This document shows, in pieces, positions 1 through 41,065 of a stretch of DNA of 41,065 nt. The position numbers and the translations under genes were made by a program. The notes beneath the pieces were generated by a model. That model did not search any database. It saw nothing but the letters and a program-made list of their open reading frames with translations, and had not been told where the DNA came from. The stretch comes from Alphaproteobacteria bacterium (lineage in GTDB: Bacteria; Pseudomonadota; Alphaproteobacteria; Sphingomonadales; Sphingomonadaceae): the NCBI GenBank assembly GCA_018819685.1, contig JAHJPT010000070.1:1-41065 (forward strand), given 5' to 3'. Position 1 is the first letter of the stretch. The number at the start of each line of letters is the position of its first letter.

Positions 1-85
1 CAACCGCGCGCTTGGCTTCCTTCTGACCGATGATGTGCTCGTCGAGCGCGGCGACGATCGCCTTGGGGGTGAGGGCCTGGATCAT
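1..85 (-). CDS. hslU: HslU, ATPase subunit of the HslUV protease (N-terminus only)
   Basis: Only the first 28 codons lie in the window; the gene continues past the left edge. The reverse strand starts at an ATG at 85 and encodes a typical HslU beginning, in which a short Thr-Pro-Lys segment is followed by a Leu-Asp-Glu-His-Ile-Ile-Gly-Gln block just ahead of the AAA+ Walker region. HslU unfolds substrates and feeds them to the HslV peptidase chamber in the cytoplasm. It lies 59 bp downstream of hslV on the same strand, the usual hslVU order, so the two are very probably cotranscribed. The identification rests on a short segment plus its position. Confidence 0.88.
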   Translation of the reverse strand, partial: MIQALTPKAIVAALDEHIIGQKEAKRAV

Positions 86-144
86 AGAATCGACAGTTTT
101 CCGTTGAGGTTCGCGCCATAGGATCGGCGCGGAATATATGGGGG

Positions 145-720
145 TCAGACGGTCTCGATCGTCACATTGCCATTGGTGAAGACGCAGACATCCGCTGCAA
201 CCGCCATGGCCCGGCGCGCGATCTTCTCGGGATCGTCCTCGTAATCCGACAGCGCCTTGGCGGCAGCGAGCGCGAAATTGCCGCCCGAGCCGATCGCGGC
301 GATCCCGCCTTCGGGCTCGAGGACATCGCCATTGCCGGTGAGGACGAGCAGGTTGTCCTTGTCGGCGACGATCATCAGCGCCTCGAGGTTGCGGAGATAT
401 TTGTCCATCCGCCATTCCTTGGTCATCTCGACCGCGGCGCGGAGCAATTGGCCGTTGTACTGATCGAGCTTCTTCTCGAGCCGCTCGAACAGGGTGAAGG
501 CATCCGCGGTCGCGCCCGCGAAGCCGGCGACCACGGTTTCCACCCCCTTGTCGTCCTTCGCGCCGATGCGGCGGACCTTCTTCGCGTTGGGCTTCATCAC
601 GGTGTTGCCCATCGAGACCTGTCCGTCCCCGGCAATGACCGTGGTGCCGCCGCGCTTGACGCCGATGATGGTGGTGGAATGCCAGGGGATCAGCCCGTGG
701 CGGGAATCTGTGTCAGCCAT
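145..720 (-). CDS. hslV: HslV, threonine peptidase subunit of the HslUV protease
   Basis: This 191-residue protein has the length and pattern of HslV. The N-terminal stretch ends in Ser-Thr-Thr-Ile at residues 15-18. Thr16 is the expected catalytic N-terminal threonine after propeptide removal, and the alphaproteobacterial family commonly carries such a short leader. A Gly-Asp-Gly-Gln-Val block and a C-terminal segment reading Asn-Gly-Asn-Val-Thr-Ile-Glu agree with the proteasome beta-like fold. HslV forms the proteolytic double ring of the HslUV heat-shock protease. The gene is followed by hslU and preceded, on the same strand, by bamE with a 59 bp gap. Heat-shock control is likely from the family but no promoter was identified. 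Confidence 0.96.
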
Positions 721-779
721 GCGCGCGATATGGGGAGCGCGCCGGTTCGGTCAAGCGGCACGGTCAGGCGCGGGCACCG

Positions 780-1268
780 TCAGCCGCCCGGGCCCGGACC
801 GGCACCGCCGGTGCCCGGCGCTCCGACCGTACCGATATTGCCGAACAGGTCTTCCAGGAAGCTGCGCTCGCGGCCCAGCGTCGGGGTCTCGTCGCTTTCG
901 GGCGAGAGATAGACCACCTTGTCGATCCCGGTGCGGTCGGAGGCGACCACATTGCCATCCGCGTCGAACTTCACCGCCAGCACCGAATGCTGCCGGATCG
1001 TCGGGCGCACGAAGGGTCGGCGGCCGGTGGTGCTGGAGACGTAATACCAGGTCGGGTCGCCATATTGGCTGGTGAAGGTCGGTCGACCCAGCGTCTGTTC
1101 GACCGAGCGCCGGTTGTCGATCCCGGGCTGGATCACGTTCACCAGCGTACTGTCGACGATATACCCGCGCGGTTCGCGAATCGAGGTGCATGCCGAAAGC
1201 GCGAGCACGGTGCCCGCGACCAGAATTGCCTTGCAGGCGAGGCGACCGTTTGCGCGCATGAGACTCAC
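780..1268 (-). CDS. bamE: BamE, outer membrane protein assembly lipoprotein
   Basis: A 162-residue protein with an N-terminal lipoprotein signal ending in Leu-Ser-Ala-Cys (Cys27), then an SmpA/OmlA (BamE) domain. The domain shows the family signature: a Gly-Arg-Pro segment about 60 residues in, followed by Trp-Tyr-Tyr-Val and a beta-rich Phe-Asp-Ala-Asp-Gly region. BamE is a small lipoprotein of the BAM complex that folds outer membrane beta-barrels. The C-terminus is Gly/Pro-rich and probably disordered. The chosen start is a GTG with GGAG five bases upstream; an in-frame ATG at 1259 is an alternative that leaves the signal peptide intact. It is divergent from the CBP3-like gene at 1474. Confidence 0.9.
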   Translation of the reverse strand: MSLMRANGRLACKAILVAGTVLALSACTSIREPRGYIVDSTLVNVIQPGIDNRRSVEQTLGRPTFTSQYGDPTWYYVSSTTGRRPFVRPTIRQHSVLAVKFDADGNVVASDRTGIDKVVYLSPESDETPTLGRERSFLEDLFGNIGTVGAPGTGGAGPGPGG

Positions 1269-1473
1269 TCGAACTCCAAATGCCGAGGCGCGGCTTGGCC
1301 GGAACCGCCGCGCAACCTATATGTCGTGGGCACGCCTTAAGCCGCCGTGCGCCTGCTTGCAATGCGCGAGCCCGGCATGGACGGCGCATCGGCTGCAGTG
1401 CCGCGCTTGGAAGGCGCGGCTTGAATTGCCGCTGAACACGGCGACCCTGCAATTTCTGTCGATCCGGAGACCG

Positions 1474-1998
1474 ATGACCTTTCTTTCCCGCCTCTTTCGC
1501 CCTCGCGCCGATCCGCGCGAAGCGCTGCGCCCGCTGTGGCACCGCACCGTCGAGATCGCCCGCGAGCCCGAATGGTACGCGCAATGCGGCGTCGCCGACA
1601 CGGTTGAGGGTCGCTTCGACATGATCACCGCCGTCCTCGCGCTGGTGCTGCTGCGGATGGAGAACGATCGCATGCTGGCGGCGCAGACCGGTCTGCTGAC
1701 CGAGCTCTTCGTCGAGGATATGGACGGCCAATTGCGCCAGTCGGGGGTGGGCGACCTGATGGTCGGCAAGAAGATCGGGCGGCTGATGGAGACGCTGGGG
1801 GGCCGGATCGGCGCCTATCGCGATGCGCTGAGCGAGCAGGAGGCTGCACGGACCGGTGCGCTCGCCTCGGCGGCGCGGCGCAACGTCACGCTTGCGGACG
1901 AGAGCCGCGCCCCGGCGCTCGCGGAGCGGCTGCTGGCGCTGCAGGTCCGGCTGGCCGCCGTGGATGCCGACCGCCTGCTGGAAGGGACCATGCCATGA
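1474..1998 (+). CDS. Ubiquinol-cytochrome c chaperone (CBP3-like) protein
   Basis: A 174-residue alpha-helical protein resembling the ubiquinol-cytochrome c chaperone family (CBP3, UQCC1), which helps assemble the cytochrome bc1 complex at the membrane. Supporting features are an N-terminal Phe-Leu-Ser-Arg-Leu-Phe segment, a Trp-His-Arg-Thr-Val motif, a central Gly-Arg-Phe-Asp-Met-Ile-Thr region and a downstream Phe-Val-Glu-Asp-Met-Asp segment. The ATG at 1474 follows a CGGAGA ribosome site. The stop overlaps the ATG of the DUF177 gene by four bases (ATGA), so the two are translationally coupled, an arrangement I recall as common in alphaproteobacteria. Family assignment is from recall. Confidence 0.82.
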   Translation: MTFLSRLFRPRADPREALRPLWHRTVEIAREPEWYAQCGVADTVEGRFDMITAVLALVLLRMENDRMLAAQTGLLTELFVEDMDGQLRQSGVGDLMVGKKIGRLMETLGGRIGAYRDALSEQEAARTGALASAARRNVTLADESRAPALAERLLALQVRLAAVDADRLLEGTMP

Positions 1999-2531
1999 GC
2001 GCGGCCAACCGATCGCAACAGGGGGAATTCGAACGGATCGTCAAGCTCGATCGCCTGCCGCGCGAGCCGTTGAGGATCGAGGCCGACGAGGCCGAGCGTG
2101 CCGCGCTGGCGCGCCGCTTCGCAATCGACGGGGTGCATTCGCTGGAGGCCGAAGTGCATTTCGTGCCGGAGGGCGCGATCGTGACGGCGACCGGTCGTCT
2201 GACGGCCGAGATCGACCAGCTCTGCGCAATTTCGGGCGAGCCTTTTCGCAACCGGATCGACGAACCGCTGTCGATGCGCTTCGTCCCCGCCAGCGAGGAG
2301 CCCGAGTTCGATCCCGAGGAGGAAATCGAACTCGACTCCTCGGAACCCGACGAGATTTATTACGAGGGCCAAGCGTTCGATCTGGGAGAGGCAGTCGCGC
2401 AGAGCTTTGGGCTCGCGATCGATCCCTACGCCGAAGGCCCCGATGCCGGGACCACGCGCGAGAAGGCGGGGTTGCTCGACGCGGCGCCGAGCGGCCCCTT
2501 CGCCGCGCTGGCCGCGCTCAAGAAGGACTGA
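1995..2531 (+). CDS. DUF177 / YceD family protein
   Basis: A 178-residue acidic protein of the YceD/DUF177 family. The central part has the family's Cys-Ala-Ile-Ser-Gly-Glu-Pro region, where many homologues have paired cysteines. It is followed by a very acidic segment and the typical Tyr-Tyr-Glu-Gly ... Asp-Leu-Gly-Glu-Ala-Val-Ala-Gln block leading to an Ala-Glu-Gly-Pro tail. YceD is linked to 23S rRNA and ribosome assembly in some bacteria; its biochemical role is unsettled. Family members often precede rpmF and plsX, but here the next gene is ssb on the opposite strand, so that linkage is broken. It is coupled to the CBP3-like gene through a 4-base overlap. Confidence 0.85.
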   Translation: MSAANRSQQGEFERIVKLDRLPREPLRIEADEAERAALARRFAIDGVHSLEAEVHFVPEGAIVTATGRLTAEIDQLCAISGEPFRNRIDEPLSMRFVPASEEPEFDPEEEIELDSSEPDEIYYEGQAFDLGEAVAQSFGLAIDPYAEGPDAGTTREKAGLLDAAPSGPFAALAALKKD

Positions 2532-2553
2532 GCGCGGCGCGGGCGAGAGCTTC

Positions 2554-3090
2554 CTAGAACGGGATGTCGTCGTCGAGATCGTCGTAGTTCGAGCCGCCGC
2601 TCGAGCCGCCGCCGCCGGAGCTTCCCCCGGAACCGCCGCCCGAGCCGCCGCCCCAATTGTCGCCGCCGCCGGAGGACTGGCCGCCATAGCTGCCCGAGCG
2701 CTGGCCGCCACCCGCGCCGCCGCCGCCGCCAGTCCCGCCGGGACCGTCGAGCATGGTCAGCGTGCCGTCGAAGCCGCGCAGCACAACTTCCGTCGAATAG
2801 CGGTCCTGGCCGCTCTGGTCCTGCCACTTGCGGGTCTGCAGCTTGCCTTCGACGAAGACCTTGCTGCCTTTCTTGAGGAAACGCTCGACCACATTGACGA
2901 GCCCTTCGGAGAAGATCGCCACCGTGTGCCACTCGGTGCGCTCCTGGCGCTCGCCGGTGTTCTTGTCCTTCCACTGCTCGCTGGTCGCGATGCGCAGGTT
3001 CGCGACCTTGCCGCCGTTCTGGAAGCTGCGGATTTCGGGATCGGCCCCGAGGTTTCCGATCAGCATGACTTTGTTGAGGCTACCGGCCAT
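2554..3090 (-). CDS. ssb: Single-stranded DNA-binding protein SSB
   Basis: A 178-residue SSB. Residues 1-110 form the OB fold, starting Met-Ala-Gly-Ser-Leu-Asn-Lys-Val and containing Leu-Gly-Ala-Asp-Pro-Glu and the Thr-Glu-Trp-His strand. A long Gly/Ser-rich linker follows, and the protein ends in an acidic tip with Asp-Asp-Asp-Ile-Pro-Phe, which recruits DNA repair and replication partners in known SSBs. The ATG at 3090 was preferred to an upstream in-frame start at 3192 because the family N-terminus begins exactly there and an AGGAA ribosome site precedes it. The protein coats single-stranded DNA during replication, recombination and repair. The gene stands alone, convergent with yceD (22 bp gap). 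Confidence 0.96.
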
Positions 3091-3187
3091 CGATTCGTTC
3101 CTTCTTGTGTGTTGCGTGGGGCCTATCGGATGGCGGGCACGGGGGCCAGTGGGGTTTGCCCCGCTATCACAACCCTTGTTCGAGTGA

Positions 3188-3360
3188 TTCACGCGAAGGC
3201 ACGCAGAGGATGAGCCGGCGGCGGAGCCGCTATTTTCGATTCACATGAAGACACCAAGATGTCCTGCCCGCTTGCGAGGGAGCGCGGTATTCTTCGTGTC
3301 TTCGTGTGAGAAATCCCGCGGCTCCGCCGCGCAAGCTTTGCCCCCGCGCCTCCGCGCGAA
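3188..3360. repeat. Large imperfect inverted repeat between ssb and feoB
   Basis: Two arms of roughly 75-80 bp, about 3188-3262 and 3287-3360, are imperfect reverse complements around a core of some 25 bp. Outer ends read TTCACGCGAAGG and the complement of CCGCGCGAA. The middle of each arm holds GGCGGAGCCGC and its complement GCGGCTCCGCC. Inner parts match as TTCACATGAAGACACC and the complement of GTGTCTTCGTGTGA. The element ends one base before the feoB stop codon. It looks like an intergenic palindromic element or small non-autonomous mobile element; no transposase is present. It may fold as a long hairpin in the feoB 3' transcript. Confidence 0.75.
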
Positions 3361-3361
3361 C

Positions 3362-5209
3362 CTACCAGCCCAGCGCCACCGCACCCCAATAGGTCAGCCC
3401 GGCGAAGATATAGGCCAGCGCGAACAGGTAGACGACCATGAAGATCGGCCATTTCCAGCCATTGGTCTCGCGCCGCGCGACCGCCAGCGTCGAGAGGCAC
3501 TGCGGGGCGAAGACGAACCAGGCGAGGAAGGCCAGCGCGGTCGGCAGCGTCCAGAGATCGGCGATCCGCTCGGTGACGCCCTGCGCGGCGAGTTCCTCGT
3601 CCTCTGTCTCGACCGCATAGGTGGTCGCCAGGGCGGAAACCGCGACCTCGCGCGCGGCCATGGCCGGAATGATCGCCAGGCTGATCTCGCGGTTGAAACC
3701 GATCGGCGCGAGGATCGGATGGAGGCCGTCGGCGATCGTCCCGGCGATGCTGGCATCGAGCTGGCTTTCGCCCGGTTCCGCCTCCGGGAAGCTGAGCAGC
3801 ACCCACAGCGCGATGGTGGCGACGAAGATGATCGTGCCCGCGCGGCGCAGGAACACCCAGGCGCGCTGCCACAATCCGATGCCGAGATCGCGCAGGCGCG
3901 GCATCTGATAGCGGGGCATTTCCATGATGAAGCCGCTCGCCGCGCCCTTGGCCACCGTCCCGCGCAGCACCAGCGCCACCACCATCGCGCCGACGATCCC
4001 GGCGAGATAGAGCACGAACAGCACCAGTCCCTGAAGGCCGATACCCGGACCGACGGTGGTCTGGGGGATGAAGGCCGCGATGATCACCGCATAGACCGGG
4101 AGCCGCGCCGAACAGGTCATCAGCGGCGCGATCAGGATCGTGGTCAGCCGGTCCTTGGGATCCGAGATCGATCGGGTCGCCATGATCCCGGGGATGGCGC
4201 AGGCGAAGCTGGAGAGAAGCGGTATGAAGCTTTTTCCCGACAGACCCACGCCCGCCATCAGCCGGTCCATCAGGAACGCGGCGCGCGCCATGTATCCACT
4301 CGCCTCCATCAGCAGGATGAAGAAGAACAGGATCACGATCTGCGGCAGGAAGACGACCACCGAGCCGACGCCAGCGAGCACTCCTTCGGTGACGAAATCG
4401 CGCAGGACTCCCTCGGGCAGCAGCGCAATGGCCCAGCCGCTCAAAGTGCCAACCAAACCTTCCAGAGCATCGGCGAAGGGTGTCGCCCAGGCGAACACCG
4501 CCTGGAACACCACGAACAGCAGCGCGAACAGGATCAGCGGACCGACCCAAGGATTGAGCAAGACCCGGTCGAAACCGTTCTCGACGGTGTGGCGCGTCGT
4601 TCGCGACAAGATCGTCCCGCGCGCGATGTGCTTCGCCGCCAAGCGCCGCTCGGTCTGAGTCAAATGCCAATGGCGCTGCGGGGCTTCAACAGCGTGGCGT
4701 TCCGCCTCGGCGATCGCCTGGCCGAGTTCGGCGATACCCTTGCGTCGCACCGCGACGGTCGGAATCACCGGAACGCCCAACGCGGCGGACAAGGCTGCGG
4801 GATCGAGCGTCAGGCCGTCGCGTTCGGCAAGATCGACCATGTTGAGAGCGACCACCGTCGGACGGCCAAGCTCGAGGACTTCCTGCGCAAACACCAGATG
4901 CTGTTCGAGATTGGCGGCATCGAGCACGAGGACGATGACGTCGGGCAGCTTCTCGCCCTCGAAGCTGCCCTGGATGACCTGACGGGTGACTTCTTCATCG
5001 GGGCTCGCCGAATCCAGTGAATAGGAGCCGGGCAGGTCGAGCAGCTCGAGCGATTCGCCGCTCGGCAGCGTCAGCCGCCCCGCCTTGCGCTCGACCGTGA
5101 CGCCGGGATAATTCGCGATCTTCTGACGCGCGCCGGTGAGCGCGTTGAACAGCGCGCTCTTGCCCGAATTGGGATTGCCGACCAGCGCGGCGCTGCGGTG
5201 ACGGCTCAT
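3362..5209 (-). CDS. feoB: FeoB, GTP-dependent ferrous iron transporter
   Basis: A 615-residue FeoB. The N-terminal G domain has G1 Gly-Asn-Pro-Asn-Ser-Gly-Lys-Ser at 11-18, G3 Asp-Leu-Pro-Gly at 58-61 and G4 Asn-Met-Val-Asp at 123-126. After a helical linker, the membrane part contains the Gate-type segments with conserved cysteines (Phe-Ala-Cys-Ala-Ile-Pro-Gly and Ala-Pro-Gln-Cys-Leu-Ser-Thr) and ends in a transmembrane helix. It imports Fe2+ across the inner membrane. It is shorter than the about 770-residue enterobacterial form but typical of the compact class, and no FeoC is seen. Its start overlaps the feoA stop by four bases, so the pair is coupled. A palindromic element abuts its 3' end. 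Confidence 0.96.
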   Translation of the reverse strand: MSRHRSAALVGNPNSGKSALFNALTGARQKIANYPGVTVERKAGRLTLPSGESLELLDLPGSYSLDSASPDEEVTRQVIQGSFEGEKLPDVIVLVLDAANLEQHLVFAQEVLELGRPTVVALNMVDLAERDGLTLDPAALSAALGVPVIPTVAVRRKGIAELGQAIAEAERHAVEAPQRHWHLTQTERRLAAKHIARGTILSRTTRHTVENGFDRVLLNPWVGPLILFALLFVVFQAVFAWATPFADALEGLVGTLSGWAIALLPEGVLRDFVTEGVLAGVGSVVVFLPQIVILFFFILLMEASGYMARAAFLMDRLMAGVGLSGKSFIPLLSSFACAIPGIMATRSISDPKDRLTTILIAPLMTCSARLPVYAVIIAAFIPQTTVGPGIGLQGLVLFVLYLAGIVGAMVVALVLRGTVAKGAASGFIMEMPRYQMPRLRDLGIGLWQRAWVFLRRAGTIIFVATIALWVLLSFPEAEPGESQLDASIAGTIADGLHPILAPIGFNREISLAIIPAMAAREVAVSALATTYAVETEDEELAAQGVTERIADLWTLPTALAFLAWFVFAPQCLSTLAVARRETNGWKWPIFMVVYLFALAYIFAGLTYWGAVALGW

Positions 5210-5478
5210 GCCGCTGCCGCCGTTTCGTCGGCGCCGCCGTCGAGCAGTTCGACCTCGATCGCCAGTGCGTGCGAGCGACGCAAGGCGATCGTCATATTGC
5301 CGAGCCGCAGAGCCAGCGGATCTCGCGTCCCGAAGACCCCGCGATGGATCACCGCCAGTTCCGCGCCCTCGTCGATGCCGAGCGCGCGCAACCGCTTGGC
5401 CTCGTCCATCGCCAGCCGATCCCAGGCGACGGCGACGATTCGCGCCTGCCTGCCGTATTCGAGCCCATCCAGTGTCAT
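5206..5478 (-). CDS. feoA: FeoA, small SH3-like partner of FeoB
   Basis: A 90-residue FeoA with the family's Leu-Arg-Ala-Leu-Gly-Ile-Asp-Glu-Gly-Ala core and a following Gly-Thr-Arg-Asp-Pro-Leu-Ala-Leu-Arg-Leu-Gly strand. FeoA is a cytoplasmic SH3-like protein needed for FeoB activity. The ATGA overlap with feoB shows translational coupling. A dyad-symmetric AT-rich sequence lies upstream at 5503-5528 and may be an iron-responsive operator. The C-terminus is an alanine-rich tail that could be disordered. Confidence 0.92.
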   Translation of the reverse strand: MTLDGLEYGRQARIVAVAWDRLAMDEAKRLRALGIDEGAELAVIHRGVFGTRDPLALRLGNMTIALRRSHALAIEVELLDGGADETAAAA

Positions 5479-5502
5479 GGCAGCGCGTTGCCAGAGACAG
5501 GG

Positions 5503-5528
5503 GCTATTTGCAACCGATTATCAATAGC
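5503..5528. promoter_or_regulatory. Dyad upstream of feoAB, possible iron-responsive operator
   Basis: The 26 bases just upstream of feoA form a dyad. The outer arms GCTATT and AATAGC are exact complements, and 9 of 13 positions match across the full half-sites. One half contains TTGATAAT, close to a Fur-type half-site. The local AT-richness contrasts with its surroundings. It lies 25 bp from the feoA start, between feoA and the COQ9 stop. Which regulator binds is inference. Confidence 0.45.
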
Positions 5529-5531
5529 GCG

Positions 5532-6215
5532 TCAGCGTGCGGGGTAGCGCAGCCGTCCGAGAAATCGCGTGACGCTGAAGCGATCGCGGTCGGGGTTGAG
5601 CCATTTGGCCTTGGCCTTCTCGAACCGCATCACCCCGTCGATCCGACGATCGAGGAAGGCGCGGGTGTCCACCTTGCCTCCGCTCGCGTCGTCGAGAAAG
5701 ACCGCCAGCGTCGCGCCGTAGATCGCGGCGAGCGTGGCGCGCTTGGTGTAGTGGTTGTAATCGGTCGCCGTGTCGCCGGCGAGCCGCCACATGACATCGG
5801 CGCTGTGCCAGCCGGTGCGCAAAGCCGCCGCGGCGTTCTGCGGCATGGCCATGATCGCCATCGCCCGGCGCAGCGCTTCCTCGCGCCCCGCCACGGCATC
5901 GAGTCGGAACTGGACCAGACTGCGGATCCGCTCGCGGATCTTCATCTGCGCAAGTTTTTCGGGCGGCAACGCCACGGCCATCGCCGCGTCGATGGTCTCG
6001 ATCCAGGCGGCAATCATGTCCATCGCGCCGCCATCGTAGGCCAGTCGCGCCACATCGGCATCGACCCCCGCCTGCTGCGCCGCCATGGCGAGCGCGGCGT
6101 CGCTCCAGCCATCGAACACCGCCGCATCCGCAATGAGCGGAGCGAGATGCAGCCGCAACTCGTCCAGCGTCATCTCTGCGGGGGCTACTGCCGGGTCCGG
6201 AGCATCGCTTGCCAT
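5532..6215 (-). CDS. COQ9 family protein (ubiquinone biosynthesis)
   Basis: A 227-residue protein resembling alphaproteobacterial and mitochondrial COQ9. The N-terminal half has a TetR-like helical arrangement starting near Met-Thr-Leu-Asp-Glu. The C-terminal half carries the Trp-His-Ser-Ala-Asp-Val-Met-Trp and Thr-Asp-Tyr-Asn-His-Tyr-Thr-Lys-Arg motifs that are the best family signature. COQ9 binds lipid intermediates and presents them to the COQ7 hydroxylase. The ATG at 6215 starts two bases from the stop of the ankyrin gene, so these genes form an operon. An upstream in-frame extension was rejected because it lies entirely inside the ankyrin coding region in another frame. Confidence 0.9.
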   Translation of the reverse strand: MASDAPDPAVAPAEMTLDELRLHLAPLIADAAVFDGWSDAALAMAAQQAGVDADVARLAYDGGAMDMIAAWIETIDAAMAVALPPEKLAQMKIRERIRSLVQFRLDAVAGREEALRRAMAIMAMPQNAAAALRTGWHSADVMWRLAGDTATDYNHYTKRATLAAIYGATLAVFLDDASGGKVDTRAFLDRRIDGVMRFEKAKAKWLNPDRDRFSVTRFLGRLRYPAR

Positions 6216-6217
6216 GA

Positions 6218-6871
6218 TCAGAGGCTCGGCCCGTAGGATTGCCGGGTGCCGTCGGCGCTGCGGTCCTTGTCGGCCTGCGCGATGACATCCGTGATCTGCG
6301 TCCCGCCGGAAATCAGTGCGGCATAATCGCGCGCCGAGCGGCCCGAATTGTCGTTGCGGTCGGGGTTCGCACCCTTGTCGAGCAGCAAGCGGATCATGGG
6401 CATGTCGCGCCGGTGGATCGCGGAGATCAGCGGGGTCTCGCCGGCGGCATTGCTCTGATCGACGCGTGCGCCGGCTTCGAGCAGCGCCTCGACGCCCTCG
6501 ATAAACCCGAGATTGGACGCGATCTGCAGGGGTGTGATGCCCTTCTTGTCGGCGATGTCGGGATTGGCGCCCTTGCTGTGAAGAAAGCGGATCCAGGTGA
6601 GGTCGCGGCGCTCCACCACGATATGCATCGCGGTGCGCCCGCTGGTGATGTCGCGCGAATTGGCGATCACCGTGCCCGGCTGGTCGAGCATTTCGGTCAC
6701 CGTCGCGCCTTCGCGGTCTTCCACCGCCTTGAGGAACTGATAGCCCTCGGAGAAATTCTGCCCCGCCAATGGACTCGCCAGCAGCGCTCCGGCAAGCGCA
6801 GCAGCCAATCCGTATCTTGTCCCGATCCGCAGCTTCACCTGACCAACCTCGCGTGTTTTTCGCATTTGCAT
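6218..6871 (-). CDS. Secreted ankyrin-repeat protein
   Basis: A 217-residue protein with a Sec-type signal peptide (hydrophobic stretch about residues 20-36 ending in Pro-Leu-Ala-Gly-Gln) and four or five ankyrin repeats. Repeat signatures include Gly-Arg-Thr-Ala-Met-His-Ile, Gly-Ile-Thr-Pro-Leu-Gln-Ile-Ala, Gly-Glu-Thr-Pro-Leu-Ile-Ser-Ala and Asn-Ser-Gly-Arg-Ser-Ala-Arg-Asp-Tyr, spaced about 33 residues apart. Ankyrin repeats mediate protein binding; with an export signal the likely site is the periplasm. Start choices are an ATG at 6871, another at 6865, or a nearer GTG. It is upstream of COQ9 by two bases and divergent from the SCO gene across 36 bp. Confidence 0.85.
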
Positions 6872-6907
6872 GGGGCACAGCCCTTGTGCCGCCAGCGTTA
6901 GCAGAGC

Positions 6908-7537
6908 ATGAATTGCAACGCCATGGCCCACCGCAAAGCGTTGTCGCTCGCCCTCTCCGCCCCGCTGCTCCTGCTCGCCGCCCTGACCGGCTGCGATTCC
7001 GCAGGTCCTCCCGCCGATGCCGGCGAACCGCCGCTCGAGGGCGCGGCGATCGGCGCCCCCTTCGAGCTGACCGGCGAGACCGGCGATACGGTGCGCTGGA
7101 GCGATTTCGACGGACAGTACCGGATCCTCTATTTCGGCTACGCCTATTGCCCCGACATCTGTCCGACCGATGTCCAGCGCGCGATGGCCGGATTGAAGCG
7201 CTTCGAGGAAAAAAATCCCGAACTGGGTGCTCAGGTTCAACCGCTTTTCATCAGCGTCGATCCGGAGCGCGACACGCCCGAAGTGCTGCGGGAATTCACC
7301 GACAGCTTCCACCCGCGGCTGATCGGCATGACCGGCGAGACCGAAGCGCTCAAGCAGGTCGCCAGCGATTTCGGCACGACCTTTTCGAAGGGCGAAGTAC
7401 AGCCGGGCGGCGGCTATCTGATGGATCATCTGGGCTACACCTATCTGTTCGGCCCCGCGGGCGAGCCGCTGGCGATCCTGCCGACCGATCTGGGGCCAGA
7501 GGCGGTGGCCGAGGAGCTGGACAAATGGGTGCGCTGA
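6908..7537 (+). CDS. SCO1/SenC family copper chaperone lipoprotein
   Basis: A 209-residue SCO protein. A lipoprotein signal ends in Leu-Thr-Gly-Cys at Cys29. The thioredoxin-like domain follows with the copper ligands Cys81 and Cys85 in a Cys-Pro-Asp-Ile-Cys motif and the distal His174 in Met-Asp-His-Leu-Gly. SCO proteins deliver copper to the CuA site of cytochrome c oxidase or act as thiol reductants in the periplasm. A CuA-containing CoxB is encoded at 20.3 kb, so a functional link is possible but not shown. A second in-frame ATG lies at 6923. The last 13 bases overlap the next gene, suggesting coupled translation. Confidence 0.93.
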
Positions 7538-8019
7538 GGGAGCGCTTCTGGGAGCGCCCGCTGGCCGAGCTCACCCGCCCCGAATGGGAGGCGCTGTGCG
7601 ACGGCTGCGGGCGATGCTGCCTGCACAAGATGGAAGACGAGGACACCGGTCGGATCGAGGAGACCAACGTCGCCTGCCGCCTGCTCGACTGCGCCAGCGC
7701 GACCTGCCGCGACTATCCCAACCGCAAGAGCTTCGTGCCCGACTGCCTGCGGCTGACGCTCAAGATCGTCGATCGGGTGCCCTGGCTGCCCTCCACCTGT
7801 GCCTATCGCCGCCGCGCGGAAGGCCGGTCGCTGCCCGATTGGCATTACCTGCTGTCGGGCGACCGCGAGGCGGTGGTGCGCGCGGGCTTTTCGGTCGCTG
7901 GCCGGGTCGTCAGCGAAGTGGATGCCGGGCCGCTCGAACACCATGTCGTCGAGTGGGACGAAGAGGGCGATGGTGGGGGTCAAGGCGGTCGCGACTGGCA
8001 CCGGGAAGCCGCAGAGTGA
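7525..8019 (+). CDS. YcgN/YkgJ-type cysteine cluster protein
   Basis: A 164-residue protein of the UPF0260 (YcgN) family. Eight cysteines are visible: Cys25, Cys28, Cys31 and Cys32 in a Cys-Asp-Gly-Cys-Gly-Arg-Cys-Cys cluster, followed by Cys51, Cys56, Cys61 and Cys74. Such clusters are annotated as zinc or iron chelating, but the function is unknown. The family landmarks Trp-Glu-Ala-Leu-Cys-Asp-Gly and Leu-Pro-Asp-Trp-His-Tyr-Leu are present. The ATG at 7525 lies inside the end of the SCO gene, and the stop overlaps the GTG of the metallopeptidase gene, so three genes look cotranslated. Confidence 0.88.
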
Positions 8020-8756
8020 TCGAGTGGCTGCGCGGCGATAGCAGGCCCGCTGCCAAACCTAGGGCGCCTACGATCGAGCTATCGGGTCGCACTCTGCCGA
8101 TTGCGCTCAACCGCCATCCGCGCGCCAAGCGGCTGACGCTGCGGCTGGCGCCCGATGGCAGCGCGGTGCGGATCACCCTGCCGCGCTGGTGCCGCAGCGC
8201 CGACGCGGTGGCTTTCGCCGCGGTCCGCCGCGAATGGCTCGAGGCGCAATTGGCCAAGGTTCCGCAAGCGACCGACCCGGTCGCGCGCGGCACGATCCGC
8301 TACCGCGGCAGCGAACTCGCGATACGCTGGGCCGAGGACGCGCCGCGCAAAGCCATGCTGGAAGAGCGCAGGATCCGGCTCGGCGGTCCGCACCACACGC
8401 TGCCCCACCGGCTGCATCGCTGGCTCGAAGCCGAGGCGATCCGGCTGATGCGCTCGGATCTGGCCCATTATTGCACCAGCGCCGGCCTTTCGCCGCCCGA
8501 TCTGCGGCTTACCCGCGCGCAGCGACGCTGGGGCAGCTGTTCGAGCAAGGGCGTGGTGCGGGTCAATTGGCGGCTGGTGCAGGCGCCCGATGCGATCCGC
8601 CGATCGGTGGTGGCGCACGAAACCGCGCATCTGGTCCATTTCGACCACAGCCCGGAATTTCACCGCTTGCTTCGCGACATCTACGAAGACGATGTGGACG
8701 CGGCCGACGCCTGGCTGCGTGCGCACGGTCGCAGTCTCTACACCGATTTCGGGTAG
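8016..8756 (+). CDS. YgjP-like zinc metallopeptidase (DUF45/M48 family)
   Basis: A 246-residue protein with a zincin motif His201-Glu202-Thr-Ala-His205 and a third probable ligand, His211, in His-Ser-Pro-Glu-Phe, the YgjP/WrpA arrangement. Upstream lie the family's Arg-Ala-Lys-Arg-Leu-Thr-Leu-Arg strand and the Arg-Arg-Trp-Gly-Ser-Cys-Ser block. It starts with GTG in a GTGA overlap with the preceding stop, a coupled start. The substrate is unknown. No signal peptide is seen, so it probably acts in the cytoplasm. Confidence 0.88.
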
Positions 8757-8844
8757 GCCCTCGCGGGTCTTGCGACCGGTGGAACCGACGGGCCGATAAA
8801 CAGCCGGCTGGTAACTTGGCACCGGCCTCCCTATCTCTCTCGCC

Positions 8845-9339
8845 ATGCGGATCAAATCGCGACTCAACCCCGTCGGTGGGTTCCAGGATTTCTGGAGCGA
8901 ATTCAAACGCCCGAATCCTTATCGTTGGCCGATCCTGGCGGCATCCCTGCTGAGCACCTTCGCTCTGATGTTCTGGGTAACGCAGGAGCGGGTGATCGGT
9001 CCGCCCGTACGGCCACAGGTCTCGATCATTTCCACCTTCGCCGATGGGCGCAGCGAGGCCGAGATCATCGCCTCGAACCTGGAGAACCAGCGGTTGAAGG
9101 AGCAATGGGAAGCCCGGCGCGATGCACGCGAGGCCGAGATCCAGGACATGTATCGGACGCTCGGCCGGGCCACCGGGATCGATGTCGATGCGATGGAGCG
9201 CCAGATCGCCGAGGATCGGGCGCGTGAGGAGGCCGAGCGCCTCCGCGCACTCGATCGGGCGGGCATCCCGACCGACGCCCCGAACGACGCCCCGAGCGCT
9301 CTCCAGGCGGAACGCGCCATTGACGCTGCAGTCGAGTGA
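8845..9339 (+). CDS. Single-pass membrane protein with coiled-coil tail
   Basis: I do not recognise a named family. The 164-residue protein has a basic N-terminus, one hydrophobic helix at about residues 28-45, and then a charged Glu/Arg-rich stretch (about 72-130) that should form a coiled coil or long helix on the periplasmic side, with a disordered Pro/Asp tail. Coding character is good and it fills the space between two identifiable genes on the same strand. It overlaps the likely ribD start by about 20 bp, so the two may be coupled. Function unknown. Confidence 0.75.
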   Translation: MRIKSRLNPVGGFQDFWSEFKRPNPYRWPILAASLLSTFALMFWVTQERVIGPPVRPQVSIISTFADGRSEAEIIASNLENQRLKEQWEARRDAREAEIQDMYRTLGRATGIDVDAMERQIAEDRAREEAERLRALDRAGIPTDAPNDAPSALQAERAIDAAVE

Positions 9340-10291
9340 TGCACGCTGGCTAGCGACGGCCGCGCGGCTGGCGCTGCGCGGCCGCCCCGCTAGCCGCCCC
9401 AACCCTGCCGTCGGAGCGATCCTCGTCAAGGACGGTATCGTGATCGGTCGCGGCTGGACGCAACCCGGCGGTCGGCCGCACGCGGAAGCGATCGCGCTGG
9501 GTCGAGCCGGTGCCGAGGCGCGCGGGGCGACCGCCTACGTCACCCTCGAGCCCTGCGCCCACCGTTCCGACCGCGGACCCGCCTGCGCCGATCTACTGGC
9601 GGATGCGGGCGTCGCACGCGTGGTAATCGGCTGCGAGGATCCCGATCCGCGAACTGCCGGCAGCGGGCTGGCGCGGCTGCGCGGCGCGGGAGTGAGCGCC
9701 GAGTTGATCGAGTTGGCCGCTGCTCGCGAAAGTCTGGCAGGGTATCTGACCCGCGCCCGTAGTGGCCGCCCCCACGTCACTCTCAAGCTTGCGCTCTCGC
9801 TCGATGGAAAGATCGCGCTGCCCTCGGGCGAGAGTCGCTGGATTACCGGCGAGGCGGCACGCGCGCACGTTCATTCGCGGCGCGCGCTCGCCGATGGCAT
9901 TTTGGTGGGTGGCGGAACCTGGCGCGCAGACCGGCCCCGCCTCGACGTCCGCCTGCGCGGGCTCGAAGGTCGCAGTCCGCTGCCCGTCGTGCTGACCTCT
10001 CGTGCCATGGAAGGTGTGCGAACGATCGCTGCACCCGAGGACATCGCCGGATTACAGGACATGCTCTACCTCTATGTGGAGGGCGGCGCGCAGACCGCTG
10101 CCGCCTTCCTGGCCGCCGATCTGGTGGACCGGCTCGATATCTATCGCGCCCCGATCCTTGTGGGCGAGGGAATTTCCGGAATCGCGGACATTCGGCTGGG
10201 CGATCTCGCCGAGGCGCATGGGCGCTGGAAGCTGGTCGAGCGGCGTGGGCTCGGCACCGACAGCTACGAAGCCTTTGCGCGCGTCCGCTAG
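9320..10291 (+). CDS. ribD: RibD, bifunctional riboflavin deaminase/reductase
   Basis: About 323 residues, the normal RibD length. The N-terminal deaminase domain shows the zinc site His54-Ala-Glu56 and the Pro-Cys79 ... Cys89 pair, within Thr-Leu-Glu-Pro-Cys-Ala-His. The C-terminal reductase domain starts near Pro-His-Val-Thr-Leu-Lys-Leu-Ala and contains Ser-Arg-Trp-Ile-Thr-Gly and Gly-Gly-Gly-Thr-Trp. It deaminates and reduces the pyrimidine intermediate of riboflavin synthesis. The start is uncertain: no ATG fits the family N-terminus, so a TTG at 9320 (Met-Thr-Leu-Gln-Ser-Ser) is proposed, overlapping the previous gene. The longer in-frame ORF upstream is a shadow of that gene. Confidence 0.93.
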   Translation: MTLQSSDARWLATAARLALRGRPASRPNPAVGAILVKDGIVIGRGWTQPGGRPHAEAIALGRAGAEARGATAYVTLEPCAHRSDRGPACADLLADAGVARVVIGCEDPDPRTAGSGLARLRGAGVSAELIELAAARESLAGYLTRARSGRPHVTLKLALSLDGKIALPSGESRWITGEAARAHVHSRRALADGILVGGGTWRADRPRLDVRLRGLEGRSPLPVVLTSRAMEGVRTIAAPEDIAGLQDMLYLYVEGGAQTAAAFLAADLVDRLDIYRAPILVGEGISGIADIRLGDLAEAHGRWKLVERRGLGTDSYEAFARVR

Positions 10292-10422
10292 CTGCGGATT
10301 CCTTGCGCTTGGCAGCGCGGACGCCGATGCGTACCAGCGCGAGGCCCCCCACTCGCCCGCTCACCGGAGCAAGAGCGACAGATCTGCAATCGAAGCGCCG
10401 GACGGCGCGAGGAGACACGACC

Positions 10423-11040
10423 ATGTTCACCGGGATCGTCACTGCCGTCGGGACCATCGACAGCGTCGAAGATCGGGCCGACCGGCGAGTCAGGATCACC
10501 TGCCCCTTCGATCCGGAAGCAATCGACATGGGTGCCTCGATCGCCTGTTCGGGGGTCTGCCTGACGGTCGTGGAGCGCGGCGGCAACCCCGGCGACGCCT
10601 GGTTCGCCGTCGATGTGTCGGGCGAAACCGTCTCGCGCAGCGTTCCCGAGATGTGGCAGGAAGGTCGCCGGCTCAACCTCGAGCCCGCGCTGCGCTTGGG
10701 CGACGAACTGGGCGGCCATCTGGTCACCGGCCATGTCGATACCTGCGGCACCGTCCAAATGGCGCGAACCGAGGGCGGTTCGACACGGCTGGCGATCCGA
10801 GCTCCCGCCGAATATGCCGCGTTCATCGCGCCCAAGGGTTCGATCACGGTCGACGGGGTCTCGCTGACCGTGAACGATGTCGACGATCGCGCCGATGGCA
10901 GCTGCGATTTCGTGCTCAACATCATCCCGCACACCGCGGAGGTCACCACGCTGGGCTCGCTGACCCAGGGGGATTCGGTCAATCTCGAGATCGATGTGCT
11001 GGCCCGCTATCTCAAGCGGATGCAGAGCCTGCAGAATTAG
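10423..11040 (+). CDS. ribE: Riboflavin synthase, alpha subunit
   Basis: A 205-residue riboflavin synthase beginning Met-Phe-Thr-Gly-Ile-Val, the family N-terminus, with an AGGAGA ribosome site ten bases upstream. Two homologous barrel domains are visible: the first has Ser-Gly-Val-Cys-Leu-Thr-Val, the second Asp-Gly-Val-Ser-Leu-Thr-Val, each preceded by the lumazine-binding Gly-His-Val-Asp type segment. It converts two molecules of 6,7-dimethyl-8-ribityllumazine to riboflavin. It follows ribD after 131 bp. That gap was read for an FMN riboswitch and none was found. Confidence 0.96.
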   Translation: MFTGIVTAVGTIDSVEDRADRRVRITCPFDPEAIDMGASIACSGVCLTVVERGGNPGDAWFAVDVSGETVSRSVPEMWQEGRRLNLEPALRLGDELGGHLVTGHVDTCGTVQMARTEGGSTRLAIRAPAEYAAFIAPKGSITVDGVSLTVNDVDDRADGSCDFVLNIIPHTAEVTTLGSLTQGDSVNLEIDVLARYLKRMQSLQN

Positions 11041-11077
11041 GTTCGGCGGGAACGCAGCCCGATTTCAGCGTCGCGGA

Positions 11078-12259
11078 TCAGCGCTGCGTGACGTCCGCCA
11101 GCGCGGCGATGAACTTGCCGATGTTGCCTACGTGCAGCCCGGCGATGTTGATCCGGCCCGACCCGGCCATGTAGATCGCATGCTCCTCGCGCAGAGCGGC
11201 GATCTGGCCGCGATCCAGCGGCAAGACGGCGAACAGCCCGTTCTGCTCGGTCAGCGCGGCCAGATTGAGCCCCGGCGCATCGCTGTCGGCCGCAGCTAGC
11301 TGGCGGCGCACATCGCGCATCCGATCGCGCATCCCGTCGAGTTCGGTGCGCCACTCTCTGGTCAGATCGGGATCGCGCAGCGCAATCCGCACGGCCGCGG
11401 CGCCATGATCGGGCGGCATCGACCAGGTCGCCCGCGCCAGAGCATTGGCGTTGGACAGGATCGTGTCGAGCGTCCCGCCATCCTGCGCCATCACGTAGAA
11501 GGCGCCCACGCGGTCGCGATAGAGACCGAAGTTCTTGTCGCAGCTGTAGGCGATCAGCGCCTCGGGCACGGCGGCGAGCACGCTGCGAACCCCGGCGACG
11601 TCTTCGTCGAGCCCGCGACCCAGCCCCTGATAGGCGATGTCGAGCAGCGGCAAAACGCCGTTGCGCTCCAGCGCTTGGGCGATGACGTCCCAATCCTCGG
11701 GCGTGTAATCGATCCCTGTCGGATTGTGACAACAACCGTGGAGCAGCACCAGATCGCCGGGGGCGGCGCCATCGATCGCGGCGATCAGCGCCGCGAGATT
11801 GGCGCTGCCGTCGGCGTTGGCATGGTCGAACGGTACCGCTGCCATTCCCAGATCCTCGAGGATCTGCACATGGTTGGGCCAGCTCGGCAGCCCCAGATGA
11901 ACCCGCTCCGCCCCGGCACGCTGCGCCAGCGCCAGCGCGAGACGGACCGCACCGGTGCCTCCGGGGGTCTGCATCCCGGCAATGCGCCCGCCCATCGTCG
12001 CATCCTCGCCGAACACGTAGGGCATCAGCGCCTGGACGAAGCCCATGTCGCCCTCGGGGCCGAGATAGCTCTTGGAATCCTGCTGCTCGAGCAGCCTGGT
12101 CTCCGCGCCCTTGATGGCGGAGAATACCGGGGTCGCGCCCTCGCCGGTGCGATAAACCCCGACCCCGAGGTCGATCTTGTCCTCGCGCTCGTCGTCGGCG
12201 TACATCTTGATCAGCGCGAGCAGCGCATCGGCGGGTTGTGACTGAAGCTTTTCGAGCAT
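11078..12259 (-). CDS. Aspartate / aromatic amino acid aminotransferase
   Basis: A 393-residue fold-type I PLP enzyme close to AspC/TyrB. Recognised motifs are Asp-Leu-Gly-Val-Gly-Val-Tyr near the N-terminus, Gly-Gly-Thr-Gly-Ala, Cys-His-Asn-Pro-Thr-Gly, Asp-Ile-Ala-Tyr-Gln-Gly, the PLP lysine in Ser-Cys-Asp-Lys-Asn-Phe-Gly, and a C-terminal Gly-Arg-Ile-Asn-Ile-Ala-Gly carboxylate-binding arginine. It moves amino groups between aspartate or aromatic amino acids and 2-oxoglutarate in the cytoplasm. AspC versus TyrB preference cannot be decided by eye. It is convergent with ribE (37 bp gap). Confidence 0.92.
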   Translation of the reverse strand: MLEKLQSQPADALLALIKMYADDEREDKIDLGVGVYRTGEGATPVFSAIKGAETRLLEQQDSKSYLGPEGDMGFVQALMPYVFGEDATMGGRIAGMQTPGGTGAVRLALALAQRAGAERVHLGLPSWPNHVQILEDLGMAAVPFDHANADGSANLAALIAAIDGAAPGDLVLLHGCCHNPTGIDYTPEDWDVIAQALERNGVLPLLDIAYQGLGRGLDEDVAGVRSVLAAVPEALIAYSCDKNFGLYRDRVGAFYVMAQDGGTLDTILSNANALARATWSMPPDHGAAAVRIALRDPDLTREWRTELDGMRDRMRDVRRQLAAADSDAPGLNLAALTEQNGLFAVLPLDRGQIAALREEHAIYMAGSGRINIAGLHVGNIGKFIAALADVTQR

Positions 12260-12371
12260 GCAGCGTCCATGCCGACAGCTGCGGAACGCGGCAACAGGAA
12301 AACACTTCCCGTCGGGTCAGCGGTTCTATCGCGCTAGGCGAGCGTCGATACCCGTCTCTCGCAGGGCCGCG

Positions 12372-13205
12372 TCAGAAGGGAAGCCAGCGCTGTTCCTTGG
12401 AGAACTTCATGTAACCGGCGTTGATACCCAGCCGCAGCCCGGCACCCACGCGGATCGGGATCAGCACCACATCGCCCTTGCGCATGTAGGAGGCGGTCAA
12501 CCCACCGACTGCATAGAGCTGACCCTCGCCCGCGGGATAGCGCTCGTACAATTCCTCGCTGTCGTAGAGATTGTAGACCAGCACGAAGGTGCTGCCGGCG
12601 TTGGCGCCCGCGTCGAATCCGATCGAGGGGCCGGTCCAGTAGACGGGCCGTTCGCCTTCGACCTTGTGATAGAGCGTGCCCGACCCGTAGCGAGCACCCA
12701 CGATGAAGGCACCGCTCGCTTCTCGTCCCACGATATAGGCATTGGGTTCGCCCTGGTCGGCCAGAAGCCGGCGGATCAACGTGGCGACTTCCTTGGCGCC
12801 GTCGCCGAACACCCCCTGCGCGGCACCGATCAGATCGTCTTCGCGATAGGTCTGCTCGGCCTCGGCGACGACGGGCGGGATCGCACTGCCGGTCGCCTCG
12901 GGGCCTGCACTGTAATCGGTAGCGGCCGAGCCGGGCGAAGCGGGCTCGCTCCAGCTTGGCGCCACGTTCGTCCCGTCGCGGGGTTGGGGCTCTGGGGAAT
13001 AGGGCGCTGCCGGGGCGGAAGTCTGCGGCTCGGCGTAGACCGACTGGTCGCCCGGCGTCTCTTCCAGGTCGCCATCGATCGGATATTGCAGCGCCTCGTT
13101 CGGATCGACCGTCTCGAGCTGCGCTGACAGCGGACTGGCGAGCAAGGCGAAAACCGCGGCTGCGGCTGCGGTGAAGCGGCGGGCAAGGCTGGCGGGTCTG
13201 GTCAT
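12372..13205 (-). CDS. EipA-like DUF1134 periplasmic envelope protein
   Basis: A 277-residue exported protein. Residues 1-28 form a Sec signal peptide ending in Pro-Leu-Ser-Ala-Gln. A Pro/Ser/Ala-rich low-complexity region follows (about 30-115), then a DUF1134 domain with Tyr-Gly-Ser-Gly-Thr-Leu-Tyr, Ile-Gly-Phe-Asp-Ala-Gly-Ala-Asn and Gly-Gly-Leu-Thr-Ala-Ser-Tyr. DUF1134 proteins are represented by EipA, a small beta-barrel protein needed for envelope integrity in Brucella and Caulobacter. The ATG at 13205 is preferred because the signal peptide begins there. The low-complexity linker is longer than in the homologues I recall. Confidence 0.87.
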   Translation of the reverse strand: MTRPASLARRFTAAAAAVFALLASPLSAQLETVDPNEALQYPIDGDLEETPGDQSVYAEPQTSAPAAPYSPEPQPRDGTNVAPSWSEPASPGSAATDYSAGPEATGSAIPPVVAEAEQTYREDDLIGAAQGVFGDGAKEVATLIRRLLADQGEPNAYIVGREASGAFIVGARYGSGTLYHKVEGERPVYWTGPSIGFDAGANAGSTFVLVYNLYDSEELYERYPAGEGQLYAVGGLTASYMRKGDVVLIPIRVGAGLRLGINAGYMKFSKEQRWLPF

Positions 13206-13421
13206 GATGCGCCCCTCCCTGCGGGCATAGATCGGCAGTTCGACAAGAATCCTCCAATCGCCGCCCCGCAATGAGTGAGCGATGAACCGAATCGAAAACG
13301 AGGCGAATCGAACCGCGCCAATCCCTCCCGGTGCTAATCGCACATCGCGGCGCCAAGCCCCTTGAAGGCGAACAAAGCTCTGGCTATAGCGCGCTCCTCG
13401 CAGCCGAGATGCGTCCGTTGC

Positions 13422-13512
13422 GGAGACGTGGGTGAGTGGCTGAAACCAGTTCCCTGCTAAGGAACCGTACCCCAACCGGGTACCGAGGGTTCGAATCCCT
13501 CCGTCTCCGCCA
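13422..13512 (+). tRNA. tRNA-Ser(GCT)
   Basis: A complete class II tRNA. The acceptor stem GGAGACG pairs with CGTCTCC, followed by discriminator G and an encoded CCA. The anticodon stem GTTCC/GGAAC encloses the loop CTGCTAA, so the anticodon is GCT (serine, codons AGC/AGU). A long variable arm with GTACCC/GGGTAC is typical of tRNA-Ser, and the T arm carries TTCGAAT. It stands at the point where dense core genes give way to sparse accessory-looking DNA. Confidence 0.97.
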
Positions 13513-13513
13513 C

Positions 13514-13529
13514 CGGCCTTTTCAGGCCG
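13514..13529 (+). terminator. Hairpin immediately after tRNA-Ser
   Basis: CGGCCT and AGGCCG form a perfect 6-bp stem with a 4-base loop, starting two bases after the tRNA CCA end. There is no long T run behind it, so it is a probable but not strong terminator or tRNA 3' processing signal. Confidence 0.5.
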
Positions 13530-13994
13530 CTCCAATCCCCTCCAGAATCACGCGGAAAAGCTCTACATTTCCGCTATTTGCGACTCCTATGCCGTCCGAC
13601 GCCACCCATCCCTAGCCGAACGCAAGTGGGGTTAGATGGGAAGTGACGAACTCGTCTGCATGGGGGTAGCGCCTCCCGGCTTGGGGCCTGCCGATTCATC
13701 TCGATGGCTCCAAGCGTTTTTCGCCGCACTGTCTCGGGTGGGAGGGAGTCTGGTCTTTCTCGAGGCAGATCAGCCACGCCATGATTTGATCCTATCATCA
13801 CCTCTCAACCCGGACCGAATGCGTTGGTTCTATTTCCCTGTGCCGCAGTTGATCGACCTCCAGGGTTAGACAGACTTACTTGCTACCACCTTCTTCGTTT
13901 CGGCTTTCGGCGGCAAAGTCGCTGAAGTTGCCAGGCAGGTTTCGGGCTGTCCTCGAGTAGCTGGAAGTGGCTCATTCTGGGTGGGAAACGGTCC
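13530..13994. other. 465 bp without a clear gene, downstream of tRNA-Ser
   Basis: This stretch has lower coding quality than its surroundings. The best candidate is an ORF at 13636-13869 (+), 77 codons, rich in hydrophobic and aromatic residues toward its end, but no convincing ribosome site precedes it and I recognise no family. Reverse-strand ORFs at 13574-13801 and 13883-14074 look like shadows. No integrase fragment or repeat of the tRNA 3' end was seen. Confidence 0.5.
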
Positions 13995-14297
13995 CTAACT
14001 GACCCCGCCTTCGGCCACTGCTGCGATAGCGAGAGCCAACACCAGCGCGGCAGGCACAGCGAAAAATACGACATTTGTGCCGCGATAGGACCAGAAGTTG
14101 GTTCGGCGTTCAGGAGGCACCCTCCGCGCCCACGGCCAGATGTTTACAAACACATTGGCAATGCCCGCAAATAGGCCGAACAAGATGAGGCCAAGAGCGG
14201 AAACGGTGGGGTCCGACACGCTCCAGATTAAGCCAATTAGGCCGAACAGAACTACTGTCCAGATGTAGCAAATTAGCAGATACCTACGGAGCGGCAT
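13995..14297 (-). CDS. Small membrane protein, three predicted helices
   Basis: A 100-residue hydrophobic protein that I do not assign to a family. Predicted membrane helices lie at about residues 8-26, 31-54 and 76-95, with a positively charged loop (Arg-Arg-Val-Pro-Pro-Glu-Arg-Arg) between the second and third. The hydrophobic periodicity and charge placement support a real gene. It starts at the ATG at 14297 after a CAGGA site. It is downstream of, and on the same strand as, the alpha/beta hydrolase, 105 bp away. Function unknown. Confidence 0.7.
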   Translation of the reverse strand: MPLRRYLLICYIWTVVLFGLIGLIWSVSDPTVSALGLILFGLFAGIANVFVNIWPWARRVPPERRTNFWSYRGTNVVFFAVPAALVLALAIAAVAEGGVS

Positions 14298-14360
14298 GCA
14301 TCCTGAGATACACAGCGAGGCGATGTCAGCAAGTGGGTCGTCAGGCAGCTTTCATTACGA

Positions 14361-14382
14361 GGAGGCGGCCGCCGGCGCCTCC
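14361..14382. terminator. GC-rich hairpin between hydrolase and small membrane protein gene
   Basis: GGAGGCG and CGCCTCC form a 7-bp perfect stem around an 8-base GC-rich loop, 21 bp past the hydrolase stop. No T run follows on the reverse strand, so it may be a weak terminator or an mRNA-stabilising hairpin. Confidence 0.4.
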
Positions 14383-14402
14383 AAGGGGCTGTCGGTTCCG
14401 GG

Positions 14403-15212
14403 CTAGCGAGAGTTGGTCACGCTGACCTTTCCGGTCGATTCAAGTATCAGTCGGGCCGCTTGCTCTGGGCAGTCCCAGATCGAATAATGCCCACTCTCCT
14501 CGAACCAATGGAGTGCGGCATGAGGGAAGGCTTCGCGAGCGCGGGCGGCCTGCCGCGGCGGGCACAGACGATCCTTTCCGCCCCAGCCAATTGTGATGCG
14601 ACCAACCGATGACGAAGCTGGCCCCTCTTGCGCGGGACCGTCGGCCAGATCCTTGATCAACGGAGCCACAGTTGGCGTCTTGGCAAAGGATGCAAGTTCC
14701 CTCTCGACCAACTCGGGGGACAAAGCCCACGGCCTCGCCGAGAGTTGAGCGAGCAGGGCAGTTCGGGTGACTGGCGATGCGCTGAGCATGCCAAGCTGAC
14801 CCTTCAGCAGGCGCAGGAGCCTGAGCGAAGCGCCGAGCGTCCATCTAAAATAGGCTCGCTCCCACCCCTGCCAGAAACCGCCGGGATCGAGTGCCACGAC
14901 ATCCCGGACACAACCCCGCCTCGCCAGCTCCAACACGAGGCGCCCGCCAAGCGAAACGCCTGCGACATCAACGGGACCTAGGCCCTCGCGAAGGATGTAT
15001 GTCTCCAGGCTGTCGGCAAGGCCGCGAAAGGTGCCACTATCAGGGCGGGCAGGAGATTCGCCGTGCCCCGGCAGGTCGATCATGATCGCTTGTCTTTGCG
15101 CGGAAACAATCGGAAGGATCGGCGACCAAGACCTCCAGCTTCCTCCAAGCCCATGCACAAGCAGCAGCTTCCGTCCGCTTCCTATCGTGTGCGTCTCGAT
15201 CGATGAATCCAC
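14403..15212 (-). CDS. Alpha/beta hydrolase
   Basis: A 269-residue alpha/beta-hydrolase fold protein. An oxyanion segment His20-Gly-Leu-Gly-Gly, a nucleophile elbow Gly-Val-Ser87-Leu-Gly-Gly, an acid at Asp214 (Gly-Lys-Asp-Arg) and a catalytic His242 (Ser-Gly-His-Tyr) give a full triad. The Asp-Leu-Pro-Gly-His-Gly-Glu-Ser block is characteristic. The substrate cannot be told from sequence; esterase, lactonase and related activities all use this fold. It starts with GTG at 15212 behind a good AAGGAG site. No signal peptide, so probably cytoplasmic. Confidence 0.88.
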   Translation of the reverse strand: MDSSIETHTIGSGRKLLLVHGLGGSWRSWSPILPIVSAQRQAIMIDLPGHGESPARPDSGTFRGLADSLETYILREGLGPVDVAGVSLGGRLVLELARRGCVRDVVALDPGGFWQGWERAYFRWTLGASLRLLRLLKGQLGMLSASPVTRTALLAQLSARPWALSPELVERELASFAKTPTVAPLIKDLADGPAQEGPASSSVGRITIGWGGKDRLCPPRQAARAREAFPHAALHWFEESGHYSIWDCPEQAARLILESTGKVSVTNSR

Positions 15213-15660
15213 CAGGCTCTCCTTTACGACACTAACGCCGCCGGCGGCAGTCAGCTCCAGTTCCTGCTCGGCATCTCGGTTACACGCTGGTCACAGTTAC
15301 TGCTCGGTTGCACGTCCAGTCGCCTGTCTTTGGGCGGCTTCCTGACCAAGCCAGATCCAGAGCGGGTCTTTACCTGGTTCTTGCAGCGCTGAGGTCCACC
15401 GCCCGAGTGTTGAGCCAGCTCGTTCCAGTCCGCGTCGATCAGGCAGCGCACTCCGGAAGAGGAGCGAATATCCCGAAGAGCCGACCTTCAGCAGACGGAC
15501 CACTCGCCGACGAGATGATCAAGCGGGACTAGATCAATCAGGCGGCGCTGCTCCCGCATCGTGCAACTTAGTTCTCAGCAAAAAGAGCAAAACCCGAGGA
15601 ACTCGCCGGCCTAGCGCGATGCTGGCGAGCGAAGAGGCGAGCCATATCGTCGGCGCGACA
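15213..15660. other. Intergenic stretch with no supported gene
   Basis: About 450 bp between the hydrolase start and the hairpin at 15661. Two overlapping reverse-strand ORFs (15251-15451 and 15297-15503) read different frames of the same DNA, neither with a recognisable motif. One hairpin-like pair, CGCCGGC and GCTGGCG, occurs near 15605-15628. It could be decayed coding DNA, but I cannot name a source. Confidence 0.45.
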
Positions 15661-15677
15661 TTGCCCTGAGAGGGCAA
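15661..15677. terminator. Short perfect hairpin upstream of the 2H-like gene
   Basis: TTGCCCT and AGGGCAA form a perfect 7-bp stem with a 3-base loop. A TTTT follows ten bases later. It may end transcription entering from the left, isolating the promoter candidate at 15704-15728. Confidence 0.35.
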
Positions 15678-15703
15678 GGTGCGTTTTCTGCTGCAGATAT
15701 CGG

Positions 15704-15728
15704 GAAACCCCCGTCGGTCGGACCCGTT
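15704..15728 (+). promoter_or_regulatory. EcfG-like promoter candidate
   Basis: GAAAC, 16 bases, then CGTT: one mismatch from the GGAAC-N16/17-CGTT consensus used by the alphaproteobacterial general stress sigma factor EcfG. It ends 25 bp before an ATG at 15754 that has a strong GAGGAG site, a distance similar to the other candidates in this window. Confidence 0.4.
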
Positions 15729-15753
15729 GGGTTCGCCGAGAGGAGACATCGCG

Positions 15754-15804
15754 ATGTCCAGCGACACAGGCAAATCTTCATTGCCCGCAACGGGGTCGCC
15801 GTGA
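15754..15804 (+). CDS. 16-codon leader ORF coupled to the 2H-like gene
   Basis: An ATG with a strong ribosome site (GAGAGGAGA, 6-14 bases upstream) opens a 16-residue ORF rich in Ser, Thr, Pro and Gly. Its TGA overlaps the GTG start of the next gene in a GTGA junction. It may be a leader peptide that loads ribosomes for the downstream gene, or the N-terminus of that gene separated by a frameshift. The downstream GTG has no good ribosome site of its own, which favours coupling. Confidence 0.4.
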   Translation: MSSDTGKSSLPATGSP

Positions 15805-16175
15805 CGCAGCAGGTGTGGCTTGGCTGGAAGCTCGATGCGGAGCATCGATCCAACCTGCTCGACCGGTTTCCGCCTCGCTATTGCAACACGATTGCCGATC
15901 ACGTCACCCACGGCCCCGCCGACGGATCTTCGCCCGTGCCCGATGCCGATCGGGCCGTCGTGATCGGCCATGCAGATGACGGTGCGGGCGTCGAGGCGCT
16001 GGTGGTCGAGGTAGCGGGCAGCCATCGACGCCCGGACGGCGGCACCTATCATATCACCTGGTCGCTCGAACCGGGGCGCGAGGCACATGAGAGCAATGAC
16101 GCCATCGCCCGATACGGCTGGGAGGATGTGGAGGACGCGCCGAGCGTGAAGCTGGTGAAGGCACGTTGGCCGTGA
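15801..16175 (+). CDS. Small protein with two HxT motifs, 2H-phosphoesterase-like
   Basis: A 124-residue soluble protein. Two His-x-Thr motifs are visible, His34-Val-Thr36 and His84-Ile-Thr86. The second sits in a Tyr-His-Ile-Thr-Trp-Ser segment followed by Ala-His-Glu-Ser-Asn-Asp. Paired HxT motifs define the 2H phosphoesterase superfamily, and a His-Ile-Thr ... Ser-Asn pattern is, from recall, like the cyclic phosphodiesterase domain of tRNA ligases, which opens 2',3'-cyclic phosphate ends. The 50-residue spacing is shorter than usual in 2H proteins, so the assignment is inference. It starts with GTG, coupled to a 16-codon leader, and lies upstream of a small disordered protein and an RNase Z-like protein. 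Confidence 0.6.
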   Translation: MTQQVWLGWKLDAEHRSNLLDRFPPRYCNTIADHVTHGPADGSSPVPDADRAVVIGHADDGAGVEALVVEVAGSHRRPDGGTYHITWSLEPGREAHESNDAIARYGWEDVEDAPSVKLVKARWP

Positions 16176-16236
16176 TCGCGGAACCGGGGCCGTTTGCTGC
16201 TGCGAATACCGCACACGGAACCAAGGTCCGCTCCAA

Positions 16237-16261
16237 TGAACCCGGGCGACGCTCGCGCGTT
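16237..16261 (+). promoter_or_regulatory. EcfG-like promoter candidate
   Basis: TGAAC, 16 bases, then CGTT: one mismatch from the EcfG consensus. It is 29 bp upstream of the ATG of the small disordered protein, close to the spacing of the perfect match at 33862-33887. Confidence 0.45.
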
Positions 16262-16290
16262 GGTTATGCAGCAACCAGAGGAGTTTATAG

Positions 16291-16473
16291 ATGCCAAAGC
16301 AACCCACCGACCCCGCCGCAAAGAAGAGCGACGATGGTTCGACCCAGGATACCTATCGGCTCCAGAAAGGAGGGGAGGCTGCCACAACCCGGTTCGGAAT
16401 GGAGGACGGTGACAACACGGATGTGCCCGCCACAGGGCTCGATCCGGAGCGGCAATCTGCGTCCAAAAGGTAG
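16291..16473 (+). CDS. Small hydrophilic, probably disordered protein
   Basis: A 60-residue protein rich in Lys, Asp, Gly, Thr and Pro with almost no hydrophobic core, so probably disordered. A strong AGAGGAG ribosome site lies ten bases before the ATG, and an EcfG-like promoter candidate lies 30 bp upstream, which together support a real gene. Small hydrophilic proteins of this kind are often part of the general stress response in alphaproteobacteria. I do not recognise a named family. Confidence 0.6.
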   Translation: MPKQPTDPAAKKSDDGSTQDTYRLQKGGEAATTRFGMEDGDNTDVPATGLDPERQSASKR

Positions 16474-16533
16474 GAGCGGAGCCGGACCCGCCCGACGAGG
16501 CCTGCCCGGCAGCAACTGCTGCGTTGCGCGCTT

Positions 16534-17523
16534 ATGAGCACTTCCTTGCGGCCACGGCTGGTAAACGGCCGATATGGCGATCCCGCGCTTTTCGTGGAGT
16601 TTTCGCACCAGCGCGAGGCGGTTCTGCTCGACATGGGAGATCTGTCCGCACTCTCCGCGCGTGACCTGCTGCGTGTCGGCACGGTTGGCGTGTCGCACAT
16701 GCACATGGACCATTTGATCGGTTTCGACGCCTTGCTTCGGGTGAATGTCGGCCGCGATGCCCGCATAGAATTGGCCGGACCCGAGGGTTTTGCAGACCGG
16801 CTCGGGCACAAGCTGCAGGGCTACACCTGGGGCCTGGCGCAGCGATATACGACCGAACTCGTCATCGAGGCAGCTGAACTGGTTGCACCCGAATGCCTGC
16901 GACGCACGCGATTCCGGTTCTCCCAGCGCTTCGAACCCGAGCCCCTGGGCGAAGCCGAAGCCCGAGGAGGCATGATCTTCGAAACCCCTCGCTGGAAGCT
17001 GTCGGCGAGCATTCTGGAGCACCACGGTCCCTGTCTTGCGTTCGCGCTGGAGGAGCCGCATCGGGTCAACGTCTGGCGCAACCGGCTCGACGAAGCGGGG
17101 CTCGAGCGGGGAAAGTGGCTCCATGGCCTGAAGGAGGCGATCCGCCGCGGCGGTGACGACCAACTGCCTATCAGATTGCCGAGCGGATCCGCAAAACCTC
17201 TATCCGAATTGCGCCATCTGGTGAGCGTCGAGCCGGGCGGGAAGATCTGCTACGCGACCGACCTTCGCGACACAGCCGCCAACCGGCAGTCACTCAGATC
17301 GCTTGGTGCCGGTGCGAGGATCCTGTTCATCGAAGCTTCCTTTCGCGCCGCCGATGCCGCGCTCGCATTCGACCGAGCGCACCTCACCACGCGGGCGGCA
17401 GGCGAGATCGCGCGCGAATGCGAAGCGAAAAGGGTAGAGCCGTTTCACTTCTCCCCCCGTTACAAGGATTGCGAGGCAGCGCTGCTGGCGGAGGTAGAGG
17501 AGGCATTCGCCGGCTCCGCCTGA
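16534..17523 (+). CDS. RNase Z-like metallo-beta-lactamase-fold protein
   Basis: A 329-residue metallo-beta-lactamase-fold protein. The metal motif is His55-Met-His57-Met-Asp59-His60, preceded by Leu-Leu-Asp-Met-Gly-Asp as in RNase Z. Other likely ligands are in Glu-His-His-Gly-Pro (about 167) and Ala-Thr-Asp-Leu-Arg-Asp. The C-terminal Phe-His-Phe-Ser-Pro-Arg-Tyr matches the RNase Z end motif His-Phe-Ser-x-Arg-Tyr. RNase Z cleaves tRNA 3' trailers, but this protein differs from the canonical enzyme near its N-terminus, so it may be a paralogue with another substrate. It follows the small disordered protein by 60 bp on the same strand. Confidence 0.8.
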   Translation: MSTSLRPRLVNGRYGDPALFVEFSHQREAVLLDMGDLSALSARDLLRVGTVGVSHMHMDHLIGFDALLRVNVGRDARIELAGPEGFADRLGHKLQGYTWGLAQRYTTELVIEAAELVAPECLRRTRFRFSQRFEPEPLGEAEARGGMIFETPRWKLSASILEHHGPCLAFALEEPHRVNVWRNRLDEAGLERGKWLHGLKEAIRRGGDDQLPIRLPSGSAKPLSELRHLVSVEPGGKICYATDLRDTAANRQSLRSLGAGARILFIEASFRAADAALAFDRAHLTTRAAGEIARECEAKRVEPFHFSPRYKDCEAALLAEVEEAFAGSA

Positions 17524-17822
17524 CGCCTGATGACCGAAGCCGTATCCTCGGCGGGCAAACTCGAGTCCTCCTCGGCAGCGACCGTCTTCACCAATGTCGA
17601 TGCCGCTCTACGGCACGTCGTAACGGTATGTTCGATGCCGACGGTTCGACCGGCGGATCGCTGCGATTTTTGTTCATGTTGCTGAAGGCACCCGGTATTG
17701 CACAAGTTCCATCACAGCGCTTCGCAGCCACCGGTTGATCCCTCGGACAGGCCGATCTGGAACCCGCCGAACAGGAACGCGTAGATAGGGATGACCAAGA
17801 GCAAGCAGGGTGGGCACTCTTG
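17524..17822. other. Gap between RNase Z-like gene and ctaG
   Basis: About 300 bp. A short forward ORF from 17530 (51 codons, Cys-rich at its end) has no ribosome site and no known motif, and a reverse ORF at 17460-17705 overlaps the end of the RNase Z-like gene. I see no terminator or promoter with confidence. Confidence 0.4.
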
Positions 17823-18560
17823 ATGACAGCTGGCGTGAATTCCTGGGTACCTTACTGTGGGGTTGCTCCCGTCCCGGCCGAGTGGTGGCTGCGGTTCAAC
17901 TTCGATCCGGTGCTGATGCTGGTGCTGGCTGCGGCTCTTGGCTGGGCATTGCTTCGCGGCGGCCTCGATGGCGAAGGCCGCAGACGCGCCATCGCCGCTG
18001 CCGCCATCTTCGCCTTCCTCTACATCTCGCCCTTCTGCGCACTGGGTTCGTCCCTGTTCGCGGTGCGGGCGGTTCATCACGTCCTCCTGGTTGCGGCCCT
18101 CGCCCCGCTCATCGCCGGGTTCGGCCCCGTGCAGCGGGCATTTCGGCACCTGTCCCTGGCGCAGCTCACGGCGCTGCACATGCTGATCTTCTGGGCCTGG
18201 CACGCTCCGCCGCTCTATTCCGCAGCTCTCTCCAGCGACGCGCTGTTCTGGATCATGCAAGCCAGCCTGCTGCTCTCCTCCGCCGGCTGGTGGGCCCGTT
18301 TGCGGCAGGCCGATGCAGGCGCCGCCGTGATCGCGCTTCTGGCAACCATGGTCTTGATGGGGCTATTGGCCGCGCTGCTGATCTTCGCCGGTCGCGCCTT
18401 CTACCAACCGCACTGGCTGACGACCCAGGCCTGGGGGTTTTCGCCGCTCGAGGACCAGCAATTGTCCGGCATCCTAATGTGGGTGCCCGGGTCGGCCATC
18501 TATCTGCTGGTCGCGCTCGCCGTGCTCTACCGATCGTTGCGACTTGAACCCGCCCGGTGA
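17823..18560 (+). CDS. ctaG: CtaG-type (caa3) cytochrome oxidase assembly protein
   Basis: A 245-residue polytopic membrane protein of the caa3-CtaG family (distinct from the Cox11 type of CtaG). Six or seven hydrophobic helices are visible. Family landmarks are Arg-Ala-Val-His-His-Val, Leu-Ile-Phe-Trp-Ala-Trp-His-Ala-Pro-Pro, and a C-terminal Asp-Gln-Gln-Leu-Ser-Gly-Ile-Leu-Met-Trp-Val-Pro-Gly segment. These proteins are needed for assembly of caa3-type oxidases, probably in copper delivery. It opens the oxidase cluster. Its TGA overlaps the GTG start of the b561 gene, so the two are coupled. Confidence 0.87.
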   Translation: MTAGVNSWVPYCGVAPVPAEWWLRFNFDPVLMLVLAAALGWALLRGGLDGEGRRRAIAAAAIFAFLYISPFCALGSSLFAVRAVHHVLLVAALAPLIAGFGPVQRAFRHLSLAQLTALHMLIFWAWHAPPLYSAALSSDALFWIMQASLLLSSAGWWARLRQADAGAAVIALLATMVLMGLLAALLIFAGRAFYQPHWLTTQAWGFSPLEDQQLSGILMWVPGSAIYLLVALAVLYRSLRLEPAR

Positions 18561-19234
18561 ACCTGTCCGAGTTCTTCCGTGATTGGTCGAAGAGCTATCG
18601 CGACCGCGGGAAGTACACCCCTGTGGGGGTTACCTTCCATTGGACCATGGCCGCACTCGTGATCTATCAATTGCTCTCCGGCTGGTGGATGCAGCGCTAC
18701 CTTGTCGGGGCCGACAAGCTGGATGCCTATGCCCGCCACAGCGGTCTCGGCCTCACTCTGCTGCTGCTGGGCGCGCTTCGCCTGCTTTGGCGGCTGATGG
18801 TGCCCGGGCCGATCAACGATGCCGACAACGCCGGTTGGCGCAGCGGGGTGGCGCATCTGATCCACGCCATGTTCTACACGCTGTTCGTGATCATGCCGCT
18901 GAGCGGGTACATGCTATGGTCCGCGATCCAGCCTGCCCGGCCGCTGCATATCGCCGGGCTGGTGCGGATACCCCCCATGCCGTTCCAGGACTTCTCGCCA
19001 GAATGGCAGTCGTGGGTGCTGGAAAGCTCGCTCGACGTGCATGTCTTCTGCGTCGTGGTTCTCGCGCTTCTGATCCCGGCCCACGCAGGAGCGGCGATCA
19101 AGCACCACTTCTGGGATCGGGACGACGTGTTCGAAGGCATGCTGCCGGAAGTGCCGGATACCGACTGGAATCCCGCAGGCGCGAGGCGAAAGCCGCAAGG
19201 GGGGCAATCTCCTCCTCGTGCAGAAGCCGGCTGA
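18557..19234 (+). CDS. Cytochrome b561 family membrane protein
   Basis: A 225-residue membrane cytochrome b. Four helices carry likely haem b ligands: His28 in Phe-His-Trp-Thr, His61, a His in His-Leu-Ile-His-Ala-Met-Phe-Tyr and a His in Asp-Val-His-Val-Phe. The end of the domain, Lys-His-His-Phe-Trp-Asp-Arg-Asp, is typical of bacterial b561. Such proteins pass electrons between quinone and periplasmic acceptors. The GTG start at 18557 is in a GTGA overlap with ctaG. The last 137 bp overlap the tail of the diheme cytochrome gene on the opposite strand, adding an unusual Gly/Pro/Arg-rich tail. In this context it may feed electrons to the cytochromes c next door. Confidence 0.88.
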   Translation: MNLSEFFRDWSKSYRDRGKYTPVGVTFHWTMAALVIYQLLSGWWMQRYLVGADKLDAYARHSGLGLTLLLLGALRLLWRLMVPGPINDADNAGWRSGVAHLIHAMFYTLFVIMPLSGYMLWSAIQPARPLHIAGLVRIPPMPFQDFSPEWQSWVLESSLDVHVFCVVVLALLIPAHAGAAIKHHFWDRDDVFEGMLPEVPDTDWNPAGARRKPQGGQSPPRAEAG

Positions 19235-19844
19235 TATGAGTCATCGCGCCGTTCGGATCGCCATAGCGTTCTCCAGTCCGCCAGTGTCGCAGCTGCGCCT
19301 CCAGATAGGGCGCGGGCTGCGCAGCGAGCGGCGGATTGCCCTGCCCTCTCCCCACCCCGTCGCGACCGTGGCATTCTGCGCAGGAGATCAGGCCGCGCTG
19401 CGGATCGCCAAAGAAATAGAGCCGCGCGATGCGGGGAGAACAGACCGCATCCGGCAAGGGCCCGTCGGCGACGGTGCGCGGCACCTCGGGGGGGACGGGC
19501 ATTGCTGCGTAATGGAACGCAACCTTTTGGCGGGAGTGCCAGTCGAGCTGGTCGGCGATCCAGACCATTTGCGGATGCCGCCTGAGACCCGTGGCGAAAT
19601 AATCGAGCTGCCGGGCGATATAGCCGGGGTTGAGCCCGGCGAGCCGCGGCACGAGCTTGCCATCGCCCTCTCCACGAAGACCGTGACAGGTGATGCAGGC
19701 ACCGCGCGCGCCGGCGTCGCCTCCGGACAGCGCCACCAGTTCGCCGGTGCGCTCCCACTTCCCGACGGTCGGCTCGGCTTCGTTGCAGGCGGTCGCAGCG
19801 GCGGAAGCGAACAGGATCAAGAACGAACGGAAGAGCCGGGCCAT
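19098..19844 (-). CDS. Diheme cytochrome c lipoprotein
   Basis: A 248-residue exported cytochrome. A lipoprotein signal ends in Ala-Thr-Ala-Cys20. Two haem motifs follow, Cys50-x-x-Cys53-His54 and Cys155-x-x-Cys158-His159, each opening a class I cytochrome c domain with later Met residues available as axial ligands. It resembles c4/c553-type diheme proteins that shuttle electrons to oxidases. It is the only gene of the cluster on the reverse strand: its start faces the monohaem cytochrome gene across 54 bp with an inverted repeat, and its last 137 bp run antisense to the b561 gene. The C-terminal 30 residues beyond the domain are not family-like. Confidence 0.85.
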   Translation of the reverse strand: MARLFRSFLILFASAAATACNEAEPTVGKWERTGELVALSGGDAGARGACITCHGLRGEGDGKLVPRLAGLNPGYIARQLDYFATGLRRHPQMVWIADQLDWHSRQKVAFHYAAMPVPPEVPRTVADGPLPDAVCSPRIARLYFFGDPQRGLISCAECHGRDGVGRGQGNPPLAAQPAPYLEAQLRHWRTGERYGDPNGAMTHISRLLHEEEIAPLAAFASRLRDSSRYPALPAACLRTRRPDPRSGA

Positions 19845-19849
19845 CCCGA

Positions 19850-19881
19850 CGGGAACCTTCCCCGCACCGTGACGGTTCCCG
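19850..19881. promoter_or_regulatory. Inverted repeat between divergent cytochrome c genes
   Basis: CGGGAACC (19850-19857) and GGTTCCCG (19874-19881) are perfect 8-base complements separated by 16 bases, placed in the 54 bp gap between the divergent cytochrome genes. Each arm also lies close to one start codon. It could be an operator controlling both directions or an mRNA hairpin; the function is inferred from position only. Confidence 0.4.
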
Positions 19882-19898
19882 AGCGAGCGACCCGCCGA

Positions 19899-20309
19899 GT
19901 GCATCGCGAAGGGCAAAAAAGCCGCTGGTGGTGGCGCCATACGAATTCCGCCGTATGGGCCGCTGCCGCGCTGGCATTGGCCGGCTGCAAGGAGGTTCCC
20001 GGCCCCCGTTATGTTCGCAGCGGAGCCGATGCAGAGAGGGGATTGGCGCTGATCAAGGAAACAGGTTGCGCAGCATGCCACGAAATTCCGGGCATCGGCT
20101 GGCCCAGGGGCCGGTTGGGCCCATCGCTGGTCGGCTTCGACGATATCGGTCTGATCGCCGGAGCGCTTCCCAACACCCCGGCCAATCTCGCCCACTTCGT
20201 CCGTAACGCACCCGAAGCAAAGCCCGGTTCGACGATGCCCGCCATGCCGCTTACTCAGCCACAAGCCGCCGATGTCGCGGCCTATCTCTACGGCCTCGAC
20301 GATGCTTGA
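19899..20309 (+). CDS. Monohaem cytochrome c lipoprotein
   Basis: A 136-residue cytochrome c. A GTG at 19899 gives an Arg/Trp-rich N-terminus, a short hydrophobic segment and a lipobox Leu-Ala-Gly-Cys30, followed by Cys57-Ala-Ala-Cys60-His61 and a Met-Pro-Ala-Met-Pro region supplying the axial Met. The protein ends in the typical Ala-Ala-Asp-Val-Ala-Ala-Tyr-Leu helix of oxidase-linked cytochromes c. It overlaps the coxB start by 8 bp, so the two are cotranscribed. The start is uncertain because no ATG fits. Its likely role is as immediate electron donor to the oxidase. Confidence 0.85.
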   Translation: MHREGQKSRWWWRHTNSAVWAAAALALAGCKEVPGPRYVRSGADAERGLALIKETGCAACHEIPGIGWPRGRLGPSLVGFDDIGLIAGALPNTPANLAHFVRNAPEAKPGSTMPAMPLTQPQAADVAAYLYGLDDA

Positions 20310-21324
20310 CGCGTTCTGGGGATGGCCGCCGCCGGTGCTCGATCCGGCAGGTCCCTATGCGGACAGCGTAACCGTGCTCGCTTGGGCGCTGTTCGGCATG
20401 GGCGTGATCGTCACCTGCGTCATAGTCGCCGCCTTGTGGGTGGCGGCCAAAGGACCGGACAAATGGCGTCGCAGGCTGGGCGGCGAGCGCGCCGTGTGGA
20501 TCGGCGGGATCGCCTTTCCCGGCATCGTATTGACCGTTCTGCTGGTGTGGGGCCTGCTGCTCACCGCCTCGCTGACCGAGGAGATCAGCGGCGATGAAAT
20601 GCGCGTGCGCGTGACCGGGCATATGTGGTGGTTCGATGTCGAGTATCTGGACGCCGATGGCGATGTGCTGCTGCGCGATGCGAACGAGCTGCATCTGCCG
20701 GTCGGCGAAAAGGTGGTGCTGGAACTGCTGAGCGACGATGTGATCCATTCCTTCTGGGTGCCCCATCTTTCGGGCAAGAAGGACATGGTCCCCGGCCGTC
20801 TCAACGAATTGCTGGTGCAGGCGGACCGGCCCGGACGGTTCGGCGGGGTTTGCGCCGAGTATTGCGGGGGGCCGCATGCACTGATGGGCTTCGTCGCGGT
20901 GGCGCATGAAGCGGGTGAATGGGAAGCGTGGTTGCAGGCGCGGCTCGAGGGCGGCGACAGCCCCGCCGCTCTGCCAGCGCGAACCGGCCCGATGCCTGCG
21001 GTGGTCCGAGATACAGACTTGCCCGCGCGAACGGATCAAGCCGCCGCCGCAATTGCTGGCCGCGCTCTGTTCATGGACAGCGGCTGCGGCGCCTGCCACC
21101 GCGTCGCCGGGACCGAGGCCAACGGGCTGGCGGGGCCAGATCTGACCCATGTGGGTGCACGCCTGACGCTGGGCGCAGGCATCCTGCCCAATCATCGCGG
21201 GACGATGATGGGCTGGATCGGCGACAGCCAGTCGATCAAGCCGGGCAATCGCATGCCGACCTACGACCGGCTTTCCGCCGACGAGCTCGAGGCTATCGCA
21301 ATCTGGCTGGAGCAACAGAGGTGA
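20302..21324 (+). CDS. coxB: Cytochrome c oxidase subunit II fused to cytochrome c (caa3 type)
   Basis: A 340-residue subunit II. Two membrane helices at about 25-48 and 65-90 are followed by the CuA cupredoxin domain with His149, Cys184, Glu186, Cys188, His192 and Met195, a full ligand set. A fused cytochrome c domain follows with Cys262-Gly-Ala-Cys265-His266 and an axial Met at 318. This is the caa3 architecture, in which the tethered haem passes electrons to CuA. There is no N-terminal signal peptide beyond the first helix. It overlaps the upstream cytochrome c gene and the alternative GTG of the subunit I gene. Confidence 0.94.
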   Translation: MLDAFWGWPPPVLDPAGPYADSVTVLAWALFGMGVIVTCVIVAALWVAAKGPDKWRRRLGGERAVWIGGIAFPGIVLTVLLVWGLLLTASLTEEISGDEMRVRVTGHMWWFDVEYLDADGDVLLRDANELHLPVGEKVVLELLSDDVIHSFWVPHLSGKKDMVPGRLNELLVQADRPGRFGGVCAEYCGGPHALMGFVAVAHEAGEWEAWLQARLEGGDSPAALPARTGPMPAVVRDTDLPARTDQAAAAIAGRALFMDSGCGACHRVAGTEANGLAGPDLTHVGARLTLGAGILPNHRGTMMGWIGDSQSIKPGNRMPTYDRLSADELEAIAIWLEQQR

Positions 21325-21347
21325 GCGCAGCTGGCGGAGGCGACGCA

Positions 21348-23900
21348 ATGGCCGGGCGCGAATCCGAAACCGGCTTCGATCACGATCTCTACAAGCTCTT
21401 CCCGGTTCACGCCCCGCGCCCCGAAGGCGAGGTGGAGGAACTCGACCGGATCTGGAAAGCGCCCACCGGCTGGGGGCTGCTGAAGGGCATCAACAACAAT
21501 TACATCGGGTTTTTCCACCTCTCCACGGCCTTTCTGTTCTTCCTGCTCGCCGGGATCCTCGCGCTGGGGATGAGGGTGCAACTGGCCGCTCCGCTGCAGG
21601 ATTTCCTGCCGCAGGAGACCTACAACCAGTTCTTCACCATGCACGGCACCATGATGATGTTCCTGTTCGCCGTGCCCGCGGTGGAGGCGGCGGGGATGCT
21701 GCTGCTGCCGCAGATGCTGGGAGCGCGCGAACTGCCGTTCCCCCGCATGGCCGCCTACGGGTTCTGGATGTTCCTTATCGGCGGCCTCTCGTTCTTCGCT
21801 TCGATCTTTTTCAGCCTCGCCCCCAGCGGCGGCTGGTTCATGTATCCGCCGCTGACCAGCATCGCCTTCTCGCCCGAGATCAACACGGATTTCTACCTGC
21901 TGGGGATCGGCTTCATCGAAATCAGCGCCATTGCCGGCGCGGTGGAGATCATCGTCGGCGTCCTGCGATCCCGGGCACCGGGGATGACTCTCGACCGGAT
22001 GCCGATCTTCGCCTGGGCGATGCTGGTGTTCGGCGTGATGATCATCCTGGCTTTCCCCGCGATCATCGCCGCCACCTCGCTGCTGGAACTGGAGCGGGCG
22101 TTCAACTGGCCCTTCTTCGATCCCACCCGCGGCGGCGACCCGCTCCTATGGCAGCATCTGTTCTGGTTCTTCGGCCACCCGGAAGTCTACATCATCTTCA
22201 TCCCCGCCGCGGGCATGATGAGCATGATGGTGGCCACCATCGCACGCACGCCGCTGGTCGGCTACCGGCTGAACGTGGTCGCGCTGGTGGCAACGGGGTT
22301 CATCAGCTTCGGCGTCTGGGCGCATCACATGTTCGCCACCGGCATGCCGCGCGTCTCGACCGGCTATTTCAGCGCCGCGAGCATGGCGGTGAGCCTGCCC
22401 GCGGGGATACAGGTGTTCTGCTGGATCGCCACGCTGGCGAGCGGGAGAATTCGCTGGTCCGCGCCGGCGCTGTTTGTGACCGGCAGCATTGTAACCTTCA
22501 CCATCGGCGGGCTGACCGGGGGGATGGTGGGAATGGTGCCGTTCGACTGGCAGGCGCACGACACCTACTTCATCGTCGCCCACCTGCATTACGTGCTGAT
22601 CGGCGGCATGGTGATGCCCCTGTTCGGCGCGTTCTATTACTGGGCCGGGATGACCAGCAAGAACGCGCTGTCCGACCGGCTCGGCCGGTGGGTGTTCGCG
22701 CTGTTCTTCAGCGGCGTGCACATCACCTTTATGCCGATGCACCTGACCGGCTTCCTCGGCATGCCACGCCGAGTCTACACCTATCTGCCGGGCCGCGAGC
22801 TCGACCTGGTTAACCTGATCTCGACCGTCGGTGCCTTCGTCATTGCCGCCGGGGTCGCGCTGTTCCTGTATGACCTGGCGCGCAATTTCCGCTTCACCGC
22901 AGCAGAATCGGCCGGCAACGTTTACGATGCCGGGACGCTGGAATGGCTGCCCGCCGGCCTCTACTCCAGTCGCTCGTTGCCGCTGGTGAAGAGCCGCGAT
23001 CCGCTGTGGGACGATCCCGATCTGGCCAAGGATACGCAGGAAGGGCGCTACTTCCTGCCCAACAGCGCCACCGGGCTGCGGGAGACGATCATCACCAGCC
23101 CGATCAATGCCGAGCCGCAATATCTGCAGATCATCCCCGGACCCTCGCCATTTCCCACGGCGGCGGCGTTCTTCACAGCCGCGTTCTTCCTGTCGCTTAC
23201 GGTGCAGGCCTATGCCTTCGCGATGTTCTGCGGTGTGATCGCGGTGGGCTGCATGTTGCGCTGGATGTGGGACAGCGATCCGCCCCTCGAACAGAAGACC
23301 GCCGATATCGGCGCCGGGATCACGGTGCCGGTCGCCATTACCGGCCCCTCGAGCCATGGCTGGTGGGGGCTCAATGTCCTGATGGTGGTCATGGGCATGA
23401 TCGGCGCCATGATGCTGTTTTCCTATCTCTACCTGTTCGGCCTGCGTCCGGACATCTGGATCGCCGCGCCGCCGCTGGAACAGACGCTGGGTATCCTTGG
23501 GCTGTTCGGAGCGACGACGGCCCTCGCCTGGCTCTCACGCCGCATGCTGTCCTGGCGCAAGCCCGGGATTCCCGCTGGACAGTTGCCATGGATCACCGCG
23601 GCGCTCGCTGCGACCTGTTTGGCCCTTGGCGTCTGGTGGGACTGGTCCGGCTGGAGCGAAGCAGGGCTCGATCCCGTGGCCAGCGGGCAAGGCGCCACGG
23701 TGTTCGCGGCGGTGGGTTATCAGGGCTGCCTGACCGCAATCAGCGCGCTTCTGGCCGGTTATCTCGGCTTTCGCAGCGGTCGCGGGCTGATAACCCCGCC
23801 GGCCAGCGTCACGCTCGACACAGTCAGCCGCTTCATCGGCTACGTCGGCGTGCAGGGCGCGGTCCTGGCGCTCGTCATCCGGCTGCTCCCGGGAGGGTAA
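21348..23900 (+). CDS. Fused cytochrome c oxidase subunits I and III
   Basis: An 850-residue protein joining subunit I (about 1-560) to a subunit III-like domain (about 640-850). Metal ligands are complete: His99 and His414 (low-spin haem), His412 (haem a3), and His277, His326 and His327 (CuB), with Tyr281 positioned for the His-Tyr crosslink. The D-channel glutamate is kept in Gly-His-Pro-Glu279-Val-Tyr. However, the segment that normally reads Pro-Thr-Gly-Ile-Lys is Pro-Ala-Gly-Ile-Gln here (351-355), so the K-channel lysine and threonine are gone. The D-channel entry residues usually Asn, Asp and Asn read Met, Glu and Ala. The ATG at 21348 with a GGAGG site is chosen; a GTG at 21321 overlapping the coxB stop is possible. 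Confidence 0.93.
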   Translation: MAGRESETGFDHDLYKLFPVHAPRPEGEVEELDRIWKAPTGWGLLKGINNNYIGFFHLSTAFLFFLLAGILALGMRVQLAAPLQDFLPQETYNQFFTMHGTMMMFLFAVPAVEAAGMLLLPQMLGARELPFPRMAAYGFWMFLIGGLSFFASIFFSLAPSGGWFMYPPLTSIAFSPEINTDFYLLGIGFIEISAIAGAVEIIVGVLRSRAPGMTLDRMPIFAWAMLVFGVMIILAFPAIIAATSLLELERAFNWPFFDPTRGGDPLLWQHLFWFFGHPEVYIIFIPAAGMMSMMVATIARTPLVGYRLNVVALVATGFISFGVWAHHMFATGMPRVSTGYFSAASMAVSLPAGIQVFCWIATLASGRIRWSAPALFVTGSIVTFTIGGLTGGMVGMVPFDWQAHDTYFIVAHLHYVLIGGMVMPLFGAFYYWAGMTSKNALSDRLGRWVFALFFSGVHITFMPMHLTGFLGMPRRVYTYLPGRELDLVNLISTVGAFVIAAGVALFLYDLARNFRFTAAESAGNVYDAGTLEWLPAGLYSSRSLPLVKSRDPLWDDPDLAKDTQEGRYFLPNSATGLRETIITSPINAEPQYLQIIPGPSPFPTAAAFFTAAFFLSLTVQAYAFAMFCGVIAVGCMLRWMWDSDPPLEQKTADIGAGITVPVAITGPSSHGWWGLNVLMVVMGMIGAMMLFSYLYLFGLRPDIWIAAPPLEQTLGILGLFGATTALAWLSRRMLSWRKPGIPAGQLPWITAALAATCLALGVWWDWSGWSEAGLDPVASGQGATVFAAVGYQGCLTAISALLAGYLGFRSGRGLITPPASVTLDTVSRFIGYVGVQGAVLALVIRLLPGG

Positions 23901-23904
23901 GGCC

Positions 23905-24183
23905 ATGCAGGACTTTCGCAATCGGCACGACTTCCGCACGCTTGTCCTGGCCTTCATCGTCTGGGCGGCGCATTTCACCCTGCTGTGGGTCGCCAGCGTC
24001 ACCTTCCCCGGCGAACCCGCCGCCCGCTGGCTGGCGCTCGCGTTCACCACCTTCGCGCTGGGTGCACTTTCTTGGCTTTTCCTGCGCGCCGGCAAACCTA
24101 AGCTCGCCAGCGTTGCGGGACTCGGACTTGCCATCGCTACTGTCGGTACGATCTACGATTCCATTCCACCGCTGATCGGGTGA
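23905..24183 (+). CDS. Small membrane protein at the end of the oxidase cluster
   Basis: A 92-residue protein with three predicted helices (about 12-32, 42-62 and 67-88) beginning four bases after the subunit I/III stop. The tight spacing suggests it is a small accessory subunit or assembly protein of the oxidase, such as a subunit IV-like helix bundle. I do not recognise a named family, and the role rests on context only. Confidence 0.7.
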   Translation: MQDFRNRHDFRTLVLAFIVWAAHFTLLWVASVTFPGEPAARWLALAFTTFALGALSWLFLRAGKPKLASVAGLGLAIATVGTIYDSIPPLIG

Positions 24184-24570
24184 TCTGGCTCGCCACAACT
24201 GCGGCCGGGATCGCGACCAGGCCATTCGAGGTTTCGGCCATGGGCAAGCCGCGGCGTCGGCCCCTTGTTCACGAGCAATCAGAGGCGACCCGAAGGTATC
24301 CTCCTGGCTGTGGCAACGAGAGCTCACGTGGATAGGCGTCGAGACGAGAAAGGCGAGAGACCTGTCAGATGGTCTGCGCTGACTTCGTTGTATCGGACTC
24401 CCTATGGCTCCTGGATCTCCTCGCACGCGAGATTCCACCCGGAATGGGGCTCCAGGATTACGGTGCTTGCCCTATGGCGGCTGGAACCGCTTCATTGTCT
24501 GAAGAGCTGGATCATGGAGCAATCGCAGCGGCTCCCTGATGCTCCTCGTTCTGTCCTTCGAAGACTAGCT
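24184..24570. other. 387 bp between oxidase cluster and convergent GH15 operon
   Basis: No gene is supported. Both flanking operons converge on it, so terminators are expected, but I found no strong hairpin followed by a T run. Long ORFs reported through it on either strand are extensions or shadows of flanking genes, with no recognisable motif. Confidence 0.5.
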
Positions 24571-25068
24571 CTATCCGTAGCCGAGCGCGAGAATCAGCCC
24601 GTAAGCGGTTTGCGCCAGGACAGTTATGAGCGGAGTGTTGCGGCCATAGTTGAGGCCGAAGGCGCCTGGCGGTTCGATCCTTCTGGTCCGGTCCGGCCCA
24701 TCGAATTCGGTCGCCAGGCGCGGATGGATGTAAGGGAGCATTGGCAGGAACACCGCTATCAGGAACAGGCCGTGGGCGGCGCCCAGCAGCACGCCTACCC
24801 ACCAATCCGATCTGCCGAGGGTTGCGAACAGCAGAGCATAAACGAAGGCGAACAGCCACCCTCCCAAGAGATAGAGCGCATAGCCCCATACAATCGCCTT
24901 TCGGCGGCTGGAAACCACGAAGGTGCCGAACAAAAAGGGCAGGCTCAGGCGGGACAGGCCGATAAGCTGAGCAGTTTGCAGCACAGATGCCATGATAGCC
25001 GTTGCCACGAGTCCCCAGACGGCAGGCGATATCCAGTTGCTGATGACCTCGTGTAGCGCTGGGTTCAT
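24571..25068 (-). CDS. Four-helix membrane protein
   Basis: A 165-residue integral membrane protein with predicted helices at about 15-35, 60-84, 88-112 and 146-163. Between the third and fourth helices lies a conserved-looking segment with Pro-Tyr-Ile-His-Pro-Arg and Gly-Leu-Asn-Tyr-Gly-Arg-Asn-Thr-Pro. I recognise no named family. Its start overlaps the GH15 stop by four bases, so it is the last gene of an SDR, GH15, membrane protein operon. Confidence 0.75.
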   Translation of the reverse strand: MNPALHEVISNWISPAVWGLVATAIMASVLQTAQLIGLSRLSLPFLFGTFVVSSRRKAIVWGYALYLLGGWLFAFVYALLFATLGRSDWWVGVLLGAAHGLFLIAVFLPMLPYIHPRLATEFDGPDRTRRIEPPGAFGLNYGRNTPLITVLAQTAYGLILALGYG

Positions 25069-26879
25069 GCCTCCCCCTCTCCTGCGGCATAGGCCGCGTC
25101 GACAAAAGCCGCGTGAGAGAGACCCTGTGGGAAGTTGCCGAGCATCGTGTGTGAGGCGGGATCATACTCTTCTGCCATAAGCCAAAGGTCGTTGGCCGCT
25201 TCGAGTAGCGCGGCGATGCGTCTGCGTGCTGCCGCCTTCTCGCCGCGCAGCGCAAGATATTCGCACGCCCAAAAGCCGCAGGCGAGGAATGAACCTTCGG
25301 GTTCCTCCATTCCATCCACCCCGCGCGCATAGCGCCAGACGAATGGTCCTTGCGCCAGTTCGTCTTCGATACGATCGAAGGTGCTGCACATGCGCGGATC
25401 GTCCGCGGCTATGAGACCGATGCGGGGCAGCAGCAGGACGCTGGCGTCCAGATGCTCGTGACCGAATGCTCCGGTAAAGGCGCCGCGCTGTGCGTTCCAT
25501 CCATGCTCGAGAACGGCGTCCTTGATACGGCGCCTTTCCTCCTCGAATCGTAGACGGTCGTGGAGCAGCGGAACGGTGCGATCAATCTCCAGCAGGCCGT
25601 CGAGCGCGGCCCAACACATTGCTTTCGAATAGACGTGATGCATGCGGCGCCCGCGGATCTCCCATATCCCATTGTCGGGCCGGTCCCACATCTCGCATAC
25701 AGTGCGCCCGAACCCACGCAGGCGGCTTGCTTCGGAAGCGTCGAATTCGCCTCCATTTGCCACGAATTCGCGCGCTGCCAGCACGACGGAACCGTAGCTG
25801 TCGAGTTGCAGCTGATCCTTGGCATTGTTTCCGGTCCGCACCGGAGCGGAGCGCCGGTATCCTTCCAGGCCGGAAACGACCTTCTCCTTCAGATCGCTGC
25901 GCCCGTGAATATCGTAGAGCGGGCGGAGACCGGGCTGGTCGCGTTGTGTCGCATGCATCAACCAATGGAGATAATGCTTTGCTTCGAAATCAAATCCGGC
26001 TTGCATGAAGGCGGCAAGAACCAAATGGGCATCGCGCATCCAGCAATAGCGATAATCCCAATTGCGCGATCCCCCAATCCATTCTGGGAGCGACGTCGTC
26101 CCGGCAGCCGCCACAGCTCCGGTCTCTCCGCTGGTGAGCAATCGAAGCACGATCAGGCTGCGCTCGACCGCCTCGCGGAACGGTCCGCGATAAGTGATCC
26201 GTTCGGTCCAGCGCCTCCACCAGTCGATCGTCGTCTCCAGTTTTTCTAGATTTTCAGCCCCGAGCGGGGGGATAACGCCCGCGTCGCGCCGACAGAAGGA
26301 GAGCGACGCCTGACGCGTCGCACCCGCTTCGAGCCGCTCGTTCGCGGTTAGCCCCCCGTCTGTCACTTCAGCATTCGCAATATCCGTCTGGAGGAGCACG
26401 ACATCGGCTCCATACTGGCAGGCCCACCCCATTTTCCCGCGCGTTTGCAGCTTTGGTCGCTTCCGGGTGGGCGGGCGCGGCTGACAGTCGAGCCGTACGA
26501 CTGGGCGTCCCTCTGTCGCTTCGACCAGTCGGATAAGCTGGCGTTCCGGTTCGATGCGCCCCGCGAGGCCTTTGACAGGGCTATGGATAAAATCAGTCAC
26601 CGTGAAGCTGCCATCTTGCGCATCGAAGCTGGTTCGCAAGACCGGAGTGCCCGCTTCGAAGCTGCGCCGGGTCACGGCTTTTCCGCCGGCATGAATCCGA
26701 AAATGGCCGCCCGCGAGATGATCCAACAGTCCTGCGAAAAGCGGCGGATCGGAGATATTGGGCAGGCAAAGCCAGTCGATGCTACCTTCGCGTGAGACGA
26801 GGGCACAGGCTTGCAGATTGCCGATAGCGGCATAGTCGCTGATCGGCGGATAGGACTGGTCGGGCCCAGGGCCCCGCAT
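25065..26879 (-). CDS. Glycoside hydrolase family 15 protein
   Basis: A 604-residue GH15 protein. An N-terminal domain begins with Ile-Ser-Asp-Tyr-Ala-Ala-Ile-Gly-Asn and Gly-Ser-Ile-Asp-Trp-Leu-Cys, as in bacterial and archaeal glucoamylase or trehalase-type GH15. The catalytic (alpha/alpha)6 barrel has Asn-Trp-Asp-Tyr-Arg-Tyr-Cys-Trp-Met-Arg-Asp-Ala, and the C-terminal Glu-Glu-Tyr-Asp-Pro ... Leu-Gly-Asn-Phe-Pro-Gln block carries the catalytic base. Substrates in this family include alpha-glucans and trehalose; the choice cannot be made here. No signal peptide, so cytoplasmic. Stop and start overlaps on both sides put it between the SDR and the membrane protein in one operon. Confidence 0.92.
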   Translation of the reverse strand: MRGPGPDQSYPPISDYAAIGNLQACALVSREGSIDWLCLPNISDPPLFAGLLDHLAGGHFRIHAGGKAVTRRSFEAGTPVLRTSFDAQDGSFTVTDFIHSPVKGLAGRIEPERQLIRLVEATEGRPVVRLDCQPRPPTRKRPKLQTRGKMGWACQYGADVVLLQTDIANAEVTDGGLTANERLEAGATRQASLSFCRRDAGVIPPLGAENLEKLETTIDWWRRWTERITYRGPFREAVERSLIVLRLLTSGETGAVAAAGTTSLPEWIGGSRNWDYRYCWMRDAHLVLAAFMQAGFDFEAKHYLHWLMHATQRDQPGLRPLYDIHGRSDLKEKVVSGLEGYRRSAPVRTGNNAKDQLQLDSYGSVVLAAREFVANGGEFDASEASRLRGFGRTVCEMWDRPDNGIWEIRGRRMHHVYSKAMCWAALDGLLEIDRTVPLLHDRLRFEEERRRIKDAVLEHGWNAQRGAFTGAFGHEHLDASVLLLPRIGLIAADDPRMCSTFDRIEDELAQGPFVWRYARGVDGMEEPEGSFLACGFWACEYLALRGEKAAARRRIAALLEAANDLWLMAEEYDPASHTMLGNFPQGLSHAAFVDAAYAAGEGEA

Positions 26880-27901
26880 CAGCCGCGCCGCCTTCCGAGA
26901 ACAAGCCGGGAGGCGCCGATGAGCGCAAGGCCGAGCGCCGCCGCCCCCAGCGCCGAGGCCCCGCGATGCATCGTCAACCACTGCTGGTGACTGTGCTCTC
27001 GGGCCTCAGCGTCGAACCGGCCATGCGCACCATGATCCCCTGGCACCGGTTCGTAGAGATTGTTCTTCCGGTCGGGCGATACGAGTTCGCTGTCCTGCTG
27101 GCCGGAAATTGCGGTTCGGGCGAGATAGCGGTCGAGCAGGGGAGAGGCGAGCCGGTCACCGATGATCGCCTTCAGCGTGGGGAAGCCGACTTTGAGCGAC
27201 TTGCGCCGGTTGTGAGCGGCAAAATGGATCGCCTCGGCGGCAACCTCGGGCTGATAACTGGCACTGGCGGGGCGGGGCTTTTTCGGCAGGTTCGTCTTGA
27301 TCCAGTCGAACTGCGGGGTGTTGACGCCGGGAAGTTGGACCATGCTTACGTGGACCTGCGATCCGGAATGGATCAGCTCCGAACGGATGGAATCGTGAAA
27401 ACCCTGGATGGCGTGCTTCGCGCCGCAATAGGCGGACTGAAGCGGAATGCCGCGGTAGGCAAGAGCGCTACCGACCAAGACGATGGAACCTCGGTTGCGC
27501 GGCAGCATCCGTTTGAGTGCCGCGCGCGTTCCATAGACCTGGCCCAAATAAGTGACCTGCGTCACCCGGTCGAAATCTGCCAGCGACATATCCATGAAGC
27601 GCGACAGCACACCGGCAAATGCAGCGTTGATCCAGATATCGATCGTGCCGAGCTCGTTTTCGATCCGCTCGGCAGTTTCCTCGAGCTCTTCGGCATTGGC
27701 GACATCGCACGGGCAGATCAGCGCCTTGCCGCCGACCTGCTCAATCTCGCGGCGGGCGCCTTCGAGCCCGTCCATTCCCCGGGCAATCAGCGCGATGCGA
27801 GCGCCGTCCCGCGCAAAGCGACGGACCACGGCACGGCCCACGCCAGCCGAGGCTCCGGTGACGACCACGACGGGCGGTTCAGGGACGAAGCGGTTGCGCA
27901 T
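26879..27901 (-). CDS. Short-chain dehydrogenase/reductase with C-terminal membrane tail
   Basis: A 340-residue SDR. The NAD(P)-binding Thr-Gly-Ala-Ser-Ala-Gly-Val-Gly motif starts near residue 15, the Asn-Ala-Ala segment is near 90, and the catalytic Tyr-x-x-x-Lys is in Ser-Ala-Tyr-Cys-Gly-Ala-Lys. An extra 70-residue tail ends in a hydrophobic helix (Ala-Leu-Gly-Leu-Ala-Leu-Ile-Gly), so the enzyme may be membrane-anchored, as in a known long SDR subgroup. The substrate is unknown. ATG at 27901 is the start; an 8-codon ORF with a much stronger ribosome site lies about 70 bp upstream. It leads the operon with GH15 and the membrane protein. Confidence 0.9.
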   Translation of the reverse strand: MRNRFVPEPPVVVVTGASAGVGRAVVRRFARDGARIALIARGMDGLEGARREIEQVGGKALICPCDVANAEELEETAERIENELGTIDIWINAAFAGVLSRFMDMSLADFDRVTQVTYLGQVYGTRAALKRMLPRNRGSIVLVGSALAYRGIPLQSAYCGAKHAIQGFHDSIRSELIHSGSQVHVSMVQLPGVNTPQFDWIKTNLPKKPRPASASYQPEVAAEAIHFAAHNRRKSLKVGFPTLKAIIGDRLASPLLDRYLARTAISGQQDSELVSPDRKNNLYEPVPGDHGAHGRFDAEAREHSHQQWLTMHRGASALGAAALGLALIGASRLVLGRRRG

Positions 27902-27972
27902 GTCCTTAAAAAGCACCTGATTATGCGCAAGTTCCCTAATGCGGCTGTGCGGGCTTAATGGCCGATAAGCGA

Positions 27973-27999
27973 TCAAACCTGCTGATGTGCGCTCGCCAT
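27973..27999 (-). CDS. Eight-codon leader ORF ahead of the SDR operon
   Basis: An ATG at 27999 preceded by a near-perfect GAGGAGG ribosome site encodes only eight residues before TGA. It lies 71 bp upstream of the SDR start, which has a weak site. It may be a regulatory leader peptide, or a displaced original start lost to a frameshift. The sequence fact is clear; the role is inference. Confidence 0.35.
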   Translation of the reverse strand: MASAHQQV

Positions 28000-28103
28000 C
28001 ACGCGGCCTCCTCATTCCCGCTTTTCTCGCTCCCCGTTTCTCGGAACGAACACGAGCTTGCAGAGACGGGGAACCAAGGCCGCATTGACGCGCTCGCAAA
28101 TTG

Positions 28104-28481
28104 ATGGAACCGATCGGAAAGAAGCGCTGGGCAATCGCGGAAGGCTATATTCCCTCCGGCAGCCTGGATCAGGACGACCCGGCGCTGGTCAGCCATGAGA
28201 CGGCCTGCATTCTCAACGCCGGTGACGGCGAGGCACATCTCACTATCACGATCTTCTTCAAGGATCGCGAACCCGTCGGGCCGTATAGGGTCTCAATAGC
28301 ACCCCATCGCACGCTCCACCTACGTTTCAACGATCTGGAAGAACCGGAACCAGTGCCACGCGACACGGACTATGCCAGCATCATCGAATCCGACTTACCC
28401 ATCGTCGTGCAGCATACACGGCTCGATTCTAGGCGAAGCGAGATTGCGCTTCTTTCCACTATGGCATTTGGAGAGAGCTGA
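28104..28481 (+). CDS. Anabaena sensory rhodopsin transducer (ASRT)-family protein
   Basis: A 125-residue protein with the ASRT-family beginning Ile-Gly-Lys-Lys-Arg-Trp-Ala-Ile-Ala-Glu-Gly-Tyr-Ile-Pro, then Ser-His-Glu-Thr-Ala, Phe-Phe-Lys-Asp-Arg-Glu-Pro-Val-Gly-Pro and Pro-Ile-Val-Val-Gln-His-Thr-Arg-Leu. The family is a small beta-sandwich domain proposed to bind small molecules, probably sugars. Only some members work with rhodopsins, and no rhodopsin gene is in this window. It is divergent from the SDR/GH15 operon and next to a gluconokinase, which fits a sugar-linked role. The ATG at 28104 is used; a TTG three bases earlier is less likely. Confidence 0.88.
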   Translation: MEPIGKKRWAIAEGYIPSGSLDQDDPALVSHETACILNAGDGEAHLTITIFFKDREPVGPYRVSIAPHRTLHLRFNDLEEPEPVPRDTDYASIIESDLPIVVQHTRLDSRRSEIALLSTMAFGES

Positions 28482-28561
28482 ACGAGAGAATAGACAGATG
28501 GGTCCCGATCCATCCGGGCGTCAATACCAGGGCGATATCAGGCCGAAATGAAAGAGAGGCC

Positions 28562-29122
28562 ATGACCACGAAGCTTTCGGTGATCTCAAGCGGCGACGGG
28601 CCACAAATCCTCCATGGGCCGACCGGGCTTTCCGCGATCGTAGTGATGGGGCCGAGTGGTTGCGGAAAATCAACGCTCGCCAAGTCTCTTGCCAAAACCC
28701 TTGGTTGGAATTTTATCGAAGGGGACGACCATCACCCTCCCGCGAACATCGTAAAGATGAAGGCAGGGAAACCACTCACCGACGCAGATCGCTTACCTTT
28801 TTTGAGAAGCGTAGGACGCCAATTGGCCCGAAATTCTCCCACAGTGGCGAGCTGTTCTGCTCTCAGCAGTTCGCATCGGGACGTTTTGCGTAGCTTCGTC
28901 GATGACATCCTCTTTGTATGGCCAAAGACCGACCAAGGAGAACTCATGCGGAGAATGGAAGAAAGAGAGGGGCATTTCATGCCTCCAGACCTTCTACAGA
29001 ACCAGCTATCTTCCCTCGATGCCCCCTCTTCCAATGAGAGCTCTCTGACGCTCGACGGCCACTTGGCAACTCAGGCGCAAGTCGAAGTGGTGCTTGGCTA
29101 CCTATCGGCACTGAGCAGATGA
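28562..29122 (+). CDS. Gluconokinase (GntK-like)
   Basis: A 186-residue P-loop kinase of the gluconate kinase family. The Walker A motif is Gly-Pro-Ser-Gly-Cys-Gly-Lys-Ser-Thr (about 30-38). The gluconate-kinase signature Glu-Gly-Asp-Asp-His-His-Pro-Pro-Ala-Asn follows, then Lys-Pro-Leu-Thr-Asp-Ala-Asp-Arg and Gly-His-Phe-Met-Pro. It phosphorylates gluconate to 6-phosphogluconate. The N-terminus carries about 25 extra residues. GC content looks lower than in the flanking genes, hinting at later acquisition. It follows the ASRT gene by 80 bp on the same strand. Confidence 0.9.
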   Translation: MTTKLSVISSGDGPQILHGPTGLSAIVVMGPSGCGKSTLAKSLAKTLGWNFIEGDDHHPPANIVKMKAGKPLTDADRLPFLRSVGRQLARNSPTVASCSALSSSHRDVLRSFVDDILFVWPKTDQGELMRRMEEREGHFMPPDLLQNQLSSLDAPSSNESSLTLDGHLATQAQVEVVLGYLSALSR

Positions 29123-29574
29123 TCGTCGCAACGATTGCCGCGGAGCAACACCGCGTCTTGCCAAAGGACCGCACAGAGCCCGTGGGGACGGCAGCGCGTA
29201 CTTGATTATGGATAAACGACCTCTGTGATAGACGGCCGCTCTCGGGATGGAACCGCAATCTTCTTGATAGCCGAAATTGCGGCGCGAAGCAGAACTTCCG
29301 GATCTGGGACGCTTGTTACCACTCCGCATTTCACTCGCGACGCTGGTCGGTACGGGGCTGCGGATCGCCTGCTTCGAAGATCCGGATGTTGTCTTCATCC
29401 GCGACCAGGAAGACGGCCTGCGACGGCGACGATATTACTCATCCAAGTCTTCTCTACCGCCGATCTGGCGATGGCGGAGTGTAATTGTTTTTCGGCGAGT
29501 TTTCGGTTCGATGCCTGCAGGCCAGTGATCAGCCTCGGGATGGCGCTCGACGGGTCAACTCGCCTCGGTCGCAC
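29123..29574. other. 452 bp without a supported gene
   Basis: Lies between gluconokinase and the convergent histidine kinase gene. Short ORFs at 29225-29578 (+), 29277-29528 (+) and 29102-29398 (-) overlap in different frames and show no family motif or good ribosome site. It may be decayed coding DNA; I see nothing else. Confidence 0.45.
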
Positions 29575-30957
29575 CTAGCTGCGACGGGTCTGCGAAAAGC
29601 GGATCACGACCCGCAGCCCCGGATTGTTCTCCTGCAACTCGAGTTCGGCGCGATGCGCGCGAACCGCCGCCGCCACGATGCTCAACCCTATGCCGCTGCC
29701 GGGTTGCGAGCGGCTGGGATCGAGCCTGGCGAAGCGATACAGGACCTTCTCTCGCTGCGCTTCGGGCACACCGGGCCCTTCATCCGCGACGCTCAGAACG
29801 ACGTTCTGTTCGGTGGCTTCCACCGCCACCAGGATGCGCCCACCCTGAGGCGAATACTTGATCGCGTTGTCGAGAAGGTTCGTAACCATGCGGGCAAGCA
29901 GCGAGCGCGAGCCGGACAGTTGCGCCGGTGCGGTATGCATCTGCAGACGCAGTCCGCGCTCCTCCGCCAGCGGCTCGTAGAGCTCAACCGCTTCGGCGAC
30001 GATCGCATCGAGCCGCAGAGGCGCAAAGCCAGCCTCCGCAATCGCCTCGGCACGCGCAAGTTCGAGGATATCCTCGATGAGCCGCAGGATGGCGTCGAGA
30101 TCCTCGCGGCTTTCCGCCATCACCGCATGCAACTGCTCGGCGTCGGCCTGCTGCATCTCCGCCAGTTCGAGCCGTGCCCTGATGCGCGTGATCGGCGTGC
30201 GCAGATCGTGCGCCAACCCCTCGGTCGCGGCGCGGAGCGAGCCGATCAGCCGCTCGATCTCTTCGAAGGTCGTGTTCAGGGTGCGCGCGAGCCGGTCGTA
30301 TTCGTCGCGCCGGGCGGACACGGGCAGGCGCTCGTCCAGCTTGCCGCGCAGGAACCGGTTGCCGGCATCGGATGCCGCCTGCACGAAGAAGAGGCCGCGG
30401 CGGCTGTACCAGAAGCCGAGCGCCAGACCGAGAATGCCGGTCGCGAGGAGCGACCAGACCAGCGCGGAAAGATAGCGATCGCGCAGCACCATTCGCTCGT
30501 CGGACAGATTCCCGACCAGCAGGCGATAGCCGTCCGGCAGGATGATCGCACGCGCCTCCACATTTCGCTCGCGCAAGGGGGCGCGGCTACTGGCGACCCG
30601 CGTTTCGAACCGATGATAGCCTGGCCGGTTCACTTCTCGCGGCCATTCGACGAGATTTCCGGCCAGCGGTCTGCCGCCCGGTGTCGCCAGCAGATAGAAG
30701 AATTCGTTGAGCCGCGGTGCGCCGCCTTCCTGCCGGACGGCCCGGGCGACCCCCTGCAGCCCCGCCGCTCGGTAGCGCGAAAGGAGGCTGGCGGCCTCGT
30801 CGTCGACGAGGGCATGATTGCGTTGCTCGAGCAGGCGCATGGTCTGCGCGAACTGGACCGTCAGCGCGAACCCCGTCGTGGCGAGTGCGATCAGCGTGAT
30901 CCAGATCGCGCCGCGCAGGGCCGCACTGTGGAACAGGGCGGTGCGATCAGAGGGCAT
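29575..30957 (-). CDS. Sensor histidine kinase
   Basis: A 460-residue membrane kinase. Helices at about 15-36 and 163-184 flank a periplasmic sensor domain of some 125 residues. A HAMP linker follows. The phosphoacceptor is His250 in Leu-Ala-His-Asp-Leu-Arg-Thr-Pro, and the ATPase domain has Asn-Leu-Leu-Asp-Asn-Ala-Ile-Lys-Tyr-Ser, Asp-Glu-Gly-Pro-Gly-Val-Pro and Gly-Ser-Gly-Ile-Gly-Leu. Its start overlaps the response regulator stop by 11 bp, and a Deg protease lies upstream, so an envelope-stress sensing role is plausible but inferred. Confidence 0.93.
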   Translation of the reverse strand: MPSDRTALFHSAALRGAIWITLIALATTGFALTVQFAQTMRLLEQRNHALVDDEAASLLSRYRAAGLQGVARAVRQEGGAPRLNEFFYLLATPGGRPLAGNLVEWPREVNRPGYHRFETRVASSRAPLRERNVEARAIILPDGYRLLVGNLSDERMVLRDRYLSALVWSLLATGILGLALGFWYSRRGLFFVQAASDAGNRFLRGKLDERLPVSARRDEYDRLARTLNTTFEEIERLIGSLRAATEGLAHDLRTPITRIRARLELAEMQQADAEQLHAVMAESREDLDAILRLIEDILELARAEAIAEAGFAPLRLDAIVAEAVELYEPLAEERGLRLQMHTAPAQLSGSRSLLARMVTNLLDNAIKYSPQGGRILVAVEATEQNVVLSVADEGPGVPEAQREKVLYRFARLDPSRSQPGSGIGLSIVAAAVRAHRAELELQENNPGLRVVIRFSQTRRS

Positions 30958-31627
30958 CGAGGCGATAGCCCGCGCCGCGGACGGTGCTGATCATTCCCGT
31001 CTCGCCCTCGGCGTCGATCTTCGCGCGCAAGCGCGAGATATGCACGTCGATGACATTGGTGCCCGGATTGAAGTTGTAGTCCCAGATCGCCTCGATGAGC
31101 ATGGTCCGGGTCACCACCTGGCCCGCATGCCGCATCAGGTATTCGAGCAGCTGGAACTCCTTGTTGCCGAGTTCGATCTCCCTCCCCGAACGGCGAGCGG
31201 TCCGGGACAGCAGATCGAGCGTAAGGTCGCCGACCTGCAAGCGGGACCCATCCGTGCTGGCGGCGGCGTCCGTCCGCCGGGTGATGGCCTCCAGTCGCGC
31301 GATCAGCTCCTGAAACGAGAACGGCTTGGTCAGATAGTCGTCGCCGCCGGCCTTGAGACCGGCGACCCTGTCATCCACCTGACCCAGCGCCGAGAGCAGC
31401 AGGACGGGTGTGCGAACATCTTGCGCTCGCATCGCGGTGAGCACCGCGAGCCCGTCCAGCCCCGGAAGATTGCGATCGAGGATCGCCGCATCGTGCTCGT
31501 CGTCGAGGGCGGCGGAGAGGCCATCGAGACCATTCGCGAGATGGTTGCAAGTATGGCCGAGCTCGCGCAGACCGCGCGCGATATACTCGGCGGTCTTCGC
31601 ATCGTCCTCGATCAGCAGGAGTTTCAA
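30947..31627 (-). CDS. OmpR-family response regulator
   Basis: A 226-residue two-domain regulator. The receiver domain has acidic residues Asp8 and Asp9, phosphoacceptor Asp51 in Leu-Asp-Arg-Asn-Leu-Pro-Gly and Lys101 in Leu-Thr-Lys-Pro-Phe. The winged-helix domain includes Glu-Phe-Gln-Leu-Leu-Glu-Tyr-Leu and Gly-Thr-Asn-Val-Ile-Asp-Val-His-Ile-Ser-Arg-Leu-Arg. It starts with TTG at 31627. It is translated together with its kinase and follows the Deg gene by 69 bp with a strong hairpin between. Confidence 0.94.
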   Translation of the reverse strand: MKLLLIEDDAKTAEYIARGLRELGHTCNHLANGLDGLSAALDDEHDAAILDRNLPGLDGLAVLTAMRAQDVRTPVLLLSALGQVDDRVAGLKAGGDDYLTKPFSFQELIARLEAITRRTDAAASTDGSRLQVGDLTLDLLSRTARRSGREIELGNKEFQLLEYLMRHAGQVVTRTMLIEAIWDYNFNPGTNVIDVHISRLRAKIDAEGETGMISTVRGAGYRLDAL

Positions 31628-31639
31628 GAGAAGGTGGCT

Positions 31640-31676
31640 CCGAAAAGGGCGTCTTATGATGCCGACGCCCTTTCGG
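31640..31676 (-). terminator. Strong hairpin between the Deg protease and response regulator genes
   Basis: CCGAAAAGGGCGTC and GACGCCCTTTCGG pair over 13 positions with one bulged A and a 10-base loop. In the reverse-strand reading no long T run follows. It could partly terminate or stabilise the protease transcript, setting the ratio of protease to two-component system mRNA. Confidence 0.5.
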
Positions 31677-31696
31677 TCCGGCAGTTCCCGCTCGGG

Positions 31697-32857
31697 TCAG
31701 GACCACGCGACCCGATCGCTGCCGATGACCAGTTCCAGCGCGAGCAGTCTGCCGTCGCGATAGACTTCCACCGGCACACTGGTTCCCGCTTTTGCCTCGC
31801 CCACCGAACGGGCGAGATCGCGGCCATCCTCGAGCTTCTCGCCCGCGAAGCGCAGGATGACGTCGCCGGGCTTCAGACCGGAGCGCGCCGCAGGGCCACG
31901 CGCTTCGACCTCGGCGATCAGTGCGCCGACCTCGCTGGACAGCCCGAGCCGACGGGCAATGTCCTCGTCGAGATCGGTCATGGAGACCCCGATGCGGCCG
32001 CGCGAGACGCTGCCGTTCTGGACGATTTCTGTGGCGATCTCGCGGGCGAGGTGTGCCGGAATGGCAAAGCCGATGCCGACATTGCCGCCCGAAGGCGTGA
32101 AGATGGCGGTGTTGACGCCGATCACACGACCGCTCGCATCGAACAGCGGCCCACCCGAATTGCCCGAGTTGATGGCTGCGTCGACCTGCAGGAAATCGTC
32201 GTAGGCGCCCCCGATCTCGCGACCGCGCGCCGATACGATGCCGGAGGTCACCGTATTGCCGAGCCCGAACGGGCTGCCGACCGCGAAAACGCTGTCGCCG
32301 ACACGCGTCCCGTCGCTGTCACCCCAGTCCACGGCCTGAAAGCCGCTGCCTTGGGTGATTTGCACGACGGCGACATCGGTCTTGTCGTCGCGGCCTAGCA
32401 CCCGCCCTTCGAGTTCGCGGCCGTCGCTCAATTGCACCGTTACCACGTCGGCATTGGCGACGACATGGTTGTTGGTGACCACGAGACCGGAAGGATCGAC
32501 GATGAAGCCGGAGCCGAGCGAGCCGCCCGGCCGTGCCCGGTCGCCATGGGGCGAGGGCTGCCCGAAAAAGCGGCGCAGCGCTTCGTCACGGGTCATGGGG
32601 CCGGCGGCTGTGCGCGAGCGCGCTTCGGGTTTTACCTGGATCTGCACCACGCTCGGACCCACCGCCTCGACCATGTCGGCAAGGTTCGCATGGACGCCGC
32701 TCTGCATCACCGCAGCGGGACCCGGAGCGGCGATCTCGCCGGCGATCGCGGCGTCGTCGCTGGCCAGCGCCGCACCACCGACTATGCCGCCCAATGCAGC
32801 ACTCCCGAGCAGAATGGCGGCCGATGCAGGGCGAAGTGAGAATTTACGCTTTGTCAT
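31697..32857 (-). CDS. Deg/HtrA-type periplasmic serine protease
   Basis: A 386-residue trypsin-like protease with the triad His131 (Thr-Asn-Asn-His-Val-Val), Asp161 (Lys-Thr-Asp-Val-Ala) and Ser234 (Gly-Asn-Ser-Gly-Gly-Pro-Leu). An N-terminal signal/anchor segment (about 12-32) directs it to the periplasm or membrane. One PDZ domain occupies about 290-380, as in DegS-like and short Deg proteins. It degrades misfolded envelope proteins or cleaves a regulatory substrate. The two-component genes follow on the same strand, suggesting one operon. It is divergent from the lipoprotein gene at 33040. Confidence 0.93.
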   Translation of the reverse strand: MTKRKFSLRPASAAILLGSAALGGIVGGAALASDDAAIAGEIAAPGPAAVMQSGVHANLADMVEAVGPSVVQIQVKPEARSRTAAGPMTRDEALRRFFGQPSPHGDRARPGGSLGSGFIVDPSGLVVTNNHVVANADVVTVQLSDGRELEGRVLGRDDKTDVAVVQITQGSGFQAVDWGDSDGTRVGDSVFAVGSPFGLGNTVTSGIVSARGREIGGAYDDFLQVDAAINSGNSGGPLFDASGRVIGVNTAIFTPSGGNVGIGFAIPAHLAREIATEIVQNGSVSRGRIGVSMTDLDEDIARRLGLSSEVGALIAEVEARGPAARSGLKPGDVILRFAGEKLEDGRDLARSVGEAKAGTSVPVEVYRDGRLLALELVIGSDRVAWS

Positions 32858-33039
32858 GACTATCCTGTCGCAAGAGATTCTTGTTCGACAACCCGTTTAC
32901 CCAGCCAACATCACGCCAGCATGAGACGCGCATTAAATCCGCTTCATAAACGGGCTTGCGGATTGGCCGGGGGAACAGGGGTCTTCGTCAGGCGCTCTAG
33001 CGAAACGGACGGGGTTACAAGCGCTTGAGGAGAAAGCGA

Positions 33040-33609
33040 ATGACCAGATTAGCAATAGTCACCGTTCTGTCAGCAGCCGCCATCAGCCTGGGAGCTTGCA
33101 GCCAGTCCACCCCCTATGCGCCGCAGAGCGCATCGGCGACGGCAGCGGACTTCGGCTATAGCAGCACCCGGCTGGGCGAAGGAATGTACCGGGTCTCCTT
33201 TGCCGGTAACCAGTTCACGTCTCGCGAAACAGTCGAGGATTACCTTCTCTACCGCGCCGCGGAACTCACGCGCCAGCGCGGTTATACCGGGTTCAGCCTG
33301 ATGCGTGAAAACATCGACCGGAACGTGGCGACCGATGTGGATACCTACCCCACCACCGGCATCGGGGCCTATCCCACCTTCACGCCGTATTACGGCTTCT
33401 ACGGCGCCGGCGGTGTCTACAACACCTATGATCCCTTTCTGGGAGGCCAGTTCCCCGGAACCACAGTCGATATCGACCGCGTGGAACGGTACGAAGCAAG
33501 GGCCACGATTCAGATGTATCGCGGCACGCCTCCGGCCGGACCGCAACCGAACTTCGATGCCTCGGCAGTGATGGCTCGTCTGCAAGGCACGGTAGAAATG
33601 CCCGGCTGA
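33040..33609 (+). CDS. CC0125/CC1285-type lipoprotein
   Basis: A 189-residue lipoprotein with a signal ending in Leu-Gly-Ala-Cys and then the family segments Tyr-Arg-Val-Ser-Phe-Ala-Gly-Asn, Arg-Glu-Thr-Val-Glu-Asp-Tyr-Leu-Leu-Tyr-Arg-Ala-Ala-Glu-Leu-Thr and Arg-Gly-Tyr. This matches an alphaproteobacterial lipoprotein family of unknown function, from recall. The C-terminal part is Tyr/Gly/Thr-rich. The ATG at 33040 has a GAGGAG site; a TTG at 33025 is less likely. Confidence 0.8.
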   Translation: MTRLAIVTVLSAAAISLGACSQSTPYAPQSASATAADFGYSSTRLGEGMYRVSFAGNQFTSRETVEDYLLYRAAELTRQRGYTGFSLMRENIDRNVATDVDTYPTTGIGAYPTFTPYYGFYGAGGVYNTYDPFLGGQFPGTTVDIDRVERYEARATIQMYRGTPPAGPQPNFDASAVMARLQGTVEMPG

Positions 33610-33861
33610 TAGCGAGATCGGTCCGCTGCTCGCTCGCCTGCGCGCCCGTCCAGGCGTGGCGGGCGGCGGGTCGCTTTAATCTGGTTCGAAACGCCGCCTC
33701 CGTCTTCGTTGCGGCCGGCGAATATGCATTCCCGCTTTGCATCGACCGCTGCGTTCCATCTCAGGCATAATTGGACCGTACAGCAGGCTCCGCCGTCGGA
33801 ACCAATCTCCTGTGGGCGCGGATTGGCGACGGCTACTGCCTTTCGCATGCGTGTCTTATAG
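33610..33861. other. Intergenic stretch upstream of the stress promoter
   Basis: About 250 bp after the lipoprotein stop with no supported gene. It holds GC-rich stretches, but I found no clear terminator with a T run. Confidence 0.4.
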
Positions 33862-33887
33862 GGAACCGCCCTCTCGCGGACGGCGTT
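33862..33887 (+). promoter_or_regulatory. EcfG-type general stress promoter (perfect consensus)
   Basis: GGAAC, 17 bases, then CGTT exactly matches the -35/-10 consensus for the alphaproteobacterial EcfG sigma factor. It ends 31 bp before the ATG of the VKOR-like gene, a normal promoter-to-start distance. Function follows from established knowledge of the EcfG consensus; activity is inferred. Confidence 0.7.
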
Positions 33888-33918
33888 GAATTTGCGACGC
33901 GCCAACCAGGATCATTCG

Positions 33919-34470
33919 ATGAAGTCCCTTCTGATGAATGCAACCAGCGGAAACAAAACTCCCCGCCAGCTTGAGCGAAGCATCAGGCAATCGACCGATC
34001 GGCCAATGAAGTTCCGGCGCGGCATCGTCGCCATTTCGCTCGTCGGCATCGCAGCGATGGGTGTCGTCAGCCTGCTGCAGACCGGGCTCGTACGGCACCT
34101 GCCCGATCCACCCACCAAAAAGCCCGACTTCGATTCCGACAAGGTGAATACGAGCCGCGAAGCATACAGCTACGGCATGCCGGATGCGCCGCTGACGATC
34201 GCTGCCCATGCCGTCACGCTCGCGATCGCAGCGGCGGGACCTGCGGATCGCTATCGCAACAGACCGTGGTTGCCGTTGCTCGCGGCTCTCGTAGCATTGC
34301 CACAGGCTGCCGTCGCGGGGCGGTATCTTTTCCATCAAATGCCGAAGGTCGACAAAGCCTGGTGCCCCTGGTGCGTGGTCGATGCTCTCACGCATTTCGC
34401 AACGGTCGCTTTGACCCTGCCGGAAGCTCTGAAAGCGGGTAGAAGCCTCATGCCGAAAGGTGCGATCTGA
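33919..34470 (+). CDS. VKOR-like (vitamin K epoxide reductase family) membrane protein
   Basis: A 183-residue membrane protein that I recall as a short sphingomonad VKOR-like family. A helix at about 35-56 is followed by a periplasmic segment with Asp-Ser-Asp-Lys-Val-Asn-Thr-Ser-Arg-Glu-Ala-Tyr. Two or three more helices follow, with the redox motif Cys149-Pro-Trp-Cys152 in Ala-Trp-Cys-Pro-Trp-Cys-Val-Val. Full VKOR proteins have a second, loop cysteine pair; none is present here, so it would need a partner thiol protein. A perfect EcfG promoter lies just upstream, so it is probably stress-induced. Confidence 0.78.
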   Translation: MKSLLMNATSGNKTPRQLERSIRQSTDRPMKFRRGIVAISLVGIAAMGVVSLLQTGLVRHLPDPPTKKPDFDSDKVNTSREAYSYGMPDAPLTIAAHAVTLAIAAAGPADRYRNRPWLPLLAALVALPQAAVAGRYLFHQMPKVDKAWCPWCVVDALTHFATVALTLPEALKAGRSLMPKGAI

Positions 34471-34553
34471 CGCAGAGAGCCTGCAGCCGAGCCTTTGCCA
34501 GGACCTGGCGCGGCCATTCCGGGAGGGCGCATCGTGAAGCTTGTTCTGGAACC

Positions 34554-34569
34554 CAGACGAGCTCGTCTG
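34554..34569. promoter_or_regulatory. Perfect 16-bp palindrome upstream of the sterol desaturase-like gene
   Basis: CAGACGAGCTCGTCTG is a perfect palindrome 13 bp before the ATG, flanked on both sides by GGAACC. It could be an operator or, in the mRNA, a hairpin that controls access to the ribosome site. Regulator unknown. Confidence 0.45.
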
Positions 34570-34582
34570 CGGAACCTCGCAG

Positions 34583-35371
34583 ATGAGCCGTATCAAGCTC
34601 CTTGCGTACCTGGCTGCTGGAGGCCTGATCGCGTTGATGGCTTCCGAGAGGCGGCGGCCCCTTCGCAAGCAGTGCAGACCCGAACTGCCCCGCAACCTCC
34701 GCAATGCCGCCATGGGAGCCATGTGTGCGGCGGTAATCCAGCCGGTGGAGGTTCCCCTTACCCAACGGATTGCCATCGCCAATGCACACTCGCCGCGCGG
34801 CATAGCTGCCTGGCTGCCCCGGTCATTGCGCGCTATCGCTGGCTTCGTGCTCATGGATTACATGTTTTATCTCTGGCACATCGCGACGCACAAAAGCCGT
34901 TTTCTGTGGCGCTTTCACCGCGTTCACCACATCGATCCCGATATGGACTCATCCACCGCCGTGCGGTTTCACGCGGTCGATATGCTGGTGTCACTGCCCT
35001 GGCGCCTTTTACAGGTCAGATGCAGCGGAATCGCACCTGGGACGCTGTCGGTCTGGCGAACCTTTTTCAATGCCTCGATCCTCTTTCACCATTCCAACCT
35101 GCAGTTGCCGGACGGATGGGATCGACGTCTTTCATGGCTGCTTACCACCCCCAAAATGCATGGCATTCATCACTCGATCGTTCCTGCCGAACGCGACAGC
35201 AACTGGTCGAGCGGGCTGAGCCTGTGGGACCGTCTGCACGGAACCTATCGCGAAGACGTGCTCCAGAGCGACATCGACATCGGTGTCGCAGACAGTCGCG
35301 CCGCGGCGGACTTGAGCTTGCCTGCCAGTCTAAGCGCTCCATTCAAGCGAATACCCATGTCCGTGGAGTGA
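34583..35371 (+). CDS. Sterol desaturase / fatty acid hydroxylase family protein
   Basis: A 262-residue membrane di-iron protein of the fatty acid hydroxylase superfamily. The histidine boxes are His99-x-x-x-His103, His112-x-x-His115-His116, His169-His170 and His193-x-x-His196-His197. Hydrophobic helices surround them. Such enzymes hydroxylate or desaturate sterols, carotenoids, sphingolipids or fatty acids; the substrate cannot be assigned. ATG at 34583 follows a palindrome; an upstream TTG at 34541 would run through that palindrome. Confidence 0.87.
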   Translation: MSRIKLLAYLAAGGLIALMASERRRPLRKQCRPELPRNLRNAAMGAMCAAVIQPVEVPLTQRIAIANAHSPRGIAAWLPRSLRAIAGFVLMDYMFYLWHIATHKSRFLWRFHRVHHIDPDMDSSTAVRFHAVDMLVSLPWRLLQVRCSGIAPGTLSVWRTFFNASILFHHSNLQLPDGWDRRLSWLLTTPKMHGIHHSIVPAERDSNWSSGLSLWDRLHGTYREDVLQSDIDIGVADSRAAADLSLPASLSAPFKRIPMSVE

Positions 35372-35535
35372 TCGGCAACCGTCTTGCGGAAGTCGGAAGG
35401 GAACCGTTTGGGGAGGGCTCCGCAGCCTCCTTATCGGTCACGCATATCGACAAAGGCCCGCAGGTACGGGCGATCCCTCAGCATGAAGCTGCTGCTTGAG
35501 GATCTTGAGATGAGCGGGAAGATGGGTCGGAGCTT
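35372..35535. other. Convergent gap with GC-rich hairpin
   Basis: Lies between the convergent sterol desaturase and diguanylate cyclase genes. An imperfect hairpin around GAGGGCT/AGCCTC near 35416-35432 could serve as a terminator. No gene is seen. Confidence 0.35.
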
Positions 35536-36510
35536 TCAGTCCGAACAGATGCGGTTTCGCCCTTCGGCCTTGGCGCGGTAGAGGGCCGCGTCGGCACGGT
35601 GGATGGCGGCGATGCTGTCGGCGTGATCGCCGGTTGCCGTGGCGACACCGCCGGAGAAGGTGATCTGGCCCATCGGCTGGTCGTTTTCGCGCAGCTTGAA
35701 TTCCCGCTTCGCCAGGTCCGCGCGCGCTTGGTCGAGCAAGGCGACGCCGGCTGCTGCATCGTCCGACTCCATCACGACGAGGAACTCTTCGCCACCCCAG
35801 CGGCCGACGAAATGCGGGGCACAGGCGCTGGATAGCGAGGAGGCGACCTGTTTGAGGACCCGGTCGCCGACCCCGTGCCCGTATCGGTCGTTGATACTTT
35901 TGAAGAAATCGATGTCGCACAATCCGACCACGCGCGGGCTTCCCTTGTTCGAAAGCCGCTGCAGATGGCGATCGATGGCACGGCGATTGCCAAGCCCCGT
36001 CAACTGGTCGCGCTGAGCGTCGTCGCGCGCGGTTTCCAGTTCCAGTCGCAAGGCGGCAACTTCGCTGGCCGTGGCGTCCAGATCGCTTGCGGTGGATTGG
36101 GACCGTTCGATCATCCGCGCGACGATCTCGACCGTGCGCGTTTCTCCCTCCCCGAAGCTGCCTGCTTCCGCGCTCAGTTCCCGCGCGAACGCCCCGGTTG
36201 CCGCTGCAGCCGACGATGCGGCCTCGCCGAGTTTGAGCGCCTGATGTCGCAGCGCGTCGTGTTGCGTGCGATCCTGGCGTGCAGCCCCCCGCACCGAACG
36301 GGTCAGGTGGAGGCGGATGATTTCATCGGCGTCGTTTTGCCGCAGGCGAAACCCTTCGGACGTGAACGCCTCCACCATCCGACCGATCGGCGAACCCGGA
36401 TCGGCCAGCGCCATATAGGCGAGCGTATAATTCTCCGGAGTCGGCGAAAGGTGCTGGTCGACCAAAAAGGCAAGGGCGTCGGCGCCCGGTTTATGATCGA
36501 TCTTCGACAT
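35536..36510 (-). CDS. Diguanylate cyclase (GGDEF domain)
   Basis: A 324-residue soluble protein with an N-terminal helical region of about 160 residues, including a probable coiled coil, and a C-terminal GGDEF domain. The active motif is Gly-Gly-Glu-Glu-Phe at about 239-243, with upstream Asp-Ile-Asp-Phe-Phe-Lys metal-binding and Asp-Gln-Leu-Thr-Gly-Leu-Gly-Asn-Arg signatures. The usual RxxD inhibitory site is absent, so product inhibition may be weak. It would make cyclic di-GMP in the cytoplasm. A PilZ effector gene lies at 39251. ATG at 36510 has a good GGAGG site. Confidence 0.92.
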   Translation of the reverse strand: MSKIDHKPGADALAFLVDQHLSPTPENYTLAYMALADPGSPIGRMVEAFTSEGFRLRQNDADEIIRLHLTRSVRGAARQDRTQHDALRHQALKLGEAASSAAAATGAFARELSAEAGSFGEGETRTVEIVARMIERSQSTASDLDATASEVAALRLELETARDDAQRDQLTGLGNRRAIDRHLQRLSNKGSPRVVGLCDIDFFKSINDRYGHGVGDRVLKQVASSLSSACAPHFVGRWGGEEFLVVMESDDAAAGVALLDQARADLAKREFKLRENDQPMGQITFSGGVATATGDHADSIAAIHRADAALYRAKAEGRNRICSD

Positions 36511-36883
36511 CCGCCCTCCAGAATAGCCCTGCTCGCGACGCCAGTCCGAACCCTCCGCTTCCGATAAAACCGGGATTGGGACCGGCTGGCAATCCACCAG
36601 CTATGTCTCGGCCGCCATCCCTACATCGGAGGGCGTTAACGCATTGGCATCGCCCATACGCTGGCTCGGGCAATCGAGCAATTCAGGTCAACTCGCGCCT
36701 TGGACAAGACAGGTGCGGATCGCACGGCGAGAGTTCCGTCGCGCTGTCAAACGCCGGTCGCGCGGATTTCGCGGCGACGAGAGCCGGGATTCCGAGCCAG
36801 TCGCCATCGGTCGTTCCGCCTTTCTGCTCGCTCATGCCGAAGTGATGCCTTGCGTGAAGCGTCGAGACCATCTATCTCGAATG
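36511..36883. other. Divergent intergenic region between cyclase and TonB receptor
   Basis: No gene is supported in about 370 bp. The TonB receptor reading frame stays open far upstream through this region, but the family N-terminus begins only at 36917. The Zur-like palindrome at its right end is the only clear signal. Confidence 0.45.
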
Positions 36884-36899
36884 GGATGTTGTAACATCC
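36884..36899. promoter_or_regulatory. Zur-like operator upstream of TonB receptor
   Basis: GGATGTT, two bases, then AACATCC form a near-perfect palindrome with core ATGTTGTAACAT, close to the ATGTTATAACAT core known for alphaproteobacterial Zur sites. It lies 17 bp upstream of the TTG start of a histidine-rich TonB receptor, a fitting target for zinc control. The assignment is inference from sequence and context. Confidence 0.55.
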
Positions 36900-36916
36900 A
36901 TTCCGGAGAATTCGCT

Positions 36917-39085
36917 TTGAAGAAATACGCGCTGCTGGCGACCAGCATTCTCGCCGGCCCGGCACTAGCCCAATCCGCTGCGCCCGATACCAGTCGCGAT
37001 CCCGTTCACGGCGAAGAGGGCCGGGTAATCGTCGTCACCGCCGATTTCGTCGAAGAGCTCGATATCCTGGCCGGTACCTCGGTGGTAACCGGCGACGATA
37101 TCCTGCGCGATCTCGAGCCGCAGATCGGGGACATTCTCGCCGATCAGCCGGGCGTCTCCGCAACCTCCTTCAGTCCCGGTGCCTCGCGTCCGGTCCTGCG
37201 CGGCTTCCAGGGCGAACGCGTCCGTGTTCTGACCGACGGGATCGGAACTCTGGACGTATCGAACACCTCGGTCGATCACGCGGTCACCATCGATCCGCTG
37301 GTCACCGAACGCGTCGAGATATTCCGCGGTCCCGCGGCGCTCCTGTTCGGCAGCCAGGCGATCGGCGGCGCGGTCAATGCGCTCGACCGGCGGATCCCAC
37401 GCGCGGTGCCCGAGAACGGCTATCATCTGGACGCAATCGGCTCCTATTCCTCGGCTTACGACGGCTATAGCGGCAGCGCTGCAGCCGATGTGGCGCTCGG
37501 CGAGCAATTCGTGGTCCATGTGGACGGCAGCTATCGCAAGACCGAGGATGTCGAGGTCGGCGGCTATGTGCTGTCACCGACGCTCCGCGCGCAACAACGG
37601 GCGGTTGCCGAGGAAGAGCGCGAAGAAGGGCATCTGGAAGAAGCCGAAGAGGCGCGGGAGTTCGCCGAACTCCGAGGCGTCCTGCCCAACAGCGCGACCG
37701 AGACCTACACGCTGGGTGCCGGCTTCGCGCTGATCAACGAGGGCGGCAGCCTGGGCGCATCGGTCAGCTATTTCGACAGCCGGTACGGCATCCCGGCTCG
37801 ACCAGGCGCCGAACATGCGCATGGCGAAGAGGGCGAGGAGGATCACGAAGAGGAGGAGGAAGGCCACGACGAACATGGCGAAGCTCCGGTGTCGATCGAT
37901 CTGAAGCAATATCGCGCCGATTTGCGCGGCGAGCTCTTCACCGAAGGGTTCCTGGAGAAGATCAAGTTCCGCGCCGGCTTCTCCGACTATCAGCACACCG
38001 AATTCGAAGGCGACGAGGTCGGCACCGTGTTCAAGACCCAGGGGTTCGAAACACGTCTCGAACTGGTCCAGGCGAATCGCAACGGCTGGCGCGGCGTGAC
38101 CGGGTTCCAGGGTTCCACCCGCGACTTCGCGGCGGTCGGGGCCGAAGCCTTCGTGCCGCCCAATGTCACCGACCAATACGGCGTGTTCACGCTGCAGGAA
38201 TTCGATCTGGGCCGCCGGTTCGGCCTGGAAGCGTCGGCACGCTTCGAACACACCGACGTGCAATCCGACGCGGTCGCGATCGGGTTGGAGGAGGATGCGG
38301 TGATCACCGCCGTCGACCGCAATTTCAACGCCTTCTCCATCGCTGGCGGGATCAATTACGAGATCGTTCCCGACGTCAAACTGGGCCTCAATCTGAGCCG
38401 CGTGGAGCGCGCTCCTTCGGCCGAAGAACTGTTCTCCAACGGCCCGCATATCGCCACCCAGGCCTTCGAGATCGGCGATCCCGCGCTCGACAAGGAAAGC
38501 AGCCTCGGGATCGAGGCCTATCTGCGGGGCGCAACCGGACCCGCACGCTTCCAGCTTGCCGCCTATTACAGCCGGTTCGACAATTTCATCTACGAGACCG
38601 ATACCGGGCTCGAAGCCGACGGCCTCCCGCTGTTCCAGTTCCTGCAGTCGGATGCCGATTACTACGGGGTCGAGGCGCAGGCAGCCTACGATCTGATCGA
38701 TCGCGACGGGCTGACGGTCACGATCGACGGTGTGGCCGATTACACCCGAGCCGAAATCGACGGCGACGGTCCCGCGCCGCGAATACCGCCGCTGCGGGTT
38801 CTCGGCGGAATCGAGGCCAACCGGGACAGTCTGGGCGCCCGGGTGGAAGCCGAATGGGTCGCCGATCAGGACCGGACCGCATCGTTCGAACTGCCGACCG
38901 AAGGCTATACCCTGGTCAATGCTTCGGTCTCGTGGCGGCCGTTCGGCGCGCGCAACGAGACGCTGCTGATCCTGTCGGCCGACAATCTGTTCGATGTCGA
39001 TGCCCGCCGCCATGCCAGCTTCACCAAGGACTTCGTCCCGCTGGCCGGGCGCAACATCAAGCTGTCGGCCCGCCTTAGCTTCTAG
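36917..39085 (+). CDS. Histidine-rich TonB-dependent receptor, probably for zinc
   Basis: A 722-residue outer membrane receptor. A Sec signal peptide (starting Lys-Lys-Tyr-Ala-Leu-Leu and ending Ala-Leu-Ala-Gln) follows a TTG start at 36917 with a CGGAG site. The plug has Asp-Gln-Pro-Gly-Val, Arg-Gly-Phe-Gln-Gly and Val-Glu-Ile-Phe-Arg-Gly-Pro. The barrel ends with Arg-Leu-Ser-Phe. Two acidic stretches stand out: a Glu-rich one near residue 230-250 and a His/Glu-rich loop near 298-322 with five histidines, reminiscent of ZnuD-like zinc receptors. The Zur-like site upstream supports zinc uptake; substrate is inferred. Confidence 0.85.
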   Translation: MKKYALLATSILAGPALAQSAAPDTSRDPVHGEEGRVIVVTADFVEELDILAGTSVVTGDDILRDLEPQIGDILADQPGVSATSFSPGASRPVLRGFQGERVRVLTDGIGTLDVSNTSVDHAVTIDPLVTERVEIFRGPAALLFGSQAIGGAVNALDRRIPRAVPENGYHLDAIGSYSSAYDGYSGSAAADVALGEQFVVHVDGSYRKTEDVEVGGYVLSPTLRAQQRAVAEEEREEGHLEEAEEAREFAELRGVLPNSATETYTLGAGFALINEGGSLGASVSYFDSRYGIPARPGAEHAHGEEGEEDHEEEEEGHDEHGEAPVSIDLKQYRADLRGELFTEGFLEKIKFRAGFSDYQHTEFEGDEVGTVFKTQGFETRLELVQANRNGWRGVTGFQGSTRDFAAVGAEAFVPPNVTDQYGVFTLQEFDLGRRFGLEASARFEHTDVQSDAVAIGLEEDAVITAVDRNFNAFSIAGGINYEIVPDVKLGLNLSRVERAPSAEELFSNGPHIATQAFEIGDPALDKESSLGIEAYLRGATGPARFQLAAYYSRFDNFIYETDTGLEADGLPLFQFLQSDADYYGVEAQAAYDLIDRDGLTVTIDGVADYTRAEIDGDGPAPRIPPLRVLGGIEANRDSLGARVEAEWVADQDRTASFELPTEGYTLVNASVSWRPFGARNETLLILSADNLFDVDARRHASFTKDFVPLAGRNIKLSARLSF

Positions 39086-39095
39086 GAGCTGGCCC

Positions 39096-39128
39096 CGAGC
39101 CACCACCGCCCCGTCGGCGGGTAGCTCG
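39096..39128 (+). terminator. Two-step hairpin after the TonB receptor
   Basis: Outer arms CGAGC/GCTCG and inner arms CCGCC/GGCGG fold into a long hairpin 11 bp past the receptor stop. There is no T run, so termination is probable but not certain. Confidence 0.45.
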
Positions 39129-39250
39129 GTTCGGCCTGTGGGGCAGCGCCAATCCGACCTTGGCCCTGTTGGCGTTGCGTGCATTCTGGTATCGAGGTCG
39201 CAAGCCGCTTGGACGGTTGGCGCGTCGCACTAGGAATGTTGGACGCTGAC

Positions 39251-39580
39251 ATGGATATCGAGAAGCCGGAATCTTCGAACCAGCGCCGCGAGCCGCGCCA
39301 CGAGGTGCAGGTGGCGGGACGCTATCGCTCGCGCATCGGCTCCTCGCGCGACATCTGGATCAAGGACATATCTGAAACCGGTTGCCGCTTCTTCGACAGA
39401 TTCTCGGTGCTGCCGATCGATACCGCGATCACCTTCCGCGTCGGCACGATCGGTCCCATCGCGGCCAAGGTGCGCTGGCGCGAGAAAAGCGTGGTCGGTA
39501 TCGAGTTCGAGACCCCGCTCCACCCCAGCGTGCTCCAGCACATCGTCGAGACGATGGACGAGCCCGGCGAAGGGGGCTGA
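39251..39580 (+). CDS. PilZ-domain protein
   Basis: A 109-residue single-domain PilZ protein with the c-di-GMP-binding motifs Arg-Arg-Glu-Pro-Arg at about 12-16 and Asp-Ile-Ser-Glu-Thr-Gly-Cys about 35 residues later, matching the RxxxR and D/NxSxxG signatures. It probably acts as a cytoplasmic c-di-GMP effector, and its partner is unknown. A diguanylate cyclase is encoded 2.7 kb away. An ATG at 39236 is a possible earlier start. Confidence 0.85.
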   Translation: MDIEKPESSNQRREPRHEVQVAGRYRSRIGSSRDIWIKDISETGCRFFDRFSVLPIDTAITFRVGTIGPIAAKVRWREKSVVGIEFETPLHPSVLQHIVETMDEPGEGG

Positions 39581-39599
39581 GCCTGCCTAGGGGAGCAAC

Positions 39600-41065
39600 T
39601 CAGAACCCGTAGCGCAGTCCCGCCCACAGCGTGCGCGGCGTCCCCAGATCGATATCGCCGTCCGAATTGCGGGTGACGATCCGCTCGTCGAGCAGGTTTT
39701 CCCCGCGCAGCACCAGTGCGAAGCCGCCCGCCAGCGGCGCCCGCAGATAGGCACCCAGTGTGGTCGCCGGCGGCAGGCGATCGGTCTCGACATCGCTTTC
39801 GAACTGCGCACCGACATGGCGCAGTGTCGCCGCAACCAGCCAGTCGGCTGCCGGTTCGTAGGCCAGCGACGCCGCGGCCGCCCAGCGCGGGGTCTGCGAG
39901 GGGCGGTTGCCGTCGAGCGCAAGCGTCGCCCCGCTCCCGTCCACCTCGGCATCGGTGTAGGCCAGCGTGCCATCGAAGCTCAATCCGCCGCTTTCGACCC
40001 GCAGGCCCGCCTCTATGCCGCGCGCATCGATCGCGGGGAGGTTTTGTCGCTGGCGCAGATTGGGGCCGATGGTGACGTTTGCGATGGCGCCTTCGACCCG
40101 GTTGTCGAACGCGGTCAGCGCGAGCTCGACGCCGGGTGCAGGAGTCCAGTCGAGGCCCGCTTCGTAACCCACCAGCCGCTCGTTCTCGAGCGCCGCATTG
40201 GCCTGCGTCACAACCGGGAAGACCACGAAGGGGCGCAGCAATTCATTGAGCGTCGGCAGGCGTAGGCCGCGATAGGCGGCGGCGCGCAGGCGCAATTGCT
40301 CGTCGAGTGCATAGGTCGCCCCCGCCCGCCACGACAGGGTCCAGTCGGTGCGTGAAGGCGTCAGCTCTTCGGTGACCACCGCACGGTCGGGGGTCCGGGC
40401 GATGTAGAAGCCCTCGCCGATCCGGGTGCGGTCGAGCCGCAACCCCCCGGTCAGAACCAGCGCGCCGCTGGTCCAGTCGTTCTCGACGAACAGGCCGATG
40501 TCGCTGGTGGTGCCGCCGGCTCGCCGGGTCTCGGTGAGCGCGCCGCTGAAGGCGCTGTAGGCATCCTCCTGCAATTCGCCCTCGGCGCGGCGGTAGTCCA
40601 GTCCGAGGCGCAGGATGTTGTCGCCGCCGACGGGGGGGCGCAGTTCGAGCTTGCCGCCGATTCCGGTGGTGGGCGTATTGCGTTGATCGAGGACGCGGGT
40701 GAAGCGGGAGGAGCTGATGACAAGATTGGTAAAATTGCGCGTGTGAACGTAGGCGAGCGCGTCGATGGCCCAGGCGCCGCGGCCGATCAGGCGCAGGCTC
40801 GCGTCGGCGCCGCTGGCGCTGCTGTCGGCGCCTTCGAAGCGCAAGGTGCGCCGGTCGTCGAACACCAGCCCCGCCGCCTGCAGCTCGAGATCCTCGCCGA
40901 GCGGCGCCACCCCGCGCAGCGCCAGCGACCAGCTCTCGTAGCCGGCCCGCGCCGAAGCGGGCACCCGCTGGTCCTCGGGCGTGGTGAAGTAGCCCGGCCC
41001 GCGGTCCCAGCGTCCCGCCGCGGTGACGAAGCCCGCGCCCAGTTCCTGCGCCAGCAGCGCGGAGG
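39600..41065 (-). CDS. TonB-dependent receptor, C-terminal part (truncated by window edge)
   Basis: The frame is open from the right edge of the window to the stop at 39600, so this is the C-terminal portion of a gene beginning outside. About 488 residues are visible, all beta-barrel strands of a TonB-dependent receptor. A Gly-Leu-Arg-Leu-Pro-Thr-Leu-Asn-Glu-Leu block and a terminal Leu-Arg-Tyr-Gly-Phe are typical of the family. An internal GTG at 40964 is not a start. The plug and signal peptide lie outside. Convergent with the PilZ gene. Ligand unknown. Confidence 0.88.
   Translation of the reverse strand, partial: SALLAQELGAGFVTAAGRWDRGPGYFTTPEDQRVPASARAGYESWSLALRGVAPLGEDLELQAAGLVFDDRRTLRFEGADSSASGADASLRLIGRGAWAIDALAYVHTRNFTNLVISSSRFTRVLDQRNTPTTGIGGKLELRPPVGGDNILRLGLDYRRAEGELQEDAYSAFSGALTETRRAGGTTSDIGLFVENDWTSGALVLTGGLRLDRTRIGEGFYIARTPDRAVVTEELTPSRTDWTLSWRAGATYALDEQLRLRAAAYRGLRLPTLNELLRPFVVFPVVTQANAALENERLVGYEAGLDWTPAPGVELALTAFDNRVEGAIANVTIGPNLRQRQNLPAIDARGIEAGLRVESGGLSFDGTLAYTDAEVDGSGATLALDGNRPSQTPRWAAAASLAYEPAADWLVAATLRHVGAQFESDVETDRLPPATTLGAYLRAPLAGGFALVLRGENLLDERIVTRNSDGDIDLGTPRTLWAGLRYGF

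Follow-up and report, generated by a model that had tools for sequence, protein, structure and literature searches.

In textbook accounts of haem-copper oxidases, Lys362 of the K-channel and the asparagine gate keep the protons used in chemistry apart from those that are pumped, and laboratory changes at these sites block or uncouple the enzyme. Positions are given here in Rhodobacter sphaeroides subunit I numbering (Rs); residues of the protein under study were mapped onto it and the codons checked. According to the accessible part of PMC12901375, replacing the lysine by Met in a model enzyme of family A all but stops the reduction of haem a3; with Asp, Thr or Ser in place of Asn139 (bovine N98), O2 is still reduced but pumping is abolished. 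Enzymes of the B and C families run lysine-free K-routes (PMC3084760, PMC12901375; accessible parts), and the B-type Thermus enzyme has Thr and Ser at the positions of K362 and T359 (PMC12901375). In the text available from PMC10341450, Asn207, Ser197, Ser200 and Ser201 are among the residues bounding the simulated D-channel volume, the K-channel wall residues include 315, 324, 327, 356, 363 and 365, and A319 serves as a gauge of channel width. K-channel loss within family A is already in print: in the available portion of PMC8239418, the channel is lost seven times in an archaeal tree under one scenario, which its authors find less plausible. The accessible part of PMC10715153 holds nothing on these channels.

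Fused COX1-3 operons and the a-III operon type are named in the available parts of PMC4013037 and PMC6431628, where subtype a of the A1 oxidases (COX1-3 fusion) of Degli Esposti has a proteobacterial COX1 fused to a COX3-like region, as in the gene described here; a missing lysine and gained glutamates are not mentioned in those parts. In the coxMNOP oxidase (Ccaa3; A1 subtype a-III) of P. pseudoalcaligenes KF707, CoxM has two haem c motifs; for one coxMNOP cluster, a deletion has been made and the promoter has proved very weak (PMC5492768, accessible part). Our literature search, which covered freely readable main texts and left subscription papers and supplements outside its scope, found no account of Gln362 together with glutamates at 117, 198 and 207.

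Identification of the coxN-like gene and its product

The window, a stretch of 41,065 nucleotides from an alphaproteobacterium of the Sphingomonadaceae (contig JAHJPT010000070.1), contains a coxN-like gene that is a single open reading frame with an ATG start and 850 codons followed by a stop (Table 1). Residues 53–498 of the product matched the Pfam family COX1. In sequence comparisons with solved chains, the protein was closest over its full core to those that we take to be A-family chains (E values from 2e-115 downwards), and chains presumably of the B-type ba3 enzyme matched only at E 3e-9 to 5e-6. The score against the profile TIGR02891 (CtaD_CoxA) was 632.8 bits, just under the curated cut-off of 670.75. 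A structure model built on a 41-sequence alignment gave VIA Z scores of about 40–45 against A-family chains. By sequence and fold, the protein is a family A haem-copper oxidase. The gene upstream encodes a subunit II with both a CuA site and a fused cytochrome c, which is the arrangement that defines a caa3-type oxidase; its single haem c motif differs from the two of KF707 CoxM.

The C-terminal region of the model is subunit-III-like by fold only, mainly through one protein. The first-ranked Foldseek hit was 2yev_A, the I+III chain of Thermus thermophilus caa3 (TM 0.82 by query; 30% identical), and VIA aligned 760 residues of 2yev_A over model residues 40–847 (Z 42.9, rmsd 2.2), so that the same I+III fusion fold extends over that length. 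Most other VIA rows ended near residue 560. Pfam COX3 had no match in any of the 41 aligned members, 22 of which have at least 780 residues. With the aa3 oxidases of R. sphaeroides and P. denitrificans the protein shares the core fold (rmsd 1.4–1.7 Å over about 490–505 residues), the metal ligands, Glu286 and Tyr288; unlike the window protein, these enzymes have Lys362, Thr359, Asn121, Asn139 and Asn207, all of which are replaced here, and lack the glutamates gained at 117, 198 and 207.

Table 1. Genes and channel residues of the coxMN locus in the window (residue features are named in window numbering, with the corresponding Rs position)
Feature	Position	Strand	Evidence
Cytochrome b561-type membrane protein, likely associated	18557..19234	+	Ni_hydr_CYTB E 5e-27
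c-type cytochrome, two matched stretches, start provisional	19098..19928	-	Cytochrom_C E 2e-11
Small c-type cytochrome upstream of coxM, start provisional	19830..20309	+	Cytochrom_C E 6e-6
coxM-like subunit II, C-terminal cytochrome c domain (one CXXCH), CuA motif CAEYCGGPHALM	20272..21324	+	Pfam COX2, Cytochrom_C; motif and haem count
coxN-like subunit I (residues ~40-560) fused to subunit-III-like region (~600-847)	21348..23900	+	Translation; COX1 E 7e-136; model mean pLDDT 90.8; Foldseek and VIA match to 2yev_A
Glu113 at Rs 117, gained carboxylate, helix II	21684..21686	+	E 103/113, Q 8/113; no acid in 61 canonical
Met117 at Asn121	21696..21698	+	Asn 0/113 clade, 61/61 canonical
Glu128 at D-channel entry Asp132	21729..21731	+	Alignment
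Ala135 at Asn139	21750..21752	+	Alignment
Glu191 at Rs 198, gained carboxylate, helix IV	21918..21920	+	E 113/113; G 61/61 canonical
Glu200 at gate residue Asn207	21945..21947	+	E 105/113; N 61/61 canonical
Glu279-Val-Tyr281, Glu286 and active-site Tyr288, kept	22182..22190	+	Alignment, codon check
Thr316 at Ile323, adjoining published K-channel wall residues	22293..22295	+	T 89/121 Lys-less; I 61/61 canonical
Ala352 at Thr359	22401..22403	+	Alignment, codon check
Gln355 at K-channel Lys362	22410..22412	+	Q 113/113 clade, K in 61 canonical
92-aa hydrophobic ORF directly after coxN	23905..24183	+	tblastn matches in 25 relatives' loci

Residues of the proton channels

A sequence-only reading of the gene had reported Gln at Lys362, Ala at Thr359 and Met, Glu and Ala at Asn121, Asp132 and Asn139, with Glu286 and all haem and CuB ligands retained. 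Alignment and codons agree with each of these assignments, and Tyr288 is also kept (Table 1). The ligands H102, H284, H333, H334, H419 and H421 are present together with R481/R482; S299 is unchanged (window S292), and S365 is replaced by cysteine (window C358). The same reading had named a lysine elsewhere in the K pathway as an observation that would speak against it, and no lysine lies inside any long modelled helix of the window subunit I. Its account of the D-channel, correct in its letters, was incomplete: Asp132 is kept in most members of the clade described below, where the main change is the lost asparagine gate together with three gained glutamates. It overlooked these glutamates, G117 to E, G198 to E and N207 to E, and also I323 to T. 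Within the long helices modelled between residues 50 and 513, the only acids at least three residues from a helix end were, in window numbering, E113, E191 and E200 and otherwise E247, E249 and D509.

We compared these residues with the A1 fingerprint of Pereira and Sousa, converted to Rs numbers (PMC3084760, accessible part). At the D-channel set Asp132/Asn121/Asn139/Asn207/Tyr33/Ser142/Ser201/Glu286 the window protein has E/M/A/E/H/G/A, and only Glu286 is kept; at the K-channel set it has Q and A for Lys362 and Thr359, with Ser299 and Tyr288 kept. A frame error, an alignment slip and chance were ruled out as sources of these differences, the motifs being gap-free against four solved A-family chains and Gln362 recurring throughout the clade described below.

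The exact combination Met121, Glu132 and Ala139 was found, among the aligned subunits I, only in the window protein and in L086, which is 82% identical to it; in L156, Glu132 and Ala139 are accompanied by Ile121. Asp132 and Ser139 were the residues in 28 of a further 29 family loci that were read, from 39 other family matches listed. On this alignment the exact set is a variant of a small local lineage.

Phylogenetic distribution of Lys362 loss

The alignment held 182 subunits I, made up of the window protein, 150 loci, one Rhodobacter chain and 30 later loci. Short fragments (L004 and the second ORFs of L058 and L022) and copies of the window (L001, L085) were omitted before the trees were built. 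No usable match came from L002 and L003, and no blastp row from L150, so all three stand outside the counts; by eye, L150 carries Gln362 and the Glu117, Glu198 and Glu207 motifs. One alignment, and no other, lacked L032, L037, L038 and L053 (4 of 44 loci), in which the matched stretch contains stop codons. Trees were calculated in FastTree with the channel columns excluded and were midpoint-rooted, with no outside root.

Lys362 was present in 61 of the 182 sequences, and every one of these also had Asn121, Asn139, Asn207, Gly198, Ile323 and Thr359, with Asp132 in 60; this canonical set, a non-random sample, was drawn from sequences similar to the window protein or belonging to its order, with one Rhodobacter chain added. 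The remaining 121 lay together on a single side of the tree, with support of 0.98. A CoxN-like clade, recognised by Gln362 and Glu198 within one branch and including the window protein, accounted for 113 of them (support 0.669; 88 members and 0.871 in the first, smaller tree). Gln362, Glu198, Glu286 and Tyr288 were invariant in this clade (113/113 each), Glu207 occurred in 105 and Glu117 in 103, with Gln in a further eight, and Asn121 in none. Glu198 required a single change on the first tree. The metal ligands were kept across all 113, the lone exception being a gap at H102 in one truncated sequence. Position 132 was more variable (Asp 79, Glu 8, Asn 20, Ser 6), and 26 members, L031, L032 and 24 other loci, have neither Lys362 nor an acid at this D-channel entry. 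Asn139 was kept in 31 members and absent from 82, of which 70 have Ser or Thr.

The suggestion in the sequence-only reading that the altered K-channel is a feature of CoxN-type oxidases is borne out by the uniform Gln362 of the clade. The feature is not tied to fused I+III oxidases: Gln362 is also carried by unfused members, among them Bradyrhizobium L031, which has its COX3 as a gene of its own downstream, so the subfamily feature is wider than the fusion, and the fusion was rejected as the cause of Gln362. For comparison with the coxMNOP oxidases (A1 subtype a-III), Bradyrhizobium L031 and L032 fall in the clade of the window protein (Gln362, Glu198) and have coxM upstream; the window differs from these oxidases in that its subunit-III-like region is fused and no separate COX3 was seen adjoining coxN.

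Eight Lys-less sequences are sisters of the clade and keep Asn121, Asp132, Asn139, Gly198 and Asn207. One of them, L054, combines Gln362 with Glu286. In the other seven (L152, L153, L157, L158, L159, L160 and L161) position 286 is Trp and position 362 is Ala, Ser, Gly or Thr, so that both key channel residues are gone; these Trp286 oxidases retain Asn121, Asp132, Asn139, Asn207, Tyr288 and the metal ligands.

The simplest order of events would be loss of Lys362 first and rebuilding of the D-channel in the large clade afterwards. Since the tree has no outside root, we infer the direction, a lysine lost and not gained. The published K-channel losses in family A concern an archaeal tree (PMC8239418, available portion), and the present clade is alike in having lost that channel.

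Evidence on the two proton routes

Hydroxyl residues are common along the K-route of the Lys-less branch: Thr323 was found in 89 of 121 Lys-less sequences against 0 of 61 with the lysine, Ser327 in 97 of 121 against 23 of 61, and Ser352 in 119 of 121 against 16 of 61. At least one Ser, Thr or Asn stood at 356 or 359 in 108 of the 113 clade members. Repeated compensation by a hydroxyl swap between 356 and 359 was rejected as strong evidence, with one coincident branch against 0.1 expected; as the tree holds roughly one such event, the swap gives weak support. An acid at the subunit II entry (Rs E101, at -13 to -11) showed no special conservation in Gln362 sequences, being present in 33 of 76 of these and in 21 of 31 Lys362 sequences with the motif, in a loop that varies; the motif was missing in 11 of 87 and 18 of 49 sequences, respectively.

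Because the Lys-to-Met change all but stops haem a3 reduction in the model enzyme (PMC12901375, accessible part), the clade naturally carries a change at a site where a substitution disables that enzyme, and in 70 of 113 members Ser or Thr at 139 as well. The K-route might be dead, with all protons, chemical and any pumped, taken up through a rebuilt D-route from Glu117, Glu198 and Glu207 to Glu286. The absence of Lys362 from the whole 121-member branch would suit this, as would the fixation of the gained acids on or next to D-channel helices. From helix spacing we infer that Glu117, one turn from 121, and Glu198, which adjoins 197, face the D-channel. We nevertheless regard a dead K-route as unlikely, given that hydroxyls gained or kept along it (Thr323, Ser327, Ser352, Ser/Thr at 356 or 359) would be odd if it were unused and that 26 of 113 members have no acid at D-channel entry 132.

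On the D-route, the Asn gate is lost and most members have Ser, Gly, Thr or Ala at 139, which suggests weak pumping or none. Decoupling of this kind does not obviously fit the 31 members with Asn139, and in the 26 without an acid at 132 a D-type entry is not evident. Were the substitutions neutral drift or retuning, the enzyme could pump normally along a full D-type route through the glutamates, which could stand in for the asparagines as water-ordering groups; the invariant Glu286 and the Asn139 kept in 31 members are compatible with this. Normal pumping seems improbable to us, though, in view of the invariance of Asn121, Asn139 and Asn207 in all 61 canonical sequences and the decoupling caused by Asn139 variants (PMC12901375, accessible part).

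Gene neighbourhood

The cytochrome genes upstream of coxM recur in relatives. A homologue of the small c-type cytochrome adjoins coxM in L005, L006, L007 and L010 and in the family loci L086–L114, and homologues of both the minus-strand c-type cytochrome, upstream of coxM, and the cytochrome b561-type gene, on the same side, are found in L005, L006, L007, L008 and L010. The order b561 (+), c-type cytochrome (-) and small c-type cytochrome (+) is common to L005, L006, L007 and L010. The cytochromes of window positions 18557–20309 are possible electron donors.

Two separate COX3-type genes after coxN, the mark of coxMNOP (A1 subtype a-III) operons, were not seen in the window, where coxN is followed by the 92-aa ORF and then by reverse-strand genes of other families. 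Family searches with this ORF gave no family above cut-off; it could encode a small accessory subunit. A scan for promoters and terminators gave nothing clearly above chance. Further downstream, a DUF6789-like gene (below its cut-off) adjoins a glycoside hydrolase family 15 gene at 24571–26981 (-), and a match to the Anabaena sensory rhodopsin transducer (PF07100, E 4e-52) lies at 28101–28481 (+).

Genomic occurrence

A CoxN-like match at E ≤ 1e-200 was present in 38 of the 199 family genomes searched, the window's included, and missing from three other genomes of the window's genus. A draw across the class gave 10 genomes out of 142, again including the window's, with a match at E ≤ 1e-120. 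Each of the 37 other family carriers had two or more COX1-type matches at E ≤ 1e-60. In 36 of them there was a higher-scoring COX1 match (E ≤ 3.1e-154), which we take from its score to be canonical CtaD; G036 was the only carrier with no COX1 match at that level. The window's own genome carries Lys362 in an aa3 fragment (L004) and also contains the COX1 fragments L002 and L003, the latter two presumably of cbb3 type judging from a neighbouring cytochrome frame. Given the second COX1 matches of the carriers and the other COX1 fragments of the window's genome, the CoxN-like enzyme seems to serve as an auxiliary oxidase alongside a canonical aa3.

The very low promoter activity of one published coxMNOP cluster (PMC5492768, accessible part) could be taken to mean that these genes encode decaying or non-respiratory oxidase-like proteins. 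This we hold to be very improbable: the metal ligands and Tyr288 are conserved clade-wide, the CuA ligands are present in the commonest subunit II motifs, coxM adjoins the coxN-like gene in most relatives, and the gene is carried by 38 of 199 family genomes.

Discussion

We lean towards reading CoxM-CoxN as a caa3-type oxidase from a branch of family A in which both proton-uptake routes have been rebuilt around a conserved O2-reducing centre and pumping is weakened. As the metal ligands are kept, the enzyme is taken to be active, and it would still reduce O2 with electrons from cytochrome c. Protons for reduction of the binuclear centre would be carried along a K-route in which Gln362, Ser/Thr side chains and water replace the lysine, somewhat as in the B and C family oxidases. 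Protons would also enter by a D-type route, where the Asn121/Asn139/Asn207 gate has given way to aliphatic or small residues and Glu, and where Glu117, Glu198 and Glu207 would feed Glu286. The two feeds would be combined, the lysine-free K-route leading, with weakened pumping as the outcome. For the window protein this reading means an active caa3-type enzyme whose K-route lacks a lysine and whose D-route is rich in carboxylates, and which probably pumps poorly.

K-channel loss in family A has been published; the set of Gln362 with Glu117, Glu198 and Glu207 was not found in the freely readable literature. More tentatively, these genes may represent a widespread A-family lineage that lacks the K-channel lysine, has a carboxylate relay where the Asn gate would be and consists of naturally non-pumping or low-pumping aa3-type enzymes, with sister oxidases lacking both Lys362 and Glu286.

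Residue fingerprints used for sorting A-family oxidases, and for inferring pumping from sequence, fail on these proteobacterial genes. A clade in which the active site is kept while Lys362 and the Asn gate are replaced offers natural variants for testing whether the K- and D-channels have fixed roles, whether an enzyme can pump only with the Asn gate, and whether proposals for an H-pathway stand up.
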